From positions 1 through 64,000 of the forward strand of contig JAHUUM010000009.1 in the NCBI GenBank assembly GCA_019218445.1: DNA of 64,000 nucleotides, given 5' to 3'. Each line of letters starts with the position of its first letter. Positions within the stretch are counted from its first letter, which is position 1. The notes under the pieces are model-generated. The model ran no database searches. It was not told the origin of the DNA and was given only the letters and a program-made list of their open reading frames with translations. Of the stretch, positions 1 to 64,000 are shown in pieces. The position numbers were made by a program, and so were the translations under genes. This DNA comes from Weeksellaceae bacterium TAE3-ERU29. GTDB taxonomy: Bacteria; Bacteroidota; Bacteroidia; Flavobacteriales; Weeksellaceae.

Positions 1-63
1 CTTTTTTCTAAATCAAAGATATAAATCTCATTTTTATACCCCTACCAAAAACAAATAAAAAAA

Positions 64-87
64 CCGCCTTGATGGGTATCAAGACGG
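64..87. terminator. Hairpin with flanking A and T runs
   Basis: A 10-bp stem (64-73 with 78-87) has one mismatch on the plus strand, which becomes a G-U pair on the minus strand. It is flanked by seven A's on the left and a T-rich tail on the right, so it could act in either direction. It probably ends a gene left of the window and insulates the operon that starts at 159. Confidence 0.55.
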
Positions 88-108
88 CTTCCTTTTATTT
101 TATTTAAC

Positions 109-116
109 TATATTTG
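109..116 (+). promoter_or_regulatory. Possible -7 element of the ABC-3C operon
   Basis: TATATTTG matches the Bacteroidetes TAnnTTTG element and lies 42 bases before the ATG at 159. No TTG is present at the expected -33 position, where the terminator hairpin sits, so the match is partial. Confidence 0.35.
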
Positions 117-158
117 TATCATTACATTAGATCTCTATTTATACCTTAAATTTGATAT

Positions 159-1358
159 ATGGAAAATAGGCTACAATCTCAACATAGTGTAGGAGCTCAA
201 TCTATAGGATTTGATTATCAGTTTTATTACTTCATGTATTTAATCCTTAAGTTAAGACATGGACAAAAAATAGGTTTTGAAGTAAAAGATGATATCCATA
301 TAGATAGCTCAGATGGAACTACTATTTTGTTTCAAGCTAAACACACTATTCAAAAAAATAAGAATTTGAGTACATTAGATATTGACTTATGGAAAACTCT
401 AAATAATTGGATTGATTTTATTAAAGCAAGTGGAGACCAGAAAGATTACATTAAGAAACATTCTTTTATTTTAGTAACAAACAAAAGCAATGGAAATAAT
501 GAATTCGTCTCTTTATTTAAAGAAGAAGATGTAGATAAGCTCTTAAGCTTATTAGAAGAATTAAAAAATAAAACAAAAAATGAAACTATAAGAAAATATA
601 TAGCAAATATAACATCGCTAGGTAAAAAAAATTTAAAATCATTCTTATCTAAGCTAAAAATAGAAACAGATATTGATGAAATAATTTCAAAAGTTAAAAA
701 TAGAATACTCGAAAATGTTAGGCAAGATAAATTTGTTGACCCTATATTTGAGAAATTATCTTCGAATTTAAATATAGCTAAATATATAGACATTAAGGAA
801 AGAAATTGCTTTGAAATTTCTTTTGAAGATTTTAATCGTAAATTTGGAAAATGTTTTAGCATAGTATTTGAAAAGAAAACTCTCCCTAAAAGAGATTTCC
901 CAATTGATATTCCAGAAGATTTAGAAAGTCAACCCTTCATCAAACAGTTGTTAGATATTGGAGAAATTGAAAGTGGCTCAAAATACATTCTGGTTTATAC
1001 AACTCAGATGCTATCCTTTTTAAGAAATTTTACTTATTGGTCTGATAAAGAGAATTTTATACTATTAACTGAAGCTGAAGAATTTAAGAAAGATAGTATT
1101 CAAATATGGATTAATGCTTTTAGAAAAACCTATAGAAAAATAGAAAAACAAATAAATTCAGGTGTTCCAATTATTGATATAGAAGATGATATAAAAGAAT
1201 TGGGTGTTAATTTAATAGATTATATTAGAGAGCAAAAATTATCCATAGGAGACTTTCAGGCGTTAGATACTGAGTTTAGTAATGGTCACTATTACGCTCT
1301 TTCTAATGATTTAGAAATAGGATGGCATTTCGATTGGGAAAATAAATATAAAAAGTAA
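159..1358 (+). CDS. ABC-3C system protein with DUF4297-like nuclease domain
   Basis: This 399-residue protein has an N-terminal domain resembling DUF4297/Cap4-type PD-(D/E)XK nucleases: a GFDYQ motif near residue 17, Glu41, Asp45 and the pair Gln59-x-Lys61. The C-terminus ends in the ALSN...GWHFDWE motif near residues 381-395, which resembles the C-terminal domain of ABC three-component (ABC-3C) systems. It is the first gene of a tight operon: the next gene starts two bases after its stop, followed by the middle component and the ATPase. In ABC-3C systems this subunit is predicted to be the effector, here probably cleaving DNA. Nuclease activity and a phage-defence role are inferences from family and context. 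Confidence 0.72.
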   Translation: MENRLQSQHSVGAQSIGFDYQFYYFMYLILKLRHGQKIGFEVKDDIHIDSSDGTTILFQAKHTIQKNKNLSTLDIDLWKTLNNWIDFIKASGDQKDYIKKHSFILVTNKSNGNNEFVSLFKEEDVDKLLSLLEELKNKTKNETIRKYIANITSLGKKNLKSFLSKLKIETDIDEIISKVKNRILENVRQDKFVDPIFEKLSSNLNIAKYIDIKERNCFEISFEDFNRKFGKCFSIVFEKKTLPKRDFPIDIPEDLESQPFIKQLLDIGEIESGSKYILVYTTQMLSFLRNFTYWSDKENFILLTEAEEFKKDSIQIWINAFRKTYRKIEKQINSGVPIIDIEDDIKELGVNLIDYIREQKLSIGDFQALDTEFSNGHYYALSNDLEIGWHFDWENKYKK

Positions 1359-1360
1359 AC

Positions 1361-1813
1361 ATGAAAGAAATTTATTACGTCTATAATAATGAGGCTATTT
1401 CAAGTTGCATATTTCTTTCTATATTAAATCGGGTAGAAAATATAGAAATAGCACGAGCCTGTTTAATTTTACCCTTTTTATTAGATGATAGAACCGTTAG
1501 TTATTTAACTAAAAATAAAGAACAAAGTTTTAGCTTAGAAGAAATCATTAAACAACAATCACATTTATTTATCTCCTTTAATAAGCGATATCTATCTCTA
1601 CTTCCTGTAAGTATTAATTCTTTAATTTTACTAAACAAAGCAAATAAAATTATAATAAAAAAAGAGCTGATTTATAGAAAACACATAAATATTGAAAATC
1701 AAAATTTAGGGATTAGGTATAATAAAATAGAAGATATTATCCCAAAATTTCTATCAATTATAGATAATTATTCAACAAATGATTTATATAAAATATTAAA
1801 AATACAGTTATGA
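1361..1813 (+). CDS. ABC-3C system middle component
   Basis: A 150-residue protein lies between the nuclease-type subunit and the ATPase and overlaps the ATPase gene by four bases, which suggests coupled translation. The N-terminus (Asn-Asn-Glu-Ala followed by a hydrophobic helix, then an LPFLLDDRT stretch near residues 44-52) resembles the short helical middle components of ABC-3C systems. No catalytic motif is visible. The family assignment rests as much on gene order as on sequence, because middle components are poorly conserved. It probably links effector and ATPase. Confidence 0.6.
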   Translation: MKEIYYVYNNEAISSCIFLSILNRVENIEIARACLILPFLLDDRTVSYLTKNKEQSFSLEEIIKQQSHLFISFNKRYLSLLPVSINSLILLNKANKIIIKKELIYRKHINIENQNLGIRYNKIEDIIPKFLSIIDNYSTNDLYKILKIQL

Positions 1814-3678
1814 ATTTCATAATACACGAAATAAAGTTATGGTTTAATGACAACAAGTTGCCTCCAAAAAGCTATGAATTTTTACCCAATAAAATAAATG
1901 TAATTACAGGAGATGCAACAACAGGAAAATCAAGCTTCTGGAGTATTATTGATTATTGTCTCTTAGCCTCTAAGATAAATATAGCAAATACTATAAATGA
2001 AAAAGTCAAATGGTTCGGCCTAAGATTTACGATCAATAAACAAGAAATATCTATAGCTCGTAAAGCTCCAGATAAAGGAGTTGTATCATCTGATATCTCT
2101 TTTCATCTTAATACGTCTTTCCCTAATGAACTAAAAGCAAATAAAGCAATTGCTGAAGTTAAAGCTTTTCTAGATAAAGAGTTTGGGATTTCTGATGAAT
2201 TAAGATTTCCTTTAGGAAAAAATATAGGAACAACTAACTTTAATCTTTCATATAGATACTTCTTATTGTTTAATTCTCTTACCGAAACGGTTATTTCAGC
2301 TCCTGAGACTTTTTTTGACACCACTTTTTACGGTAAAGAAGAATATGAAAAAGCACTCAATCACATCTTCGATTTAGTTATAGGTGTTAATGACATGGAA
2401 AGCATGAAAGCCACCGAAAGAATACAAGAAATAGATAAAGAGTTAAAAAAGATTCGAACTCAAAAAAATAAAAATGAACGGAACTTCAAAGATTATGAAA
2501 ATAATATTAAAAAACTAATAGATAAGTGTAAGAAATATAATTTTATAGAATATTCTGAAACTTTTGAAACTGTAGATGAAGCCATTTTTGAGATTCAGGA
2601 AGTGATTAAAAATATCAATAAAAGAGCTGAAAACCAAAAACTTTTTTTAGAAATAGATAGTTTATATAACAGTAAAAAAGAACTACAGTCACAAATAAGT
2701 ACAATAAAAAGATACCAAAAAGAGTATAATTTATACAAAAAGAATCTAGAAAAATCTGCTGACAGCTTACAACCTATAGAGTTTCTAGAGAATAAATTAT
2801 CTGATCAACTATTAGAGTCCTATGAAACAAGATCATTTATAGAGTCATTAAAGTTCTCTTTAGAAGAAATCAAAAAGAGTATAGTAAGAAAACCTAAACC
2901 AATACAAGTCTCAGGTGATTTAAATTTACTACAAAAAAAGATTGAGAGTATCAATAAAGAACTTACAAGATTAAATGAGCTTAAAAAGAAAGATCAAACA
3001 GAAGGAGAGCGGTATATTGCAATTGGAGAAATTAAACAAACGCTTAAACAAATAGAAGATTCAAAGAATCAAAAGCCTATTGATACCATAAAGTTAAATA
3101 GTTTAAACGATGAGAGAAAACTCTTAGAGAAAATTCCTAAAGATACTAAAAAAATAAAAGATTTAATGCTGCAACAACTAGATAGCAGTATCCAAAGAAA
3201 CTATAATCAATTAAGCTCTCTGCCTACATATAAAGATCATCTTACAAAATTCGATAGTGATGAAATGGTTCTTAAACTATATCCTCAAGGAGAGATTTTC
3301 GCATTGGATAATGTAGGTAGTAAATCTAACTATATGTTTATGCATTTATGTTTCTATCTTGGATTACATGAACATATGATAAATATGGAGCAAGAACATG
3401 TTCCTCAATTTTTATTTATTGATCAACCTAGTATTCCATATTTTTCAAGTGACAGTAAGGAAGGTAATGATGATAAAATCAAGCTTATAGATGCTTTTAA
3501 ATTACTAAACTCATTTATAGAATACATGATTACCGTAAATCGTGTAAATTTCCAAATAATAATGGTTGAACATGCAGATAAAAGTTTTTGGGAAGATAAT
3601 AATCTAACTCATTTTCATACTGTAGATGAGTTTGTAAAAGGAAAAGGGCTAATACCTGCTAAGATATACAATAGTTAA
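1810..3678 (+). CDS. DUF3732-type ABC ATPase of the ABC-3C system
   Basis: This 622-residue SMC/RecN-like ATPase has Walker A GDATTGKS at residues 34-41 and a long charged helical, probably coiled-coil, middle (about 195-475). A signature-like GSKSNYMFMH segment lies near residue 503, Walker B FLFIDQP near 534-540, and a histidine switch (VEHAD) near 587. The order and the IDQPS...YF motif match the DUF3732 family, the ATPase of ABC three-component systems. It presumably senses an invading nucleic acid or a replication intermediate and gates the nuclease subunit encoded upstream. The ATPase motifs are seen; sensing and gating are inferred. Confidence 0.8.
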   Translation: MNFIIHEIKLWFNDNKLPPKSYEFLPNKINVITGDATTGKSSFWSIIDYCLLASKINIANTINEKVKWFGLRFTINKQEISIARKAPDKGVVSSDISFHLNTSFPNELKANKAIAEVKAFLDKEFGISDELRFPLGKNIGTTNFNLSYRYFLLFNSLTETVISAPETFFDTTFYGKEEYEKALNHIFDLVIGVNDMESMKATERIQEIDKELKKIRTQKNKNERNFKDYENNIKKLIDKCKKYNFIEYSETFETVDEAIFEIQEVIKNINKRAENQKLFLEIDSLYNSKKELQSQISTIKRYQKEYNLYKKNLEKSADSLQPIEFLENKLSDQLLESYETRSFIESLKFSLEEIKKSIVRKPKPIQVSGDLNLLQKKIESINKELTRLNELKKKDQTEGERYIAIGEIKQTLKQIEDSKNQKPIDTIKLNSLNDERKLLEKIPKDTKKIKDLMLQQLDSSIQRNYNQLSSLPTYKDHLTKFDSDEMVLKLYPQGEIFALDNVGSKSNYMFMHLCFYLGLHEHMINMEQEHVPQFLFIDQPSIPYFSSDSKEGNDDKIKLIDAFKLLNSFIEYMITVNRVNFQIIMVEHADKSFWEDNNLTHFHTVDEFVKGKGLIPAKIYNS

Positions 3679-3687
3679 ATAGAATAA

Positions 3688-4716
3688 ATGGAAATAGATA
3701 ATATAGATAAGTTAATTATTCACTTCATAGGTAATAAGAACAGAGAAGAGGGTGTTAGCTTCTCGGAGTCATTAGCAAACTCTAAAGAAATTGAAGAAAG
3801 TATTAAATATTTAATTCTCAATAGTTTTAAATCAGAGGAAAAGTATCATTTTTACTTTCAAACAGATTTAGAGTTAAACCCAATGTATAGCTTTGTTAAA
3901 TCTATTTTTAAAGAAAATAAAACATTTATAGAGAACTCAAAAAATATAGGGCGTCTTTTATATGATAAAAGTACCCACCCGCAAATAAAACAAGGTGAGT
4001 TATGTATTATACATTTTAATAACTGTAGTATAAATGGTAAATTAACGGACTGTCTATGTCTGTTTAAATCTGAGAGTAAGGATACAATTTTAAAAGTAGA
4101 TACTACAGAAGAAGGCTATGATTTAAAGGATGAAAAAGGAATCAGTATTAATAAATTAGATAGGGGTTGTTTAATTTTTAATACAGAAGAAGAGAATGGT
4201 TATCTAGTTATGGTAGTTGATAACACCAATAAAAATGCTAAAATACAATATTGGAAAGATGAATTTCTAGGCGTACGACCAATAAATGATGAATACCAAC
4301 AAACAAAACAGTTTTTAGGTATTGCAAAGCAATTTGTAACAAAACAATTAGGTAATGAATTTGAAGTAAATAAAACTGATCAAATAGATTTTTTAAACCG
4401 ATCTGTAGATTATTTTAAAAATAATGAGAAGTTTAACAAAGATGATTTTGAAACGAAAGTATTTATAGATGATGATATTATAGACTCTTTCAAAAATTTT
4501 GATGAAAATTACCAACAAAATAATGAACTATGTATATCAGATAGTTTTGAGATTTCTAAACAGGCTGTAAAAAAACAAGCAAGATCTTTTAAAAGTGTTT
4601 TAAAATTAGATAAAAATTTTCATATTTATATTCATGGTAATAGAAATTTAATTGAACAAGGAGTAGACGAAAACGGTAAAAAATTTTATAAAATATATTA
4701 TGAGCAAGAGGAATAA
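3688..4716 (+). CDS. Nucleoid-associated protein, NA37/NdpA-like
   Basis: A 342-residue protein resembles the 37-kDa nucleoid-associated family (NA37, Pfam PF04245; YejK/NdpA in enterobacteria). It begins with the typical 'DKLIIHFIGNK' opening, followed by a receiver region containing 'GELCIIHFNN' near residue 106. Family members bind DNA, but their precise role is unsettled. It follows the ABC-3C ATPase by nine bases and overlaps the AbiC-like gene by 17 bases, so it appears to be cotranscribed with defence genes rather than sitting in a housekeeping context. It may bind or mark target DNA for the system; this is inference. Confidence 0.72.
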   Translation: MEIDNIDKLIIHFIGNKNREEGVSFSESLANSKEIEESIKYLILNSFKSEEKYHFYFQTDLELNPMYSFVKSIFKENKTFIENSKNIGRLLYDKSTHPQIKQGELCIIHFNNCSINGKLTDCLCLFKSESKDTILKVDTTEEGYDLKDEKGISINKLDRGCLIFNTEEENGYLVMVVDNTNKNAKIQYWKDEFLGVRPINDEYQQTKQFLGIAKQFVTKQLGNEFEVNKTDQIDFLNRSVDYFKNNEKFNKDDFETKVFIDDDIIDSFKNFDENYQQNNELCISDSFEISKQAVKKQARSFKSVLKLDKNFHIYIHGNRNLIEQGVDENGKKFYKIYYEQEE

Positions 4717-5665
4717 AGTGTTCATGTGTATAGGTGTTTTTCTAAGTATTATACTTTTTATATATAGTTCCACATATATCTGGAATTATTATTCATCTAA
4801 TGATATACTTTGGTACATTCCAACTAAGGTTGAAACAGAGAAAGATATTTACCCCAGCCAAGCAGGTAATTCTATAGGAGATATATTATCTCCTATCATA
4901 GGATTACTAGCCTCAGTTCTTACTTTTCTTGCTTTCTATATACAAAAGATAGCAAATGATGAAATTAAAGCTCAATTCAAGGTACAACAGTTTGAAAATC
5001 AATTTTACGAAATGGTAAGACTCCACAAAGAGAATGTAAATGAGATAGAAATAAAAACTAAATCTGGTATTACTTTAAAAGGTAGATCAGTATTTTTTGA
5101 GATGAAAGAAGAATTGGAGGTACTTCTTCGTTTAAATGAGATAAATGAAAATGAGATAAATGAAAAAGTTTTTAAAGAAGTATATGTAAAGTTCTTTTGG
5201 GGGGTAAAAAAAACAAAAAAATATATTCAAGAATCATTAAAATCAAAAGATACAAGAACAAAAAAAACCATCAATAAAGAAATGTCTGACTTAAAAATTT
5301 CTCCTTTAAAAGGATATCATAGCTTTCTAGGTCATTATTATCGTCATTTATTCCATATTGTGAAATTTATATCTAACTCTTCTATAGAAGAGTCAGAAAA
5401 GATGAAATATTTAAGAGTATTAAGAGCTCAATTATCTAACTATGAGCAGATAATGTTGTTTTACAACTGGTTAAGTGAATATGGCGAAGATTGGGAGAAT
5501 GATTCAAATAATTTTTTCACAAGATATAAAATGATACATAACCTTTGGTATGATAATCTACCTGAATATAATTTTTTTAGAGAAAAATTAAATGAGCTAC
5601 AAGATAGGTATAGAAAAAATCATCCTGAGAATAAAGATAACTTATTCGAAATAGACGATATTTAA
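4700..5665 (+). CDS. AbiC-like phage abortive-infection membrane protein
   Basis: This 321-residue protein has two N-terminal membrane helices (about residues 8-28 and 60-80) followed by a soluble helical domain. The pattern FENQFYEMVRLH, then GHYYRHLFHIVKFI, then LSNYEQIMLFYNWLS is characteristic of putative phage abortive-infection proteins (putAbiC, Pfam PF16872). The gene overlaps the NA37 gene by 17 bases and closes the five-gene operon. A membrane-anchored effector that stops growth on infection would fit the family name, but the biochemical activity of this family is not known to me. Another in-frame ATG lies at 4724. Confidence 0.72.
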   Translation: MSKRNKVFMCIGVFLSIILFIYSSTYIWNYYSSNDILWYIPTKVETEKDIYPSQAGNSIGDILSPIIGLLASVLTFLAFYIQKIANDEIKAQFKVQQFENQFYEMVRLHKENVNEIEIKTKSGITLKGRSVFFEMKEELEVLLRLNEINENEINEKVFKEVYVKFFWGVKKTKKYIQESLKSKDTRTKKTINKEMSDLKISPLKGYHSFLGHYYRHLFHIVKFISNSSIEESEKMKYLRVLRAQLSNYEQIMLFYNWLSEYGEDWENDSNNFFTRYKMIHNLWYDNLPEYNFFREKLNELQDRYRKNHPENKDNLFEIDDI

Positions 5666-5678
5666 ATAAAATAATTCA

Positions 5679-5686
5679 TACCTTTG
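5679..5686 (+). promoter_or_regulatory. -7 element of the fic promoter
   Basis: TACCTTTG matches TAnnTTTG, 30 bases before the ATG at 5716. No clear TTG is seen about 20 bp upstream. The transcription start would fall inside the palindromes that follow. Confidence 0.5.
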
Positions 5687-5710
5687 TGATACTATCAAAT
5701 GATACTATCA
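5687..5710 (+). promoter_or_regulatory. Tandem palindromic operator before fic
   Basis: Two identical, perfectly palindromic 11-mers, TGATACTATCA, occupy 5687-5697 and 5700-5710, separated by two A's. They start directly after the -7 element, so a bound protein would block transcription start. The Fic protein encoded downstream ends in a winged-helix-like domain and is the obvious candidate autorepressor (inference). Confidence 0.65.
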
Positions 5711-5715
5711 CAACT

Positions 5716-6669
5716 ATGAAACCACCATACAAAATTACAGAAGAAGTATTAAAATTAGTAGTTGCTATTTCCGAAAAAATAGGAGAAATAAATGCTATAA
5801 ACCTTCATCGACCAGCTACAGAATTACGAAAAAAGAATCGTATAAAAACTATCCATTCTTCTTTGGAAATTGAAGGAAATACATTGACTAAAGAGCAAAT
5901 AACTGCTTTACTCGATAATAAAAGGGTAATTGCTCCTAAAAAAGATATCATTGAAGTTCAGAATGCAATAGAAGTATATAATCAATTACATTCTTTTAAC
6001 CCAAACAAACTAAAAGATTTAGAAAAGGCTCATGGTATTCTAATGAATGGACTCATAGAAAATGCTGGAAAACTACGAACAAAAAATGTAGGTATTGTAA
6101 AAGGATCAAAAGTAGAACATATTGCTCCTGGTGGAGATATGGTCAAAGGACTAATGAAAGGTCTATTCAAATATCTAAAAGATGACAAGGATATTTTGAT
6201 TATAAAGAGCTGTGTATTTCATTATGAATTTGAATTTATACACCCATTTATTGATGGAAATGGGAGAATGGGAAGACTTTGGCAAACACTTATTCTTATG
6301 CAAGAATATCCTGTATTTGAATTTCTACCAGTAGAAGGACTTATAAAAGAAAATCAAATTGAGTATTATAGTGTATTAAGTCAATCAGATAAATTAGGAC
6401 ATTCTACCCCCTTTATTGTTTTTATGCTTAATATTATACTCAAAGCACTAGATGATTTGTTAAATACTCAAAGCAGAAAACTAACTTCTAAGGATAGAAT
6501 AGAGCTCTTTAAGGAGAAAATAAGAGATAATAAGTTTAGTCGAAAAGATTATTTACAGAATTTTAAAGATATTAGCTCAGCAACTGCAAGTAGAGATTTA
6601 AAATGGGCAGTTGATAATGGAATATTACATAGAGAAGGGGATAAAAGACTTACTAAGTATTATTATTAA
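5716..6669 (+). CDS. Fic family protein with C-terminal winged helix
   Basis: A complete Fic motif, HPFIDGNGRMGR, begins near residue 176. It supplies the catalytic His and phosphate-binding residues used for AMP transfer to target hydroxyls. An N-terminal inhibitory motif (S-L-E-I-E-G, near residue 49) matches (S/T)xxxE(G/N), so this is a class II Fic protein held in check by its own helix. The last about 60 residues resemble a winged helix (FSRKDYLQ...TASRDLKWAV), implying DNA binding. I chose the ATG at 5716 over a GTG at 5686, because the GTG lies within the -7 element. The gene has its own promoter and palindromic operators. The target protein is unknown. Confidence 0.88.
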   Translation: MKPPYKITEEVLKLVVAISEKIGEINAINLHRPATELRKKNRIKTIHSSLEIEGNTLTKEQITALLDNKRVIAPKKDIIEVQNAIEVYNQLHSFNPNKLKDLEKAHGILMNGLIENAGKLRTKNVGIVKGSKVEHIAPGGDMVKGLMKGLFKYLKDDKDILIIKSCVFHYEFEFIHPFIDGNGRMGRLWQTLILMQEYPVFEFLPVEGLIKENQIEYYSVLSQSDKLGHSTPFIVFMLNIILKALDDLLNTQSRKLTSKDRIELFKEKIRDNKFSRKDYLQNFKDISSATASRDLKWAVDNGILHREGDKRLTKYYY

Positions 6670-6704
6670 CAAACAATACACATACAGCTTGATTTAAAAT
6701 TATT

Positions 6705-6735
6705 TTGTTTCCTATTGGTAAAATTTATATCTTTG
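6705..6735 (+). promoter_or_regulatory. Promoter of the MerR-like gene
   Basis: TTG at 6705-6707, a 20-bp spacer and TATCTTTG at 6728-6735 match the Bacteroidetes promoter consensus well. The ATG follows at 6753. Confidence 0.6.
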
Positions 6736-6752
6736 CTAAAAATAATAGAACT

Positions 6753-7544
6753 ATGGATATAAATAAATTACGAGAGTTGTCACCAGAATTAAATAAACAA
6801 GCAGTATTTGAAGAGCTTGAAGGAATTCCAGCTTCATTTTTTGAGTTTATAAATAATGATATTTCAAATTTTAGTTTAATAGAAACAAAAACAGGTATAA
6901 CAGCCGATGTTACCCCAAGAGCACTAAATAGATGGATTGAAAAAGCTATTGTAAATGTAAATAATTCAGATAAAGGTAAGGTGAAACGTTTTACTCGTTT
7001 GGAAAGTATTTGGATTAAAATTGTAGTCCAACTTAGAGAGTTTGGAGTATCGCTAAAAGATTTAGAATATATACGAACTCAATTATTTGATTATACAATT
7101 GAAAATTTTTGTTTATTTAAATTCAAAGTTCTTTATGCAATATTATATCAGCCTGAATATTTAGTCATAGATAATGAACATCAAGTTGGTTTTTATTCTT
7201 ATAAAGGCTATTCAGATAAGGTCTCAAAAGGATATTTATTTTCACATATAAATATAAGATTCTTAGACTTTATAATACAAGAGTTTCCCAATAGTAATTT
7301 CAAAGCAAAGTTTAATATAAAAGACATTGAAAATAATGTAGAAAAGTTATCATTACTTTTTTATTTAAGAACAAATGCTTTTAAAGAGATGAGAATTACT
7401 ATTTCAGATGGAGATGTAAGATTATTATCAAATTCATTTGAGCTAAGATATAATGATGATTTGCTCAAAGCTATCCAAGAATGGAGTTTTAAATCAGTTG
7501 TTATACAAATTAACAAAGATACTAAGTTTGTAATTGAAAATTAA
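6753..7544 (+). CDS. MerR-like DNA-binding protein, function unknown
   Basis: This 263-residue protein has a MerR-type helix-turn-helix region at about residues 45-105: 'VTPRALNRWIEKAIV', then 'RFTRLESIWIKIVVQLREFGVSLKDLEYI'. The C-terminal about 150 residues match nothing I recognise and lack the Cys clusters of metal-sensing MerR proteins. The ATG at 6753 is preferred to an in-frame TTG at 6705, because the latter is the promoter's -33 element. The gene lies between fic and the recombinase, so it may regulate element excision or the defence genes; this is inference from position. Confidence 0.6.
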   Translation: MDINKLRELSPELNKQAVFEELEGIPASFFEFINNDISNFSLIETKTGITADVTPRALNRWIEKAIVNVNNSDKGKVKRFTRLESIWIKIVVQLREFGVSLKDLEYIRTQLFDYTIENFCLFKFKVLYAILYQPEYLVIDNEHQVGFYSYKGYSDKVSKGYLFSHINIRFLDFIIQEFPNSNFKAKFNIKDIENNVEKLSLLFYLRTNAFKEMRITISDGDVRLLSNSFELRYNDDLLKAIQEWSFKSVVIQINKDTKFVIEN

Positions 7545-7556
7545 ACCTACCCCACT

Positions 7557-7712
7557 ATGCTGAAGTTTGAAAAATGCAAAAAGATATTGCAAGCAAAAGG
7601 GGGGAAATACTCCGATGAGGAAGTGAAGAAAATACAGAAAATATTATATGATTTAGCAACTATAGTAGATGATACTCAAAAAATGAAAGATGGAGAAAAG
7701 ATGGGAAAATAA
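7557..7712 (+). CDS. 51-residue small protein upstream of the recombinase
   Basis: An ATG-started ORF of 51 codons encodes a charged, Lys-rich helical peptide (MLKFEKCKKILQAKGGKYSD at its start). Its end overlaps the recombinase start by 23 bases in another frame, so translation of the two may be coupled. I associate similar small ORFs with serine recombinases in this phylum, but that is recollection. It could be a recombination directionality factor or simply a leader peptide; no function can be assigned. Confidence 0.55.
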   Translation: MLKFEKCKKILQAKGGKYSDEEVKKIQKILYDLATIVDDTQKMKDGEKMGK

Positions 7713-9275
7713 AAAAGCAATTATATATACAAGGGTAAGTACCACAGAACAAAAAAACTTTGGTCATAGCCTTGATCAGCAGAGAGAATTACTACTTCAG
7801 TTTTGTGAGAAAAATAATATTGAAGTTATAAAACTTTTTGAAGAAGATTACTCTGCTAAAAATTTTGACCGTCCTGAATTCAAAAAACTCTTGAAGTTTA
7901 CAAATAAAGTAAAGGTAGATTTGTTATTAACCTATGATTGGAGTAGATTTTCAAGAAATACAGAATTATCATTTAGTATGATAAGGAAGTTGAAAAGTAA
8001 GGGAATTGAAGTAAATACAATATCACAAAAGATAGACCTTAATGATCCCTCATATCCTATAATACAAGGAATATATCTCTCACAAGCTCATGTTGATAAC
8101 ATAGTAAGAAGTAAAAACACTAAAAAAGGTAATAACGGAGCACTAAGAAGTGGGAGATTTATTAACAGAGCCCCTATTGGTTATTATAATGACAAAGGAA
8201 TGAATCCAACAGGCAAGCCTATGCTTCAAATAGATGAAAATAAAGCCTTTTTAATTAAGGAAATATTTGTAAAGTATTCAACTGGAAAATATTCACAAGC
8301 ATTCCTAAGAAAAGAGTATAATAGAAAAGGGTTAAAACTTTCAAAAAGCCAATTTAGTAATATGCTTTCTAACATTACATACATAGGAAAAGTATATGTA
8401 CCTGCTTTTGAAGATTTACCAGAAGACATAGTTGATGGAGTACATGAGCCAATTATTGATGAAGTAACATTTTATAAAGCTCAACAAGTAAAGTCAGGTA
8501 AAGCAAATATTAGAATCAATTCAAAAAGGGTAAGCAAGCATGAGGAGCATTTCCCCCTAAGAGGAGGAATTCTTAAGTGTAGTAAATGTGGGAGTAACTT
8601 AACAGGAAGTCATTCAAGAAGTAGGAATGGTAATTATCATAGATACTATCACTGTAAAAGTGGTTGTAGTGAACGATTCTCAGTAGAATTAGCACATCAG
8701 GAGTTTGATAACTTTTTAGCAAACTTAGAATCCGCAAAGAAGTTTTAGATCTTTTTAAAGAGATACTTATTGATGAATATAAAGTTAATCAATCTGATAG
8801 ACTAGATAGTATAAAAAAACTAAAGCATCAAAAGGAGAAATTAGAATCCAATTTAGATAAATTGACAGAGAAATATATTGAGGAAAAAATAGATGAGGAA
8901 AGTTATAAAAGATTAAAGGAAAAGTATAGAGAACAGATTATTGGACTAGAAGTAGATATATCAGAAACTTCCTGTTTTCAAAATGAGATAGATTTATTTG
9001 TTGATTTTGGACTCCAATTATTGGTAAATATAAGAACTTTCTATAATAATTCAACGACCGATATAAAGAGAAAGATAATTGGTTCGATACTTTCTGAAAA
9101 ATTAGTTTTTGAAGAAAATAAGTATCGAACCATTAAATTAAATGATGCCGTTACCCTTATTTTCAACTACAACAACTCTTTACAAAATAATAAACATAAA
9201 AAAAGACACTTTATCTCTAAAGTGTCTCACTCAGTAGCGGGAGTTGGACTCGAACCAACGACCTTCGGGTTATGA
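7690..9275 (+). pseudogene. Serine recombinase (large resolvase), frameshifted
   Basis: Codons from 7690 encode a resolvase catalytic domain (IIYTRVSTTEQ, catalytic Ser17; YDWSRFSRN near residue 80), a recombinase domain and a zinc ribbon starting CSKCG near residue 297. This frame stops at 8748. The missing coiled-coil C-terminus (KEVLDLFKEIL..., KYIEEKIDEE...) continues in the -1 frame from about 8718. One extra T in the T run at 8713-8717 would restore a protein of roughly 500 residues, the usual length of such recombinases. Beyond about 9190 the frame reads through the tRNA terminator and tRNA to 9275, so the true C-terminus is unclear. Either the gene is dead, or a base is missing from the sequence. 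Confidence 0.82.
9204..9227 (-). terminator. Terminator of the tRNA-fMet gene
   Basis: A perfect 10-bp stem (9204-9213 with 9218-9227) with a four-base loop lies just past the tRNA 3' end. On the minus strand it is followed by seven T's. Confidence 0.8.
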
Positions 9276-9307
9276 GCCCGACGAGATACCGACTTCTCCA
9301 TCCCGCG
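9235..9307 (-). tRNA. Initiator tRNA-Met (CAT)
   Basis: The reverse complement folds into a full cloverleaf of 73 bases with anticodon loop CTCATAA. Three consecutive G-C pairs in the anticodon stem (GGG/CCC) and an unpaired first acceptor position (C1 opposite U72) are the marks of initiator tRNA. The CCA end is not encoded. Its 3' end faces the recombinase gene, and the recombinase reading frame enters it. It is the likely integration target of the element on the left. Confidence 0.92.
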
Positions 9308-9484
9308 CTATTGGACTACAAATATACAACGATTTTTATTTCTACCAAACTTTTAAATAAAAAAATAGATAAAATATTTAAACAAAATAAATAAAACCAT
9401 AATAATCAGACATATAAATATTAAATTTATTTTTATCTATTGATATTTTAAACTTAATAAAGTTAGAATTTTTATCTTTACCGC

Positions 9485-10252
9485 ATGAGTGTACGTGCTA
9501 AGAAACATTTAGGTCAACATTTTTTGAATGATTTATCTATTGCAGAGGATATTGCAAACAGTCTTTCATGGGCTAATTATGATGAAATTTTAGAAATCGG
9601 ACCGGGTATGGGAGTTTTAACTCAATTTATCTTGGGTAATGAGAGAAAAATATCAGTGGTAGAAATCGATAGAGAATCTGTTGAGTTTTTAAATAAAAAA
9701 TATAATCTTATACAAGAAAGTCTTCCTATTTATTCTGAGGATTTTTTAAAAATGGATTTAGCTCAATATTTTAAAAAGCCTTTTGCCATTTTAGGTAATT
9801 TCCCTTATAATATTTCTACCCAAATTCTTTTTAAAATGTTGGAAAATAAAACACTTATTCCGGAATTAGTGGGTATGTTCCAAAAAGAAGTGGCAGAAAG
9901 AATTACTGCAAAACACGGCAATAAAACTTATGGAATTCTTTCTGTTTTAGTTCAGGCTTATTATAAAACAGAATATCTTTTTACAGTTAATGAAAATGTT
10001 TTTACACCACCTCCCAAGGTAAAATCAGGTGTGATAAGGCTTACAAAATATAGAGAAGAAATTGAAGATGTTCCTTATAGTTTTTTCTTAGCACTTGTGA
10101 AAACTGCATTTAATCAACGTAGAAAAAAATTAAGCAATGCTCTAAAAGGCATAGATAATAATGAAGTTTTAAGTACTTCTCAATTTAAAGATTTACGAGC
10201 AGAACAACTAAGTGTTGAAGATTTTATTTGCCTTGCAAAAACTTTGAAATAG
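9485..10252 (+). CDS. rsmA: 16S rRNA dimethyladenosine methyltransferase RsmA (KsgA)
   Basis: This 255-residue protein dimethylates the two adjacent adenines of the 3'-terminal hairpin of 16S rRNA with S-adenosylmethionine, late in 30S assembly. The opening HLGQHFLND, the SAM-binding EIGPGMGVLT near residue 38 and the catalytic NFPYNIS near residue 103 are all present, and the length is normal. A TATCTTTA sequence at 9473-9480, five bases before the ATG, resembles a -7 element. If it is used, the leader is extremely short. The 3' end overlaps the converging permease gene by 29 bases. Confidence 0.95.
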   Translation: MSVRAKKHLGQHFLNDLSIAEDIANSLSWANYDEILEIGPGMGVLTQFILGNERKISVVEIDRESVEFLNKKYNLIQESLPIYSEDFLKMDLAQYFKKPFAILGNFPYNISTQILFKMLENKTLIPELVGMFQKEVAERITAKHGNKTYGILSVLVQAYYKTEYLFTVNENVFTPPPKVKSGVIRLTKYREEIEDVPYSFFLALVKTAFNQRRKKLSNALKGIDNNEVLSTSQFKDLRAEQLSVEDFICLAKTLK

Positions 10253-11420
10253 TTCTTCTGCCATTAGAAAATCCATTTATTATCCTCTTATAAAATGGTT
10301 CCGGTTTTAGTTTTGGTTCTATATATTCCACTTCTAACTCTTCCGGTGGAGGCATTTTCTCATCAAATAATTCCTCACCTAATAATAATGCCAACGGCTG
10401 TAATCCGGAAACTCTTATAAATACCTTTTTTACCATTGCGGTAAAAGGAATCGCTAAAACCATTCCCGAAATCCCCCATATAAAACCTCCTAAAATTAAA
10501 GCAGTAAAAGCTGATAGAGCATTCACACTAGTGTTGCTTCCTACTATTTTAGGCGTTAAATAATTACTCTCTAACAAATGGATACAAACAAAACATATAA
10601 TAACTGCAAAGGCGGCTCCTGGCCCAAGGGTAACAAGAGCATATAAAACCGGTAATGAAGCTCCTACATAAGTCCCAATATATGGAATTACAATTAGTAA
10701 GGCTGCTAATCCACCAAACATGATAGCATAATCCACTCCTATTATAAGTAAACATGCCGAGTTTAAAATAGTCATAATAAACATTACCGTTATCAATCCT
10801 ATTATATAATCTTTCCCTACTGCTTGTACTTTTATCAATATTTCTTTTACATCAGCTCTTTGTTCTTTTCTAAAGAATAGCAATATCCCTTTCACTATTC
10901 CTTTTCTGTACAATAAAAGTAAAAAAACATAGACAGGAACTAATACAAAACTTGCTAAAAAAGATGTTGTTTGCATAAGTGTAACTCCTAAAATATCCCT
11001 CCCCGAGGTTTCTACAAAATGCTGAATATTATTTGCTAATATCTCTGAATTTACAGGTGGTAAAAAAGATAAATTTTCATTATACATTTCTATTAAACTA
11101 TCTAACAATGTATTAAATTGTGCTTTGAAAGATTTAAAATCTGAAATTATAGTGGCTATCTGAGAAGAAAAAAAATAAGAAATTCCTCCTAATATTATAA
11201 GTATTAATAAGAATGTGATTAATATGGCAAAAATACTATTCAGTCCTTTATATTCTAAAAATCTTACAATAGGAAGTAAAATAAAAGATATTAACAAGGC
11301 AAAACTTATAGGAATAAAAAATCCACTCCCATAATATAAACCGGCAATACTAAGTATAACTCCTGTAATTATATAAAAGTAATTTTGAGGAGAAAACTTT
11401 AAAGTAGTATAATTAGGCAT
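10224..11420 (-). CDS. AI-2E family permease
   Basis: A 398-residue polytopic membrane protein has about eight hydrophobic segments. The C-terminal 'IPYIGTYVGASLPVLYAL' and 'GISGMVLAIPFTAMVKKV' segments are characteristic of the AI-2E transporter (UPF0118/PerM) family. Members have been linked to export of small molecules or to Na+/H+ antiport; the substrate here cannot be told. The C-terminal tail is cytoplasmic and acidic, then basic. The gene converges on rsmA and overlaps its end by 29 bases. Confidence 0.88.
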   Translation of the reverse strand: MPNYTTLKFSPQNYFYIITGVILSIAGLYYGSGFFIPISFALLISFILLPIVRFLEYKGLNSIFAILITFLLILIILGGISYFFSSQIATIISDFKSFKAQFNTLLDSLIEMYNENLSFLPPVNSEILANNIQHFVETSGRDILGVTLMQTTSFLASFVLVPVYVFLLLLYRKGIVKGILLFFRKEQRADVKEILIKVQAVGKDYIIGLITVMFIMTILNSACLLIIGVDYAIMFGGLAALLIVIPYIGTYVGASLPVLYALVTLGPGAAFAVIICFVCIHLLESNYLTPKIVGSNTSVNALSAFTALILGGFIWGISGMVLAIPFTAMVKKVFIRVSGLQPLALLLGEELFDEKMPPPEELEVEYIEPKLKPEPFYKRIINGFSNGRRTISKFLQGK

Positions 11421-11488
11421 ATTTTTTAATTTTTCATCAAAAGTAGAATATTTAAAATTTATTACCGTTATAAATTATGATATTTTAT

Positions 11489-11496
11489 TATTTTTG
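11489..11496 (+). promoter_or_regulatory. Possible -7 element of the marR-family gene
   Basis: TATTTTTG matches TAnnTTTG and lies 23 bases before the ATG at 11520. No TTG is seen at the -33 position. Confidence 0.35.
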
Positions 11497-11519
11497 TAAA
11501 AACAATTTTTATTTTGAAA

Positions 11520-11981
11520 ATGAAAGGATTTATAAATAAAGAAGATTTATATAATTTATTAATTACACGTACTCCCAATTTAATGATGAAAATTCTTTTT
11601 AATCGTTTGAGGGAAAAAGATATAAATATTACTAAAGAACAATTTTCATTACTCGTTATTTTGTGGAAAAACGAAGGATGTTCTCAACAGTTTTTAGCCG
11701 ATGAAACACTCAGGGATAAGCCGGGAGTTACAAGGTTAATTCACCATTTAGAAAAGATGAAACTCATCCGAAGAGAGGTGGACCCTTATGACAAACGATC
11801 TAATTTGGTTTTCCTAACCAATAAAGGTATTTTATTAGAAAAGAAAGTTATGACTGAAGTTGAAGCTACTGTAAATGATGCTTTAAAAAACATTGACTTA
11901 GAAGAGGCCAGAATTTTTAAAAAAATATTTTTAGAGTTACACGCCAATTTAAGAAGTTGTTTAACAGATTTAGAAGAGTAA
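11520..11981 (+). CDS. MarR family transcriptional regulator
   Basis: This 153-residue winged-helix protein contains a recognition-helix region 'GVTRLIHHLEKMKLIRRE' and the wing motif DPYDKRSNLVFLTNKG, standard for MarR dimeric repressors. I use the ATG at 11520; an in-frame TTG lies two codons upstream. MarR proteins often control a neighbouring exporter. Here the AI-2E permease gene is divergent on one side and a LysE-type exporter converges from the other, so either could be a target (inference). Confidence 0.87.
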   Translation: MKGFINKEDLYNLLITRTPNLMMKILFNRLREKDINITKEQFSLLVILWKNEGCSQQFLADETLRDKPGVTRLIHHLEKMKLIRREVDPYDKRSNLVFLTNKGILLEKKVMTEVEATVNDALKNIDLEEARIFKKIFLELHANLRSCLTDLEE

Positions 11982-11986
11982 ATCTG

Positions 11987-12211
11987 TTAATCTTCTTTTT
12001 CTTGAGATTGTTTTAATATATACTTTTTTATATTAGTTTTATTATGTCTATAAATTAAAAAACTCGGCATTGCTAAAAAAAATAAATTTAACGTTCCAAA
12101 GCCATATAGCTTATTTTTAATTGTTTCATCTAAGCCTGTTATATCATAATATACTCCCGCTCCTAACAGAAACAAAGAGCTTATAAAGAAAATCATTGTT
12201 ATATATTTCAT
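11987..12211 (-). CDS. Small two-helix membrane protein, unknown function
   Basis: A 74-residue protein has two hydrophobic segments (about residues 4-22 and 38-54) and a charged C-terminal tail. Its start overlaps the end of the LysE-type gene by four bases, which suggests translational coupling and supports it as a real gene. I do not recognise a family. The stop lies five bases from the converging MarR gene. Confidence 0.6.
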   Translation of the reverse strand: MKYITMIFFISSLFLLGAGVYYDITGLDETIKNKLYGFGTLNLFFLAMPSFLIYRHNKTNIKKYILKQSQEKED

Positions 12212-12867
12212 TTTTCAAAAGGCATTACAGGTAAAACTTGTTCTAAAGGTTCAAAAGAAATGAATCCTTTCATTAAAATAAAAAAGCCAAAAATAAATAG
12301 AATAATTCCTACCCATTTTCTGATTTTATAGACGAGGTTATCTGTCATTTTTCTTTTGAACCTGTTTGCTAAAAATATTTTTGCTATATCTATACATAAG
12401 AAAGTGGCAATTGCTATTCCTATAAAAAATATAAATTCGTATTTCCCGGGGTAATTAAATGTTACCCAACCGGATACTACAAACCAGAATACAACTACAC
12501 CTATATTTAGAATGTTCATTAAGAATCCATTCATGAATGTTCTAAAGTATCTTTTACTGACTATACCCTCTTTGTTTAAATGAAGTCTCGGTTTAGAGAA
12601 ATACATTATTGCTCCATAAATCATTATAATAAAACCACCAATCCTAAATAGAGAGGGATGCATTTCTATATATTTTACTAAATCTTTGGAACTGTAATAT
12701 GCTAAAAAAATACATATTAAATCTGCAAATACAACACCTGCATCCAAAGCCAACGCTGATCTCCACCCTTTAGTAAGACTTGTTTCTATCAATAAAAAAA
12801 ATACCGGCCCGATTAACACCAGGCTCAGCATAATTCCTAATAAGATAGCATATAAAACTATTTCCAA
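12208..12867 (-). CDS. LysE family exporter
   Basis: A 219-residue membrane protein has six predicted helices. The opening 'GIMLSLVLIGPVFFLLIETS' is the conserved GPxxxxxx region of LysE/RhtB amino-acid exporters. The middle 'GFLMNILNIGVVVFWF' matches the second conserved half, normally ending in N-P-x-x-x-x-F. The substrate is unknown. The gene is coupled to the small membrane protein downstream. Confidence 0.85.
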   Translation of the reverse strand: MEIVLYAILLGIMLSLVLIGPVFFLLIETSLTKGWRSALALDAGVVFADLICIFLAYYSSKDLVKYIEMHPSLFRIGGFIIMIYGAIMYFSKPRLHLNKEGIVSKRYFRTFMNGFLMNILNIGVVVFWFVVSGWVTFNYPGKYEFIFFIGIAIATFLCIDIAKIFLANRFKRKMTDNLVYKIRKWVGIILFIFGFFILMKGFISFEPLEQVLPVMPFEK

Positions 12868-12920
12868 ATTTGATTCTTTAAGAAATTAAATATACTATTT
12901 CAATTAAAAAACTACAAATA

Positions 12921-14414
12921 TTATTGTTCTAAATTACTTCCTTCTATATACATCTCTGTCCCAAAAGGAGTTAGTGTATTAGTAGTTCCTATTTGTTCAT
13001 ACTCTGTTTTAATCTGAGGATAAATATATTCTCTCTTTCTTAAAGTTTCCCCTGTTATCAACTCATAAGCTTTTCGAAAAGCCGGATCTGAATCTATATC
13101 CCCAAACTCCTTCATTCCAAAATAATATTTAATTGAAGATATCTCATAATTAGGTAATACTCCTTTTACAGGATGTGGATCTCTATTCGCGTTATAATAA
13201 GAGAAAACTATTGGTTGCATTGCCCATTTATATCTTTTTCCTTGATTAGGTAGATAAACATAACCATTTTCCGGAGCATCTACTAATGTAATAGACCCTA
13301 CAAACTTTCCGTAAGTTTCTGCCCCAACAGTCACTACATCTATATAAGGTTTTAACCCCGTGATTGTTAACTCACTTGCAGAAGCAGTTCCGTTAGAGGT
13401 TAATATATAAATTTTATTAAGATTTAAACTGTTAACTCTCTGTGTCCCGATTCGTTTATTATCTCCATTAATGAATTCATAAACAGGCATTTCTTCTGAA
13501 AGTTTATCTATTTTATTCTCTCTCTTATGCTTATCATTATAATCCATTGTTACATAAGGCTTACCTGTATATTGACCTGTAATCATTTGTCCCAAAGCAA
13601 GTGCCGACGACACAGCCCCCCCTCCATTATATCTTAAATCTAAAATTAAATCTGTAACTCCCTCTGATTTAAGTTTTAAAAATGCTTCATTTAGCTCATC
13701 ATTATAATTAGATTTAAAACCATTATATACTAAATAACCAAACTTTTTGCCTCCTACATTATATGTTTTAACAAAAGCAATAGGGTTCTCTTCTAAAACT
13801 GTTGTTTGTAAACTAACTTCTTTTACTTCTCCTACCGGACTTAGCACACCATCCTCTTCCTTTAACTTTTCTGCATAAGTCATTTTGAAGTCATCTGAAA
13901 ATAACTTTCTATAATTTGTCGTATTTAAAGGTGTTCCATTAACTCCTAATATTACATTCCCTCTTTTTATTCCGGCTCTATCCGCAGGAGAGTTTGGAAC
14001 AACATAATTAACAACTGAAAAAATTACATCTAAATTAGAAGTTTTTATAAAGCCTAAATTCATTCCACTGGACTTTGATATTCCACTAAATTGTTTTAAT
14101 AATTTATCTAAATCATCTACAATCCATGAATATCTATCTACTTCTTGATATTTGTAAAGTAAATTATAAAATAGTTTATCCGGAGTTTTTGAATTTATAT
14201 AATTATTATAATCCGCTTCTGAAGAAAAAGCATTGTCTGCTAAAGCCGGTACATCTTTTTGCCAATAGTACCACGAGTTTAAACCTTTCCATACAAAATC
14301 ATTTATTTCTCCTGTATCTGTTCTACTATGTCTTGAACTATCATCATTTGAAATACAAGAAGTAATAATAAAAACTATGCTTAATATTGGTATAAAAAAA
14401 TTTTTATTTCTCAT
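12921..14414 (-). CDS. S41 (C-terminal processing) peptidase lipoprotein with PDZ domain
   Basis: This 497-residue protein carries a lipoprotein signal (FIITSC, Cys20). A PDZ domain lies around residues 120-165 ('VVPNSPADRAGIKRGNVILG'), followed by the S41 protease core. The NGTASASEL motif holds the catalytic Ser, and the YGKFVG segment holds the probable catalytic Lys. Flavobacterial members of this type are surface or periplasmic tail-specific proteases. The gene diverges from the small lipoprotein gene at 14452. Confidence 0.9.
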   Translation of the reverse strand: MRNKNFFIPILSIVFIITSCISNDDSSRHSRTDTGEINDFVWKGLNSWYYWQKDVPALADNAFSSEADYNNYINSKTPDKLFYNLLYKYQEVDRYSWIVDDLDKLLKQFSGISKSSGMNLGFIKTSNLDVIFSVVNYVVPNSPADRAGIKRGNVILGVNGTPLNTTNYRKLFSDDFKMTYAEKLKEEDGVLSPVGEVKEVSLQTTVLEENPIAFVKTYNVGGKKFGYLVYNGFKSNYNDELNEAFLKLKSEGVTDLILDLRYNGGGAVSSALALGQMITGQYTGKPYVTMDYNDKHKRENKIDKLSEEMPVYEFINGDNKRIGTQRVNSLNLNKIYILTSNGTASASELTITGLKPYIDVVTVGAETYGKFVGSITLVDAPENGYVYLPNQGKRYKWAMQPIVFSYYNANRDPHPVKGVLPNYEISSIKYYFGMKEFGDIDSDPAFRKAYELITGETLRKREYIYPQIKTEYEQIGTTNTLTPFGTEMYIEGSNLEQ

Positions 14415-14423
14415 TATATTAGA

Positions 14424-14431
14424 TAAATTTG
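14424..14431 (+). promoter_or_regulatory. Possible -7 element of the 14452 lipoprotein gene
   Basis: TAAATTTG matches TAnnTTTG, 20 bases before the chosen ATG at 14452. No spaced TTG is visible. Confidence 0.35.
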
Positions 14432-14451
14432 TTAATCAAGTTGATAAAGTT

Positions 14452-14850
14452 ATGAAAAATACAGCAATTAAATCCATTTTTATTTTTTTTATTCTAACAA
14501 ACATAGTTTTAGGGTGCAAAACCAAGAGCCTATCGCAAAATTACTCTATGCCGGATATAATTAACCCCACCTACAGCATATATAATATTCAAGGAGAAAA
14601 AGGTTACGATGTGAGTTTTGAACTTGGTGATGGTAACTTACTACCTACAGCTATTGTTTTAAATAATATAAAACAAGGAATTTTAGCGGAAAATATTGAT
14701 GGAAAATCAGTAAATATAAATGTAATTACAGAAACTAAAATAGATAATTATAAAATAACTCCATCTGAAAAAACTACTAACGGACTTATTTTTAATATTA
14801 ATGGGAAATACTATCTAAAACCAGTCGATTTTAAATTAACTTCAAACTAA
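14452..14850 (+). CDS. Hypothetical lipoprotein
   Basis: A 132-residue protein starts with a lipoprotein signal peptide (hydrophobic stretch, then NIVLGC, Cys22), which decides for the ATG at 14452 over an upstream in-frame ATG at 14377. The mature part looks beta-rich and shows no motif I recognise. It is divergent from the S41 peptidase gene, and its stop overlaps the converging ABC exporter gene by four bases. Confidence 0.62.
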   Translation: MKNTAIKSIFIFFILTNIVLGCKTKSLSQNYSMPDIINPTYSIYNIQGEKGYDVSFELGDGNLLPTAIVLNNIKQGILAENIDGKSVNINVITETKIDNYKITPSEKTTNGLIFNINGKYYLKPVDFKLTSN

Positions 14851-16589
14851 ATGTTTGAGGTTTGGTGTATATACATTTCATTGTAATAAGCACTTGTTTC
14901 CATTAACTCCTCGTGGCTTCCTTCTTTTATTATTCTTCCATTATCCAAAATAATAATCTTATCGGCATGCTTAGCAGAGGATACTCTATGGGTAATAATT
15001 ATCGTTGTTTTATCTTTAGTTTCTTTTCTTATATTCTCTAAAATTCTCTCCTCTGTCTCTGTATCTACAGCCGACAAACTATCATCAAAAATTAAAATTT
15101 TAGGTTCTTTTAATAAAGCTCGTGCTATAGCAACTCTCTGTTTTTGCCCTCCCGAAAGAGTTACTCCCCTCTCCCCCACTTTGGTCTCATAACCTTGGCT
15201 AAACTCTATAATATTTTTATGAACATCTGCTTTTTTAGCATATTCTACAGCTAAATTATCATCACCTTTATCTGCTCCAAATATTAAATTTTCTTTAATC
15301 GAATTAGAAAATAAAAAGGCTTCTTGGGGTACAACTCCTATTTGAGATCTTAAATTATGTAAATTATATTCTTTAATATTTTTATTATCTATTAAAATCA
15401 CACCATTAGTTGGATCGTACAATCTTGAAATTAATTCTATTATTGTTGTTTTTCCTGCTCCTGTCTTTCCTAAAATTGCTAATGTTTCACCATGGTTAAT
15501 CTTAAAAGATATATTTTTTAACGCTTGAATCCCTGTATTATCATAGATGAAATCTACATTCTGAAAAGCAATATCTCCTTCAATCTCAACACCTTCTTTT
15601 ACTAAATTTTGAACTGATGGCTCAGTATTTAAAAACTCATTTATTCTTTTCATTGATGCCTCAGCCCTTTGAATAACCATAGAAACCCAGCCCAGAGAAG
15701 TAAATGGCCATATTAACATATTGAGGTACATAAAAAATTGAGCTAAAGTTCCAATCTCTAAAATCTGACCATTAATGTATTGAAGTCCTCCAAAATACAA
15801 GATTATAATTTGGCTCAATCCGATTATTACAACAATCAAAGGTGAAAAAAAAGCATTTATATTTGCCAATTCTATAGATTTCTCCTTATAAAGTTCAGCT
15901 CTGCCTCTATAATCCTCCTTTATATTTTCAGTTTTATTATATGATTTTATCACTCTAATTCCTGAAATTGTATCTTGTACATATGCTGATAAATCAGATT
16001 GTTGTTTTTGTATTTCTATACTTTTTTTATTTATTTTATTACTCAAAAAATAAACTAAAATTGATAAAAAAGGTAATGGCAAAAGTGTTAAAAAAGTCAT
16101 CGTTTTATTTATAGAAAACATTTCTATAATTAATATTACAGACATTGCTGTTAAATTTATAGGATACATAATTCCCGGACCTAAATACATCCTCACATAC
16201 CCTACATCTTCACTTATTCTATTCATTAAATCTCCTATCCGATTATTTTTGTAAAAGGAAACATCTAATTTTTGATAATGCTGATAAATTGTATTTTTTA
16301 AATCAAATTCTATATAGCGAGAAGACACAATAATTGTTTGTCTCATTAAAAATTGTAAAAAACCGGCAATAATGGGTAATATAATTATTAATGCTCCGTA
16401 AAACAAAAGTTTATTAATATCAGTATTATCTGTATTATCTAACGAATCTTTTATAAAATTAACTGCTTTTCCCACAAATCTAATTTTATAAATCATGAAA
16501 AAATTAAGCCCGATAATAAATATAGTACCAAGTAATAGTCTCCATTTATACTTATACAAATACTTATTAAGTGTAAAAAGTTCTCTCAT
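14847..16589 (-). CDS. ABC exporter, MsbA-like, fused membrane and ATPase domains
   Basis: This 580-residue half-transporter has six membrane helices in the first about 320 residues. The nucleotide-binding domain follows: Walker A GKTGAGKTT near residue 372, signature LSGGQKQRVAIARALL near 478, Walker B ILIFDDSLSAVD near 500 and the switch ITHRVS near 533. It would work as a homodimer. MsbA-type lipid flipping or multidrug export are both possible; sequence alone does not decide. Confidence 0.9.
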   Translation of the reverse strand: MRELFTLNKYLYKYKWRLLLGTIFIIGLNFFMIYKIRFVGKAVNFIKDSLDNTDNTDINKLLFYGALIIILPIIAGFLQFLMRQTIIVSSRYIEFDLKNTIYQHYQKLDVSFYKNNRIGDLMNRISEDVGYVRMYLGPGIMYPINLTAMSVILIIEMFSINKTMTFLTLLPLPFLSILVYFLSNKINKKSIEIQKQQSDLSAYVQDTISGIRVIKSYNKTENIKEDYRGRAELYKEKSIELANINAFFSPLIVVIIGLSQIIILYFGGLQYINGQILEIGTLAQFFMYLNMLIWPFTSLGWVSMVIQRAEASMKRINEFLNTEPSVQNLVKEGVEIEGDIAFQNVDFIYDNTGIQALKNISFKINHGETLAILGKTGAGKTTIIELISRLYDPTNGVILIDNKNIKEYNLHNLRSQIGVVPQEAFLFSNSIKENLIFGADKGDDNLAVEYAKKADVHKNIIEFSQGYETKVGERGVTLSGGQKQRVAIARALLKEPKILIFDDSLSAVDTETEERILENIRKETKDKTTIIITHRVSSAKHADKIIILDNGRIIKEGSHEELMETSAYYNEMYIHQTSNI

Positions 16590-16673
16590 AACAATAAAAT
16601 CAATCCGCTTTTATTTACTTTAAGCTTACAAAATTACTCAAATATTAGTTCACTAAAAAATAGAAAATGAAAA

Positions 16674-16695
16674 AAGGCTATCCGAAGATAGCCTT
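16674..16695 (-). terminator. Terminator of the ompA-family gene
   Basis: A perfect 9-bp stem (16674-16682 with 16687-16695) with a four-base loop lies 23 bases past the stop at 16718. It is followed by T's on the minus strand. Confidence 0.85.
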
Positions 16696-16717
16696 AATTA
16701 TAATAAATAATTTTAAA

Positions 16718-18166
16718 TTATTGTTTTACAAATACTACACGTCTATTTGCGTGGTTTTTCCACTCAGGACATACACTTGCAGGATTACACTCAGGGAATC
16801 TTAATTCTTCTTCTCCCATTGCTACTACATTCAATTGAGATGTAGGTATTCCATGTTTCTCTACTAAATAAGCTTTAACTGCTTCTGCTCTTCTTTGAGA
16901 TAATCCCATATTATAAGCTTTAGAAGCTCTTGTATCAGTATGACCTACAACATTATAAACATCATCTTTATTGTATTTTAAATACTCAGCTGCTTTGTCT
17001 AATAATGGATAATAAGATGGTGAAATTACATCTGAATCTAATGAGAACTCTAAGTTTGCAATTGCTAAGTTAAGAGCTGCTTCTACATCAGAATGTAAAG
17101 GACATCCATCATTATCTGCAGGACCAGGCAATGTTACACATTTATCATATAAATCAATAACACCATCTAAATCAGTATCTAACGCTCTACCTGCTCCATC
17201 TACTCTTGCTCCGGCAGGTGTATTTAACTCACGATCCCAATCGTCACATACTCCATCGTCATCGTTGTCTCCTTGTGCACAAACTACTAACATTGATTGT
17301 AACTCCTCTGCAGAAAGTCCAGGATAAATATCAGCTAATGGATCAGCCCATGTTAAATGTTCATAGTGTTTACCTAATTTGAATAATGCTCCAACACTGA
17401 ATGTAAATAATCCATCGTCTTTACCTTCTTCAAGCTCTGAAATTGCCCCGTGTGAGCCAGACCCATCAAATTCTTCATCCCCTGTAAAATAGTACATAGC
17501 TTTAGTTTCTAAGTCTATAGTTTGATTCACTTTATATCTTAGTCCTATTCCACTATTCATAAACATAGAACCAAAGCCTTTAGCTTCTGTAATTTTATCA
17601 AAATTACCTTCATTTAAATTTCTATAAGCTGAATACTGTAAAGTTCCTATCCCTAAATATCCATGAAGTGCCCAAGCATATCTTGATTTATTATCCACTC
17701 TTCTAAGTAAATTACTAAAGTTCATATCCCCAACTAATGACCATGCCCAATAATCAGTATACCCTTTGTAATTATCATTAAAATAAAACGCTTGTTGCTT
17801 AGTCTTACCATAATTAAATTGAAGACCTAATCCAAAAGCATGAGTAATTTGCTTAGTTAATACAGCCTGTAAATCATATCCTCCCCACTCTGTATCTTTC
17901 CCAGAAACCGCTGTATTTAAATCAGCTCCTTGTATAATAGGAAGGCCTGCGTAAACAGCTATACTCCAATCATTAAATTTCTTCTGATCAGATGTAAAGT
18001 CTACATAATTCTGATTCATTCCATAATACCTATTATTATAGGAATTTTCTTGAGGTAAAGCTACTGTCTCTGTCTCTACCACTACTACTTCAGTATCTTC
18101 CTGTGCCATCAAAGGCAAAGCGCAAAACGCTAATGAAGATAATGCAAATAATTTAAAATACTTCAT
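16718..18166 (-). CDS. OmpA family outer-membrane protein with TSP type-3 repeats
   Basis: A 482-residue protein has a signal peptide (cleaved near residue 21, LMAQ) and an N-terminal beta-barrel region. Acidic calcium-binding thrombospondin type-3-like repeats follow (DNDDDGVCDDWD and DTDLDGVIDLYDKC, about residues 295-345), then a C-terminal OmpA peptidoglycan-binding domain (VVGHTDTRASKAYNMGLSQ near residue 410). This layout is common in Bacteroidetes major porins such as OprF-like proteins. It has a strong consensus promoter and its own terminator, so it is monocistronic and probably highly expressed. Confidence 0.92.
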   Translation of the reverse strand: MKYFKLFALSSLAFCALPLMAQEDTEVVVVETETVALPQENSYNNRYYGMNQNYVDFTSDQKKFNDWSIAVYAGLPIIQGADLNTAVSGKDTEWGGYDLQAVLTKQITHAFGLGLQFNYGKTKQQAFYFNDNYKGYTDYWAWSLVGDMNFSNLLRRVDNKSRYAWALHGYLGIGTLQYSAYRNLNEGNFDKITEAKGFGSMFMNSGIGLRYKVNQTIDLETKAMYYFTGDEEFDGSGSHGAISELEEGKDDGLFTFSVGALFKLGKHYEHLTWADPLADIYPGLSAEELQSMLVVCAQGDNDDDGVCDDWDRELNTPAGARVDGAGRALDTDLDGVIDLYDKCVTLPGPADNDGCPLHSDVEAALNLAIANLEFSLDSDVISPSYYPLLDKAAEYLKYNKDDVYNVVGHTDTRASKAYNMGLSQRRAEAVKAYLVEKHGIPTSQLNVVAMGEEELRFPECNPASVCPEWKNHANRRVVFVKQ

Positions 18167-18198
18167 AAATTTATTTTTTCAATTAGTCTATATATTTG

Positions 18199-18228
18199 CA
18201 AATTTAAGATAAGATTTTTGTTAACCAA
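18199..18228 (-). promoter_or_regulatory. Promoter of the ompA-family gene
   Basis: On the minus strand TTG (18228-18226), a 19-bp spacer and TAAATTTG (18206-18199) match the Bacteroidetes consensus. The ATG follows 32 bases downstream. Confidence 0.65.
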
Positions 18229-18240
18229 ATATTTTTGATG

Positions 18241-18669
18241 TTAAATTACCTCGAAACTAAACCTATTAAGCATTAACTTCACAAATTTCCTGTTTTCTGT
18301 TTGAGGGTGAGGTATAGTTAATACAGAGGATTGAAAATTTAAATCATTATAAAATAAAATATCTATATCTATTATTCTTGAAACATATTTTTCTCCTTGT
18401 TTAGGAGTTGTATAAACTCGCCCCATCCTACTCTCTATTTGCTTTACCCTATTAAGTAAATCAATTGGGGATAAGTATGTTAACACCTCTAATAATTGAT
18501 TGTAAAAATCTATTTCTGCTGTAAACCCAACAGGTTCAGTCTCTTTTATTTCAGATTTTGAAACTATCTCCCCTACTTCATTTTCAATATTATTTAAAGC
18601 TTCTTTTAAATTTAAATCTCTATCTCCTAAATTAGTCCCCAGTAAAAGAATTACCTTACTCTTCCTCAT
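18241..18669 (-). CDS. folK: 2-amino-4-hydroxy-6-hydroxymethyldihydropteridine pyrophosphokinase
   Basis: This 142-residue folate-pathway enzyme transfers pyrophosphate from ATP to hydroxymethyldihydropterin. The start (VILLLGTNLGDRDLNL), the ETEPVGF segment and the RIIDIDILFY metal-binding motif are all diagnostic. I prefer the ATG at 18669, close to the conserved opening; another ATG lies at 18678. It overlaps the 3' end of hflX, so the two genes are probably cotranscribed. Confidence 0.9.
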   Translation of the reverse strand: MRKSKVILLLGTNLGDRDLNLKEALNNIENEVGEIVSKSEIKETEPVGFTAEIDFYNQLLEVLTYLSPIDLLNRVKQIESRMGRVYTTPKQGEKYVSRIIDIDILFYNDLNFQSSVLTIPHPQTENRKFVKLMLNRFSFEVI

Positions 18670-19861
18670 AATATTCAAATAAAAAATTATTATACGGATA
18701 TCTTTTTGTATGAATTTTCTTCACCTCCTCATATAATAATTTCTTTAACTGTACTATATTCTTTTTCTTTTTAGCTGAAATAAATACTGTTGGATACTCT
18801 GATTTAGCAACCCACATTCTCTCCATTTCTGATAAACTTATGTTTTCTCTCTTATCCTCAGACAAATCATCTTCAGCCTTAGGCACAAACTTAAATTGAT
18901 CTATTTTATTGAAAACTAAGATCATAGGTTTATCTATAGCTTTTATTTCTTTTAATATTTCATTTACAGAATTTATATGATCTTCAAAACTTTCATGAGA
19001 AATATCTATTACATGTAGTATTAAGTCTGCCTCGCGTACCTCATCTAATGTAGATTTAAATGACTCAACCAATTGTGTAGGCAACTTTCTTATAAAACCT
19101 ACAGTATCTGTCAAAAGAAAAGGGAGATTTCCTATAACTACTTTCCTAACAGTTGTATCTAAAGTTGCAAATAATTTATTTTCTGCAAAGACATTAGATT
19201 TACTTATAAGATTCATTAAAGTTGACTTCCCTACATTGGTGTACCCTACCAAAGCAACTCTTATAAGTTCCCCTCGGTTTTTACGCTGAGTAGCCATTTG
19301 TTTATCTATACTTTGCAACTTGTTTTTAAGCAAAGCAATACGATCTCGTATTATCCTTCTATCTGTCTGAATCTGTGTTTCCCCCGGGCCACGCATTCCT
19401 ATACCTCCTCGTTGTCTTTCCAAGTGAGTCCACATTCTGGTTAGTCTCGGCAAAAGATATTCATATTGAGCTAGCTCTACTTGTGTTCTCGCATATGAAG
19501 TTTCTGCACGTTGAGCAAAAATATCTAAAATTAAATTAGTCCTATCAATAATTTTCCTTTCTAAAACACGTTCAATATTCTTTAATTGAGAAGGGGAGAG
19601 TTCATCATCAAAAATCACCGTATCTATATCATTCTCATCTACAAACTCTTTTATTTCCTTAAGCTTTCCACTACCTACAAATGTTTTGGAATCCGGTTGT
19701 GGAAGTTTTTGTGTAAAATATTGTATAGTTTCTGCCCCTGCTGTATATGCAAGAAACTCTAACTCCCCCATATACTCTTTCAACTTATCTTCTGTTTGGT
19801 GTTGTGTTATTAACCCTACAAGAATTACACGTTCATATTTTATATTGTTTTTTTCTATCAT
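18656..19861 (-). CDS. hflX: GTPase HflX
   Basis: This 401-residue ribosome-associated GTPase can split stalled 70S ribosomes. The N-terminal HflX domain includes RGGIGMRGPGETQIQTDRR near residue 151. The GTPase domain has G1 ALVGYTNVGKST near residue 205, G3 DTVGFI and G4 NKID. The length and order are normal. It precedes folK with a short overlap and diverges from the capsule locus. Confidence 0.93.
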   Translation of the reverse strand: MIEKNNIKYERVILVGLITQHQTEDKLKEYMGELEFLAYTAGAETIQYFTQKLPQPDSKTFVGSGKLKEIKEFVDENDIDTVIFDDELSPSQLKNIERVLERKIIDRTNLILDIFAQRAETSYARTQVELAQYEYLLPRLTRMWTHLERQRGGIGMRGPGETQIQTDRRIIRDRIALLKNKLQSIDKQMATQRKNRGELIRVALVGYTNVGKSTLMNLISKSNVFAENKLFATLDTTVRKVVIGNLPFLLTDTVGFIRKLPTQLVESFKSTLDEVREADLILHVIDISHESFEDHINSVNEILKEIKAIDKPMILVFNKIDQFKFVPKAEDDLSEDKRENISLSEMERMWVAKSEYPTVFISAKKKKNIVQLKKLLYEEVKKIHTKRYPYNNFLFEYYEEE

Positions 19862-19966
19862 CTATCTAATAATAATATTTAGATTCCAAAGTTAGTAAAA
19901 TTAAACAAAACTTAAGTCTATATGGAAATTTGATTAGTCAATTTTTAAAAAAATTTAAAAACTTTA

Positions 19967-19996
19967 TTGAACATCCATATATTTTTTAGAAATTTG
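19967..19996 (+). promoter_or_regulatory. Probable promoter of the capsule locus
   Basis: TTG at 19967-19969, a 19-bp spacer and GAAATTTG at 19989-19996 match the Bacteroidetes consensus except for the first base of the -7 element. The first capsule gene starts 19 bases downstream. No long untranslated leader is visible. Confidence 0.5.
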
Positions 19997-20015
19997 CCAC
20001 AAAATAGTAAGCCTA

Positions 20016-20627
20016 ATGTATAAGTTATTTCTCAAACGCTTTCTTGATTTTACATTAAGTCTAATAGGTCTCATAGTTCTAAGTCCTATTTTTATTATTA
20101 TTACTATTTTATTATTTTTTTCTAATAATGGAAAACCATTTTTCTTCCAAAAAAGACCCGGTTTACATGAAAAAATCTTTTCAATTATCAAGTTTAAAAC
20201 TATGAATGATAAAAAAGATGCTCAAGGAAATTTATTATCAGATAAGGAACGATTAACCAAAGTAGGTTCTTTTGTAAGAAAAACCTCTCTTGATGAAATT
20301 CCTCAATTAATTAATGTTTTAAAAGGCGATATGAGTTTAATTGGCCCTCGCCCCTTACTCCCTGAGTACCTACCTCTATATAATGAAACACAGAAACAAA
20401 GACATAATGTTCGTCCAGGGATTACAGGATGGGCACAAGTAAATGGACGAAATGCTATATCTTGGCAGCAAAAATTTAAATATGACGTATATTATGTAGA
20501 GAATTATACTTTTTTATTAGATATGAAAATTGTATTTTTGACAATTAAAAAGGTTTTTGTTAGCGAGGGAATAAGCCAAAAGGGACAAGCTACAATGGAA
20601 CCATTTAAAGGAAATCTAAAAAAATGA
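20016..20627 (+). CDS. Initiating phosphosugar transferase, PglC-like
   Basis: A 203-residue bacterial sugar transferase has a single N-terminal hydrophobic segment (about residues 13-34). The conserved catalytic core includes [35 protein letters not shown] and [13 protein letters not shown]. The short form resembles PglC, which puts phospho-N,N'-diacetylbacillosamine onto undecaprenyl phosphate. It should start each polysaccharide repeat at the inner membrane. The adjoining PglD-, PglE- and PglF-like genes support a bacillosamine-type substrate. It is the first gene of the locus and overlaps the next gene by four bases. Confidence 0.9.
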
Positions 20628-21271
20628 AAAAAATAGCAATTATTGGTGCTGGTGGCTTTGGTAAGGAGGTGTTTTGTATATGGCGTGATTTGTTAAATTC
20701 AGAAAATCAATCATTTGAGTTTATAGGATTCTTTGATGACTCTGATAAAGTTATAGAAAATCCCTATGGAAAAATCATCGGAAAAATAGATGATTTAAAC
20801 GGTATTTCTGAAGAAGTGGAAGTGGCTATTGCTATTGGCAATACGATTCATTTAAAGACTATTAAAGAAAAAATTAATAATACTAAAATTAAATTTCCTA
20901 ATATAATTCATCCTTCTACTATGTTTTTCGATCATAATGTTTTTATGGGGGAAGGGAATATTTTTTCTTTAGGATGTATTGTTAGTTGCAATGTATCTAT
21001 AGGGGATTTTAATATATTTAATACCCGAACAACAATAGCACATGATGTTGAGATTGGTAATTATAATGTTTTTAGTCCTAATGCTCAAATATCAGGGGCG
21101 GTAAATATAAAGGATCAAAATTATTTTGGTTTTAATTGTGGGGTTATACAAGGGAGGAAAATAGGTAGTAATAATACTATAGCTGCCGGAAGCACATTAT
21201 TGAGAAATATAAAAGATAGTCATACATACATAGGTAATCCGGCTAGAAAGCTAGGATTCAATAAAAACTGA
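20624..21271 (+). CDS. PglD/NeuD-type acyltransferase (left-handed beta helix)
   Basis: This 215-residue protein begins with a Rossmann-like nucleotide-sugar binding domain ([13 protein letters not shown]). Hexapeptide repeats follow from about residue 95 ([21 protein letters not shown] at the end), which marks the acetyltransferase class that N-acylates UDP-4-amino sugars. It lies directly after the PglC-like gene, as in other bacillosamine-type loci. With an FkbH-type enzyme and an acyl carrier protein downstream, the acyl donor might be carrier-bound rather than acetyl-CoA (inference). Confidence 0.87.
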
Positions 21272-21276
21272 ATTAA

Positions 21277-21672
21277 ATGAAGCTACATCATTACGGATTT
21301 GCAACAAACTCAATAGATAAGAGTTTAAAAGAATTCCAGAATATAGGTTATAAAGCTGTATCAGATAAAATTATAGATACCATTCAAGGGGTTGAGCTTC
21401 AATTTATTGATAATGGAAGTGATCATCTTATAGAATTAGTAGCACCATTGGATAAAAAGGATAGTCCGGTTACTAAGATTTTACAAAAAAGTGGTTGCTC
21501 GTTATATCATATTTGCTATGAGGTAGAAGATATAGAGAAAAGCATTGAGTTTCTAAAGTCAAAAAGATATATCTTAGTTCTAAAACCAACTCCTGCTGTA
21601 GCTTTTGATAACAGAAGAATAAGTTTTTTGTATAATACACATTTAGGTTTAATAGAAATTTTAGAGAAATAA
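21277..21672 (+). CDS. VOC family protein (glyoxalase/epimerase fold)
   Basis: This 131-residue single-module vicinal-oxygen-chelate protein has the opening LHHYGFATNSIDKSL, a YHICYEVEDIEKS repeat and a closing HLGLIEIL. These supply the His and Glu metal ligands seen in methylmalonyl-CoA epimerase-like proteins. It ends exactly where the FkbH-like gene begins (one base shared), so it is part of the acyl-ACP module. It may epimerise or isomerise the carrier-bound acyl group; the substrate is unknown. Confidence 0.82.
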   Translation: MKLHHYGFATNSIDKSLKEFQNIGYKAVSDKIIDTIQGVELQFIDNGSDHLIELVAPLDKKDSPVTKILQKSGCSLYHICYEVEDIEKSIEFLKSKRYILVLKPTPAVAFDNRRISFLYNTHLGLIEILEK

Positions 21673-23252
21673 TGTCTTACTATATTTATAGAAACTATAC
21701 AATAGAATATCTTTTTGATAAAGACGCTGTTTTCAGTGGGTACGGAGATATAACCAAACCCTATGAGGACTATGAAAATTATCTGATTTTTTATCAGATA
21801 AATCCTTCATTGCCTCCCGAAGAACAAATTTTAGAGATAGAAGATATAAAATCAAAAATTTTATTTATCACTAATTCCGGGATACAAGGAAGAATAGTAA
21901 TTCTTAACTTATTTAGAGATACACAGACCGATTGGCAAATTAGGACACCTGAGTTGTTTAATGCTATTGATGATTATAACACAGTATTCCTTAATGAGTT
22001 GGCAAGTAAGAATAAGAATGTGAAGTTATTAGATGTAAATAACTTTTTTCAAAAACAATATCAACCGATTGTTGAATGGCGCTTTTTCTTTACATCACAA
22101 ATGCCTTTTAATCCTAAATTAGCAAAGTCTTTCAAGAATTGGTTTACAAAGCAAATTGAGGCTCTTGACCTTAAACGAAAAAAATGTATTGTATTAGATT
22201 GTGATAATACATTATGGGGAGGAGTTGTAGGAGAAGATGGTACTTATGGGATTCAGTTAGGAGAGGATTATCCAGGAATCTGTTTCAGAGCCTTCCAGAA
22301 GCTATTATTTAAACTATCTCAAAAAGGGGTAATATTAGCCGTTTGTAGTAAGAACAACTTGAAAGATGTACAAGAAGTTTGGGAAAACAATCCGAATAAT
22401 CTAATAAATGATAAGTGTTTGTCAGCTTACAGAATAAATTGGCAAGATAAGGCTTCTAATATTAAATCTATAGCAGAAGAACTTAATATAGGAACAGATA
22501 GTTTTGTTTTTATTGATGATAATCCGGTAGAAAGAGGATTAGTAAAAGAGTTTCTTCCGGAGGTTGAAGTTCCTGATTTTCCTGAAAAACCATATGAATT
22601 AGTACAATTTTTCTGGGATATTTATTGTCAATATTTTTCTATTTATGAGCTTTCTAAAGAGGATTTAAGTAAAACGGAACAGTACAAAGAGAACTTCTTT
22701 AGAAATGAAAGTAAAAAGGTTTTTGACAATATGGATGAATATTTGAAAAGTTTGGATATTCAGATTCATATAATGAAGGCAAACGATTCAAATCTATCCC
22801 GAATTGCTCAAATGACTCAAAAAACAAATCAGTTTAACCTTACAACTAAACGATATACAGAGGAGCAATTGAGAAAATTAATAGAAGAGGGAGGACAAGT
22901 TTTTTGTGCAGGAGTAAAGGATAAATTTGGAGACAATGGAATCACCATTTCAGCTATTGTAACAGAAACAGAAACAGCATTGCATTTAGATTCATATCTA
23001 TTGAGTTGTAGGATTTTAGGGCGAGAAATAGAGAAAGTAACTTTATTGAAAATTTTACAAGAAGTTCAAAAAAATAATGATAAGCCTATTAAAGCTCAAT
23101 TTATTCCAACAAAGAAGAATATGATGGTATCTAATTTTTTAGATACATTAGGTTTTTCTCTTGATAAGGAAGATAAACAAGGTATAAAAGAATATACTTT
23201 AAAGGAAGAAAAAATAACGATAAAAGATTATTATAAAATAACAATAGATTGA
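21672..23252 (+). CDS. HAD-IIIC family FkbH-like enzyme
   Basis: A 526-residue protein has a HAD-superfamily core in its second third, with the motif VLDCDNTLWGGVVGEDG near residue 175 and FIDDNPVERGLV near residue 280. The C-terminal acyltransferase-like region has GDNGITI and SCRILGREIE. FkbH-like proteins convert 1,3-bisphosphoglycerate into a glyceryl group on an acyl carrier protein. The ACP gene starts one base after this stop, which supports that role. The module presumably makes an acyl substituent for the polysaccharide. Confidence 0.87.
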   Translation: MSYYIYRNYTIEYLFDKDAVFSGYGDITKPYEDYENYLIFYQINPSLPPEEQILEIEDIKSKILFITNSGIQGRIVILNLFRDTQTDWQIRTPELFNAIDDYNTVFLNELASKNKNVKLLDVNNFFQKQYQPIVEWRFFFTSQMPFNPKLAKSFKNWFTKQIEALDLKRKKCIVLDCDNTLWGGVVGEDGTYGIQLGEDYPGICFRAFQKLLFKLSQKGVILAVCSKNNLKDVQEVWENNPNNLINDKCLSAYRINWQDKASNIKSIAEELNIGTDSFVFIDDNPVERGLVKEFLPEVEVPDFPEKPYELVQFFWDIYCQYFSIYELSKEDLSKTEQYKENFFRNESKKVFDNMDEYLKSLDIQIHIMKANDSNLSRIAQMTQKTNQFNLTTKRYTEEQLRKLIEEGGQVFCAGVKDKFGDNGITISAIVTETETALHLDSYLLSCRILGREIEKVTLLKILQEVQKNNDKPIKAQFIPTKKNMMVSNFLDTLGFSLDKEDKQGIKEYTLKEEKITIKDYYKITID

Positions 23253-23253
23253 T

Positions 23254-23475
23254 ATGAAAGAGCAGATAATTACAATTATGGCAGAAGTTTTTGAGATGAA
23301 CCCTCAAGATTTCCCTGAACAAATAACACAAAAAACAGTTGAAGATTGGGATTCTTTAAGACACTTGAATCTTATAGTTGAATTAGAAGAAGAATTTGAT
23401 AAATCTTTTGAACCGGAGGAGATTTCTGAAATGACTTCTATGGATAAGATTATAGAAATTATACAAAAAAAATAA
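23254..23475 (+). CDS. Acyl carrier protein
   Basis: This 73-residue four-helix acyl carrier protein has the phosphopantetheine attachment Ser34 in the motif WDSLRHL. It is encoded immediately downstream of the FkbH-like gene, so it is most likely the carrier for the glyceryl-type unit made there rather than the housekeeping fatty-acid ACP. Confidence 0.88.
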   Translation: MKEQIITIMAEVFEMNPQDFPEQITQKTVEDWDSLRHLNLIVELEEEFDKSFEPEEISEMTSMDKIIEIIQKK

Positions 23476-23765
23476 GGAGGAAGTAAGATTAAAGACTCTC
23501 TTTTCTAATAATAGGAAAATAGAGAGTATCTACAGCATCTCAATAATAAGATTTGGTTTTGATGCTCTGAAACATAAAGGAATGTTTTATGGGAATCAAT
23601 TTTTTATTAAAACTTTAGATATTGTAGTGAGTTGTAGTGAGGGAGATACAAGAAATGGAAATAGCACTTTTCCCTTATTCTGTAGATTCAAAAATATACT
23701 ATATAAATTAAAATGGATTTATCTTATTTGTCGATAGTGATAAAGTGTTCAGTAAAAAAATAATT
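23476..23765 (+). other. Intergenic stretch with an open frame lacking a start
   Basis: Between the ACP and aminotransferase genes a plus-strand frame stays open for 93 codons (23456-23737) without an early ATG. The translation contains FGFDALKHKGMFYGNQFFIK and looks protein-like in places but matches no family I recognise. It may be the remnant of a deleted capsule gene, or chance. No RNA, promoter or terminator stands out. Confidence 0.3.
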
Positions 23766-24887
23766 ATGAAATCAAAAATATGGCTATCCTCTCCACATAT
23801 GGGAGGTAATGAACAAAAATATATTAATCAGGCTTTTACTGAAAATTGGGTAGCACCCTTAGGTCCCAATGTAAATGGTTTTGAGCAGGATATAAAAAAA
23901 TTTTTAGGAGAAGGTGTTTACGTAGCAGGACTTAGCTCAGGAACGGCAGCTTTACATTTAGGATTAATTCTTTTGAATGTAAATATAGGAGATGAAGTTC
24001 TTTGCCAAAGTATGACCTTTGCTGCATCTGCTAATCCTATCGCTTATTTAGGAGCTAAACCTATTTTTATTGATAGCGAAAAAAATACTTTAAATATTTG
24101 CCCTATGGCTCTAGAAGACGCTATAAAAGACAGAATAAAAAAAGGTGTAAAACCAAAAGCAATTGTAGCTGTTCACTTATATGGAATGCCTTATAAACAT
24201 AAAGAAATAAAAGCAATTTCTGAGAAATATGACATTCCTATCTTAGAAGATTCAGCTGAGGCATTGGGTAGTTCATATTATGGACAAAAATGCGGAACTT
24301 TAGGAAATATTTCTATTTTAAGTTTTAATGGAAATAAAATCATTACAACTTCAGGAGGAGGTGCTTTAGTTACTAAAAATAAAGAACTAAAAGAAAAAGC
24401 TATTTTCTTAGCTACACAAGCAAGGGATAACGCTCCGCATTATCAACACAGTCACATAGGTTATAATTATAGACTTAGTAATATATGTGCAGGTATAGGA
24501 CGCGGACAAATGGAGGTTCTTAACGAAAGAGTTGAGCAAAGAAGAGCCAATCACTTATTCTATAAAGAAATATTTAAAGATATTCCTTCTGTTGAGTTAC
24601 TAACAGAAAAAAATGAAAATTTATTTTCTAATCATTGGTTATCAGTTATCTTACTAAAAGATTTTGAGCAGAGAGAAAAGTTAAGACTAACTTTGGCTGA
24701 AGAAAATATAGAATCCAGACCGCTTTGGAAACCTATGCATTTACAACCTATATTTTCAGGAGCCTTATATTATGGAAATCAAATAGCTGAAGATGCATTT
24801 AACCGAGGACTATGTTTACCATCAGGCTCAAATCTTACAAACGAAGATAAAAATAGAATAAAAAGTTGTATATTGCAGAACTTTTAA
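23766..24887 (+). CDS. DegT/DnrJ/EryC1 sugar aminotransferase, PglE-like
   Basis: This 373-residue PLP-dependent aminotransferase has EDSAEALGSSY (Asp contacting the PLP ring) and SFNGNKIITTSGGG, whose Lys forms the Schiff base. The family aminates 4-keto sugars. Next to a PglF-like dehydratase and a PglD-like acyltransferase, the likely reaction is UDP-4-keto-6-deoxy-GlcNAc to the 4-amino sugar. The ATG at 23766 is chosen over an in-frame TTG seven codons upstream, because conservation begins at KIWLSSPHMGG. Confidence 0.88.
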   Translation: MKSKIWLSSPHMGGNEQKYINQAFTENWVAPLGPNVNGFEQDIKKFLGEGVYVAGLSSGTAALHLGLILLNVNIGDEVLCQSMTFAASANPIAYLGAKPIFIDSEKNTLNICPMALEDAIKDRIKKGVKPKAIVAVHLYGMPYKHKEIKAISEKYDIPILEDSAEALGSSYYGQKCGTLGNISILSFNGNKIITTSGGGALVTKNKELKEKAIFLATQARDNAPHYQHSHIGYNYRLSNICAGIGRGQMEVLNERVEQRRANHLFYKEIFKDIPSVELLTEKNENLFSNHWLSVILLKDFEQREKLRLTLAEENIESRPLWKPMHLQPIFSGALYYGNQIAEDAFNRGLCLPSGSNLTNEDKNRIKSCILQNF

Positions 24888-24891
24888 GCTC

Positions 24892-26838
24892 ATGAAAGAA
24901 GCGAAATTGAAAGCGACAAATTATCTTATCAAAATTGCTAAAAACTTTAGCAATATAAGCCTATTGCCTAGATGGGTAGTCTTTTCTATGGATTTAGCTA
25001 TAACTGTTTCCTCCATTTTTATTACTTATTTTTTAATGCAAGTATGGGGACTTTCTAATTTAGGCTCAATAGAAAACAATCGCATAAGCTTCTTTCTTAT
25101 TTTAGGTATCTCTGTTCTATTTTTTTTTATATTTAAAGTTTCTTCAGGAGTTTTAAGACATTCATCTATACGAGATATTGCCAAAATATCTTTATCAACA
25201 TTTGGTATATTTATTACACTTTTATTAATTAATATTATTTGGAAATTTGAAACAGGCAAAAGCATTATACATAATCCTACACTTGTTTTCTACTGTTTAA
25301 TATTATTCCTTAGTCTTTCTTTATTTCGATTCTATGTTAAATTAGCTTTTGTGTTATTCAATAGAATAAGAGATGAAAAAATAAGAAAAAAAGTGTTAAT
25401 CTTCGGAACAAATTCAGATGCTGTAGGGTTAGGTTCTGCTATAATAGAGAACTCTAATAGTAAATTTAATTTAGTTGGTTTTATCAGTAATAAAAACAGC
25501 CAACAACGAGGTAGAATTTTGGGCTGTAGACTCTATAGCTTTGATCAAATAGATATATTAAAGCAAAAAATAGATATAAATGGTATTATTTTTTCTGATT
25601 CGGAAATTAAAAAAGAAGAGAATCAAGAGTTTATAGAAAATTTAATTAAAAAAAACATAGTAATATATCATTTACCAATTAAACTCATTGAAGAAAAAAG
25701 TCCTTCTCAAAATATATCTCCTGAAATTAAATCATTACAAATAGAAGATTTACTATATAGAGATGAAATTAAAATCGAAAACGAAGAGATAAGTAAACGC
25801 CATTTGGGAAAAGTAGTATTGGTAACTGGAGGAGCAGGATCCATCGGAAGTGAAATTGTAAGGAAAGTATCTCTTTTTAAACCCAGTAAAATAATAGTTA
25901 TTGATCAAGCTGAAACACCATTAAATGATATAAAGCTTGAAATGGAAGCTAAACATCCAGAAATAGAGTATATTTTCCATTTAGCCAGTGTTGGTAACAA
26001 ATATAGAATTGAGCCTTTATTTAAAAAGTATCCTATTTCTATGGTTTATCACGCAGCTGCATATAAACATGTACCAATTGTAGAGGACAACCCGATTGAA
26101 GCTATAAATGTTAACATTATAGGTACTCGAATATTAGCAAATTTATCTAGTAAATACAAGGTAAATCGGTTTGTAATGATTTCTACCGATAAAGCAGTAA
26201 ACCCTACTAATGTAATGGGTGCTTCTAAAAGAATAGCAGAGCTTTACGTTCAGTCTTTACAAAATAAACCAGATAATGTTACTAAATTTATAACTACTCG
26301 TTTTGGTAATGTATTAGGCTCTAATGGTTCTGTAATTCCTCTATTTAGGAAACAAATAGAAAAAGGAGGACCAGTTACTGTAACAGATAAAAATATTACT
26401 AGGTATTTTATGACAATACCTGAAGCTTGTGAACTAGTATTACAAGCAGGAACAATGGGACAAGGTGGAGAAATATTTGTATTTGATATGGGGAAACCTG
26501 TAAAGATTTTAGATTTAGCAAAAAAAATGATTCAATTAAGTGGTTTCACTCCTGAAATAGATATTCCTATAAAAATAACCGGACTAAGACCAGGAGAAAA
26601 ATTATATGAAGAGTTATTAAGTGATAAGACTAAAACACTACCTACTCATCATAATAAAATAATGAGAGCAAAAGACACTCCTCTACCCTATGAGTATATG
26701 GAAAACGAAGTTAAAATACTTGCTAGAGGTTCTCTAAAAAAATCCTCTTTAGAATTAGTTAAAATCATAAAGAATATTGTTCCTGAATATATTAGTAATA
26801 ATTCAGATTTTGAAGTATTAGATAACTACAACAATTAA
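24892..26838 (+). CDS. UDP-GlcNAc 4,6-dehydratase, PglF/WbpM-like
   Basis: This 648-residue membrane enzyme has four N-terminal membrane helices (to about residue 155), a first Rossmann domain (VLIFGTNSDAVGLG near residue 168) and a catalytic dehydratase domain. The latter carries VTGGAGSIGSEIVR near residue 310 and STDKAVNPTNVMGASK near 430. The Met in place of the usual Tyr of the YxxxK motif is normal for this group. It should produce UDP-2-acetamido-4-keto-2,6-dideoxyhexose for the aminotransferase encoded just upstream. Confidence 0.9.
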   Translation: MKEAKLKATNYLIKIAKNFSNISLLPRWVVFSMDLAITVSSIFITYFLMQVWGLSNLGSIENNRISFFLILGISVLFFFIFKVSSGVLRHSSIRDIAKISLSTFGIFITLLLINIIWKFETGKSIIHNPTLVFYCLILFLSLSLFRFYVKLAFVLFNRIRDEKIRKKVLIFGTNSDAVGLGSAIIENSNSKFNLVGFISNKNSQQRGRILGCRLYSFDQIDILKQKIDINGIIFSDSEIKKEENQEFIENLIKKNIVIYHLPIKLIEEKSPSQNISPEIKSLQIEDLLYRDEIKIENEEISKRHLGKVVLVTGGAGSIGSEIVRKVSLFKPSKIIVIDQAETPLNDIKLEMEAKHPEIEYIFHLASVGNKYRIEPLFKKYPISMVYHAAAYKHVPIVEDNPIEAINVNIIGTRILANLSSKYKVNRFVMISTDKAVNPTNVMGASKRIAELYVQSLQNKPDNVTKFITTRFGNVLGSNGSVIPLFRKQIEKGGPVTVTDKNITRYFMTIPEACELVLQAGTMGQGGEIFVFDMGKPVKILDLAKKMIQLSGFTPEIDIPIKITGLRPGEKLYEELLSDKTKTLPTHHNKIMRAKDTPLPYEYMENEVKILARGSLKKSSLELVKIIKNIVPEYISNNSDFEVLDNYNN

Positions 26839-26841
26839 ACT

Positions 26842-27603
26842 ATGAGAAAGATTATATATATTTTTTTAACCCTATTTTTCCTACAATCCTGTAGAACTCA
26901 AAAAGATGTTCTTTATTTTCAAAATATAGATGAAATAGATATCAATAAAGCCAATCTCTCAAATATTAATGATTATAAATTTCAACCCGGTGATGAATTA
27001 CTAGTAAATATCTCAGTAGAAAACGAGGAGTTGGTGAAACCATTTAAAGTTAATTCAGCTTTTGGAGAAGGGAGTAATAACTCTAATTTAATTTCACTAA
27101 TTACATATACTATAGATAAGAATGGATTTATAAGGTTTCCTCAATTAGGAAAAATAAAAATATCAGGATTAACTAGAGATGAAGCTATTGAATTACTCAG
27201 TAGTAAGATAAGTTCATATTTAAAAAATCCTATAATAAATATAAAACTAAATAACTTTAGAGTTACAGTGCTAGGTGATTCAGGTGGAAAAGTAATAGAT
27301 GTTCAAAACGAAAACACAAATATATTAGAGATTTTAGCAAAAAGTGGAGATTTAAAGAAAAGTTCAGATATTGATAATCTATTACTTATAAGGACCCAAA
27401 ATAATGAACGAATAAAATATACAGTAAACTTAAAAGATGCTGATATCTTTAATGAGCCTTATTATTATGTTAAACAAAATGATATTATTTATATAAAACC
27501 AAGTAAAGTGAGTACCTTTACTTTTAATAATACTCCTTTTGCTGCAGTTTCTACAGTCCTCTCTCTTGGAGTTACTATTTACGCATTATTTATAAGAAAA
27601 TAG
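26842..27603 (+). CDS. Polysaccharide export lipoprotein, Wza-like
   Basis: A 253-residue protein has a lipoprotein signal (FFLQSC, Cys about 17), a poly_export region (YKFQPGDELLVNIS near residue 46; GFIRFPQLGKIKISGLTRDEA near 95) and an SLBB-type beta-grasp segment. A hydrophobic helix close to the C-terminus (about residues 230-249) would span the outer membrane. It lies immediately before the Wzc-like gene, as expected for the export channel of a Wzy-dependent capsule. Confidence 0.9.
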   Translation: MRKIIYIFLTLFFLQSCRTQKDVLYFQNIDEIDINKANLSNINDYKFQPGDELLVNISVENEELVKPFKVNSAFGEGSNNSNLISLITYTIDKNGFIRFPQLGKIKISGLTRDEAIELLSSKISSYLKNPIINIKLNNFRVTVLGDSGGKVIDVQNENTNILEILAKSGDLKKSSDIDNLLLIRTQNNERIKYTVNLKDADIFNEPYYYVKQNDIIYIKPSKVSTFTFNNTPFAAVSTVLSLGVTIYALFIRK

Positions 27604-27607
27604 AAAA

Positions 27608-29974
27608 ATGATAGAAAATAAAAAAACTGATAATAATATTGATATTAAAGAGATTATTACTCTCTATCTCAGATATTGGTACGTATATATTATATGTGTA
27701 ATTATAGCAATAATTGCTGTTAGGTTATATTCTAGATATATTATTCCCGAATATAATACTTATGCCACAATACTTATAAAGGATAACAAGCAGAATTACT
27801 CTCCTATAGAAAACTTATCTAATTTTTCTGGAGTTAACGGTCTAAGATATGAAGAGGTAGATAATGAATTGTTAGTATTACGATCAAAAAGGCTTTTAAA
27901 AAAAGTTGTTGAGAACCTAAATCTTTATTCTACTTTTCATGTTGAAGGAAATATTTTAAGTACAGAGATTTATAACAACCTACCCATAGAAATAAAGGTA
28001 AATGAAAAAGATAGTACTTCTACCTTTTCTGAAGATTTTATTTTAAGTTTTGATAATAATAATATTTATCTACAGAAGAATGAAGAGGATGAAATAAAAA
28101 CATATTCTTATAATCAACCTATTGATTTTTATTTCGGTAATATTCAATTTCTGAAGAAATCTTCAGAAATTAAAAAAGAAAATAATATAATTGTTAATAT
28201 AGCAGATTCATATACAGTAGCTAATCGATTAAAATCTAATCTAAGTGCTAATCGCTATGAAGACTATAGCTCCGCTATAATAATCTCAATGAAGAGTCCT
28301 CAAAAAGAAAAAGCTAAAGATATTATTAATGATTTAATTGTTGTATTCAATAATGATGCTATTGCTGACAAAAACTTAGAAAATAAAAAAACTCTTGAAT
28401 TTATTAATGAGAGAATAAAAATCATTAATAATGAATTAGGAGGAGTGGAAGAGAACTTATCAAGTTATAAACAGGATAATAAAGTAATTGATCCTTTAAG
28501 TACTGCAGAAGAAAGTATAGGAGAGATAAAATCTTTAAGTAAAGAAATATTGGATTTAAGTACTAAAGAGGAATTTACTAGTATATATAAAAATCAAATT
28601 AAAAATGCAAGTATAGATGAAGTTCTACCTAGTAACCCATTATCCCAAAATAGCGAATTAGCCCAATATGTTTCTGAATACAATAAAATTGTTATTGAAA
28701 GAAATATTCAAAAACAAAATGCAACAGACTTAAACCCTATTATACAAAACAAAGCAGAGGTATTAAAACAATTAAAAGGAGCTATTATTAATTCTATAGA
28801 AAAAGAAAATAATCTTTTACAAAGGCAAAAAAGCTTAATTAATAATAAGCTACAAAAATATCAAACTAGATTTGGACAAATTCCGGAACAGGAAAGAATT
28901 CTTAGATCCATCAATAGACAACAAAGTATAAAAGAAAACCTATATCTTCTCTTGCTACAAAAAAGAGAAGAGACCGCTATTTCTTTAGCCACGTCAGCAG
29001 AAAAAGCTAAAATAATAGATGCTCCTGAAAGCATAGGCCCTACTAATACTGATTTTACTCCTTATTACTTAGGTGCAACATTATTAGGATTACTTCTACC
29101 TATAGGTATAATATATCTATCAACATTACTTAATACTAAGATAGAAACCAGGAAAGATCTAAGTAAGGTAATAGGCGATTATCCTATCTTAGGAGAGCTT
29201 CCTTCTTTAAAAAAAGATGACATTAATAATGTAGTAGATAAAGATCTCTCAATATTATCAGAAGCTTTTAGGATTATTCGTACCAATTTGCAATTTATGC
29301 TTGGAGCTGAAAACTCTGAACAAGGAAAAGCAATATTAGTAACTTCAACTATAAAAGGGGAAGGAAAAACTTTTGTATCTATAAACCTAGGACATATTCT
29401 TAGTCAGTTAGAAGATAAAAAAACCATTATAATAGGTGCTGATATTAGAAACCCTCAATTGCAACGTTATTTCAGCAACTCTAAAAGAAGAATTGGTTTA
29501 ACTGAATATTTATATGATACCACTGTAGAGTTAGACGATATTATTATCACATCTAATTTTGATAATAGAACTTCTATGATTTTATCCGGAGCCATTCCTC
29601 CTAATCCTACTGAATTAATAATGAATAAGCGTTTAGGTACATTAATAGATCTTTTAAAAACTATATATGATTATATTATTATAGATTCTGCACCATTATT
29701 ATTGGTATCTGATACTTACTATATAAGTGGGTTAGTAGATTTAAGTGTAATCGTAGCACGTTCTAGATTTACAGAAAAACAATTATTGGAGTTCCCTCTT
29801 AAAGCAACAAAAGATAATAAATTAAAACACCCAGCTTTTATTTTGAATGATGTCAGCTCAAAAAGTAGTGGATACGGATATAAATATGGGTATAATTATG
29901 GATATGGATATGGGTATCATAACAAAACTAAAGTAAGTATTTTATCAAAACTGAAGTCAATTTTCAATAAATAG
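27608..29974 (+). CDS. Wzc-like chain-length regulator and tyrosine autokinase
   Basis: This 788-residue inner-membrane protein has a Wzz domain with helices near residues 27-47 and 480-500 around a coiled-coil periplasmic part, then a cytoplasmic BY-kinase. The kinase has Walker A TIKGEGKT near residue 582, Walker A' IIGADIRNPQ near 615 and Walker B YIIIDSAPLL near 695. The tail is a Tyr cluster (SGYGYKYGYNYGYGYGYHNK, near residues 760-780), the autophosphorylation site. It should pair with the Wza-like protein to control chain length and export. Confidence 0.93.
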   Translation: MIENKKTDNNIDIKEIITLYLRYWYVYIICVIIAIIAVRLYSRYIIPEYNTYATILIKDNKQNYSPIENLSNFSGVNGLRYEEVDNELLVLRSKRLLKKVVENLNLYSTFHVEGNILSTEIYNNLPIEIKVNEKDSTSTFSEDFILSFDNNNIYLQKNEEDEIKTYSYNQPIDFYFGNIQFLKKSSEIKKENNIIVNIADSYTVANRLKSNLSANRYEDYSSAIIISMKSPQKEKAKDIINDLIVVFNNDAIADKNLENKKTLEFINERIKIINNELGGVEENLSSYKQDNKVIDPLSTAEESIGEIKSLSKEILDLSTKEEFTSIYKNQIKNASIDEVLPSNPLSQNSELAQYVSEYNKIVIERNIQKQNATDLNPIIQNKAEVLKQLKGAIINSIEKENNLLQRQKSLINNKLQKYQTRFGQIPEQERILRSINRQQSIKENLYLLLLQKREETAISLATSAEKAKIIDAPESIGPTNTDFTPYYLGATLLGLLLPIGIIYLSTLLNTKIETRKDLSKVIGDYPILGELPSLKKDDINNVVDKDLSILSEAFRIIRTNLQFMLGAENSEQGKAILVTSTIKGEGKTFVSINLGHILSQLEDKKTIIIGADIRNPQLQRYFSNSKRRIGLTEYLYDTTVELDDIIITSNFDNRTSMILSGAIPPNPTELIMNKRLGTLIDLLKTIYDYIIIDSAPLLLVSDTYYISGLVDLSVIVARSRFTEKQLLEFPLKATKDNKLKHPAFILNDVSSKSSGYGYKYGYNYGYGYGYHNKTKVSILSKLKSIFNK

Positions 29975-29981
29975 TATAGAT

Positions 29982-31505
29982 TTGGATACCACAAATAATA
30001 AACGCATAGCCAAAAACACGTTATTTCTCTATTTCCGTATGTTTTTAACTATTGGAGTTGGACTATATACCTCTAGATTAGTTCTTGATGCATTAGGAGT
30101 TGTAGATTACGGTATTTACGGTTTAGTAGGTGGTATTGTATCCATGTTTGCCTTTTTAAATTCAGCTATGGCTGCTGCTACTCAAAGATATTTGTCGTTT
30201 GATATAGGGAAAAATAATATTAACCGTTTAAGTCAAACTTTCAATGCTACTTTAAACATACATTTTCTAGTGGCCTTTGTAATATTTATTTTATCTGAAA
30301 CTATTGGGCTTTGGTTTGTTAATTATAAGTTAGATATCCCTTCGGAAAGAATAACTGCAGCTAATTGGGTTTATCAACTTTCAATTTTTACTTTTATTTT
30401 AAATGTAATACAAGTACCATATAATGCCTTATTAATTGCACGAGAACGAATGAATATCTATGCATACATAAGTATCGTAGAAACACTTTTAAAACTAATT
30501 GCAGTTATATTATTAATTCAAATTCATACTGATAAACTTATATTATATGCCTTCTTAATATTTTTTATATCATTAATTGTTCAGTTTTTTTATAAATTTT
30601 ATTGTAAAAAGCATTATAAAGAAACAATATATCATTTCTTTTTCGATAAAATCTATTACAAAGAATTATTAAGTTATTCTGGATGGAATTTATTTGGGAA
30701 TATTGCTGCAGTTGCAAGAGGGCAGGGTAGCAATATTTTGCTTAATCTTTTTTTTGGACCTGTAGCTAACGCAGCGTATAGTTTAACTTTAATGGTTCAA
30801 GGAATGATTGGTAATTTTATTACTAATTTTCAAATGGCTGTCAATCCACAAATAGTAAAAAAATATTCAAAAGGAGAGGTCGATGAGTCTTTGAATTTAA
30901 TTTTTAAGAGTGCTAAATTTTCTTTTTTTGGGATGTTAATACTTATAATACCTTTTTTAAGCAATATTGACTTTGTAATGGGCTTATGGTTAACTAAAAT
31001 ACCAAAACACGCTATAGGCTTCATCAAATTAGCTTTAATATACTCCTTAATAGAAACTATAGCTAACCCGTTGATGAGTGGTGCACAAGCAACTGGTAAA
31101 ATAAAGTGGTATCAAATAATTATAGGAACCTTAATATTTCTATCTCTTCCAACAACATGGATTGTTTTCAGGTTTACAAATACTCCAATGTATGTTTATT
31201 GGGTATTAATAGTTAACTCATTATTAGCTTTAATTTTCAGATTATTTTTCTTAAAAAAGATAATGGACTTAGACCTAAATACATTTCTTTCACAGGTCAT
31301 AATAAGAATATTATTTGTTTCACTGTTCGTAACAGGTATAGTTCTATTTTTACCACTCCAAAAAGCTAATAATATTATAGAGTTGATATTTCAATCAACT
31401 CTATATACTTTCTTAACTATATCAAGTATCATAATATTAGGATTAAGTAAAAATGAAAAATTTTTAATAAAAACATTTCTTAAATCAAAATTTATAAGAA
31501 AATAG
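29982..31505 (+). CDS. Polysaccharide flippase, Wzx-like
   Basis: A 507-residue membrane protein of the MATE/PST flippase type has about 12-14 helices. The opening 'RIAKNTLFLYFRMFLTIGVG' and 'DYGIYGLVGG' are typical of Bacteroidetes capsule flippases. It should move the undecaprenyl-linked repeat unit across the inner membrane. Translation appears to start at TTG (29982), because the conserved N-terminus begins there and the next ATG would remove the first helix. Confidence 0.87.
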   Translation: MDTTNNKRIAKNTLFLYFRMFLTIGVGLYTSRLVLDALGVVDYGIYGLVGGIVSMFAFLNSAMAAATQRYLSFDIGKNNINRLSQTFNATLNIHFLVAFVIFILSETIGLWFVNYKLDIPSERITAANWVYQLSIFTFILNVIQVPYNALLIARERMNIYAYISIVETLLKLIAVILLIQIHTDKLILYAFLIFFISLIVQFFYKFYCKKHYKETIYHFFFDKIYYKELLSYSGWNLFGNIAAVARGQGSNILLNLFFGPVANAAYSLTLMVQGMIGNFITNFQMAVNPQIVKKYSKGEVDESLNLIFKSAKFSFFGMLILIIPFLSNIDFVMGLWLTKIPKHAIGFIKLALIYSLIETIANPLMSGAQATGKIKWYQIIIGTLIFLSLPTTWIVFRFTNTPMYVYWVLIVNSLLALIFRLFFLKKIMDLDLNTFLSQVIIRILFVSLFVTGIVLFLPLQKANNIIELIFQSTLYTFLTISSIIILGLSKNEKFLIKTFLKSKFIRK

Positions 31506-31509
31506 AGCT

Positions 31510-32535
31510 ATGGAAAGTTTAAAGAAAATACTTCGCCCTTTTTATACAAAAATCATTGATTACAAAAGTCTAAAAATTTATAAAAAATATGATTTAATCA
31601 GAAATTTCGTTCATGATTATAAGCTCTATAAGAAATATTCAATAGTATTCTCTAAAAAAGATATAAAAAATAAAGAAGCTGATTTAATTCTACATTATCA
31701 CTCTCTAGAGAAAGGAATGTTATTTAAAAATATGAAAAAAGGATTTGCAAAATATAGGATTCTAAGACTACATAAAATGCTTAGTGATAATGAAGTACTA
31801 GAGAATACTCATCGTCAACAAATCAGGATCAGTTATCAAGTTATGTGTGAGTATTATGAACTTCATCAAGAGAAAGGGTATAATATTGAGAATATCTTTC
31901 CTAAAGAGAAATACGTTAAATACAAATCCATATTAAGCGATGATTATCATAAAAGCTTTAGTGGAAAAATAAACTGGAGTAAATCAAATTTTTATAAACA
32001 TAACCAATCAAATTTTTATGATTTCGCACATTCAAGAAAAAGTGTAAGGGAATTTACAGGTGATAAACTCCCTATAGATATCTTAAATAAAGTAATTAAT
32101 TTAGCCAATACAGCACCATCTGTCTGTAATAGACAAGCAAATAACGTATATTTATTAGAAAATAAAGATAAAATAGACAAAGTATTAAAGATACAAGGAG
32201 GTCTCACTGGTTATACAGATAATGTTACTCAGCTACTTATTTTAACTAATGACAGGAAATATTATTATACAGTAGGAGAGAGAAATCAGTTATATATTGA
32301 TGGAGGAATCTATTTGATGAATTTGCTTTATGCTTTACATTATTACAAAATAGGAAATTGTCCGGCTAATTGGGGTAAAACAAGAAAAGAGGAAAGAGAG
32401 TTGAATAAAGTAATTCGGTTGCCTGAATCAGAAAAAATCATATGTATGATACCTATAGGCCAAATTAAAGAAAAGTTTAGAACAACTTTATCCTGTAGAA
32501 GAAGCTATAATGAAAACTTTATAAAACTAAATTAA
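31510..32535 (+). CDS. Nitroreductase family protein of the capsule locus
   Basis: A 341-residue protein has a nitroreductase (FMN-binding) domain in the C-terminal half: SRKSVREFTGDKLP near residue 177, NTAPSVCNRQ near 198 and LYALHYYKIGNCPANWG near 275. The N-terminal about 165 residues are family-specific. Such proteins recur in Bacteroidetes polysaccharide loci beside pyruvyl-transferase-like genes, as here, but the reaction is unknown to me. It could be a flavin-dependent redox step on a sugar or its substituent. Confidence 0.8.
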   Translation: MESLKKILRPFYTKIIDYKSLKIYKKYDLIRNFVHDYKLYKKYSIVFSKKDIKNKEADLILHYHSLEKGMLFKNMKKGFAKYRILRLHKMLSDNEVLENTHRQQIRISYQVMCEYYELHQEKGYNIENIFPKEKYVKYKSILSDDYHKSFSGKINWSKSNFYKHNQSNFYDFAHSRKSVREFTGDKLPIDILNKVINLANTAPSVCNRQANNVYLLENKDKIDKVLKIQGGLTGYTDNVTQLLILTNDRKYYYTVGERNQLYIDGGIYLMNLLYALHYYKIGNCPANWGKTRKEERELNKVIRLPESEKIICMIPIGQIKEKFRTTLSCRRSYNENFIKLN

Positions 32536-33672
32536 ATGAAAAAAATTGCTATACTTACTCAACCATTACATACTAACTACGGTGGTATCATTCAAAACTA
32601 TGCTCTAAGTCGTTTTTTAGAAAAGGAGGGGTTCAATGCTCAAACTATCAACAGAGTCCCTAAAAATCCTCATTCTAAATTAAAAATAGTACTAAGTGAA
32701 TTAAAAAATACTTTTTTAAAAAAAGTATTAAAAAGAAATAATATTATTTTAAATTCTGAAAAAATAATAATTTCTAAAAACCATCATGACTTCTTGAAAA
32801 AATATATTTCTCTTACTAAAGAGATTGATGATACCAAAGACTTAAAAGAGTTTTTTTATACCAATAATTTTCATGCTGTAATTGTGGGAAGTGATCAAAC
32901 ATGGAGGCCTAAATACTCCCCTAATATTTACAATTATTTTTTGGACTTTTTAGAGAATAATAGTGGAATTAAAAAAATAGCATACGCTTCTTCTTTTGGA
33001 ACTTCAGATTGGGAATTTTCTGAAGAGGAGACAGAGAAATGTGCTAATTTAGTTAAACAGTTTGATGCTGTTTCTGTAAGAGAAAAATCAGGAAAATATT
33101 TATGTAAACGTTATTTAACTATAGATTCAGAGTGGACATTAGATCCTACTATGCTTTTAAATAAAGATGATTATATGAAAATTGCTAACCAAAAAAGGTT
33201 GCCAAATAGGTCGGGAATCTTATCATATATTTTAGATGATAATGAGGAGATAGAAAGAATAATAATGACAATAAAGAAGGTTTTAAATTTAAACTCATTT
33301 ACCAATCAACCTAAATACAGATTTGATAACATTCAGAATCAAAATTTAGAAGATTTAATTTATCCTCCAGTAGAAGGTTGGTTAAAATCTTTTGATGATG
33401 CTGATTTTATTGTAACAAATTCTTTTCATGGAACTGTTTTTTCTATTATATTTAACAAACCTTTTTTAACTATTGTAAATAAACAGAGAGGAGCTTCTAG
33501 ATTTGAATCTCTTTTAAAAGAGTTAAATTTAGAAGATAGACTAATATATGAAAACACAGAAATGGGAATTATAGAAAATATAATAAATACTCCAATTGAT
33601 TATATGCCTATAAATGAAAGATTAAATATTTTAAGAAAAAAATCTATAGATTTTTTAATTAACTCTTTATAA
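32536..33672 (+). CDS. Polysaccharide pyruvyl transferase family protein (first)
   Basis: This 378-residue protein has the start LTQPLHTNYGGIIQNYAL, the VGSDQTWRPKYSP motif near residue 116 and the NSFHGTVFSIIFNKPF motif near residue 295. These are the conserved points of the CsaB-like pyruvyl transferase superfamily (PF04230). Members add pyruvate ketals to sugars or act as related GT-B transferases. It is paired with the nitroreductase-like gene directly upstream. Confidence 0.85.
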   Translation: MKKIAILTQPLHTNYGGIIQNYALSRFLEKEGFNAQTINRVPKNPHSKLKIVLSELKNTFLKKVLKRNNIILNSEKIIISKNHHDFLKKYISLTKEIDDTKDLKEFFYTNNFHAVIVGSDQTWRPKYSPNIYNYFLDFLENNSGIKKIAYASSFGTSDWEFSEEETEKCANLVKQFDAVSVREKSGKYLCKRYLTIDSEWTLDPTMLLNKDDYMKIANQKRLPNRSGILSYILDDNEEIERIIMTIKKVLNLNSFTNQPKYRFDNIQNQNLEDLIYPPVEGWLKSFDDADFIVTNSFHGTVFSIIFNKPFLTIVNKQRGASRFESLLKELNLEDRLIYENTEMGIIENIINTPIDYMPINERLNILRKKSIDFLINSL

Positions 33673-33681
33673 AGCTACAAA

Positions 33682-33828
33682 ATGAATTCACAAATTTCTA
33701 TTATTATCCTATATTATAATATAGAAAAGTATGTTCGTAAATGTATAGAATACTTATTAACCCAAATCTTTTCTGAATGGAATAATTTACATTTTCCCAT
33801 CACCAAAAAACACACAAGAAGTACTTAG
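33682..33828 (+). pseudogene. Truncated family 2 glycosyltransferase remnant
   Basis: A 48-codon ORF encodes the opening of a GT-A glycosyltransferase (ISIIILYYNIEKYVRKCIEY, where a functional copy would read about IPVYN), then loses similarity after about residue 35 and stops. The nucleotide-binding DD/DSDD part is missing. The following about 80 bases hold no gene. It looks like the scar of a deleted or replaced glycosyltransferase just before an intact one at 33910. Confidence 0.65.
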
Positions 33829-33909
33829 TGCTTAGTACCTATTAGCCCTGTGATGATACACGAGAAAGTTAGAAGAAATAATGATAAAAACGAATATTTT
33901 TAATTAATC

Positions 33910-34893
33910 ATGAAAATAAGTACAATTATTCCTGTATATAATGCCTCTATGTATTTAGCAAAATGCATAGATTCCTTATTAATTTCTCAAGTTAAAGAGG
34001 CAGAAAATGAGATTATTCTTGTAGATGATGGCTCTACAGATTCTTCTTTAGAATTATGCTTAAAATATAAAGAAAGATATAGTAATATATTCGTTTTTTC
34101 TCAAGAAAATAAAGGACCTTCAAGTGCAAGAAATTTAGGTCTATCTAAAGCAAAAGGTGAGTGGATAACTTTTGTTGATAGTGATGATAGTGTAGATAAA
34201 GACTATTTTTCCGTCATATCTGAAAGTTTGACAGAAAACACAGAACTTTTACTATTTAATTATTTTAAAGTAAAAGAGAACGTAAAAGAAAAAACTAATA
34301 ATAAATTTATAGGAGAAGTTTTGACTGATGAGATCTTAATAGATACATACAAAAATAAAGATTTATTTTGGTTTCCTGTTACAAAGGTATATAAAAGAAA
34401 TTTAATAGAATATCATAACATTAAATTTAATCCTGATATAAAAATAGGAGAGGATACTATTTTTAATCTAAAATATTTTTACGTTTGTAAACGTATTAGG
34501 TTTATTCCTCAAAGTTTATATAATTACGTAGAGAATCCCAATTCACTTACAAGTCCTGTTTATAAAGAAAATTTATTAAAAAATATGGAATCTCATTTTC
34601 GTGAGAGGATTACTTTATTAGAAACCTGCAAAAAAAACATCTATTTACAAAAATTAGATATATCAAAATACTATATAGAACATATTCTATTTTGGTTACT
34701 ATCAAACATTAAATGGTCAGATAAAAAAAAGGAGTGTAAAATAAAAGAGTTGGAAGAGACACGTAACTCTATTATATTTAAAGAATGTTTTGCCTCATAT
34801 AAATATAATTGGACTCATATAAAAAAATCCATTTTAATTAAGTTATTTGAATCAAAAAAATATTCACTTCTTCAAAAAATAATGAATTTATGA
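33910..34893 (+). CDS. Family 2 glycosyltransferase
   Basis: This 327-residue GT-A enzyme has the start ISTIIPVYNASMYLAKCIDS, the nucleotide-binding VDDGSTDSS near residue 43 and the metal-binding FVDSDDS near residue 92, with a helical C-terminal part. It transfers a sugar from a nucleotide donor to the growing lipid-linked repeat at the cytoplasmic face. Donor and linkage cannot be read from sequence. Its stop overlaps the next glycosyltransferase by four bases. Confidence 0.88.
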   Translation: MKISTIIPVYNASMYLAKCIDSLLISQVKEAENEIILVDDGSTDSSLELCLKYKERYSNIFVFSQENKGPSSARNLGLSKAKGEWITFVDSDDSVDKDYFSVISESLTENTELLLFNYFKVKENVKEKTNNKFIGEVLTDEILIDTYKNKDLFWFPVTKVYKRNLIEYHNIKFNPDIKIGEDTIFNLKYFYVCKRIRFIPQSLYNYVENPNSLTSPVYKENLLKNMESHFRERITLLETCKKNIYLQKLDISKYYIEHILFWLLSNIKWSDKKKECKIKELEETRNSIIFKECFASYKYNWTHIKKSILIKLFESKKYSLLQKIMNL

Positions 34894-35906
34894 ATTTCCC
34901 TAAAGTATCTATTATTTTGCCCGTTTATAATGTTGAGAGATATATTTCTCAAAGCATTGAATCTGTTATAAAACAAAACTTCTCTAATTGGGAACTTTTA
35001 GTTATTATAGATGGATCGCCTGATAATAGCAAAGAAATAGCAAAAAAGTTTGTAGAAAAAGATAGCCGAATTAAAATTTATGAAAAAGAAAATGGGGGGC
35101 TATCAGATGCTAGAAATTTTGGTTTAGAAAGAGCAAGGGGAGAGTACATCTATTTTATGGATTCTGACGATTGGATAGAGTCTAATTTAATATCTGATAA
35201 TATAAAAATATTAATCGAAAAAAAATTAGATTTAGTTATATTTGGATATAAAGCAGATTATGTAGATATAAATGATAATATAAAAAAAACAATTGAAATC
35301 GTACCTGAATCTAATATTTTTGAGAAAGAAAATAGAAATCTTCACATAACCCCTAATCTTTTAAGACTTTTAGGATTTGCTTGGAATAAAATTTACAGGC
35401 GAGATTTTTTAAATGAGAACCGTTTGAGGTTTGATGTCGGAATTTCTTTAATAGAAGATATATTATTTAACACAAGAGTATTTTGTTGTACAAATACATT
35501 ATCCACAGTTAATAAATCTTATTACCATTATATAAATAGAGAGTCAGAAACCTTAGTAAACAAATATTATCCTAATCTATTTGATTTACAAATTAAAAGA
35601 CATGATGCATTAATTCACTTTTTTAATAATTGGAATATAAGCACAAAAAACAAAAAAGAAATTTTAGCTTATAATATGATAGGAAGTATAAAATATGGAA
35701 TTAATAATTTATATACTTCTAAAAATAATTTAACTTATAAAGAGCGAAATGTATATATTAATGTAATGGTAAATAATATAAGGACACAAGATTCGATTTT
35801 GGACTATCATCCGCAAAGTTTTAAAGATATTGTGTTAAAGCAATTAATAAAAAGGAAAAAGACAAGAATACTCTCGTTAATTTCAACTATAATGAAATAT
35901 ATTTAA
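34890..35906 (+). CDS. Family 2 glycosyltransferase
   Basis: This 338-residue GT-A enzyme has VSIILPVYNVERYI at the start, IDGSPDNSKE near residue 44 (replacing the usual DDGS; the first acidic residue is Ile) and YFMDSDDWIES near residue 90. It is translationally coupled to the preceding glycosyltransferase by a four-base overlap. The sugar specificity is unknown. Confidence 0.87.
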   Translation: MNFPKVSIILPVYNVERYISQSIESVIKQNFSNWELLVIIDGSPDNSKEIAKKFVEKDSRIKIYEKENGGLSDARNFGLERARGEYIYFMDSDDWIESNLISDNIKILIEKKLDLVIFGYKADYVDINDNIKKTIEIVPESNIFEKENRNLHITPNLLRLLGFAWNKIYRRDFLNENRLRFDVGISLIEDILFNTRVFCCTNTLSTVNKSYYHYINRESETLVNKYYPNLFDLQIKRHDALIHFFNNWNISTKNKKEILAYNMIGSIKYGINNLYTSKNNLTYKERNVYINVMVNNIRTQDSILDYHPQSFKDIVLKQLIKRKKTRILSLISTIMKYI

Positions 35907-35908
35907 AT

Positions 35909-36934
35909 ATGAATTATAATTATTCTGTGATTATTAGAACGCTAGGAACTGCTGGTCAAAAGTATGAGAAACTTTTAGAATCATTAATTAAACAAACTAT
36001 TAAGCCTACTGAAATTTTAGTTGTATTACCTAAAGGATATAAAAAGCCAAAAGAACAAATTGGAATAGAAAAGTTTATTTTTTCAGAAAAAGGAATGGTT
36101 CAACAACGAATAATGGGGATAAAAAAATCTAACACAGATTTTTTATTAATTGTCGATGATGATGTTAAATTTGGAGAGAGTTTTGTAGAAAATCTTTTTA
36201 TAACAAAACAAAAATATAATGCAGATTGTATTTGTCCAAAAATGATAGAAAAAACAGAAAATAATTTTAGTTTAAGAAATAGGTTCAAAAGTTTTTTAGC
36301 CAATTTAATTATGGCTTTTACAGGAGGAGCGTATAGATCTAAAAAGAAATCTAAATATAAAATTAAAATATGTAGTACTGGTGGGTTTATAGTGAATACA
36401 AGGGAAAGTAATGAATCGACTATTTATACACAATCATATAATGGTGCCTGTTTTTTTATAAATAGAAGTTCAGCTATAAGATTAAAATACGAGGAAGAGT
36501 TATGGCTTGACAATGTAAAGTATGCATGGCCAGATGATCAAGTATTTTTTTATAAACTATTTTTACAAGGTAATAAAATCATTTATAACAAAAGTTTAAG
36601 TTATTATCATCTTGATGCAGGAGCTTCTTTAACAGGAAATAATCTCAGTAAAAAAATAAATCAAACATTTTCAATATCCTGTAACTCTACTATTTTTTGG
36701 CATAGATTTATTTATCTTCCAGAAAAAAATAAATTAAAAAGGGTCTGGAAGATATCTTGTTTAATCTACCGTATAATCAATACTACCCTTTTTACTTTAT
36801 TTCGAAATGCTTTTTCAAAAACAAATAGGAAAATTATCTCTGCTCATATTAAGGGATATATTCAAGCTTATATATATATATCATCAAATAGATATAAAGA
36901 CATTCCTAAAATAAAATTTAATTCAAAGATATAA
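35909..36934 (+). CDS. Glycosyltransferase, family 2-like
   Basis: A 341-residue protein has a shortened GT-A N-terminus (YSVIIRTLGTAGQKYEKLLE), the acidic metal site LIVDDDVKFG near residue 73 and a later DDQVFFYKLFLQG segment near residue 206 that fits the catalytic acidic/QXXRW-like region. The basic C-terminus may touch the membrane. It follows the previous gene by two bases, in the same operon. Specificity is unknown. Confidence 0.8.
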   Translation: MNYNYSVIIRTLGTAGQKYEKLLESLIKQTIKPTEILVVLPKGYKKPKEQIGIEKFIFSEKGMVQQRIMGIKKSNTDFLLIVDDDVKFGESFVENLFITKQKYNADCICPKMIEKTENNFSLRNRFKSFLANLIMAFTGGAYRSKKKSKYKIKICSTGGFIVNTRESNESTIYTQSYNGACFFINRSSAIRLKYEEELWLDNVKYAWPDDQVFFYKLFLQGNKIIYNKSLSYYHLDAGASLTGNNLSKKINQTFSISCNSTIFWHRFIYLPEKNKLKRVWKISCLIYRIINTTLFTLFRNAFSKTNRKIISAHIKGYIQAYIYISSNRYKDIPKIKFNSKI

Positions 36935-36978
36935 TAGTTATTATTTATATTTTTATAAATATTTTAGATTAACTTTTT

Positions 36979-36986
36979 TATATTTG
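36979..36986 (+). promoter_or_regulatory. Possible internal -7 element in the capsule locus
   Basis: TATATTTG lies in the 72-bp gap before the second pyruvyl-transferase gene, 20 bases before its ATG. No TTG at -33, so it is weak evidence for an internal promoter. Confidence 0.3.
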
Positions 36987-37006
36987 AAAAGAAAATACAA
37001 TATACC

Positions 37007-38047
37007 ATGATTTTAAATTTTAGACAAAAATTTTTTATTCTCCTATATCTTCAAAAATTAAAAAAAAATAAATACTTTTACAATAAAATGTTGAAAAAAG
37101 ACAAGAAAAAAGCATTTATTTTTTTAGCAGCTGATTATGGTAATTTAGGAGATGTAGCAATAACCTATGCTCAAACCAAGTTTATAAAAGAGAATTCTGA
37201 TTTTCAAGTAATTGAAATTCCCATCAGTAAAAGCCTAGAAGGTTTATGGTTTGTAAAGAAAAATATTTGTCCAGGTGATATTATAACTACAGTAGGAGGT
37301 GGGAATATGGGTGATGTATATGAGCAAATTGAACATATTAGACAAATTATCGTGAAATTTTTCCCTAGAAATAAAATTATATCATTCCCTCAGACTATTG
37401 ATTTCTCAAAAAATGTACAAGGTCAAAAAGCTTTGAAACAGGCACAAAAAGTTTACTCTAAACATACTAATTTGATTTTGGTAGCACGAGAAAAAAAGTC
37501 ATATAATCTTATGGAAAATTTCTTTCCGAATAATGAAGTATTATTATGTCCAGACATTGTATTATATCTAAATAAAACTAAACCTATCAAGGACAGAAAA
37601 GGAGCCATTTTCTGTCTTCGAAATGATGAAGAGAAAGCATTATCTAAAGAACAAAATGAGTATATAATTAATACCATAGAGGGAAAATATTCTATGAGCC
37701 ATTTCTACGACACTCATATAAAAAAAGACAACCTTTCAATTAGTGAGAGAAATCAAGAACTAAATAATATTTGGGGCAAATTTAAATCATCGGAAGTTGT
37801 CATAACAGATAGACTTCATGGTATGATTTTCTGTTATATAACAAACACTCCATGCATTGTCTTTAAGAATAACAACCACAAAATAAACGAAACTTATAAT
37901 TGGATAAAAGATCATAGTAAAATATTATTTATTGATGATTTCTCTATTATGGATTTAGATAAAACTATTTCAGATTTAGAAAAGAAAAAAATAGAATATG
38001 TTAGTTTAAATAAAGAATACACTAATCTACTTAAAGTATTAAAATGA
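37007..38047 (+). CDS. Polysaccharide pyruvyl transferase family protein (second)
   Basis: This 346-residue member of the PF04230 superfamily has FLAADYGNLGDVAITYAQ near residue 38, TVGGGNMGDVYEQIE near residue 97 and TDRLHGMIFCYITNTPCIVF near residue 267. The N-terminal about 35 residues are hydrophobic-basic and could lie at the membrane. This clade resembles the exopolysaccharide (EpsI/EpsO-like) branch more than the first copy at 32536. Its stop overlaps the next gene by four bases. Confidence 0.85.
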   Translation: MILNFRQKFFILLYLQKLKKNKYFYNKMLKKDKKKAFIFLAADYGNLGDVAITYAQTKFIKENSDFQVIEIPISKSLEGLWFVKKNICPGDIITTVGGGNMGDVYEQIEHIRQIIVKFFPRNKIISFPQTIDFSKNVQGQKALKQAQKVYSKHTNLILVAREKKSYNLMENFFPNNEVLLCPDIVLYLNKTKPIKDRKGAIFCLRNDEEKALSKEQNEYIINTIEGKYSMSHFYDTHIKKDNLSISERNQELNNIWGKFKSSEVVITDRLHGMIFCYITNTPCIVFKNNNHKINETYNWIKDHSKILFIDDFSIMDLDKTISDLEKKKIEYVSLNKEYTNLLKVLK

Positions 38048-39144
38048 AAAGAATACTTCATATAACTGGACAAATGAATAGAGCTGGGGCTGAAACAATG
38101 CTAATGAATTTGTATAGAAACATAGATAAGTCTAAATTTCAGTTCGACTTTATTAGTTTCTCTTCAGAAAAAGGAGATTTCGACGAAGAAATAAAAAGCT
38201 TAGGAGGAAAAGTTTATAATATAAGTGCACAGAATTTTATTTCGAGAATGTTGAAGCTACAAAAATTTATTAAAAATCATCCTGAATATAAAATAATTCA
38301 TTGCCATACATTATTGAGTAATGCTTTTCATTTATATGTAGCTAAAAGAGCAGGTATTAAATTTAGAATTACCCATTCTCATAACACAAGTGATAAGAGT
38401 AAACATAAACTGATTTTATCTATCTATAAAATGTTTTCTACTTATATTATAAATAAGTATACAACTCATTTTATAGCTTGTGGTCAAGCTGCAGCTAATT
38501 TTTTATTTCCAAAACAAAAAGAAGTATTAATACTTCCAAATTCAGTTAACACAAAAAAGCTAGCGTTTATAGGCTTAAATAAAAAAAACTATATAGAAAA
38601 TGAATTTGGATTTAAAGGATTGAAAATAATACAAATAGGAAGGTTAGAGCCAGTTAAAAATCATCTTTTCTCAATACGTTTAGCTAATTATATGAAGAAT
38701 AATTATAAAAATCCATTTAAGTTTTTCTTTGTAGGAAAAGGAAGTTTATTAAATGAATTAAAAAAAGAAGTTAATGAAAATAATTTAAGTAATCAGGTGG
38801 AATTTTTAGGTCTTCGTTCAGACATACCTGAACTTATGTCGGGAGCAGACGTTATGATATTACCTTCTTTTCATGAAGGCTTCCCGGTTGTTTTAGTAGA
38901 GAGCCAATCTGTTGGTTTACCTGCTCTAATCTCAGATAGTATTTCTTCTGAAGTAGATCTAAAGTTAGGTCTTGTAGATTTTGCTAATTTAAACGACTCT
39001 TTAAGTAAATGGAGTGATGCTTTAACAAACTATAATAAAGAAAATATGGAGATGGAAAAAAGGTTAATTAGCTTATCAAATAAAGGTTTTGATATTAATA
39101 ATAATACAAAAGTTTTAGAAAAACTTTACAATTCAATGATATAA
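38044..39144 (+). CDS. GT4 family glycosyltransferase
   Basis: This 366-residue GT-B enzyme has the N-terminal ITGQMNRAGAETMLMNLYRN acceptor region, IIQIGRLEPVKNH near residue 196 and the donor-binding LPSFHEGFPVVLVESQS with the E-x7-E motif near residue 276. It is a retaining transferase acting on the repeat unit. It shares one base with the following polymerase-like gene. Confidence 0.88.
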   Translation: MKRILHITGQMNRAGAETMLMNLYRNIDKSKFQFDFISFSSEKGDFDEEIKSLGGKVYNISAQNFISRMLKLQKFIKNHPEYKIIHCHTLLSNAFHLYVAKRAGIKFRITHSHNTSDKSKHKLILSIYKMFSTYIINKYTTHFIACGQAAANFLFPKQKEVLILPNSVNTKKLAFIGLNKKNYIENEFGFKGLKIIQIGRLEPVKNHLFSIRLANYMKNNYKNPFKFFFVGKGSLLNELKKEVNENNLSNQVEFLGLRSDIPELMSGADVMILPSFHEGFPVVLVESQSVGLPALISDSISSEVDLKLGLVDFANLNDSLSKWSDALTNYNKENMEMEKRLISLSNKGFDINNNTKVLEKLYNSMI

Positions 39145-40226
39145 TGTTTGATTGGGTACCGATAGAGTCATATACACCGTTGTTTCATTATATTTGTTTA
39201 TTAGTAGTAACAATTATATTTATTCATACTCACATTACTAACTTGACTGATCAAAAAGCTATTTTTAAAAGAAATATTTTTGGCTTTATTTTCGTAATAT
39301 TTGTCTTATTATACATGGGATTACGTCCTATTCATGGTGTTTTTATTGACATGACAACCTATAATGAAATTTTCGAGATGTTTAAATTAGGTCGCTTTGA
39401 TATTGGAAAACAAGATATAGCTTTTGATTATTTAATGAAATATAGTTCAGCTATCATGAGTGCTCATTCTTTCTTTTTTGTTTGTGCTAGTTTATATATT
39501 ATTCCTTTATATCTTGTTTCTAAAAAATGGTTTAAAGAATATTGGTTCTATTCTTTTCTTTTATTAGTGGTATCTTTTTCTTTTTGGAGTTATGGAACAA
39601 ATGGGATTAGAAATGGCATTGCAAGTTCTTTATTTCTTTTAGGTGTTTCAAGAGAAAGAAAAATTTGGCAAATTGTGCTAATTATATTAGCTATATCATT
39701 TCACAAGTCTATTTTATTACCAACAATAGGCTTTATTTTAGCAAATATCTATAACAAACCTAAATATTTTATTTTTTTCTGGTTTTTTTCAATTTTACTA
39801 TCTTTGGCTGGGGGTAGTTTTTGGGAAAACTTTTTCTCAAATATTGGACTAGACGATAATAGATTGTCTTACTTGACTACAGCGAGTGATAAATCATTTA
39901 GCCGAAAAGGATTTAGATGGGATTTTTTATTATATAGCTCTGTCCCTACATTAATAGGCTGGTATTTTATAGTTAAAAAAGGTTTTGTAGATAGAAAATA
40001 TTTTTTAATATATAATACATATCTATTTTCAAATGCATTATGGATTTTAGTAATTCGAGCTAATTTCTCTAATAGATTTGCATATCTTTCATGGTTTATG
40101 ATGGCCTTAATCATTATTTATCCATTATTGAAGAAATTTTTAATTCCAAAACAACATCAGCTAATAGGCACTATAACAATTTTATATTTTGGGTTTACTT
40201 TTATATTATTAGTCATTTTAAAATAA
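39144..40226 (+). CDS. EpsG-family polysaccharide polymerase, Wzy-like
   Basis: A 360-residue membrane protein has about ten hydrophobic segments. The 'YMGLRPIHGVFIDMTTYNE' stretch near residue 55 and 'GTNGIRNGIASSLFLLGVS' near residue 151 are hallmarks of the EpsG family, which polymerises repeat units in the periplasm. It is the only polymerase candidate in the locus, so it completes a Wzx/Wzy/Wzc/Wza route. Confidence 0.83.
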   Translation: MFDWVPIESYTPLFHYICLLVVTIIFIHTHITNLTDQKAIFKRNIFGFIFVIFVLLYMGLRPIHGVFIDMTTYNEIFEMFKLGRFDIGKQDIAFDYLMKYSSAIMSAHSFFFVCASLYIIPLYLVSKKWFKEYWFYSFLLLVVSFSFWSYGTNGIRNGIASSLFLLGVSRERKIWQIVLIILAISFHKSILLPTIGFILANIYNKPKYFIFFWFFSILLSLAGGSFWENFFSNIGLDDNRLSYLTTASDKSFSRKGFRWDFLLYSSVPTLIGWYFIVKKGFVDRKYFLIYNTYLFSNALWILVIRANFSNRFAYLSWFMMALIIIYPLLKKFLIPKQHQLIGTITILYFGFTFILLVILK

Positions 40227-40231
40227 AGAAT

Positions 40232-41068
40232 ATGGAAACAGTTAAAACAAAAATATCTGTTATAATGGGCTTGTATAATTGTGCAGATACTCTTCCGGAA
40301 GCTATAGATTCATTACTTAATCAAACTTATAAGGCATTTAAAGTTATTATGTGTGATGATGGCTCCACAGATCATACATATAGTACAGCAAAAGAGTATG
40401 CAGATAAATATGACAACTTTATTCTTTTAAAGAATGATACTAATCTTGGTTTAAATAAGACATTAAATAAATGCTTAAATTATGTTGATACAGAATTTGT
40501 AGCAAGAATGGACGCTGATGATATTTCTCTTCCTCAACGATTTGAATTACAAATAAAATTTTTAGAAACATATAAAGAATTTGATTTCGTAAGCTCTCCT
40601 ATGATTTATTTTGATGAAAAAGGTGATTTTAGAATAGGAAAGGTTTTTTTAGAGCCTTCTAATTATCATTTTATAAAAGGAACTCCATTTTGTCATGCAC
40701 CAAGTATGATTAGAAAAAAAGCATATGATTTAGTTGGTGGTTATTCTGAAGATAAAAAGCTATTACGCGTAGAAGATTACCACCTATGGTTTAAAATGTA
40801 TTCTAAGAATCTTAAAGGAGCTAATTTACAGGAACCTCTTTATAAAATGCGTGATAATAGAAATGCTTTTCATAGGAGAAAATTTAAATATAGAGTCAAT
40901 GAAATGTATGTGAAAAGTATCGGATATCGAATGCTAAAACTGCCTTTATATTATCAAATATATGCTCTCAAACCTATATTGATAGGATTACTCCCCAGTA
41001 AATTTTACTTTTATTTAAGAAACAAGGCAAATAATATTAAAGAAAATGATCAAGACCTCTGCAATTAA
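40232..41068 (+). CDS. Family 2 glycosyltransferase
   Basis: This 278-residue GT-A enzyme has ISVIMGLYNCADTLPEAIDS at the start, MCDDGSTDHTY near residue 43 and ARMDADDISLPQRF near residue 92, followed by HAPSMIRKKAYDLVGGYSE near 160. Start at the ATG 40232, six bases after the previous stop. A longer in-frame start at 40091 would overlap the polymerase gene by 136 bases and precede the conserved fold. Its end overlaps the next gene by 23 bases. Confidence 0.88.
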   Translation: METVKTKISVIMGLYNCADTLPEAIDSLLNQTYKAFKVIMCDDGSTDHTYSTAKEYADKYDNFILLKNDTNLGLNKTLNKCLNYVDTEFVARMDADDISLPQRFELQIKFLETYKEFDFVSSPMIYFDEKGDFRIGKVFLEPSNYHFIKGTPFCHAPSMIRKKAYDLVGGYSEDKKLLRVEDYHLWFKMYSKNLKGANLQEPLYKMRDNRNAFHRRKFKYRVNEMYVKSIGYRMLKLPLYYQIYALKPILIGLLPSKFYFYLRNKANNIKENDQDLCN

Positions 41069-42209
41069 AATTATTCGTTCCTCTACAGTTCCTGTTTCTT
41101 TAGATATTCTACTAAAGGGGCAGTTACAATATTTGAATCAATTTTATAATATAAAAGCAGTTTCAGGGAAAGGAAAAAATTTAGAAAATGTAAAAAACAG
41201 AGAGGGAGTTGAAGTTATCGAATTGGAAATGCAACGCCAAATTTCTCCTATGAAAGACTTTATTTCTTTAGTAAAAATGTACTTTTTATTAAAGAAAGAA
41301 AAACCAACTATTGTGCATTCCATTACACCGAAAGGGGGATTAATCACCATGTTAGCGGGGAAATTAGCCGGGGTACCTGTGCGTATTCATACATTTACAG
41401 GTTTAATTTTCCCTTATAGAGAAGGATTTATGCAAAAATTACTCATCTATATGGATAGACTTTTGTGTGCTTCTGCCACTCATATTTTCCCTGAAGGAGA
41501 TGGAGTGAAAAAAAATTTAATTAAGTATAAAATCACTCAAAAACCTTTAGAAATCATTGCAAATGGGAATGTAAACGGCATTGATACAGAGCATTATTCC
41601 AAAGCACAAATTTCTCCGGAAATTATCTCTGAATTAAAAAATAAATACAATCTAAAAGATACTGATTTTATTTATTGTTTTGTAGGGAGATTAGTAAAAG
41701 ATAAAGGGATAACCGAACTAATCAATGCCTTTTCTTCAATAAAAGAACCTAATACTAAATTAATATTAGTAGGAAGGCAAGAACCTCATTTAGACCCTTT
41801 AGACGAAAAAACAATTCAAGAAATAGAATCAAATCCTAATATTATTTCTGTTGGTTTTCAATCGGATATCCGTCCATTTCTAGCAGTGAGTGATTGCTTT
41901 GTTTTCCCCAGCTATCGAGAAGGTTTTCCGAATGTGGTATTACAAGCTCAATCCATGGAATTGCCTTGTATTGTAACGGATATTAGTGGTTCAAATGAGA
42001 TAATTCAGCAAAATGTGAATGGCATTATCATTAATAAAAAAGACGAAGAAGCCTTAAAACAAAGTATGATTGAATTAAAAAACAATAATAATTTTCTGAT
42101 TCATTTAAAGCAAAACACCCGAAATAACATCATAGAAAAGTATAGCCAAAAATTAGTTTGGGAAAGCCTTCATCAAAAATACGAAGAAATACTTCATCAA
42201 TTAAAATAA
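41046..42209 (+). CDS. GT4 glycosyltransferase, PglA/CapM-like
   Basis: A 387-residue GT-B enzyme has TIVHSITPKGGLITMLAGKL near residue 85, GRLVKDKGITELINAF near residue 222 and FPSYREGFPNVVLQAQSMEL near 293. The N-terminus resembles PglA, which adds the second sugar (GalNAc in Campylobacter) to undecaprenyl-diphospho-bacillosamine. That fits the PglC-like initiator at the far end of the locus. The donor is inferred. From about here the sequence looks less A+T-rich than the middle of the locus. Confidence 0.86.
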   Translation: MIKTSAIKIIRSSTVPVSLDILLKGQLQYLNQFYNIKAVSGKGKNLENVKNREGVEVIELEMQRQISPMKDFISLVKMYFLLKKEKPTIVHSITPKGGLITMLAGKLAGVPVRIHTFTGLIFPYREGFMQKLLIYMDRLLCASATHIFPEGDGVKKNLIKYKITQKPLEIIANGNVNGIDTEHYSKAQISPEIISELKNKYNLKDTDFIYCFVGRLVKDKGITELINAFSSIKEPNTKLILVGRQEPHLDPLDEKTIQEIESNPNIISVGFQSDIRPFLAVSDCFVFPSYREGFPNVVLQAQSMELPCIVTDISGSNEIIQQNVNGIIINKKDEEALKQSMIELKNNNNFLIHLKQNTRNNIIEKYSQKLVWESLHQKYEEILHQLK

Positions 42210-42236
42210 ATATAGTAAATTATCACGCAAACTAAG

Positions 42237-43286
42237 ATGAAAAAATCAATATTAATTACAGGGGGAGCCGGATTTATAGGCTCACATGTTGTAAGAGAAT
42301 TTGTAAATAAATACCCTGATTATAAAATCTATAATTTAGATGCTCTAACGTATGCGGGAAATTTAGAAAACCTAAAGGACATAGAGCGTAAAGAGAATTA
42401 CCAATTTATCAAAGGCAATATTATTGATTCAGAGTTCATTACTTCTATCTTTGAAAAGTATAAATTTGACGGAGTAATTCATTTAGCGGCAGAATCCCAT
42501 GTGGACAGGTCGATTACAGATCCCTTAGCGTTTGCGAAAACCAATATTTTAGGAACAATGAATCTCCTAAATGCGGCGAAAGAATCTTGGAAAGATAATT
42601 ACGAAGGAAAAAGATTTTATCACATCAGTACTGATGAGGTGTATGGAACATTGGGTGAAACAGGCTTATTTACGGAGGAAACCGCTTATGACCCAAATTC
42701 GCCCTATTCTGCATCTAAGGCGGCTTCAGACCATTTTGTAAGAGCTTACGGAGAAACCTACGGACTCCCATACGTGATTTCTAACTGCTCTAATAATTAC
42801 GGACCAAATCATTTTCCTGAAAAATTAATTCCGCTTTGCATTAATAATATATTAAATAAAAAGCCTTTACCGATTTATGGCGACGGGAAATACACACGTG
42901 ATTGGCTTTTTGTGATTGACCACGCCCGAGCAATTGATTTAATCTTTCACAAAGCAGAAAACGGAAAAACCTACAATATCGGAGGATTTAATGAATGGCA
43001 AAACATTGAATTAGTAAAAGAACTTTGCAAACAATTAGATGAAAAATTGGGTAATCCAAAAGGAACTTCAGAGCAACTTATTACTTTTGTAAAAGACCGT
43101 CCGGGACATGATTTGCGTTATGCCATAGATGCTACCAAATTAAACAAAGAATTAGGCTGGAAACCAAGTGTAACATTTGAACAAGGCTTATCTATTACCA
43201 TTGATTGGTATTTAAATAATAAGGAATGGCTACAAAATGTAGTAAGTGGAGAATACCAAGAATATTATAACGAAAGATATCAATAA
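42237..43286 (+). CDS. rfbB: dTDP-glucose 4,6-dehydratase
   Basis: This 349-residue short-chain dehydrogenase-type enzyme has GGAGFIGSHVV at the N-terminus, ISTDEVYGTLG near residue 130 and the catalytic YSASK near residue 158. It converts dTDP-glucose to dTDP-4-keto-6-deoxyglucose, the second step of dTDP-deoxysugar synthesis. Its stop is two bases before the rfbC start. Confidence 0.94.
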   Translation: MKKSILITGGAGFIGSHVVREFVNKYPDYKIYNLDALTYAGNLENLKDIERKENYQFIKGNIIDSEFITSIFEKYKFDGVIHLAAESHVDRSITDPLAFAKTNILGTMNLLNAAKESWKDNYEGKRFYHISTDEVYGTLGETGLFTEETAYDPNSPYSASKAASDHFVRAYGETYGLPYVISNCSNNYGPNHFPEKLIPLCINNILNKKPLPIYGDGKYTRDWLFVIDHARAIDLIFHKAENGKTYNIGGFNEWQNIELVKELCKQLDEKLGNPKGTSEQLITFVKDRPGHDLRYAIDATKLNKELGWKPSVTFEQGLSITIDWYLNNKEWLQNVVSGEYQEYYNERYQ

Positions 43287-43287
43287 A

Positions 43288-43848
43288 ATGAAAGTAACAC
43301 CCACCGATATAAAAGATTGTTATATTATAGAACCTACGGTTTTTGAAGACGAAAGAGGTTATTTTTTTGAAAGTTTTAATGAACAAAAATTTCAAGAATT
43401 AACAGGCTTAAATACTCGATTTGTACAAGACAATCAATCACAATCGCAATACGGAGTTATTCGAGGATTACACGCACAAAAAGGAGCATTTGCTCAAGCC
43501 AAATTAGTTCGCGTATTAAAAGGAGAAGTTATCGATGTTGCAGTTGATATCCGCCCTGAGTCGCCTACTTTCGGTAAAAAAGTAGCAGTGCATTTAACAG
43601 AACAAAACAAAAAACAATTATTTGTCCCAAAAGGTTGTTTACATGGATTTTCCGTCTTAAGTGAAAAAGCTACATTCTTTTATAAGTGTGATAATTTCTA
43701 TTGCAAAGAAGCAGAAATTGGAGCTTTATACAATGATACTACGTTAAATATTGATTGGCAAATCCCTCGAAATAAAGAAATTATTTCTGAAAAAGATAAA
43801 AATCAATTATCTTGGGAGGAATTAATGAATCAATTAAAAATAAAATAA
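43288..43848 (+). CDS. rfbC: dTDP-4-dehydrorhamnose 3,5-epimerase
   Basis: This 186-residue cupin enzyme has [14 protein letters not shown] near residue 16, the catalytic His in [20 protein letters not shown] near residue 61 and [13 protein letters not shown] near residue 117. The ATG at 43288 sits just after the rfbB stop; an upstream in-frame start would overlap rfbB. The stop shares one base with the rfbA start. Confidence 0.93.
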
Positions 43849-44717
43849 TGAAAGGAATTATATTAGCTGGAGGTTCAGGTACACGCTTACACCCACTTAC
43901 ATTGGCGGTATCTAAGCAATTATTGCCCATCAATGATAAACCCATGATTTATTATCCTTTATCGGTTTTAATGTTGTCTGGGATCCGAGAAATTTTAATT
44001 ATTTCCACTCCTCACGATTTACCAAATTTCAAAAAGCTGTTTGGAGATGGTTCTCATTTAGGATTAAAAATTGAATATGCAGAACAACCTTCCCCCGACG
44101 GATTAGCTCAAGCCTTTATTATAGGAGAAGAATTTATCGGAAATGACGATGTTTGCTTAGTTTTAGGCGATAATATTTTCTATGGAGCAGGACTTAGTAA
44201 AAAATTACAAAGTGCCGTTCAAAGTGTTAAAAACGAAAATAAGGCAGTCATTTTTGGTTATAATGTACATGACCCGGAACGTTACGGAGTTGCGGAAATT
44301 GATAACGAAGGAAATGTTTTAAGTATAGAAGAAAAACCTGAAAATCCAAAATCAAACCATGCGGTTGTCGGGTTGTATTATTATCCTAATGAAGTGATTA
44401 AGATAGCTAAAGAAGTAAAACCTTCGGAGCGTGGGGAACTGGAAATTACCTCTGTAAACGAAGCCTTTTTAAATCAAAAACAATTAAAATTAGAAGTACT
44501 GAGCCGAGGTTATGCCTGGTTAGATACCGGAACACATGAATCTTTGGTAGAAGCCACCGAATTTGTAAAAGCCGTAGAAAACCGAACAGGATTAAAAATC
44601 GCCTGTATCGAAGAAATAGCATACAAAATGAATTATATCAACTTAGAAGAATTGCGTAAATTAGCAGAAAAATTAGGTAAAAGTACCTATGGGGAATATT
44701 TACAGCAAATTCTTTAA
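43848..44717 (+). CDS. rfbA: Glucose-1-phosphate thymidylyltransferase
   Basis: This 289-residue enzyme makes dTDP-glucose from dTTP and glucose-1-phosphate. The nucleotide-binding [16 protein letters not shown] at the start, LGDNIFYG near residue 110 and [16 protein letters not shown] near residue 160 are diagnostic. The ATG at 43848 overlaps the rfbC stop (TAATG). No rfbD follows; a UDP-glucose dehydrogenase gene does. Confidence 0.94.
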
Positions 44718-44723
44718 TCATAT

Positions 44724-46037
44724 ATGAAAATAGTCGTAGTAGGAACGGGATATGTAGGATTGGTGACCGGTGCTTGTTTAGCCGATGTTGGGATGCAAGT
44801 CACATGCATTGATATAGATAAAGAAAAAATTAATAACCTAAAAAAAGGAATTATTCCTATTTATGAACCCGGTTTGGAGGACATTGTCAACCGAAACTAC
44901 CAAGACAACCGACTTAATTTTTCTACTTCATTAAAAGAAAGTATTCAAAACACAGATGCCGTTTTTATTGCAGTGGGTACACCTCCGGACGAGGATGGAA
45001 GTGCTGATTTACAATATGTAAAAGCAGTAGCCAAGGAAATTGGGCAATCTATGAACGACTATTTAGTGGTGGTTACCAAAAGTACCGTCCCCGTCGGAAC
45101 CTCTAAAATGATAGAGGCAGAAATTAGTGATGCTCTAAAACAACGAGAAGAAGAAATAGAATTTGATGTTGCTTCTAACCCTGAATTTCTAAAAGAAGGA
45201 GCTGCCATTAAAGACTTTATGAGTCCCGATAGAGTGGTAATCGGTGTCGAAAGCGAACGAGCCAAAAAAATATTGGAAAAGGTCTATAAACCATTCCTGG
45301 TAAATGGCTTTAGAGTAGTGTACATGAGTATTACTTCTGCCGAAATGACAAAATATGCCGCAAACGCCATGCTTGCCACCCGTATCAGTTTTATGAACGA
45401 CATGGCAAATCTTTGTGAAAAGGTAGGAGCAGACATCAACGATATTCGTGCAGGAATAGGAGCAGATCCGCGAATCGGTAAAAAATTCTTATATGCCGGT
45501 GTAGGTTATGGCGGTTCTTGTTTTCCCAAAGACGTAAAGGCTTTAGTAAAGACAGGAAAAGAATTAGGGCATTCCTTACGAATTTTGGAAGCGGTGGAAG
45601 CTGTTAATAATGACCAAAAATTAGTATTAGCACAGAAAGTAAAAAAAGTATTTGGAGAAAATTTGGAAGATAAGACATTTGCAGTTTGGGGGCTTTCTTT
45701 TAAACCCAATACCGATGATATGCGTGAAGCCCCTTCTATTTATATTATTGAAGAGTTATTGAGTTGTGGTGCGGAAATAAATGTTTTTGATCCCGTAGCA
45801 ATGAAAGAAGCTAAAAAAATAGTAGGAGACAAAGTACACTGGTGTAAAAATATATATGAAACGGTGAAAAATGTAGATGCCATATTATTGATTACAGAAT
45901 GGAATCAATTCCGATCTCCCGACTGGGATAAAATCAAAAAGGAAATGAAATCCCATTATCTGTTTGATGGTAGAAATATATATGATCCTAAAACAATAAA
46001 AGAATTAGGGTTTGTATATGAAGGTATAGGAATTTAA
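44724..46037 (+). CDS. ugd: UDP-glucose 6-dehydrogenase
   Basis: This 437-residue enzyme oxidises UDP-glucose to UDP-glucuronate with NAD+. Visible motifs are GTGYVGLVTGACLAD, GTPPDEDGSADL, NPEFLKEGAAIKDF and the catalytic Cys in GYGGSCFPKD near residue 262. As the last gene of the locus it supplies an acidic sugar, which suggests a negatively charged capsule (inference). Confidence 0.93.
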   Translation: MKIVVVGTGYVGLVTGACLADVGMQVTCIDIDKEKINNLKKGIIPIYEPGLEDIVNRNYQDNRLNFSTSLKESIQNTDAVFIAVGTPPDEDGSADLQYVKAVAKEIGQSMNDYLVVVTKSTVPVGTSKMIEAEISDALKQREEEIEFDVASNPEFLKEGAAIKDFMSPDRVVIGVESERAKKILEKVYKPFLVNGFRVVYMSITSAEMTKYAANAMLATRISFMNDMANLCEKVGADINDIRAGIGADPRIGKKFLYAGVGYGGSCFPKDVKALVKTGKELGHSLRILEAVEAVNNDQKLVLAQKVKKVFGENLEDKTFAVWGLSFKPNTDDMREAPSIYIIEELLSCGAEINVFDPVAMKEAKKIVGDKVHWCKNIYETVKNVDAILLITEWNQFRSPDWDKIKKEMKSHYLFDGRNIYDPKTIKELGFVYEGIGI

Positions 46038-46071
46038 TTTTAATCCCAATTAAATAAAAATAAATTTTTTA

Positions 46072-46102
46072 TTGTATTTATTTATTTAATTTTATACTTT
46101 TG
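46072..46102 (+). promoter_or_regulatory. Promoter of the PUR-family gene
   Basis: TTG at 46072-46074, a 20-bp spacer and TACTTTTG at 46095-46102 give a full match to the Bacteroidetes consensus, 33 bases before the ATG. Confidence 0.7.
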
Positions 46103-46134
46103 TTTATAGATTATTAACACTTTAAACTGAAAAA

Positions 46135-46512
46135 ATGGCTGATAAGAATTTTAATGGAAATGATGAGCGTGAAGAGATATTCTCTAAAGCATTGAGAGCA
46201 GGAAGAAGAACTTATTTTTTTGATGTTAGAGAAACCAAGGCTGGTGATTATTATTTAACAGTTACAGAAAGTAAAAAAAGCTCTAATGAAGATGGTTCTT
46301 TCTACTTTAAAAAACATAAAATTTACCTTTATAAAGAGGATTTTGAAGGTTTTCAAGAGAATTTAAAAGAGTGTACCGATTTTATTATTGAAAATAAAGG
46401 AGAAGAAGTAATCTCAGAAAGACACCAATCTGATTTTAATGATAATAGCGAAGACACTTCATCTCACGATGATGCTGATAAATTCACAGACATCAGTTTC
46501 GAGGATATTTAA
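46135..46512 (+). CDS. DUF3276 family PUR-domain nucleic-acid-binding protein
   Basis: A 125-residue protein matches DUF3276, the bacterial PUR-alpha-like family: GRRTYFFDVRETKAGDYYLTV near residue 23, FKKHKIYLYKEDFEGF near residue 62, then an acidic tail. Structures of the family show a PUR fold that binds single-stranded nucleic acid; the cellular role in Bacteroidetes is not well defined. It has its own consensus promoter and converges on the MBL-fold gene, overlapping it by four bases. Confidence 0.85.
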   Translation: MADKNFNGNDEREEIFSKALRAGRRTYFFDVRETKAGDYYLTVTESKKSSNEDGSFYFKKHKIYLYKEDFEGFQENLKECTDFIIENKGEEVISERHQSDFNDNSEDTSSHDDADKFTDISFEDI

Positions 46513-47294
46513 AATTTTAATTTTAACCCATCATAAGCTAAGTGCATAGTAGGAGGTAACTCCTCTTGCACTTCTTTATAAAACCCCATTTCATAGCTTA
46601 TATGGGTAAAATAAGTTTGCTCTGCCGCTAACTCTTCAGCTAATTCTATTGCTTGACTCAGAACTAAATGAGAATGATGTAAAGGCTTTTTACGCAAAGC
46701 TCCAATTACTACAACCTTTAATCCTGTTAATAGTTCTTTAGTTGTTTCCGGTACTTCTCGGACATCAGTCAAATAAGCGAAGTCCCCTACTCTATAACCT
46801 AAAATTGGTAATTTCCCATGAAAAATTGGTAAGGGAATGATTTTAACTTTATCAATATTTATTTCCTCTTCAGTATTTTCTATATTATGAAGTTCATATT
46901 TAGGCAACCCCGGATACTCATGTGGAATAAAAGCATAAGGAAACCTGTCTTTTACAGCATTTATAACTCTTGGTAAAGCATAAATAGGCATATCTTTATT
47001 ATGCAAATAATTTATAGGACGCACATCATCCAAACCTATAATATGATCGGTATGCTCATGCGTTAACAAAATAAAATCAATATCATCTAAATTCTCTCGG
47101 AGCATTTGAGTTCTAAAATCAGGACCACAATCAATTAAAATCTTTTTTTCCTTATACTCTATATATACCGAACTTCGCAAGCGTTTATCTCTTGGGTCAC
47201 TTGATAAACTCACAGGGTCTTTTGCTCCTATTATAGGAACCCCCTGAGAAGTCCCTGTCCCTAAAAAAGTTATTTTGTAATTTGAGTCTTCCAT
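46509..47294 (-). CDS. MBL-fold metal-dependent hydrolase, PhnP/RNase Z-like
   Basis: This 261-residue metallo-beta-lactamase-fold enzyme has GTGTSQGVPIIG near residue 11, the metal-binding LLTHEHTDHIIGLDD near residue 77 and a later His in PIFHGKLPILGY near residue 160. The arrangement resembles PhnP-type phosphodiesterases; the substrate is not evident. The ATG at 47294 is used, since an in-frame TTG at 47306 falls in the -7 element. That leaves a very short 5' leader. Confidence 0.87.
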   Translation of the reverse strand: MEDSNYKITFLGTGTSQGVPIIGAKDPVSLSSDPRDKRLRSSVYIEYKEKKILIDCGPDFRTQMLRENLDDIDFILLTHEHTDHIIGLDDVRPINYLHNKDMPIYALPRVINAVKDRFPYAFIPHEYPGLPKYELHNIENTEEEINIDKVKIIPLPIFHGKLPILGYRVGDFAYLTDVREVPETTKELLTGLKVVVIGALRKKPLHHSHLVLSQAIELAEELAAEQTYFTHISYEMGFYKEVQEELPPTMHLAYDGLKLKF

Positions 47295-47303
47295 GATATG
47301 ATA

Positions 47304-47311
47304 CAAATTTA
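47304..47311 (-). promoter_or_regulatory. -7 element of the MBL-fold gene
   Basis: On the minus strand TAAATTTG matches TAnnTTTG. It lies nine bases before the ATG, so the transcript would be nearly leaderless. Confidence 0.4.
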
Positions 47312-47508
47312 CCTCAAAAAATATAAATACATATTAATTATCTTCAGAAAGAAATAAAATCTCTTAAATTTAATAATTTCCATATATTTAATTTTCCTTT
47401 ATTTATAATAATTATAAATTTGCGATTCAGAAAACATAATTTTACGGGAGAAAAGTCTATATTTTTTTAACATTTCTCTCTCAATATTTACAAAATATAA
47501 AATTATTT

Positions 47509-48690
47509 GTGAAAAGAAAAACGAAAAGAAAAAAAGGGAAATCCTCTATAGAGAAACTTATTAGCTGGTTACATCTTTGGTTAGGTTTAATTGCAGGAAT
47601 TATTATTTTTTTTGTGGCAATTACAGGAACTATATTTGTTTTTTGTGATGATATTATAGATTTAGTCGCAGGGGAAGCTAAATACGTTTCTGTCCCTGTT
47701 GATTCTGAGCCTCTATCTCCAGACGAATTACTCGCTGTTTTTAAAGAACAGGAGCCTGAAAGAAAAGCTTTTTATTTTGATTTTTATAAAGCTCCTGATA
47801 GAAGTTTTCGGGTTGCCTCTACCAAAAAAAAGAATGAGGAAGATGTTGGCGTTTTATCCTATACCTACATGAACCCATATAACGGAGAAATTTTAAAAAC
47901 CTCTAACTCATATCAATTTTTCTACATTGTAGCCCATTTACACAGTGAATTATTAATGCATAAAACAAGCAAAACAATTGTAGGAATAGCTACTATCATA
48001 TTTTTAATTCAGTTAATCAGCGGTCTCATATTATGGATTCCGAGAAAATGGAACAAAACGTTATGTAAAAATGCTTTCACTATAAAAAAAGGAACAAATT
48101 GGCGAAGAAAAAATTATGATTTCCATAATGTTTTAGGTTTCTATTCTTTACTATTCGCACTATTAATTACTATTACAGGACTGATTATGGCTTATAAAAC
48201 CTTAGAAAACTTTACTCAAAAAACTTTCGGAGGAAATCCTAACACACGTGAGCTTATAAAACAATATGAACCTCCTTTAGACAAAAATAAAGAAGCTCTT
48301 TCCTTTCATAGTTTAATCAAAAAAATATCCGAAGAAAACCCGAAAGTAAAACAAATCAGATTGAGTTTCTCCAAAGGAGAAAAATCCGGTACATATTATT
48401 TACTTACGGGTGATTATATAGGGCTCAAAAGTAAGACTAACGGGAAAACAACTTTAATTAACAAGTATACGGGAGAAGAAGTTAACCTTCCGCAAGACTT
48501 AGAAAATTACAATAAAATTAACCAAACCAATTTTGATTTACATGTAGGTTCTTGGCTTGGAATACCTTCTAAAATCATTACATTTATAATAGGGCTTATT
48601 TGTGCCAGTTTACCCATTACCGGATTTATAATATGGTGGAATAAAGAAAGGGGGAAAAGAAAGAAAAGAAGTAAATTGAAAAACTTATAA
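47509..48690 (+). CDS. PepSY-associated membrane protein
   Basis: A 393-residue inner-membrane protein has four main helices (about residues 19-45, 150-172, 205-225 and 352-375) and two periplasmic PepSY-type regions. 'LHLWLGLIAGIIIFFVAITG' at the start and 'DFHNVLGFYSLLFALLITITG' in the middle are typical of PepSY_TM proteins. Some of these reduce ferric siderophores or sit in iron-uptake loci. No TonB receptor gene is adjacent, so the role is open. The apparent start is GTG at 47509, followed by a very basic N-terminus. Confidence 0.83.
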   Translation: MKRKTKRKKGKSSIEKLISWLHLWLGLIAGIIIFFVAITGTIFVFCDDIIDLVAGEAKYVSVPVDSEPLSPDELLAVFKEQEPERKAFYFDFYKAPDRSFRVASTKKKNEEDVGVLSYTYMNPYNGEILKTSNSYQFFYIVAHLHSELLMHKTSKTIVGIATIIFLIQLISGLILWIPRKWNKTLCKNAFTIKKGTNWRRKNYDFHNVLGFYSLLFALLITITGLIMAYKTLENFTQKTFGGNPNTRELIKQYEPPLDKNKEALSFHSLIKKISEENPKVKQIRLSFSKGEKSGTYYLLTGDYIGLKSKTNGKTTLINKYTGEEVNLPQDLENYNKINQTNFDLHVGSWLGIPSKIITFIIGLICASLPITGFIIWWNKERGKRKKRSKLKNL

Positions 48691-48772
48691 GAGAATGTTT
48701 ATTAGTAGCTCTATTCAAACTAATATTTTTAATCAACAACTCCTGTATAAAATTAATCTAAAAATCATATAC

Positions 48773-48780
48773 TATATTTG
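48773..48780 (+). promoter_or_regulatory. Possible -7 element before the 48869 gene
   Basis: TATATTTG matches TAnnTTTG and lies 88 bases before the ATG. No TTG at -33. Confidence 0.3.
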
Positions 48781-48868
48781 TATTCATTTTAAATAATATT
48801 TAAAATCTTTAAATTTATATTATTTTTCATATATTTATTGAAATAAAATAATTTAGTTTAATAAAATT

Positions 48869-50320
48869 ATGAGCAAGAATTCGCGTCCCTTAACCCCGAA
48901 GCAAAAAGCACTGGAAATAAATTTAAATAATAATATTTATGGCTCTTTTGCCGAAATTGGTGCAGGACAAGAAACTGTCCGTTTTTTTTACCGAGCCGGC
49001 GGGGCTTCAGGGACTTTAGCTAAGGCAATGTCTGCCTACGACAAAAATTTTAGCGATGCTATTTATGGGCGAGAAGATGATGGGAGATATGTTACCCAAG
49101 ACAGGTTACATAAAATGCTAAACCATGAGATTAAATTATTAGAGGAACGATTAGACAGTGATCAGCATAAAGAACAATACTACTTTTCCTATGCAAATAC
49201 TGTAACTACTATAGATTATGCCAAAAAATTTAAAGGGCATGGCTGGGTTGGAATAAAATTTCAAACCTCAAAGAACAGTGATTATAATGAGGTAATTTTA
49301 CACATAAGATTTAAAGAAAATTCAGCTCATTTACAACAAGAAACTATGGGAGTCCTTGGTGTTAATTTAATCTATGGAGCTTTCAACTATTATCAAAACC
49401 CCAGGAAACTATTAGAATCCTTATATGATACATTAGAAAAAGACCAATTAGAGATTGATATGATTAATTTCTCCGGTCCAATATTCAAATATGTAGATAA
49501 TCGACTAATGAGTTTACAGCTTGTAAAGAATGGGATGACAGAAGCTGTAATGTTCGGGCCGGATGGAATGAACATTCTACCTGCGGCTGTATTATATAAA
49601 AAGAATATTTATGCACTTCGTGGTAGCTTCAGGCCTGTAACTAATGTAAATGTAGATATGCTAAATACGGGGTTAGAGATGTTTAAATCTGATTACTCTG
49701 AGATTACAAAAGATAATTTAGAAGTTTTATTTGAAATTACGCTTACAAACCTTACACAAGAAGGAGTATTAGATGAAAGAGATTTCCTTTCCCGTGCAGA
49801 TATTTTATGTAAATTAGGATATAATGTATTGATATCTAATTTCCAAGAATATTACAAATTAGTAAATTATTTCTCCGAATTTACCAGAAACCGAACTCAA
49901 ATCGGAATTTGTATGGGAGTAAATAATCTATTATCTGTCTTTGATGAAAAATATTATGAAAACTTAAGTGGTGGAATATTAGAATCATTTGGTCGATTAT
50001 TTAAACGATATGTTACCATTTATTTATATCCTTATCTAAGTAAAGAAACCGGCAAATTACTTAATTCCGAAAATCTTAAAGTAGATGATAATTTAAAAGA
50101 ACTTTATAAATACTTTAAACTCAATAACCGTATAAGAGATATAGAAAATTATAATGCAGATTATTTAAACATATACTCTAAAGGTATACTTAAACAAATA
50201 AACAACTGTGAATCCGGTTGGGAAAAACATTTACCGGGAGAAGTTGCCACCCTAATTAAAGAAAAATGTTTATTCGGCTACAAAGAAAGTTGTGATTATA
50301 TAAAACAAAATCATTTTTAA
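48869..50320 (+). CDS. Conserved protein of unknown function
   Basis: A 483-residue soluble protein begins LTPKQKALEINLNNNIYGSF and contains AGQETVRFFYRAGGASGT near residue 33. I recall close relatives across Flavobacteriia, sometimes carrying an automatic nucleotidyl-transferase name. I see no HxGH or other nucleotidyl-transferase motif here, so I do not adopt that name. No signal peptide or membrane helix is visible. It stands alone, ending at a strong bidirectional terminator. Confidence 0.75.
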   Translation: MSKNSRPLTPKQKALEINLNNNIYGSFAEIGAGQETVRFFYRAGGASGTLAKAMSAYDKNFSDAIYGREDDGRYVTQDRLHKMLNHEIKLLEERLDSDQHKEQYYFSYANTVTTIDYAKKFKGHGWVGIKFQTSKNSDYNEVILHIRFKENSAHLQQETMGVLGVNLIYGAFNYYQNPRKLLESLYDTLEKDQLEIDMINFSGPIFKYVDNRLMSLQLVKNGMTEAVMFGPDGMNILPAAVLYKKNIYALRGSFRPVTNVNVDMLNTGLEMFKSDYSEITKDNLEVLFEITLTNLTQEGVLDERDFLSRADILCKLGYNVLISNFQEYYKLVNYFSEFTRNRTQIGICMGVNNLLSVFDEKYYENLSGGILESFGRLFKRYVTIYLYPYLSKETGKLLNSENLKVDDNLKELYKYFKLNNRIRDIENYNADYLNIYSKGILKQINNCESGWEKHLPGEVATLIKEKCLFGYKESCDYIKQNHF

Positions 50321-50350
50321 TAGAATAATACAAAAGTAAAAGTATTAAAC

Positions 50351-50387
50351 AAAAAGCAACCGTTTCGATTAGAAACGGTTGCTTTTT
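50351..50387. terminator. Bidirectional terminator
   Basis: A perfect 16-bp stem (50351-50366 with 50372-50387) with a five-base loop is flanked by A's and T's. It ends both the rightward gene at 48869 and the leftward rplT operon. Confidence 0.92.
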
Positions 50388-50411
50388 GTTATTCAGTTCA
50401 AAGATTAAGTT

Positions 50412-50756
50412 TTATTTTACTTTTTCTACGATTGCTTTAAAAGCATCTTCATGATTCATTGCTAAATCAGCTAATACTTTTCTATTCAACTCAATGTTGT
50501 TTTTCTTTAAAGCTCCCATAAATTTAGAATAAGACATTCCGTGTTGTCTTGCTCCAGCATTAATTCTCTGAATCCATAATGAACGGAAGTTTCTTTTCTT
50601 TTGACGACGGTCTCTATAAGCATAAACCATTGCTTTTTCCACCGCGTTTTTAGCTACTGTCCAAACATTTTTACGACGTCCGAAATAACCTTTCGCTAAT
50701 TTAATTATTTTTTTACGTCTTTTTCTTGACGCTACTGAATTTGTTGATCTTGGCAT
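50412..50756 (-). CDS. rplT: 50S ribosomal protein L20
   Basis: This 114-residue basic protein has the start [20 protein letters not shown], then [20 protein letters not shown] and [20 protein letters not shown], fully typical of L20. L20 binds 23S rRNA early in 50S assembly and in some bacteria represses its own operon. It is the last gene of infC-rpmI-rplT, followed by the bidirectional terminator. Confidence 0.97.
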
Positions 50757-50870
50757 AATTTTTAATTTTTTAACCGTAGGCGGATAAATAAATATCTCTT
50801 TTTCATTGCCCTCGGTTGGGTTAAACTTTTAATAAACCGGATATTTAATAATAATTCTAAAAGAATTATA

Positions 50871-51068
50871 TTATTTTAATCCTAATTGTCTTTTTACGCT
50901 GTCTTTATCAGCTTGGTCTACAAGACCCATTTTAGTTAAATTTCTCTTTTGCTTAGTTTCTTTCTTAGTAAGAATGTGGCTTTTATAAGCGTGTTTACGC
51001 TTAATTTTTCCTGTTCCTGTAAGTTTGAAACGCTTCTTAGCTCCTGATTTTGTCTTTTGTTTTGGCAT
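50871..51068 (-). CDS. rpmI: 50S ribosomal protein L35
   Basis: This 65-residue very basic protein opens with [20 protein letters not shown] and contains the [14 protein letters not shown] segment characteristic of L35. It lies between infC and rplT with gaps of about 115 bases on each side, the conserved order of this operon. Confidence 0.96.
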
Positions 51069-51185
51069 TTCTTTAATTTTTATTGAACTGAATTTTTTTA
51101 AGATTAAAAAAGAATAGCATAAAGCTACCCTTCTTTAAGGGTTCGCAAATCTACATAAAAATATTGAATTCTGCTAATTTAGATT

Positions 51186-51743
51186 TTATTTAGTAGGAGC
51201 CATCATCATAATCATACGCTTTCCTTCTAATTTCGGTAGTTGTTCTACTTTCCCGAACTCTTCTAAATCTTGTGCTAATTTCAAAAGTAATATTTCTCCT
51301 TGGTCTTTAAATACAATAGAACGACCTTTAAAAAACACATATGCTTTTAACTTAGCTCCCTCTTTCAAGAAACTTTCCGCATGGCGTTTTTTAAACTCAT
51401 AATCATGCTCATCTGTATTTGGACCAAAACGAATCTCTTTTATTATTACCTTAGATTGTTTTGCCTTAAGTTCTTTTTTACGCTTTTTCTCATCGTACAA
51501 GAACTTTTTATAATCCAATATTTTAGCAACAGGAGGTTTGGCATTTTCAGTAATAAGCACTAAATCTAATCCTCTTTCCTGAGCCATACTCAAGGCTTGA
51601 GATGTTTTATAAATCCCCACCTCTATTTCTTCTACATCTCCAACAACACGAACTTCCGGTACACGGATATTGTCGTTAATTTTGTGTTGATCCTCATTTC
51701 TTCTGTTAGAGGGTCGGAACCCTCCCATTCTTCTTTTTGCGAT
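51186..51743 (-). CDS. infC: Translation initiation factor IF-3
   Basis: The protein (about 185 residues) has the IF-3 N-domain ([17 protein letters not shown]), linker and C-domain ([20 protein letters not shown]). It keeps 30S and 50S subunits apart and checks start-codon pairing. No ATG lies before the conserved N-terminus: the only in-frame ATG (51728) would cut the basic leader. An ATC (51743) or ATT (51746) codon is at the expected place, and a TTG lies at 51767. A rare start codon is known in infC of other bacteria, where it gives autoregulation. I use ATC provisionally. Confidence 0.9.
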
Positions 51744-51898
51744 AATATTAAAGTTTTGGTTAAACAATTTGTAAAATCAAGTTACAAATCTTACTCCATA
51801 TTTCCAAGAAATAAGATTTATAACTTTTAATTAAATGCAAATATCGTAATATTTAATATAATTTACAATTACAGATTACTGATATTGTGCATTTTGTT

Positions 51899-53818
51899 TT
51901 AAACATTTATTTCTTTTTGTAATAATTCTTTGAAATCAGCGGTATTAAACGTTCCTAAATCTCCTTCCCCGTGTTTTCTCACAGAAATTGTATTAGCATT
52001 TTCCTCTTGTTCTCCGACAATCAACATATATGGCGTTTTATCCATTTCTGCATCACGGATTTTCTTACCTGTTTTCTCTGCCCTTGCATCTACACTACCT
52101 GCTATATTTACATCTTGTAATTCTTCTAAAACTTTATAGCTGTAATCTAAATACTTATCACTTATTGGTAAAATCTTAAACTGCTCAGGAGCTAACCATA
52201 ACGGAAGATTTCCGGCGGTGTGTTCTAATAGGATTGCTACGAAACGCTCCATAGAACCAAATGGTGCTCGGTGAATCATTACAGGGCGGTGTTTCTCGTT
52301 ATCACTACCAATATAAGTTAAATCAAATCTTTCCGGTAAGTTGTAATCTACCTGAATTGTTCCTAACTGCCAACTTCTGCCCAAAGCATCTTTTACCATA
52401 AAATCTAACTTAGGACCATAGAATGCCGCTTCGTTATATTCTATTTTATAGTTTAATCCTTTTTCTTTAGCCGCAGTAATAATTGCATTTTCTGCTTTCT
52501 CCCAATTCTCTTCAGAGCCGATATATTTAGACTTGTCTTCTTGATCTCTTAACGAAACCTGAGCCGTAAAATTCTCAAACCCTAAAGTTCCGAAAACATA
52601 AAGTACTAAATCTATTACTTTCTTAAACTCATCTAATAATTGGTCTGGTGTACAGAAAATATGCGCATCATCCTGAGTAAATCCTCTTACACGAGTTAAT
52701 CCGTGTAATTCTCCACTTTGCTCGTATCTATAAACTGTACCAAACTCTGCAAATCGTTTTGGTAAATCTCGATAAGACCATTGTGCTGAATTATAGATTT
52801 CGCAGTGGTGCGGACAGTTCATTGGTTTTAATAAAAACTCTTCGCCTTCGTTTGGCGTTTTTATCGGCTGGAAACTATCTGCTCCATATTTTTCGTAGTG
52901 TCCCGAAGTTACATATAAATCTTTATGACCAATATGTGGCGTTACTACCATTTCGTAACCTGCTTTCTGCTGAGCTCTTTGTAAAAAGGCTTCTAACTTT
53001 CTTCTTAAAGATGCTCCTTTCGGTAACCATAACGGAAGTCCTGCTCCTACTTTTTCAGAAAAAGTAAAAATTCCTAATTCTTTTCCTAATTTTCTGTGGT
53101 CACGTTTTTTAGCTTCCTCTAAATTATGTAAATACTCTTTTAAATCTTTTTGTTTTGGGAAAGAAATTCCGTAAACTCTGGTAAGCTGTGGATTTTTCTC
53201 ATCTCCTCGCCAATAAGCTCCCGCAGCGTTTAATATTTTTACTGCTTTTATAAATCCTGTATCAGGCAAGTGCTGACCTCTACATAAATCGGTGAAATCT
53301 TCGTGCTTACAGAATGTTATATTTCCGTCTTCTAAATTCTCAATTAATTCAGTTTTAAAAGGATTGTCTTTATAAACTTCTAAAGCCTCGTTTTTTGTTA
53401 CAGGATATAAATGAAACTCACTTTTTAATTTAGCGTGTTCCATCATTCTTTTTTCGATTTTCTCGAAATCTTTTTCAGAAAAAGGCTCACCTCCAAAATC
53501 AACATCATAATAGAATCCGTTTTCTATTGCAGGCCCTATCGTTAATTTTGCATTTGGATAAAAATCTAAAATTGCCTGCGCCAAAAGGTGGGCAGATGAG
53601 TGCCAAAAGGCTTTTTTCCCTAAATCATCATTCCAGGTTAATAATTGCAAAGTTGCATCTTGCGTTATTGGTGTTGATGTTTCCACCTGTTTACCATCTA
53701 CTAAGGCTGATAATACATTTCTTGCCAAGCCCTCGCTTATATCTTTTGCAACTTGCATTGGAGTGACTTCTTGTTCATACGATCGAACACTTCCGTCCGG
53801 TAATTTGATATTAACCAT
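51899..53818 (-). CDS. thrS: Threonine-tRNA ligase
   Basis: This 639-residue class II synthetase has an N-terminal TGS domain and an editing domain with [11 protein letters not shown] near residue 73. The catalytic core has [11 protein letters not shown] near residue 334 (zinc Cys and His), [20 protein letters not shown] near 367 and [11 protein letters not shown] near 517. A C-terminal anticodon-binding domain follows. The length is normal. It lies just upstream of infC with 131 bases between, the usual thrS-infC-rpmI-rplT order. Confidence 0.97.
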
Positions 53819-53839
53819 ATATTTTTATTTATAACTTTA

Positions 53840-53847
53840 CAAAAGTA
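53840..53847 (-). promoter_or_regulatory. Possible -7 element of thrS
   Basis: On the minus strand TACTTTTG matches TAnnTTTG, 21 bases before the thrS ATG. No TTG is seen at -33. Confidence 0.4.
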
Positions 53848-53885
53848 GAAAAAATTAAGGTGTTTTTTAGATTAAAACCTCAATA

Positions 53886-54401
53886 TTATATTAAAACGTG
53901 TTTTTTTACAACTTTCAGCATAGATTTAAAGCCTATTTTGCTTATATCTATTTCATCTTTAGATAACCACATAAATTCCTGAATCTCGGAATCTTCTATT
54001 GTTAATTCCGTATTCTTTGGTAATTGAATTTTAAAAATAATATCTAAAGTTCTGTAAGGAATATTTTTATACTCATAATCGTTGGCCTCTGAGTCTATCA
54101 TTTCTAAATCTTCCTCTTTTAAATCCAGATTTAATTCCTCTTTCAACTCTCTTATGACTGCCTCTGCAGCTGTTTCTCCCGGATCTACAAAACCACCCGG
54201 AAAATCTAATTTACCTTTTGCCGGTTCGTTGTTTCGTACGGTAAATAGAAATTTACCATCACTTTCTACTATTACCATTACTGCCGCCGCCATGTTGTGG
54301 TAATAAACAAAATCACAGTCTTTACACTCAAAACGATGTGTATTTATAAATTCATGATTTTGTGAGCCACAATTTGGACAATATTTGAATAATTCTGCCA
54401 T
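53886..54401 (-). CDS. Nudix hydrolase with N-terminal zinc ribbon
   Basis: A 171-residue protein has four Cys in a zinc ribbon (CPNCGSQ and CKDCDF, residues 8-31). A complete Nudix box follows (GGFVDPGETAAEAVIRELKE, completed by Glu-Leu-Asn-Leu, near residues 70-92). The zinc-ribbon/Nudix layout resembles NudC-type NADH pyrophosphatases, but the NudC SQPWPFPxS signature is absent. The substrate is therefore open. Confidence 0.88.
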   Translation of the reverse strand: MAELFKYCPNCGSQNHEFINTHRFECKDCDFVYYHNMAAAVMVIVESDGKFLFTVRNNEPAKGKLDFPGGFVDPGETAAEAVIRELKEELNLDLKEEDLEMIDSEANDYEYKNIPYRTLDIIFKIQLPKNTELTIEDSEIQEFMWLSKDEIDISKIGFKSMLKVVKKHVLI

Positions 54402-54448
54402 AATTTAATTTATCTTGTACTCATTACTGAGCCATGTTTAACGTCTTT

Positions 54449-55660
54449 TTACTCCTTTCCTCCTACTGATTCTACTTCCGAATCTTTAAACCCTAAAGGA
54501 TAATCACTCAATAATCCCATTAAAGAAAAGGTAGAATATATCGTTCTATTTTTTTGATTCCCTAAAGCAATCAGTGTAATTGTATCTTTTTCGCTACGAG
54601 CATACGTGGTATTATTCCCATGCCACCAACCATTATGATATAATAGTTTTTGGTTAGGACTCCACTGCATCATTCTTATGCCTAAGCCATAATTTTTTAT
54701 TCCCTCATGTTCGTTACTGTATCCCTTTTTCATTAAAGTTCGTAATTTCTCATTCAGGAAATTCTTGGAATACATTGCTTTGTCTAATTGCAACAAATCT
54801 CTCGGTGTAGAATAAATATTTTTATCTCCATAGATTGCATCTAAATCAGTCATTTCCCACTCGTCTCCTCTGAATGTATAAGATTTAGACACTTTTACCG
54901 AATCTTTTGGTTCAAACACAAAAGTATGCTCCATTCCGAAAGGTTTAAAAACCATATTTTGCATGGCTTTGGGATAAGCATCTCTCGTAACTTTTTCTAT
55001 AATTAAAGCCAATAAAGCATAATTGGTATTACAATAACTGAAATTACGATTGGGCTTATTATAAGTTTCACTTAATCCTTTGGAAATATATTTTAATATA
55101 TCTTTATTTGTTTTTGTTTTTTTATCTACCCAAAACTCATCGTTTATTTTATAGTAAGCATAGTTTTGCAAACCACTTCTATGTGTGAGTAAATCTCTAA
55201 TAGTTATATCTTTATAAGGGAATTCAGGTAAGATATGTGATACAAATTCATCTAACTTAATTTTATCTTGCTCTACCAATTTTAAAATTGCAACAGCTGT
55301 AAGCACTTTGGAAATAGACGCTAAATGAATAGGCGTATCTTTAGTTATCGGAGTTTGTGTTTCCTTATTTGCAAAACCTTGATATTTCTCAAAAATGATT
55401 TGTCCGTTTTTGGCAATGAGCATTCCTCCACTCACTTTATTTGCTAACCAATACTCATTATAAAAGCTATCTATCCCCGACTGATGATTGATTTTAAAAT
55501 CAGCTAATTGCTTTTTATTATAAGGTAAAGAAAATTCAGGCGTATCATAAACAGGATAAGCCACAGAATCTTTTTCTATTTGTGTATTATTATACGTGTC
55601 TTTCTTTTCGCCACAAGACGTAACAAACAACAATAAAAAACCTAAAATAAATAGTCGCAT
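54449..55660 (-). CDS. Class C beta-lactamase-like serine hydrolase, lipoprotein
   Basis: A 403-residue protein has a lipoprotein signal (LLLFVTSC, Cys16) and a beta-lactamase/DD-peptidase fold. Its motifs are S-I-S-K at residues 115-118 (nucleophile Ser115), YCN near residue 207 and a HNGWWHGN segment near residue 345 in place of KTG. Such proteins include esterases and peptidases; resistance to beta-lactams should not be assumed. It starts nine bases after pheS and may be cotranscribed with it. Confidence 0.87.
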   Translation of the reverse strand: MRLFILGFLLLFVTSCGEKKDTYNNTQIEKDSVAYPVYDTPEFSLPYNKKQLADFKINHQSGIDSFYNEYWLANKVSGGMLIAKNGQIIFEKYQGFANKETQTPITKDTPIHLASISKVLTAVAILKLVEQDKIKLDEFVSHILPEFPYKDITIRDLLTHRSGLQNYAYYKINDEFWVDKKTKTNKDILKYISKGLSETYNKPNRNFSYCNTNYALLALIIEKVTRDAYPKAMQNMVFKPFGMEHTFVFEPKDSVKVSKSYTFRGDEWEMTDLDAIYGDKNIYSTPRDLLQLDKAMYSKNFLNEKLRTLMKKGYSNEHEGIKNYGLGIRMMQWSPNQKLLYHNGWWHGNNTTYARSEKDTITLIALGNQKNRTIYSTFSLMGLLSDYPLGFKDSEVESVGGKE

Positions 55661-55669
55661 TTTAGACTC

Positions 55670-56692
55670 TTACATTCCCATTTCGTTCTTAAACTGCTCC
55701 AAGAATCTTACATCATTTTCGAAATACATTCTGATATCTCCTATTTGATATAACAATAAAGCAATTCTCTCTAAACCTAAACCAAACGCAAAACCGCTAT
55801 ATTCCTCAGAGTCTATATTTACATTTTTAAGAACGTTCGGGTCTATCATTCCACACCCCATAATCTCTAACCAACCTGTACCTTTGGTCATTCTGTAATC
55901 GGTTTCAGTTTCTAATCCCCAATAAACATCTACCTCAGCACTCGGCTCGGTAAAAGGGAAATAAGAGGGTCTTAATCTAATTTTAGATTTCCCGAATAAT
56001 TCTGTTGTAAAGTATTGTAAAGTCTGTCTTAAATCTGCAAAAGAAACATCTTTGTCTATATAAAGTCCCTCAATTTGGTGGAACATACAGTGAGAGCGTG
56101 CCGAAATAGCCTCGTTTCTATAAACTCTTCCCGGTGATAAAATTCTAATCGGCGGTTCGTTTTGCTCCATGTATCTAATCTGAACAGAAGAAGTATGTGT
56201 TCTTAATAAAATATCAGGGTCTTGCTGAATAAAGAACGTATCTTGCATATCTCTCGCCGGGTGATATTCCGGTAAGTTAAGAGCGGTAAAGTTATGCCAA
56301 TCATCCTCGATTTCCGGTCCGTCCGATAGTGCAAAACCTATTCTTTTGAATATCTCTATAATTCTGTTTTTCACTATACTTATCGGATGCTTAGAACCTA
56401 ACGGATAATCTAATCCCGGCTTTGTAAAATCCTCTAAAACCTTATTGGAATTATCATCTCCATTTGTATCTTTTAGTGCATTTATTTTATCAGTTGCTTT
56501 TGTTTTTAACTGATTCAAAGCCTGCCCTACTGCTTTTTTCTCTTGATTAGGAACTTCTTTAAACTTAGCAAAAAGCTCGTTTAATAATCCTTTTTTTCCT
56601 AAGAATTTAATTCTAAAATTCTCGATTTCAGTAGCGTCAGTTGAATTAAACTGCTCTATTTCTTCTAAATGGGATTTAATTTCTTCTATCAT
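55670..56692 (-). CDS. pheS: Phenylalanine-tRNA ligase alpha subunit
   Basis: This 340-residue class II synthetase subunit has an N-terminal coiled coil, [20 protein letters not shown] near residue 115, the motif-2 region [15 protein letters not shown] near residue 213 and [19 protein letters not shown] near 310. The ATG at 56692 matches the usual N-terminus and length; an in-frame start ten codons upstream is unlikely. The beta subunit gene is not adjacent. Confidence 0.95.
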
Positions 56693-56719
56693 TTCAAACT
56701 TTACTAAAGTTAGGAAACG

Positions 56720-56727
56720 CAAAACTA
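56720..56727 (-). promoter_or_regulatory. Possible -7 element of pheS
   Basis: On the minus strand TAGTTTTG matches TAnnTTTG, 27 bases before the ATG. No TTG at -33. Confidence 0.3.
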
Positions 56728-56760
56728 CAAAATTTAAGAGTTTCTGTCTTAGAAAAATAA

Positions 56761-56798
56761 AAAAACATTCTTAAATATTTAGTTTTAAGAATGTTTTT
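56761..56798. terminator. Terminator-like hairpin upstream of pheS
   Basis: A 15-bp A/T-rich stem (56761-56775 with 56784-56798) with a short loop, A's at the left and T's at the right. It lies upstream of pheS and may end transcripts coming from the repeat region. Confidence 0.5.
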
Positions 56799-56898
56799 GG
56801 CTATTGGCATTAGTTTTTTGTTGTTTATAAAACATACATCATTGCGAGTCCACGAAACAACCTCATTTCTTATGGATAGGATATTCCTCGTACAGAAC

Positions 56899-57006
56899 AC
56901 CCCCGAAGCCCCCTCAAGGGGGCAATTAACTCTGCTTTTGCAGGACTCCCATAAGGAGATATTTAGCAGTATTCATTCCCCCTTTGAAGGGGGGATAAAG
57001 GGGGAT
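56899..57006. repeat. Nested C/G-rich inverted repeat
   Basis: CCCCCTCAAGGGGG and CCCCCTTTGAAGGGGG palindromes flank about 60 bases that contain CTCCCATAAGGAG, ending in AAAGGGGGATG. Such CCCCCT...AGGGGG elements are dispersed in many Bacteroidetes genomes. Confidence 0.6.
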
Positions 57007-57050
57007 GTTTCAGCTTCACACTCGTAATGACGTATGTTTTTATATTTTCA

Positions 57051-57128
57051 CGTCATTGCGAACGATAGTGATGCAATCTCTGAATATGTTTGGTAGAGAT
57101 TACTTCGAGCAAAGCTCTCGCAATGATG
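57051..57128. repeat. Inverted repeat family R1, copy A
   Basis: CGTCATTGCGAACG opens and CTCGCAATGATG closes a 78-base imperfect palindrome; the inner arms also pair (GCAATCTC with GAGATTAC). Other copies are at 57249, 57547, 57739 and 59910, and a partial one at 60085. Confidence 0.85.
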
Positions 57129-57154
57129 TGCATTTTAATCCTCTTTATTTATCA

Positions 57155-57215
57155 TGTCACTCTGAAACAAGTTCAGAGTGACAAACGTGTTCATGCTGAG
57201 CTCGTTTCAGTATCA
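57155..57215. repeat. Inverted repeat family R2, copy A
   Basis: A double hairpin: TGTCACTCTGAA...TTCAGAGTGACA (57155-57183), then TGCTGAGCTCGTTTCAGTATC. It is joined to R1 copy A by a linker (TGCATTTTAATCCTC) repeated at the other R1-R2 pair around 57.6 kb. Confidence 0.8.
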
Positions 57216-57248
57216 CATACAGTAATGACGTACGTTTTTCTGTTTTCA

Positions 57249-57322
57249 CGTCATTGCGAAGAATGAAACAATCTCTGAATATGTTTGGTAGGGATTGCTT
57301 CGAGCAAGCTCTCGCAATGACG
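57249..57322. repeat. Inverted repeat family R1, copy B
   Basis: CGTCATTGCGAAGAATG...CTCGCAATGACG, 74 bases. The central part GAATATGTTTGGTAG is identical to copy A. Confidence 0.85.
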
Positions 57323-57546
57323 TACATTTCTACTTTTTTCTTTCCTAAAAGAACTTCTCTATGTCCTTTTTTCCTTGATGAAAAAAGAACGAAAAAAATC
57401 AAGAGTCGGTTCAATGTGCTACTGCGTACCGTATTACGTGTGGGCTTGCCTTCCCCACCCAAACAACTAAGACCACCGGACGCGCTCCACACGCCATACT
57501 GCACAAAACCGCCTCATTGGCTCGTTACACTCGCGTTATTTACGTA

Positions 57547-57619
57547 CGTCATTGCGAACGATAGTGAAGCAATTTCTTTTATTGTTAGGGATTGCCACGC
57601 CTTACGGCTCGCAATGATG
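57547..57619. repeat. Inverted repeat family R1, copy C
   Basis: CGTCATTGCGAACGATAGTG at the left is identical to copy A; the right arm diverges (GCCACGCCTTACGGCTCGC) but keeps the palindrome. Confidence 0.82.
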
Positions 57620-57646
57620 TGCATTTTAATCCTCTTTATTTATGAT

Positions 57647-57707
57647 GTGACCCTGAAATAAATTCAGGGTGACATACGCGGTCATGCCAACCGCGTTTCT
57701 GCATCAC
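57647..57707. repeat. Inverted repeat family R2, copy B
   Basis: GTGACCCTGAA...TTCAGGGTGAC followed by GCGGTCATGCCAACCGCG; same layout and the same preceding linker as copy A. Confidence 0.8.
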
Positions 57708-57738
57708 ACTTGTAGGGATCTACGTATTTCTGTTTTCA

Positions 57739-57812
57739 CGTCATTGCGACGAAGGAAGCAATTTCTGAATAGATTTGTTAGGGATTGCTTCGAGCAAGCT
57801 CTCGCAATGACG
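57739..57812. repeat. Inverted repeat family R1, copy D
   Basis: CGTCATTGCGACGAAGG...CGAGCAAGCTCTCGCAATGA, 74 bases. It is the last copy before the FISUMP-domain gene. Confidence 0.85.
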
Positions 57813-57943
57813 TGCGTTTTACTTTTTAATTTATCACAATGGTTGCCCAAACGCAACAGGGTATAGTATAATGAGTTACAAGCTTATTTAATGGTGTGCA
57901 AGGTAGTTTTACCCTATTTTATAGAAGTATACACATATACAAA

Positions 57944-57983
57944 AACCCCGCAAAACCTTATGTGTAAAAGCTTTTACGGGGTT
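57944..57983 (-). terminator. Distal terminator of the FISUMP-domain gene
   Basis: AACCCCG(C)AAAA pairs with TTTT(A)CGGGGTT around a 16-base loop. On the minus strand the stem is followed by T's. It lies 130 bases past the stop at 58114. Confidence 0.55.
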
Positions 57984-58013
57984 AGTTAACATTTGCACCT
58001 ATTTTAGATTTTT

Positions 58014-58037
58014 AAAGGTTGCCCGCGGGCAACCTTT
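58014..58037. terminator. Perfect 24-base palindrome with T tail
   Basis: AAAGGTTGCCCG and its exact complement abut without a loop. T-rich sequence follows on the plus strand (TTGTTTTT). It could end transcription in either direction near the 3' end of the FISUMP gene, or serve as a protein site. Confidence 0.45.
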
Positions 58038-58113
58038 GTTTTTAAGAACACACCGCCCTTAGACACCTGTTTTTGGTGTTTTTTGCCTAACGGCTTGACG
58101 GCGGAAAAAATCT

Positions 58114-59838
58114 TTATGGCTTATCCTTAAGGCAACGAACACTGAACCTTCTACGACGTTCACTGAAGGACTCCGGTTTTGAGTAATCATAGCCGAAGCG
58201 CATATGCCAAGCGTAGTCTTCACCATGCATGCTTCTTGACCAGTATACCCCGGAAATACCTGTATTGAAGTAATAACTATTCACACCTTTGAAACCCTCG
58301 CCGGCTGCCGGCAGAGCTAGCTTACGCTCATTCCAAATCTCTGTTGAGCTAATAGAATAATCAGTACCAGTAACCAACTTATGAAACTTTAACCACTCGT
58401 CCCTTTTAGGTGTATGATAACCATTGGGACATGGATCATTTGCTTTTGTATATGACAACGGACTATCTGAGTACCATGGAACATTTTTGACGCGAGTACC
58501 ATGCTTGGAATCTGTCCATTTAACTAACTCATGACCATCTGCATCTCTACCAAACTGGAATAATGAGCCATAGGCATGATAATCTTTTTTGGATATTTGC
58601 TCAGGTTTTATACCGGGGTTAAATATTCCTGTTTTTGTTATGTTTGCATAATCTGCTCCTAAGTTTAAGTTTAACCAAGTCTCTTTATAAGGCTGTCCAT
58701 CTACCGTACCTGTTACCTCTATAGGAACATAAACAAATTTGTGGTCAGGATCATCAAAGTGCTTATCTGGAATACCCCCTATACCTTTTAACTCTACGTT
58801 GTATTGGGTACCGTTCATATTTATTGGGAACGTAGCTATTACATACTCTTTTCCAGGCTCCAACTGTCTTACTTTATACTCTTGGTCGGCTCCGCCTACT
58901 TCTATCGTAGCTGTTAAAGTACCATTTACTCCAAATGTGCCTGCAGGGATGGTTAGTGTTAAATTATTAATGTCTCCATCTTGTCCTGAGGCAGTAGTTT
59001 GCACTACACTCACTGCATTATAACTTCCCTTACCATTGGTATAAGGTATTTGTACCGTTAATTTTTCTGCTCCGTTGTTTATTTTTCCTTGAATAACTTC
59101 TACATTCTTATTCTTTAACGATACTGCATACTGGCTTTGGTTAGCAATTCTTGCAGAACCTAATCCTACTTGCGTAGACTGGTCGGCTTGTAAACCTAAT
59201 TTATTAAAGGTTGCTGTTATATTTCCCTCTTGTGGCTCTCCATTTAGTTTGTATTTTAACAAGGCTGATTCGCCGGATAATAATTGTACGCCGTTAGAGG
59301 TACAATTCATTTCATTTCCCGTAGGTGAGCCTCCGCTTAATTTTTGGTATTTACATTCGGTAACACGAATACTGGCTCCCCCATTGTGAATGGTTACCGC
59401 ATCTCCAAACACAGAATTTACTTCGTTAAAAGAGTTGTTTTCTAACTTAAATTTTACTTTATTGGCATTAGTTAAAGCTACTCCGGATATATATTGCCCC
59501 TCAAATCCTGCGGCTGTTATAGCAATATTTTGTGCTTGGGCACTCCCTGCATCAGGCAAACACTGCCACTGCTGTACACCGTCCTTTATACCACGAAACA
59601 TCTCTATACACTCTCTATCGGTATTGTAAATCAACATCCCTATCGGAGTATCCTCAAACTTTAAACGCTGTTCAGAGCTTACATTGGGGAGATTTAAACC
59701 TTGTGGCTTAGATTCAGCCCAAGTACTCTCATAGGACACGTCTAATGTTCCTTTTGGCTCGGTTGTATTTATACCCACCTGGGCATACAACCCAATACTT
59801 GACAGCATTACTGCTGATAGTAAAAGTTTCTTTTTCAT
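58114..59838 (-). CDS. Secreted FISUMP-domain surface protein
   Basis: A 574-residue protein has a signal peptide (cleaved near residue 19, GLYAQ) followed by VGINTTEPKGTLDVS, the common opening of Bacteroidetes surface and tail-fibre-like proteins. The middle (about 110-320) is low-complexity, beta-rich and Asn/Gly-rich. The C-terminal about 160 residues carry the Fibrobacter-succinogenes-major-paralogous (FISUMP) domain: DPCPNGYHTPKRDEWLKFH, LPAAGEGFKG, GVYWSRSMHGE and RRFSVRCLKD. The function is unknown; adhesion or surface display is a guess. R1/R2 repeats flank the gene on both sides. Confidence 0.85.
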   Translation of the reverse strand: MKKKLLLSAVMLSSIGLYAQVGINTTEPKGTLDVSYESTWAESKPQGLNLPNVSSEQRLKFEDTPIGMLIYNTDRECIEMFRGIKDGVQQWQCLPDAGSAQAQNIAITAAGFEGQYISGVALTNANKVKFKLENNSFNEVNSVFGDAVTIHNGGASIRVTECKYQKLSGGSPTGNEMNCTSNGVQLLSGESALLKYKLNGEPQEGNITATFNKLGLQADQSTQVGLGSARIANQSQYAVSLKNKNVEVIQGKINNGAEKLTVQIPYTNGKGSYNAVSVVQTTASGQDGDINNLTLTIPAGTFGVNGTLTATIEVGGADQEYKVRQLEPGKEYVIATFPINMNGTQYNVELKGIGGIPDKHFDDPDHKFVYVPIEVTGTVDGQPYKETWLNLNLGADYANITKTGIFNPGIKPEQISKKDYHAYGSLFQFGRDADGHELVKWTDSKHGTRVKNVPWYSDSPLSYTKANDPCPNGYHTPKRDEWLKFHKLVTGTDYSISSTEIWNERKLALPAAGEGFKGVNSYYFNTGISGVYWSRSMHGEDYAWHMRFGYDYSKPESFSERRRRFSVRCLKDKP

Positions 59839-59909
59839 ACTTTTTTATTTTTAATTAATATTTAGTTTTTGGCTCTTTGCCGTTAGCTTTTGGTTTTTAT
59901 TTGTTTTCA

Positions 59910-59986
59910 CGTCATTGTGAATGAGAGTGAAGTAATCTCTGAATATGCTTATTTGGGATTGCTTCGAGCAAGCTCTCGCAATGACG
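59910..59986. repeat. Inverted repeat family R1, copy E
   Basis: CGTCATTGTGAATGAGAGTG...CGAGCAAGCTCTCGCAATGA, 77 bases. It lies on the other side of the FISUMP gene from copies A-D. Confidence 0.83.
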
Positions 59987-60012
59987 TATGTTTTAACTCT
60001 GTTTATTGCTAT

Positions 60013-60075
60013 GCGACCCTGAAATAAATTCAGGGTGACATACGCTCTGTCATGCTAAACTCGTTTCAGCATCGC
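60013..60075. repeat. Inverted repeat family R2, copy C
   Basis: GCGACCCTGAA...TTCAGGGTGAC then CATGCTAAACTCGTTTCAGC; the first hairpin is nearly identical to copy B. Confidence 0.82.
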
Positions 60076-60366
60076 ATTCCTATTGAGATTGCTTCGTAAA
60101 TTCGCAATGACGGACGTTATATTTTTTAATTTTTCACTTTTAATTTTTAATTCAAAAAGGTTTTTTACTTTATAAAAAAAGCCTGCTCCCCCAACACACA
60201 CAAGAGAGAACAGGCATACAACAAAATTTGAATTTTTATAAGTGAAAAAATCCAACTCTGTTGCTTGTTTGAAAAAACAGATTTTACTCTCAAGCTCTTG
60301 TACTCTTAAATACAAAGAATTGAAAATAAAAAAAGCCATGCTTTCCTTACGGAAAACATGACTCAT
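60055..60366 (-). CDS. Doubtful small membrane-protein ORF
   Basis: A 103-codon frame begins MSHVFRKESMAFFIFNSLYL and has one hydrophobic helix (FVVCLFSLVCVGGAGFFY, about residues 49-66). The last about 30 codons run into R1/R2 repeat sequence, so any original end has been lost or replaced. Two terminator-like hairpins overlap the frame, one covering its start. Either this is a small leader membrane protein truncated by repeat insertion, or a chance frame over hairpins. I recognise no family. Confidence 0.3.
   Translation of the reverse strand: MSHVFRKESMAFFIFNSLYLRVQELESKICFFKQATELDFFTYKNSNFVVCLFSLVCVGGAGFFYKVKNLFELKIKSEKLKNITSVIANLRSNLNRNAMLKRV
60085..60112. repeat. Inverted repeat family R1, partial right arm
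   Basis: GAGATTGCTTCGTAAATTCG followed by CAATGACG, the right half of an R1 element only. Confidence 0.6.
60181..60215 (-). terminator. Terminator-like hairpin with T run
   Basis: GCCTGCTCCC pairs with GAGAACAGGC (with a G-U pair) across a loop containing ACACACAC. On the minus strand it is followed by seven T's. Confidence 0.5.
60337..60360 (-). terminator. Probable terminator of the thrABC operon
   Basis: A 10-bp stem (60337-60346 with 60351-60360, one G-U) with loop TTAC is followed on the minus strand by a T run. It is the first strong hairpin downstream of thrC. Confidence 0.6.
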
Positions 60367-60444
60367 TTTTTTATCTAATAAAAGATTTTGTTTGTTTGTA
60401 TATTTAGATAATATTCTATAAACTACGCACGCACACGCCTGATT

Positions 60445-60485
<41 letters not shown>

Positions 60486-60505
60486 ACACAATTTCTAAAA
60501 CTGTG

Positions 60506-60513
60506 CAAATTTA
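60506..60513 (-). promoter_or_regulatory. -7-like element upstream of the (TG)18 tract
   Basis: On the minus strand TAAATTTG matches TAnnTTTG. A transcript from here would begin just before the repeat tract, which would lie in its 5' leader. A second match, TATATTTG, is at 60577-60570. Neither has a well-placed TTG. Confidence 0.3.
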
Positions 60514-60606
60514 AAATGTTAAAGTTTATATTTATTTCTTTATTACTCATTTATCTATTGATAACGGGGCAAATATATAAATTATTTTTTGGTTAAAATA
60601 ATTTTA

Positions 60607-61899
60607 TCAAATTTCTTTAAAGATTTTCTTTACCTCATCGTAATCTTTATTGCACTTTATACTCTTTTTCTCTTTTCGGTTAAAGGCTTCTAACTTTTCA
60701 GGAACAGAGATTTTTTGCTGTAAAGTTTCTTCTACTACTTCTAAGAATTTTGCAGGGTGAGCGGTTTCTAACAGAACTCCTACTGCATTAGATTCCGAGT
60801 TTTGAAAATATTTATTTAAACCTAAATAAGCGACAGCTCCATGTGGGTCTAAAATATATTTTGTTTGGTTATAAACTTCTTTGATTGCCTCTTTTGTTTG
60901 GTCATCAGTAAAATCATAACCCAAAATAATTTCTCTGAAAGATTCTACTTTATCATGGAATAAATCTTTCATTCGTTCATAATTGCTCGGATTTCCTACG
61001 TCCATTGCATTACTAATCGTTTGTTGAGATTCTTTCGGTTCATATTTACCTGACTCTAAGTATTTAGGAATAATATTATTAATATTGGTTGATGCTACAA
61101 ATTTTTCTACCGGAAGTCCCATTTTATAAGCAAAAAGTCCTGCGGTAAGATTACCGAAGTTACCACTTGGCACAGAGAAAACGATTGGTTTTCCTATTTT
61201 TTTTAATTGTGCATACGCCCAAAAATAATAAATTGACTGCGGTATTAACCTCGCAATATTAATGCTGTTTGCCGAAGTAAGTGTAAATTGTTTTTTCAAC
61301 TCTTCATCCGCCAATAATTGTTTTGCAATCGCTTGGCAATCATCAAAAGCTCCTTTTATTTCAAAGGCTTTTATATTCTTTCCCCAAGTAGTTAATTGCT
61401 TTTCTTGTAACGGACTCACTTTTCCTTCAGGATACAAAATGAAAACATCTATTCCTTCTACTTCAAAAAATCCTGATGCTACCGCACTTCCTGTATCTCC
61501 CGAAGTTGCAGCAATTACTCGCATAGGTTTTCCTTCTGAAAAATAAGACATCAATCTCGCCATAAATCTTGCTCCCACATCTTTAAATGCCATTGTTGGT
61601 CCGTGAAAAAGCTCTAAACTATAAATATTTTCTTTTACTTTTACCGCAGGAATTTCAAAGTTTAAAACTTCTTCCATCATTGGTTTTAAAACCTCATCCG
61701 GCACACTATCTTCTAAAAAAGCTTTTGCAACTACAAAACCTATTTCGGGTAAAGTTTTTTCTTCAATTGTATCAAAAAATTCTTTGGGTAAAACAGGAAT
61801 TTGCTCCGGCATAAAAAGTCCGCCATCTGCTGCTAATCCTTTTAATACCGCATTATTTATATTTGATTCTAATTTATTTCTGGTTGAAAAATATTTCAT
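60607..61899 (-). CDS. thrC: Threonine synthase
   Basis: This 430-residue PLP enzyme converts O-phosphohomoserine to threonine. ELFHGPTMAFKDVGARF carries the PLP-binding Lys106; AATSGDTGSAVASGF near residue 130 and FSVPSGNFGNLTAGL near 243 bind cofactor phosphate and substrate. The length fits the class that starts with a YFSTRN-type N-terminus. It is last in the thrA-thrB-thrC operon, 11 bases after thrB. Confidence 0.95.
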   Translation of the reverse strand: MKYFSTRNKLESNINNAVLKGLAADGGLFMPEQIPVLPKEFFDTIEEKTLPEIGFVVAKAFLEDSVPDEVLKPMMEEVLNFEIPAVKVKENIYSLELFHGPTMAFKDVGARFMARLMSYFSEGKPMRVIAATSGDTGSAVASGFFEVEGIDVFILYPEGKVSPLQEKQLTTWGKNIKAFEIKGAFDDCQAIAKQLLADEELKKQFTLTSANSINIARLIPQSIYYFWAYAQLKKIGKPIVFSVPSGNFGNLTAGLFAYKMGLPVEKFVASTNINNIIPKYLESGKYEPKESQQTISNAMDVGNPSNYERMKDLFHDKVESFREIILGYDFTDDQTKEAIKEVYNQTKYILDPHGAVAYLGLNKYFQNSESNAVGVLLETAHPAKFLEVVEETLQQKISVPEKLEAFNRKEKKSIKCNKDYDEVKKIFKEI

Positions 61900-61910
61900 T
61901 TTGTTTGATT

Positions 61911-62849
61911 TTAGTTTGATGATAAAATTTTAGCTCCTTCATGGTTTATTTCAGTAACCAGAGCTTGACATTCTATATTAAATTCCTCTAATAATTTCTC
62001 TAATGCCGTCTTTACATTTTCTGCAATCTCCTCATTCTTAGACAAAGCAAAAACCGATGGTCCTGAACCTGAAATTCCAAAACCAATCGCTCCTTTTTCC
62101 AAAGCCGATTCTTTCATTTCTTTAAAATAAGGAATCAACATGGAACGTACCGGCTCTATTACAACATCTTGCATACTTCGCCCGATTAAATCTAAATCAT
62201 TTGTAGTAAATCCCGCAACTAATCCCGCGACATTTCCCCATTGCTGAACAGCTAATTTTAAAGGAACTTCCTGTTTTATAATTTTCCGAGCTTCGCCCGT
62301 AGGAACATCTACATTAGGGTGAACCGATGTCACGTATAATCCTTTAGGACTTGGTAACTTTACAATATCTAAAGGCTCGTAACTTCTCGTTAAAACCAAA
62401 CCTCCCAATAAAGATGGCGCAACATTATCGGCATGAGCATTTCCTGTTGCTAAACGCTCTCCCTCAATAGTAAAAGGTAACAAATCATGTTTAGACATTG
62501 GGTTATCCATCAACTCATTAATCGCCACTAAAGCTGCTACACTACTCGCTGCACTCGATCCTAAACCACTGTTTAACGGCATTTTTTTATATAGCTCAAT
62601 ATCTACTCCTTGGTTAGAGCCTATTTTTTCTAAAAATAGTTTGATTACATGCCCCACTACATTTTTATCAGGGTCATAAGATAGTTTTCCGTTATCTCCT
62701 TCTATCTTAATTATTTCTACTTTATTTTTAGAATTTGGTCTTAAAACAACCTCATCTCCGGGCTTTTCAATTGCAAAACCCAAAACATCGTAACCACAAA
62801 CTACATTGGCAACCGTTGCCGGTGCATAAGCTTTTACCTCTTTTTTCAT
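61911..62849 (-). CDS. thrB: Homoserine kinase
   Basis: This 312-residue GHMP kinase has the N-terminal VKAYAPATVANVVCGYDVLG, the ATP-binding PLNSGLGSSAASSVAAL near residue 90 and the C-terminal GFGISGSGPSVFAL near residue 257. It phosphorylates homoserine for ThrC. It is 12 bases downstream of thrA. Confidence 0.95.
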   Translation of the reverse strand: MKKEVKAYAPATVANVVCGYDVLGFAIEKPGDEVVLRPNSKNKVEIIKIEGDNGKLSYDPDKNVVGHVIKLFLEKIGSNQGVDIELYKKMPLNSGLGSSAASSVAALVAINELMDNPMSKHDLLPFTIEGERLATGNAHADNVAPSLLGGLVLTRSYEPLDIVKLPSPKGLYVTSVHPNVDVPTGEARKIIKQEVPLKLAVQQWGNVAGLVAGFTTNDLDLIGRSMQDVVIEPVRSMLIPYFKEMKESALEKGAIGFGISGSGPSVFALSKNEEIAENVKTALEKLLEEFNIECQALVTEINHEGAKILSSN

Positions 62850-62861
62850 GATTTAATTTTT

Positions 62862-64000
62862 TTATACAGATGTTACTCTTACTAAATCTGCAAATACTCC
62901 TGCGGCAGTTACCTCTGCTCCTGCTCCCGGTCCTTTTACAACTAATGGTGTATTTTTATACCTTGCAGTGGTAAATGATATGATATTATCACTTCCCGAT
63001 AAACTGAAGAATGGATGTGTTGCATCAACTGATTTTACTTCTACATTGATTTTACCATCTTCTAAAACACCTATTAATCTTAGTTTCTTACCCTCTTCTG
63101 CTACTTTGTTTTTAAATGCCGCAAAATAATCTTCGTTCTTTTCCAATTCTTCATAAAAAGCATCTACACTTGGTGCATTTAAACAAGATTCCGGTAAAAA
63201 GTCTTTTATGTCTACATCTTTCATTTCTAAAGGCAATCCTATTTCTCTTGCTAAAATTAGCATTTTTCTGGAGAAATCTAATCCGTTTAAATCATCTCTC
63301 GGATCAGGCTCGGTATAACCTAAATCTTGTGCTTGTTTAACGACTTCAGCAAAAGTTACATCTCCTACATATTGATTAAATATATACGAAATTGTCCCTG
63401 ATAATATTGCTTCTATTTTTGTAACCTCATCACCACTGATTATTAAATCTTGTAATGTTTTAATAATTGGCAACCCCGCTCCTACATTGGTTTCATAAAG
63501 GAAACTTACATTGTTTTTCTTGGCTAATCTTTGTAATTTCCCATAACGTCTGTACTCTCCGGAATTCGCTATTTTATTACAAGTTACAACTGATACGTTT
63601 TTATTTAATAAATCTTCGTATAAAGAAGCTACTTCTTTGCTGGAGGTATTATCTACAAAAACAGTATTAGGTAGGTTAAGACTCTCTACATATTCTATAA
63701 ATTTAGATAATTCTGCTTTTTCTCCTTCTTCATTTAATTGAGTTTCCCAATTTTCAAGATTAATAAAGTCATTTTGGGCTAAAATCATTTTTCTACTGTT
63801 GGAAATACCTGCAATATTAATTTGTATTTGGTGGTTTTCTACTAAGTTTTCTTTTTCATTTTTAAGCTGTCTGAATAACTCTTTTCCAATGTTTCCTGTT
63901 CCTGCACAAAAAACATTAAAGGTTTTTACCGGAGATAACAACAGACTGTCATGCACAACATTTAACGCTTTGGCTAAATCTGATTTATCTATTACAGCTG
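62862..64000 (-). CDS. thrA: Aspartokinase/homoserine dehydrogenase, C-terminal part
   Basis: The visible part is the homoserine dehydrogenase half: NAD(P)-binding VFCAGTGNIGKELFRQL, TCNKIANSGEYRRYGKL, the substrate region YETNVGAGLPIIKTLQDL and GTISYIFNQY. The frame stays open to the right edge (…SDLAKALNVVHDSLLLSPVK), a linker that in bifunctional ThrA follows the aspartokinase ACT domains. The GTG at 63956 is therefore internal, not a start, and the kinase half lies outside the window. The gene begins the thrABC operon. Confidence 0.93.
   Translation of the reverse strand, partial: AVIDKSDLAKALNVVHDSLLLSPVKTFNVFCAGTGNIGKELFRQLKNEKENLVENHQIQINIAGISNSRKMILAQNDFINLENWETQLNEEGEKAELSKFIEYVESLNLPNTVFVDNTSSKEVASLYEDLLNKNVSVVTCNKIANSGEYRRYGKLQRLAKKNNVSFLYETNVGAGLPIIKTLQDLIISGDEVTKIEAILSGTISYIFNQYVGDVTFAEVVKQAQDLGYTEPDPRDDLNGLDFSRKMLILAREIGLPLEMKDVDIKDFLPESCLNAPSVDAFYEELEKNEDYFAAFKNKVAEEGKKLRLIGVLEDGKINVEVKSVDATHPFFSLSGSDNIISFTTARYKNTPLVVKGPGAGAEVTAAGVFADLVRVTSV

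What the first reader, a model, noticed from the sequence alone, without database searches (positions are those of the whole stretch)
5679..5716. Twin perfect palindromes at the fic transcription start
TGATACTATCA occurs twice, two bases apart, directly after the -7 element and before the ATG of a Fic protein that ends in a winged helix. The layout fits autorepression coupled to Fic activity, since self-AMPylation or target AMPylation could release DNA. The island may thus contain its own switch.
Basis: partly seen in the sequence, partly recalled or inferred. Interest (0 to 1): 0.58.

Follow-up and report, generated by a model that had tools for sequence, protein, structure and literature searches.

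The report
Conserved self-repression switch of Fic enzymes
A protein-modifying Fic enzyme in a phage-defence island sits behind a twin DNA palindrome that is kept almost letter for letter in front of the same kind of Fic gene in several bacterial phyla, so the enzyme very probably switches its own gene off through its DNA-binding tail.

Summary
The twin palindrome is real: TGATACTATCA at 5687-5697 and 5700-5710, between a Bacteroidota -7 box and the fic start codon. It is not chance. Searching the other way, 13 of 13 intact relatives with the same winged helix carry it (0-4 mismatches); 0 of 15 with a similar Fic core but another winged helix do. The -7 box usually runs into the operator, which ends at the ATG. 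No neighbouring gene is widely shared, and 28 of 32 Fic-bearing genomes have one site. Other Fic subfamilies carry different inverted repeats in the same place, changing with the recognition helix. Best reading: the Fic is an autorepressor reading its own operator. The principle is known (CccR); I found this operator and its partner classes in none of the papers searched. Release by AMPylation is untested. Unexpected: the operator of the CbFic2-like class also lies alone, with no Fic in the stretches held, in about 100 phage contigs, where it may be a decoy, a trigger or an unrelated site.

The parts
5679..5686 (+). -7 promoter box TACCTTTG (TAnnTTTG type)
   Evidence: sequence; consensus and position from passages of PMC9723704; at 56 of 77 other loci TAnnTT stands directly before the operator, whose first TG completes the box, and at 2 of 77 the whole TAnnTTTG stands before it, as here
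5687..5710 (.). twin operator TGATACTATCA-AA-TGATACTATCA; predicted transcription start near 5691
5716..6669 (+). fic: 317-aa class II Fic with C-terminal winged helix (ATG chosen because homologues begin MKPPY; the ORF listing starts at a GTG at 5686)
   Evidence: Pfam Fic E 3.2e-19; PADLOC SoFic E 2.1e-45; AlphaFold pLDDT 89.9; 4rgl Z 36.2
5860..5877 (+). inhibitory motif SLEIEG, residues 49-54
   Evidence: motif (S/T)xxxE(G/N) as given in PMC9755527
6241..6276 (+). catalytic Fic motif HPFIDGNGRMGR, residues 176-187
   Evidence: all positions but the fourth are invariant or nearly so in 20 aligned sequences
6487..6666 (+). winged helix, residues 258-317
   Evidence: models; winged-helix matches at Z 8-9, many tied
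6577..6615 (+). predicted recognition helix SATASRDLKWAVD, residues 288-300
   Evidence: T-A-S-R-D invariant in 20 of 20 aligned sequences, all chosen from operator-bearing loci

Best explanation
The twin palindrome is the operator of the fic gene and is bound by the winged helix of the Fic protein itself, as a dimer or pair of dimers. Bound protein covers the end of the -7 box, the transcription start and most of the leader up to the ATG, and so blocks its own transcription (negative autoregulation), keeping a potentially toxic AMPylase scarce. Shown here: the element, its conservation, its place in the promoter, its link to this Fic and to its type of winged helix. Inferred: physical binding, repression rather than activation, and stoichiometry. 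Speculative: that DNA binding also holds the enzyme in an inactive or de-AMPylating dimer, so that occupancy and activity are coupled.
For: (1) Unbiased DNA scan: 88 of 122 sites lie -60 to 250 nt before the extrapolated start of a Fic homologue. (2) Protein-first test: 13 of 13 intact TASRD/TATRD-type Fics carry it; 0 of 15 intact relatives with another winged helix do. (3) In 14 protein-found loci, window included, aligned on the best match near the start, mean pairwise identity is 0.86 in the operator, 0.31-0.36 in 24-bp flanks and 0.45 in the 6 bp before it; 15 mismatches in 280 fixed positions. (4) TAnnTT directly precedes the operator at 56 of 77 loci (shuffled mean 1.5, maximum 5 in 500), and 68 of 77 start codons picked by script lie -1 to 14 nt after it. 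(5) No widely conserved neighbour: 564 ORFs at 77 loci, largest cluster 6 loci. (6) 28 of 32 Fic-bearing genomes have no second site within 2 mismatches. (7) Other Fic classes have other inverted repeats in the same place, changing with the recognition helix. (8) Precedent: CccR binds palindromes in its own promoter through its C-terminal HTH and represses itself (PMC9755527).
Against: No binding or expression data. Of the 120 loci, 24 carry lone sites with neither a Fic nor a recognised remnant; the genomes of these 24 gave no close Fic at E 1e-60. Lone sites exceed the controls, so they are not simply chance. At least four of the 15 Fics without operator lie inside type I restriction operons, so lack of an own promoter is a confounder. 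Homologues are related, so counts are not independent events. The half-site layout (5-1-5-2-5-1-5) differs from the wider repeats of other classes, and how dimers sit on it is unresolved.
Confidence: 0.85

Rival explanations
1. The Fic binds the site, but the main role is not repression: the site is an activator site or chiefly an allosteric DNA ligand that parks the enzyme in its inactive dimer.
For: CbFic2 is dimerised and shifted to de-AMPylation by DNA (PMC10628234).
Against: The site overlaps the end of the -7 box, the start and the leader at most of 77 loci, a place where binding blocks transcription; CccR represses itself (PMC9755527).
Confidence: 0.08
2. Another regulator, such as the MerR-like neighbour or a Fur-like host repressor, binds the palindromes.
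For: TGATA...TATCA resembles Fur-type boxes (recalled, no call); the winged helix model itself ties with Fur-family domains; the MerR-like ORF lies next to fic.
Against: No neighbour is widely conserved; a Fur-type regulon should give many sites per genome, yet most genomes tested have one; the site follows the Fic winged-helix type.
Confidence: 0.04
3. The element works in the mRNA leader, as a hairpin over the start codon.
For: It lies largely within the leader and its halves are complementary.
Against: Positions 5 and 18, which would face each other, are complementary in 27 of 78 cases against 33.5 expected by independence.
Confidence: 0.02
4. Chance or a low-complexity artefact.
For: The region is AT-rich; at 3 mismatches the reversed control also finds one place in the genome.
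Against: At up to 1 mismatch: 0 of 395 genomes (reversed) and 1 of 395 (permuted) against 14 of 395; conservation.
Confidence: 0.01

Closest known systems
CccR of Yersinia pseudotuberculosis (PMC9755527; passages, section 9 and part 1 of section 10 read)
   Same: Class II Fic with C-terminal HTH; binds palindromes in its own promoter and represses itself.
   Different: Operator AGATAATCAT-N26-ATGATAATCT near -35/-10; a T6SS effector; structure match Z 25.2 over residues 1-254 only if 7xux is CccR, as its length and title suggest. Here the operator is TGATANTATCA twice, 2 bp apart, over the start site.
CbFic2 of Coxiella burnetii (PMC10628234, PDB 8cil; outline, passages and the first parts of sections 15 and 16 read)
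   Same: Fic core plus winged helix; DNA binding shown.
   Different: The authors used random DNA and knew no specific site; the window Fic is a distant relative (19% identity in the structural alignment). The class-2 Fics found here are closer relatives (L241, E 4.4e-59) and carry TGAGCCGAWTA-N7-TAWTCGGCTCA.
SoFic anti-phage system (PMC12249575, start of abstract and two passages seen; PDB 3eqx, 3zcn)
   Same: PADLOC SoFic model matches over almost the full length; 3eqx aligned over residues 1-254, Z 26.1.
   Different: NCBIfam SoFic equivalog cut-off missed (59.9 of 550 bits); E. coli SoFic is repressed by a small protein AS1, whereas no conserved partner was seen here; DNA binding by SoFic had not been shown as of 2023 (PMC10628234).
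4rgl, Fic Dde_2494 of Desulfovibrio
   Same: Closest solved structure: Z 36.2, 312 residues aligned, 38% identity.
   Different: rmsd 10.9 A over the whole chain, so the domains may be placed differently; one paper search held the term 4RGL and gave no paper on it; its promoter was not examined.

Membership tests
Fic/Fido AMPylase, class II | Fic domain with HxFx(D/E)GNGRxxR | tested here: met
   Pfam PF02661 70 bits against cut-off 24; motif conserved in 20 aligned sequences
Fic/Fido AMPylase, class II | inhibitory (S/T)xxxE(G/N) N-terminal to the Fic motif | tested here: met
   SLEIEG at residues 49-54; E53 and G54 invariant
Fic/Fido AMPylase, class II | AMP transfer activity | not testable with these tools
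   needs enzyme assay
SoFic equivalog (NCBIfam NF046030) | score above curated cut-off | tested here: not met
   59.9 bits against 550
SoFic defence system (PADLOC) | match to PADLOC SoFic model | tested here: met
   E 2.1e-45, residues 7-316
SoFic defence system (PADLOC) | protection against phage | not testable with these tools
   needs infection assay
Autorepressing HTH-Fic (CccR-like) | C-terminal HTH domain | tested here: met
   models; winged-helix matches
Autorepressing HTH-Fic (CccR-like) | palindromic site in its own promoter | tested here: met
Autorepressing HTH-Fic (CccR-like) | the CccR operator sequence and 26-bp spacing | tested here: not met
   24-bp operator with a 2-bp gap against the published site
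Autorepressing HTH-Fic (CccR-like) | binding and repression shown | not testable with these tools
   needs gel shift and reporter

The most novel reading that the evidence does not exclude
HTH-Fic AMPylases form a family of self-reading switches in which the operator DNA is also the enzyme's off-ligand, and phages exploit or face this: the operator of the CbFic2-like class stands alone in 102 of 105 viral contigs found with it, with no Fic in the stretches held and mostly one copy each, and a second Fic operator type stands alone in 9 of 10 viral contigs, 6 of them distinct. These could be DNA decoys against a defence enzyme, or the mark by which it senses phage. The window's own operator class was not seen in viral contigs, so this reading rests on sister classes.
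Probability: 0.22. Interest if true: 0.9.

Novelty: new variant of a known kind. Interest (0 to 1): 0.68.

Why it matters
The CbFic2 authors wrote that studies of a specific binding sequence would be of special interest and that DNA binding by SoFic had not been shown (PMC10628234). This work supplies predicted cognate operators for two groups of winged-helix Fics, with natural variants that pair operator changes with recognition-helix changes, so autorepression and any coupling of DNA binding to AMPylation can be tested directly. Lone operators in phage genomes, if they act on Fic, would be a DNA-only way to blunt or trigger a defence enzyme.

Tried and rejected
RNA hairpin: not supported by the base counts at positions 5 and 18. 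Regulon in trans: 28 of 32 Fic-bearing genomes have a single site; the second exact sites in G455 and G468 (L199, L210) show no tblastn match to the window Fic in the 3 kb held. Lone sites as trans targets: 26 locus genomes and five phylum genomes searched; only G213 of these has a close Fic, so most are relics or something else. Solo winged-helix repressors left after loss of the Fic core (L029, L067, L186): the remnants carry stops, so they read as decaying genes. Conserved partner gene: none in more than 6 of 77 loci (loci are at most 8 kb). Phage carriers of class 1: no exact match in viral contigs; one Fic in a phage record (L238, 43% identity) has no class-1 operator (best 8 mismatches). 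Winged helix alone: Foldseek gave nothing below E 0.001; VIA-align ties Fur-family, Z-alpha and other winged helices at Z 8-9, so no family was assigned. One search scored 22 of the 24 distant Fic loci for the class-1 operator (best 7 mismatches); L135 and L142 were not scored; one search did the same without fixing strand and was not used. The remnant scan had a null maximum of 42.9, which equals L001's own score and probably comes from sampling that very place; L042 scored 15.6, above the 99% null, but lies in another gene. Class-2 phage sites as recombination sites: an 11-7-11 directional layout would fit, and no recombinase stands out among the ten largest gene clusters (my reading of the sequences); not excluded. 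BLAST of phage flanks for annotated relatives gave little: the antitermination gene of Erwinia phages, partial matches to enterobacterial phages, no match. A comparison with inverted repeats upstream of random genes was planned and not done, so the repeats listed lack that control.

Papers: I found none in this library that prints the operator. Searches: TGATAGTATCA (8 papers, unrelated by title), TGAGCCGA (611 papers, 25 listed and judged by title only), and word searches. Most subscription papers are not held.

Full report
The observation. The sequence at 5679-5718 reads TACCTTTG, TGATACTATCA, AA, TGATACTATCA, CAACT, ATG. Single 5-N-5 palindromes are common in this AT-rich window (149, against 144 in simulated sequence), but only this pair has identical arms 11-40 bp apart (null mean 0.12). 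Allowing 3 mismatches the pair is found once in the 2.37 Mb genome; the reversed control pattern also finds one place at that looseness.

What it stands in front of, tested without looking for Fic. I scanned genome contigs (84,980 species genomes) for TGATANTATCANNTGATANTATCA (20 fixed bases). By tblastn with the window Fic, 88 of 122 sites lie directly upstream (-60 to 250 nt) of a homologue; 78 sites in 77 loci precede an open Fic reading frame under a motif search. Titles of such records include Bacteroidota, Bacteriovoracaceae and other Bdellovibrio-like bacteria, Rickettsiaceae, a gammaproteobacterium and a Calditrichia MAG. Of the 33 loci (34 sites) without an adjacent Fic, nine show or suggest a lost or cut-off Fic: N-terminal remnants in L001, L005, L047, L067, L092 and L120 (L120 is cut by the locus end), a tblastn remnant in L029, a Fic-like promoter without gene in L018 (my reading against L013), and L060, cut by the locus end. 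The remaining 24 are unexplained. In 395 genomes of the phylum, own genome included, the pair (up to 1 mismatch) was found in 14, the reversed pattern in 0 and a permuted twin palindrome in 1. Nine of these 14 sites stand before a Fic homologue (the window itself and one truncated gene among them), one (L186) before a decayed remnant, four are alone.

The reverse test. Fic homologues were taken by protein from relatives, the phylum sample and plasmids (8 of 26 records fetched). Thirteen intact homologues with the same kind of recognition helix (TASRD or TATRD), 54-74% identical to the window Fic, all carry the operator with 0 to 4 mismatches; two of them are from one genome. Fifteen intact homologues with a similar Fic core (39-52% identity) but a different winged helix have none (best match 7-10 mismatches) (Fisher p 3e-8, with the caveat that homologues are not independent). 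Set aside: the window itself and duplicate loci; L126 (lost the first 36 residues and the operator); L172 (truncated, operator present with 1 mismatch); L188 (broken gene on a Bergeyella plasmid, exact operator); L168, L173 and L194 (incomplete). At least four of the 15 lie inside type I restriction operons, which may by itself explain the lack of an own operator. Of 24 more distant Fics, 22 were scored and none comes closer than 7 mismatches.

The promoter. At 56 of 77 loci TAnnTT stands immediately before the operator (shuffled upstream: mean 1.5, maximum 5), so that the operator's first TG completes the -7 box TAnnTTTG; in the window the complete box stands 2 bp further upstream, as at 2 of the 77. 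In Flavobacterium psychrophilum the box sits at -12 to -5 and the median leader is 24 nt (PMC9723704, passages), which puts the window's start near 5691 and its leader at about 25 nt. Sixty-eight of 77 start codons, as picked by my script, lie -1 to 14 nt after the operator. In 14 protein-found loci, aligned on the best match near the start, operator identity is 0.86, 24-bp flanks 0.31 to 0.36 and the 6 bp just before it 0.45. The two positions that would pair in an RNA hairpin are not complementary more often than chance (27 of 78, expected 33.5), which points to DNA being read.

The protein. The Fic is class II: inhibitory SLEIEG, catalytic HPFIDGNGRMGR, and a C-terminal winged helix. Pfam gives Fic, PADLOC its SoFic model, while NCBIfam's SoFic equivalog is far below cut-off. 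The closest solved structure is 4rgl. No other gene is shared by more than 6 of 77 loci, and 28 of 32 Fic-bearing genomes have no second site within 2 mismatches. A conserved promoter element that follows one gene and one type of winged helix is best explained by that winged helix binding it.

Generality. Other Fic subfamilies show strong inverted repeats near the start (no control on random genes was run). From two of them (L149, L151) I read a second operator, TGAGCCGA-N12/13-TCGGCTCA. It occurs in 7 of 395 genomes (reversed control 0); 8 of 10 sites, in 5 genomes, lie upstream of a Fic with a SKATATRD helix, and in four of the five the last exact or near copy runs straight into the ATG (in G412 the start is less clear); L239 and L244 show no Fic downstream. 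One of these class-2 Fics (L241) is nearest to CbFic2 among solved structures (8cil, E 4.4e-59). Starting from the protein, 8 of 15 listed plasmid hits (335 records in all) were read: with KVSKATATRHL the site is TGAGCCGAWTA-like (L445, L446); with KVSKPTATLHL it is TGATTYGAWTA-like (L448); with SRATATRDL it is GAGYTATAG-N9-CTATARCTC-like (L442, L443); L444 and L449 have others, L447 is unclear. Apart from L445 and L446, these assignments were made by eye. They suggest that operator sequence changes together with the recognition helix; two of the eye-read types then turned up in viral contigs directly before a matching Fic (L457, L450).

Known and new. CccR already shows a Fic that represses its own gene through a C-terminal HTH (PMC9755527), and CbFic2 shows DNA binding tied to dimerisation and de-AMPylation, with no specific site known (PMC10628234). 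New here, as far as the papers searched go, are this operator, its spread, its fusion to the -7 box and ATG, and the set of matching operators in other classes.

An unexpected lead. The class-2 site occurs in 105 viral contigs. Only 3 have a Fic beside it, and no other Fic is seen in the 0.95 Mb held, which is part of each contig. Controls: spacers one base shorter or longer give 10 contigs each, fewer but not zero; permuted arms give 0; the class-1 pair gives 0. The bases inside the arms largely keep a W-T...A-W pattern where the search left them free (61 sites). The arms prefer an unlike pair (T/T or A/A at positions 9 and 21 in 108 of 149), so the site has a direction. A second Fic operator type (rhizobial) occurs in 10 viral contigs, 9 without Fic (6 distinct, one of them inside an open frame), and a third in 2, one without Fic. 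Decoy, trigger, or an unrelated phage site that happens to share the sequence cannot be told apart here.

Verdict. Coupling to AMPylation remains a hypothesis.

Noticed in passing
L249-L353 and L374-L441 (viral contigs): The class-2 Fic operator TGAGCCGAWTA-N7-TAWTCGGCTCA stands in 105 viral contigs, 102 of them with no Fic in the stretch held; mostly single and intergenic.
   Followed up: partly
L450-L461: Copies of a rhizobial-type Fic operator (9 of 10 viral contigs without Fic, 6 distinct) and of a Vibrio-type one (1 of 2 without Fic).
   Followed up: partly
L004, L035, L040, L064, L066, L114 and 18 other genome loci: Lone class-1 twin operators with neither a Fic nor a recognised remnant; the genomes of all 24 gave no close Fic.
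   Followed up: partly
L029, L067, L186: Three loci lost most of the Fic core but keep the operator, the first residues and a decaying winged helix.
   Followed up: yes
159-5665: Defence cluster before fic: Lamassu-like genes (LmuA, LmuC, LmuB matches), an NA37 nucleoid protein and an AbiC-like gene.
   Followed up: partly
7690-8748: Large serine recombinase with CcrB/XisF-type matches below cut-off beside fic; a broken fic with exact operator also lies near a recombinase on a Bergeyella plasmid (L188).
   Followed up: no
6756-7544: ORF with a weak MerR_1 match (E 0.0023, below cut-off); no homologue among neighbouring ORFs at 77 other fic loci.
   Followed up: partly
L190, L192, L193, L195: Fics with other winged helices follow an hsdS-type gene in type I restriction clusters; hsdR follows directly in L193 and L195 and one gene later in L192.
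   Followed up: no
L001:6493-6529, L052:5327-5488: Variants: three palindromes in a row (Pedobacter) and two whole operators 138 bp apart (Chryseobacterium).
   Followed up: no
L148 (G000 contig 49): A second, distant Fic gene in the same genome with an 11-bp inverted repeat upstream.
   Followed up: no
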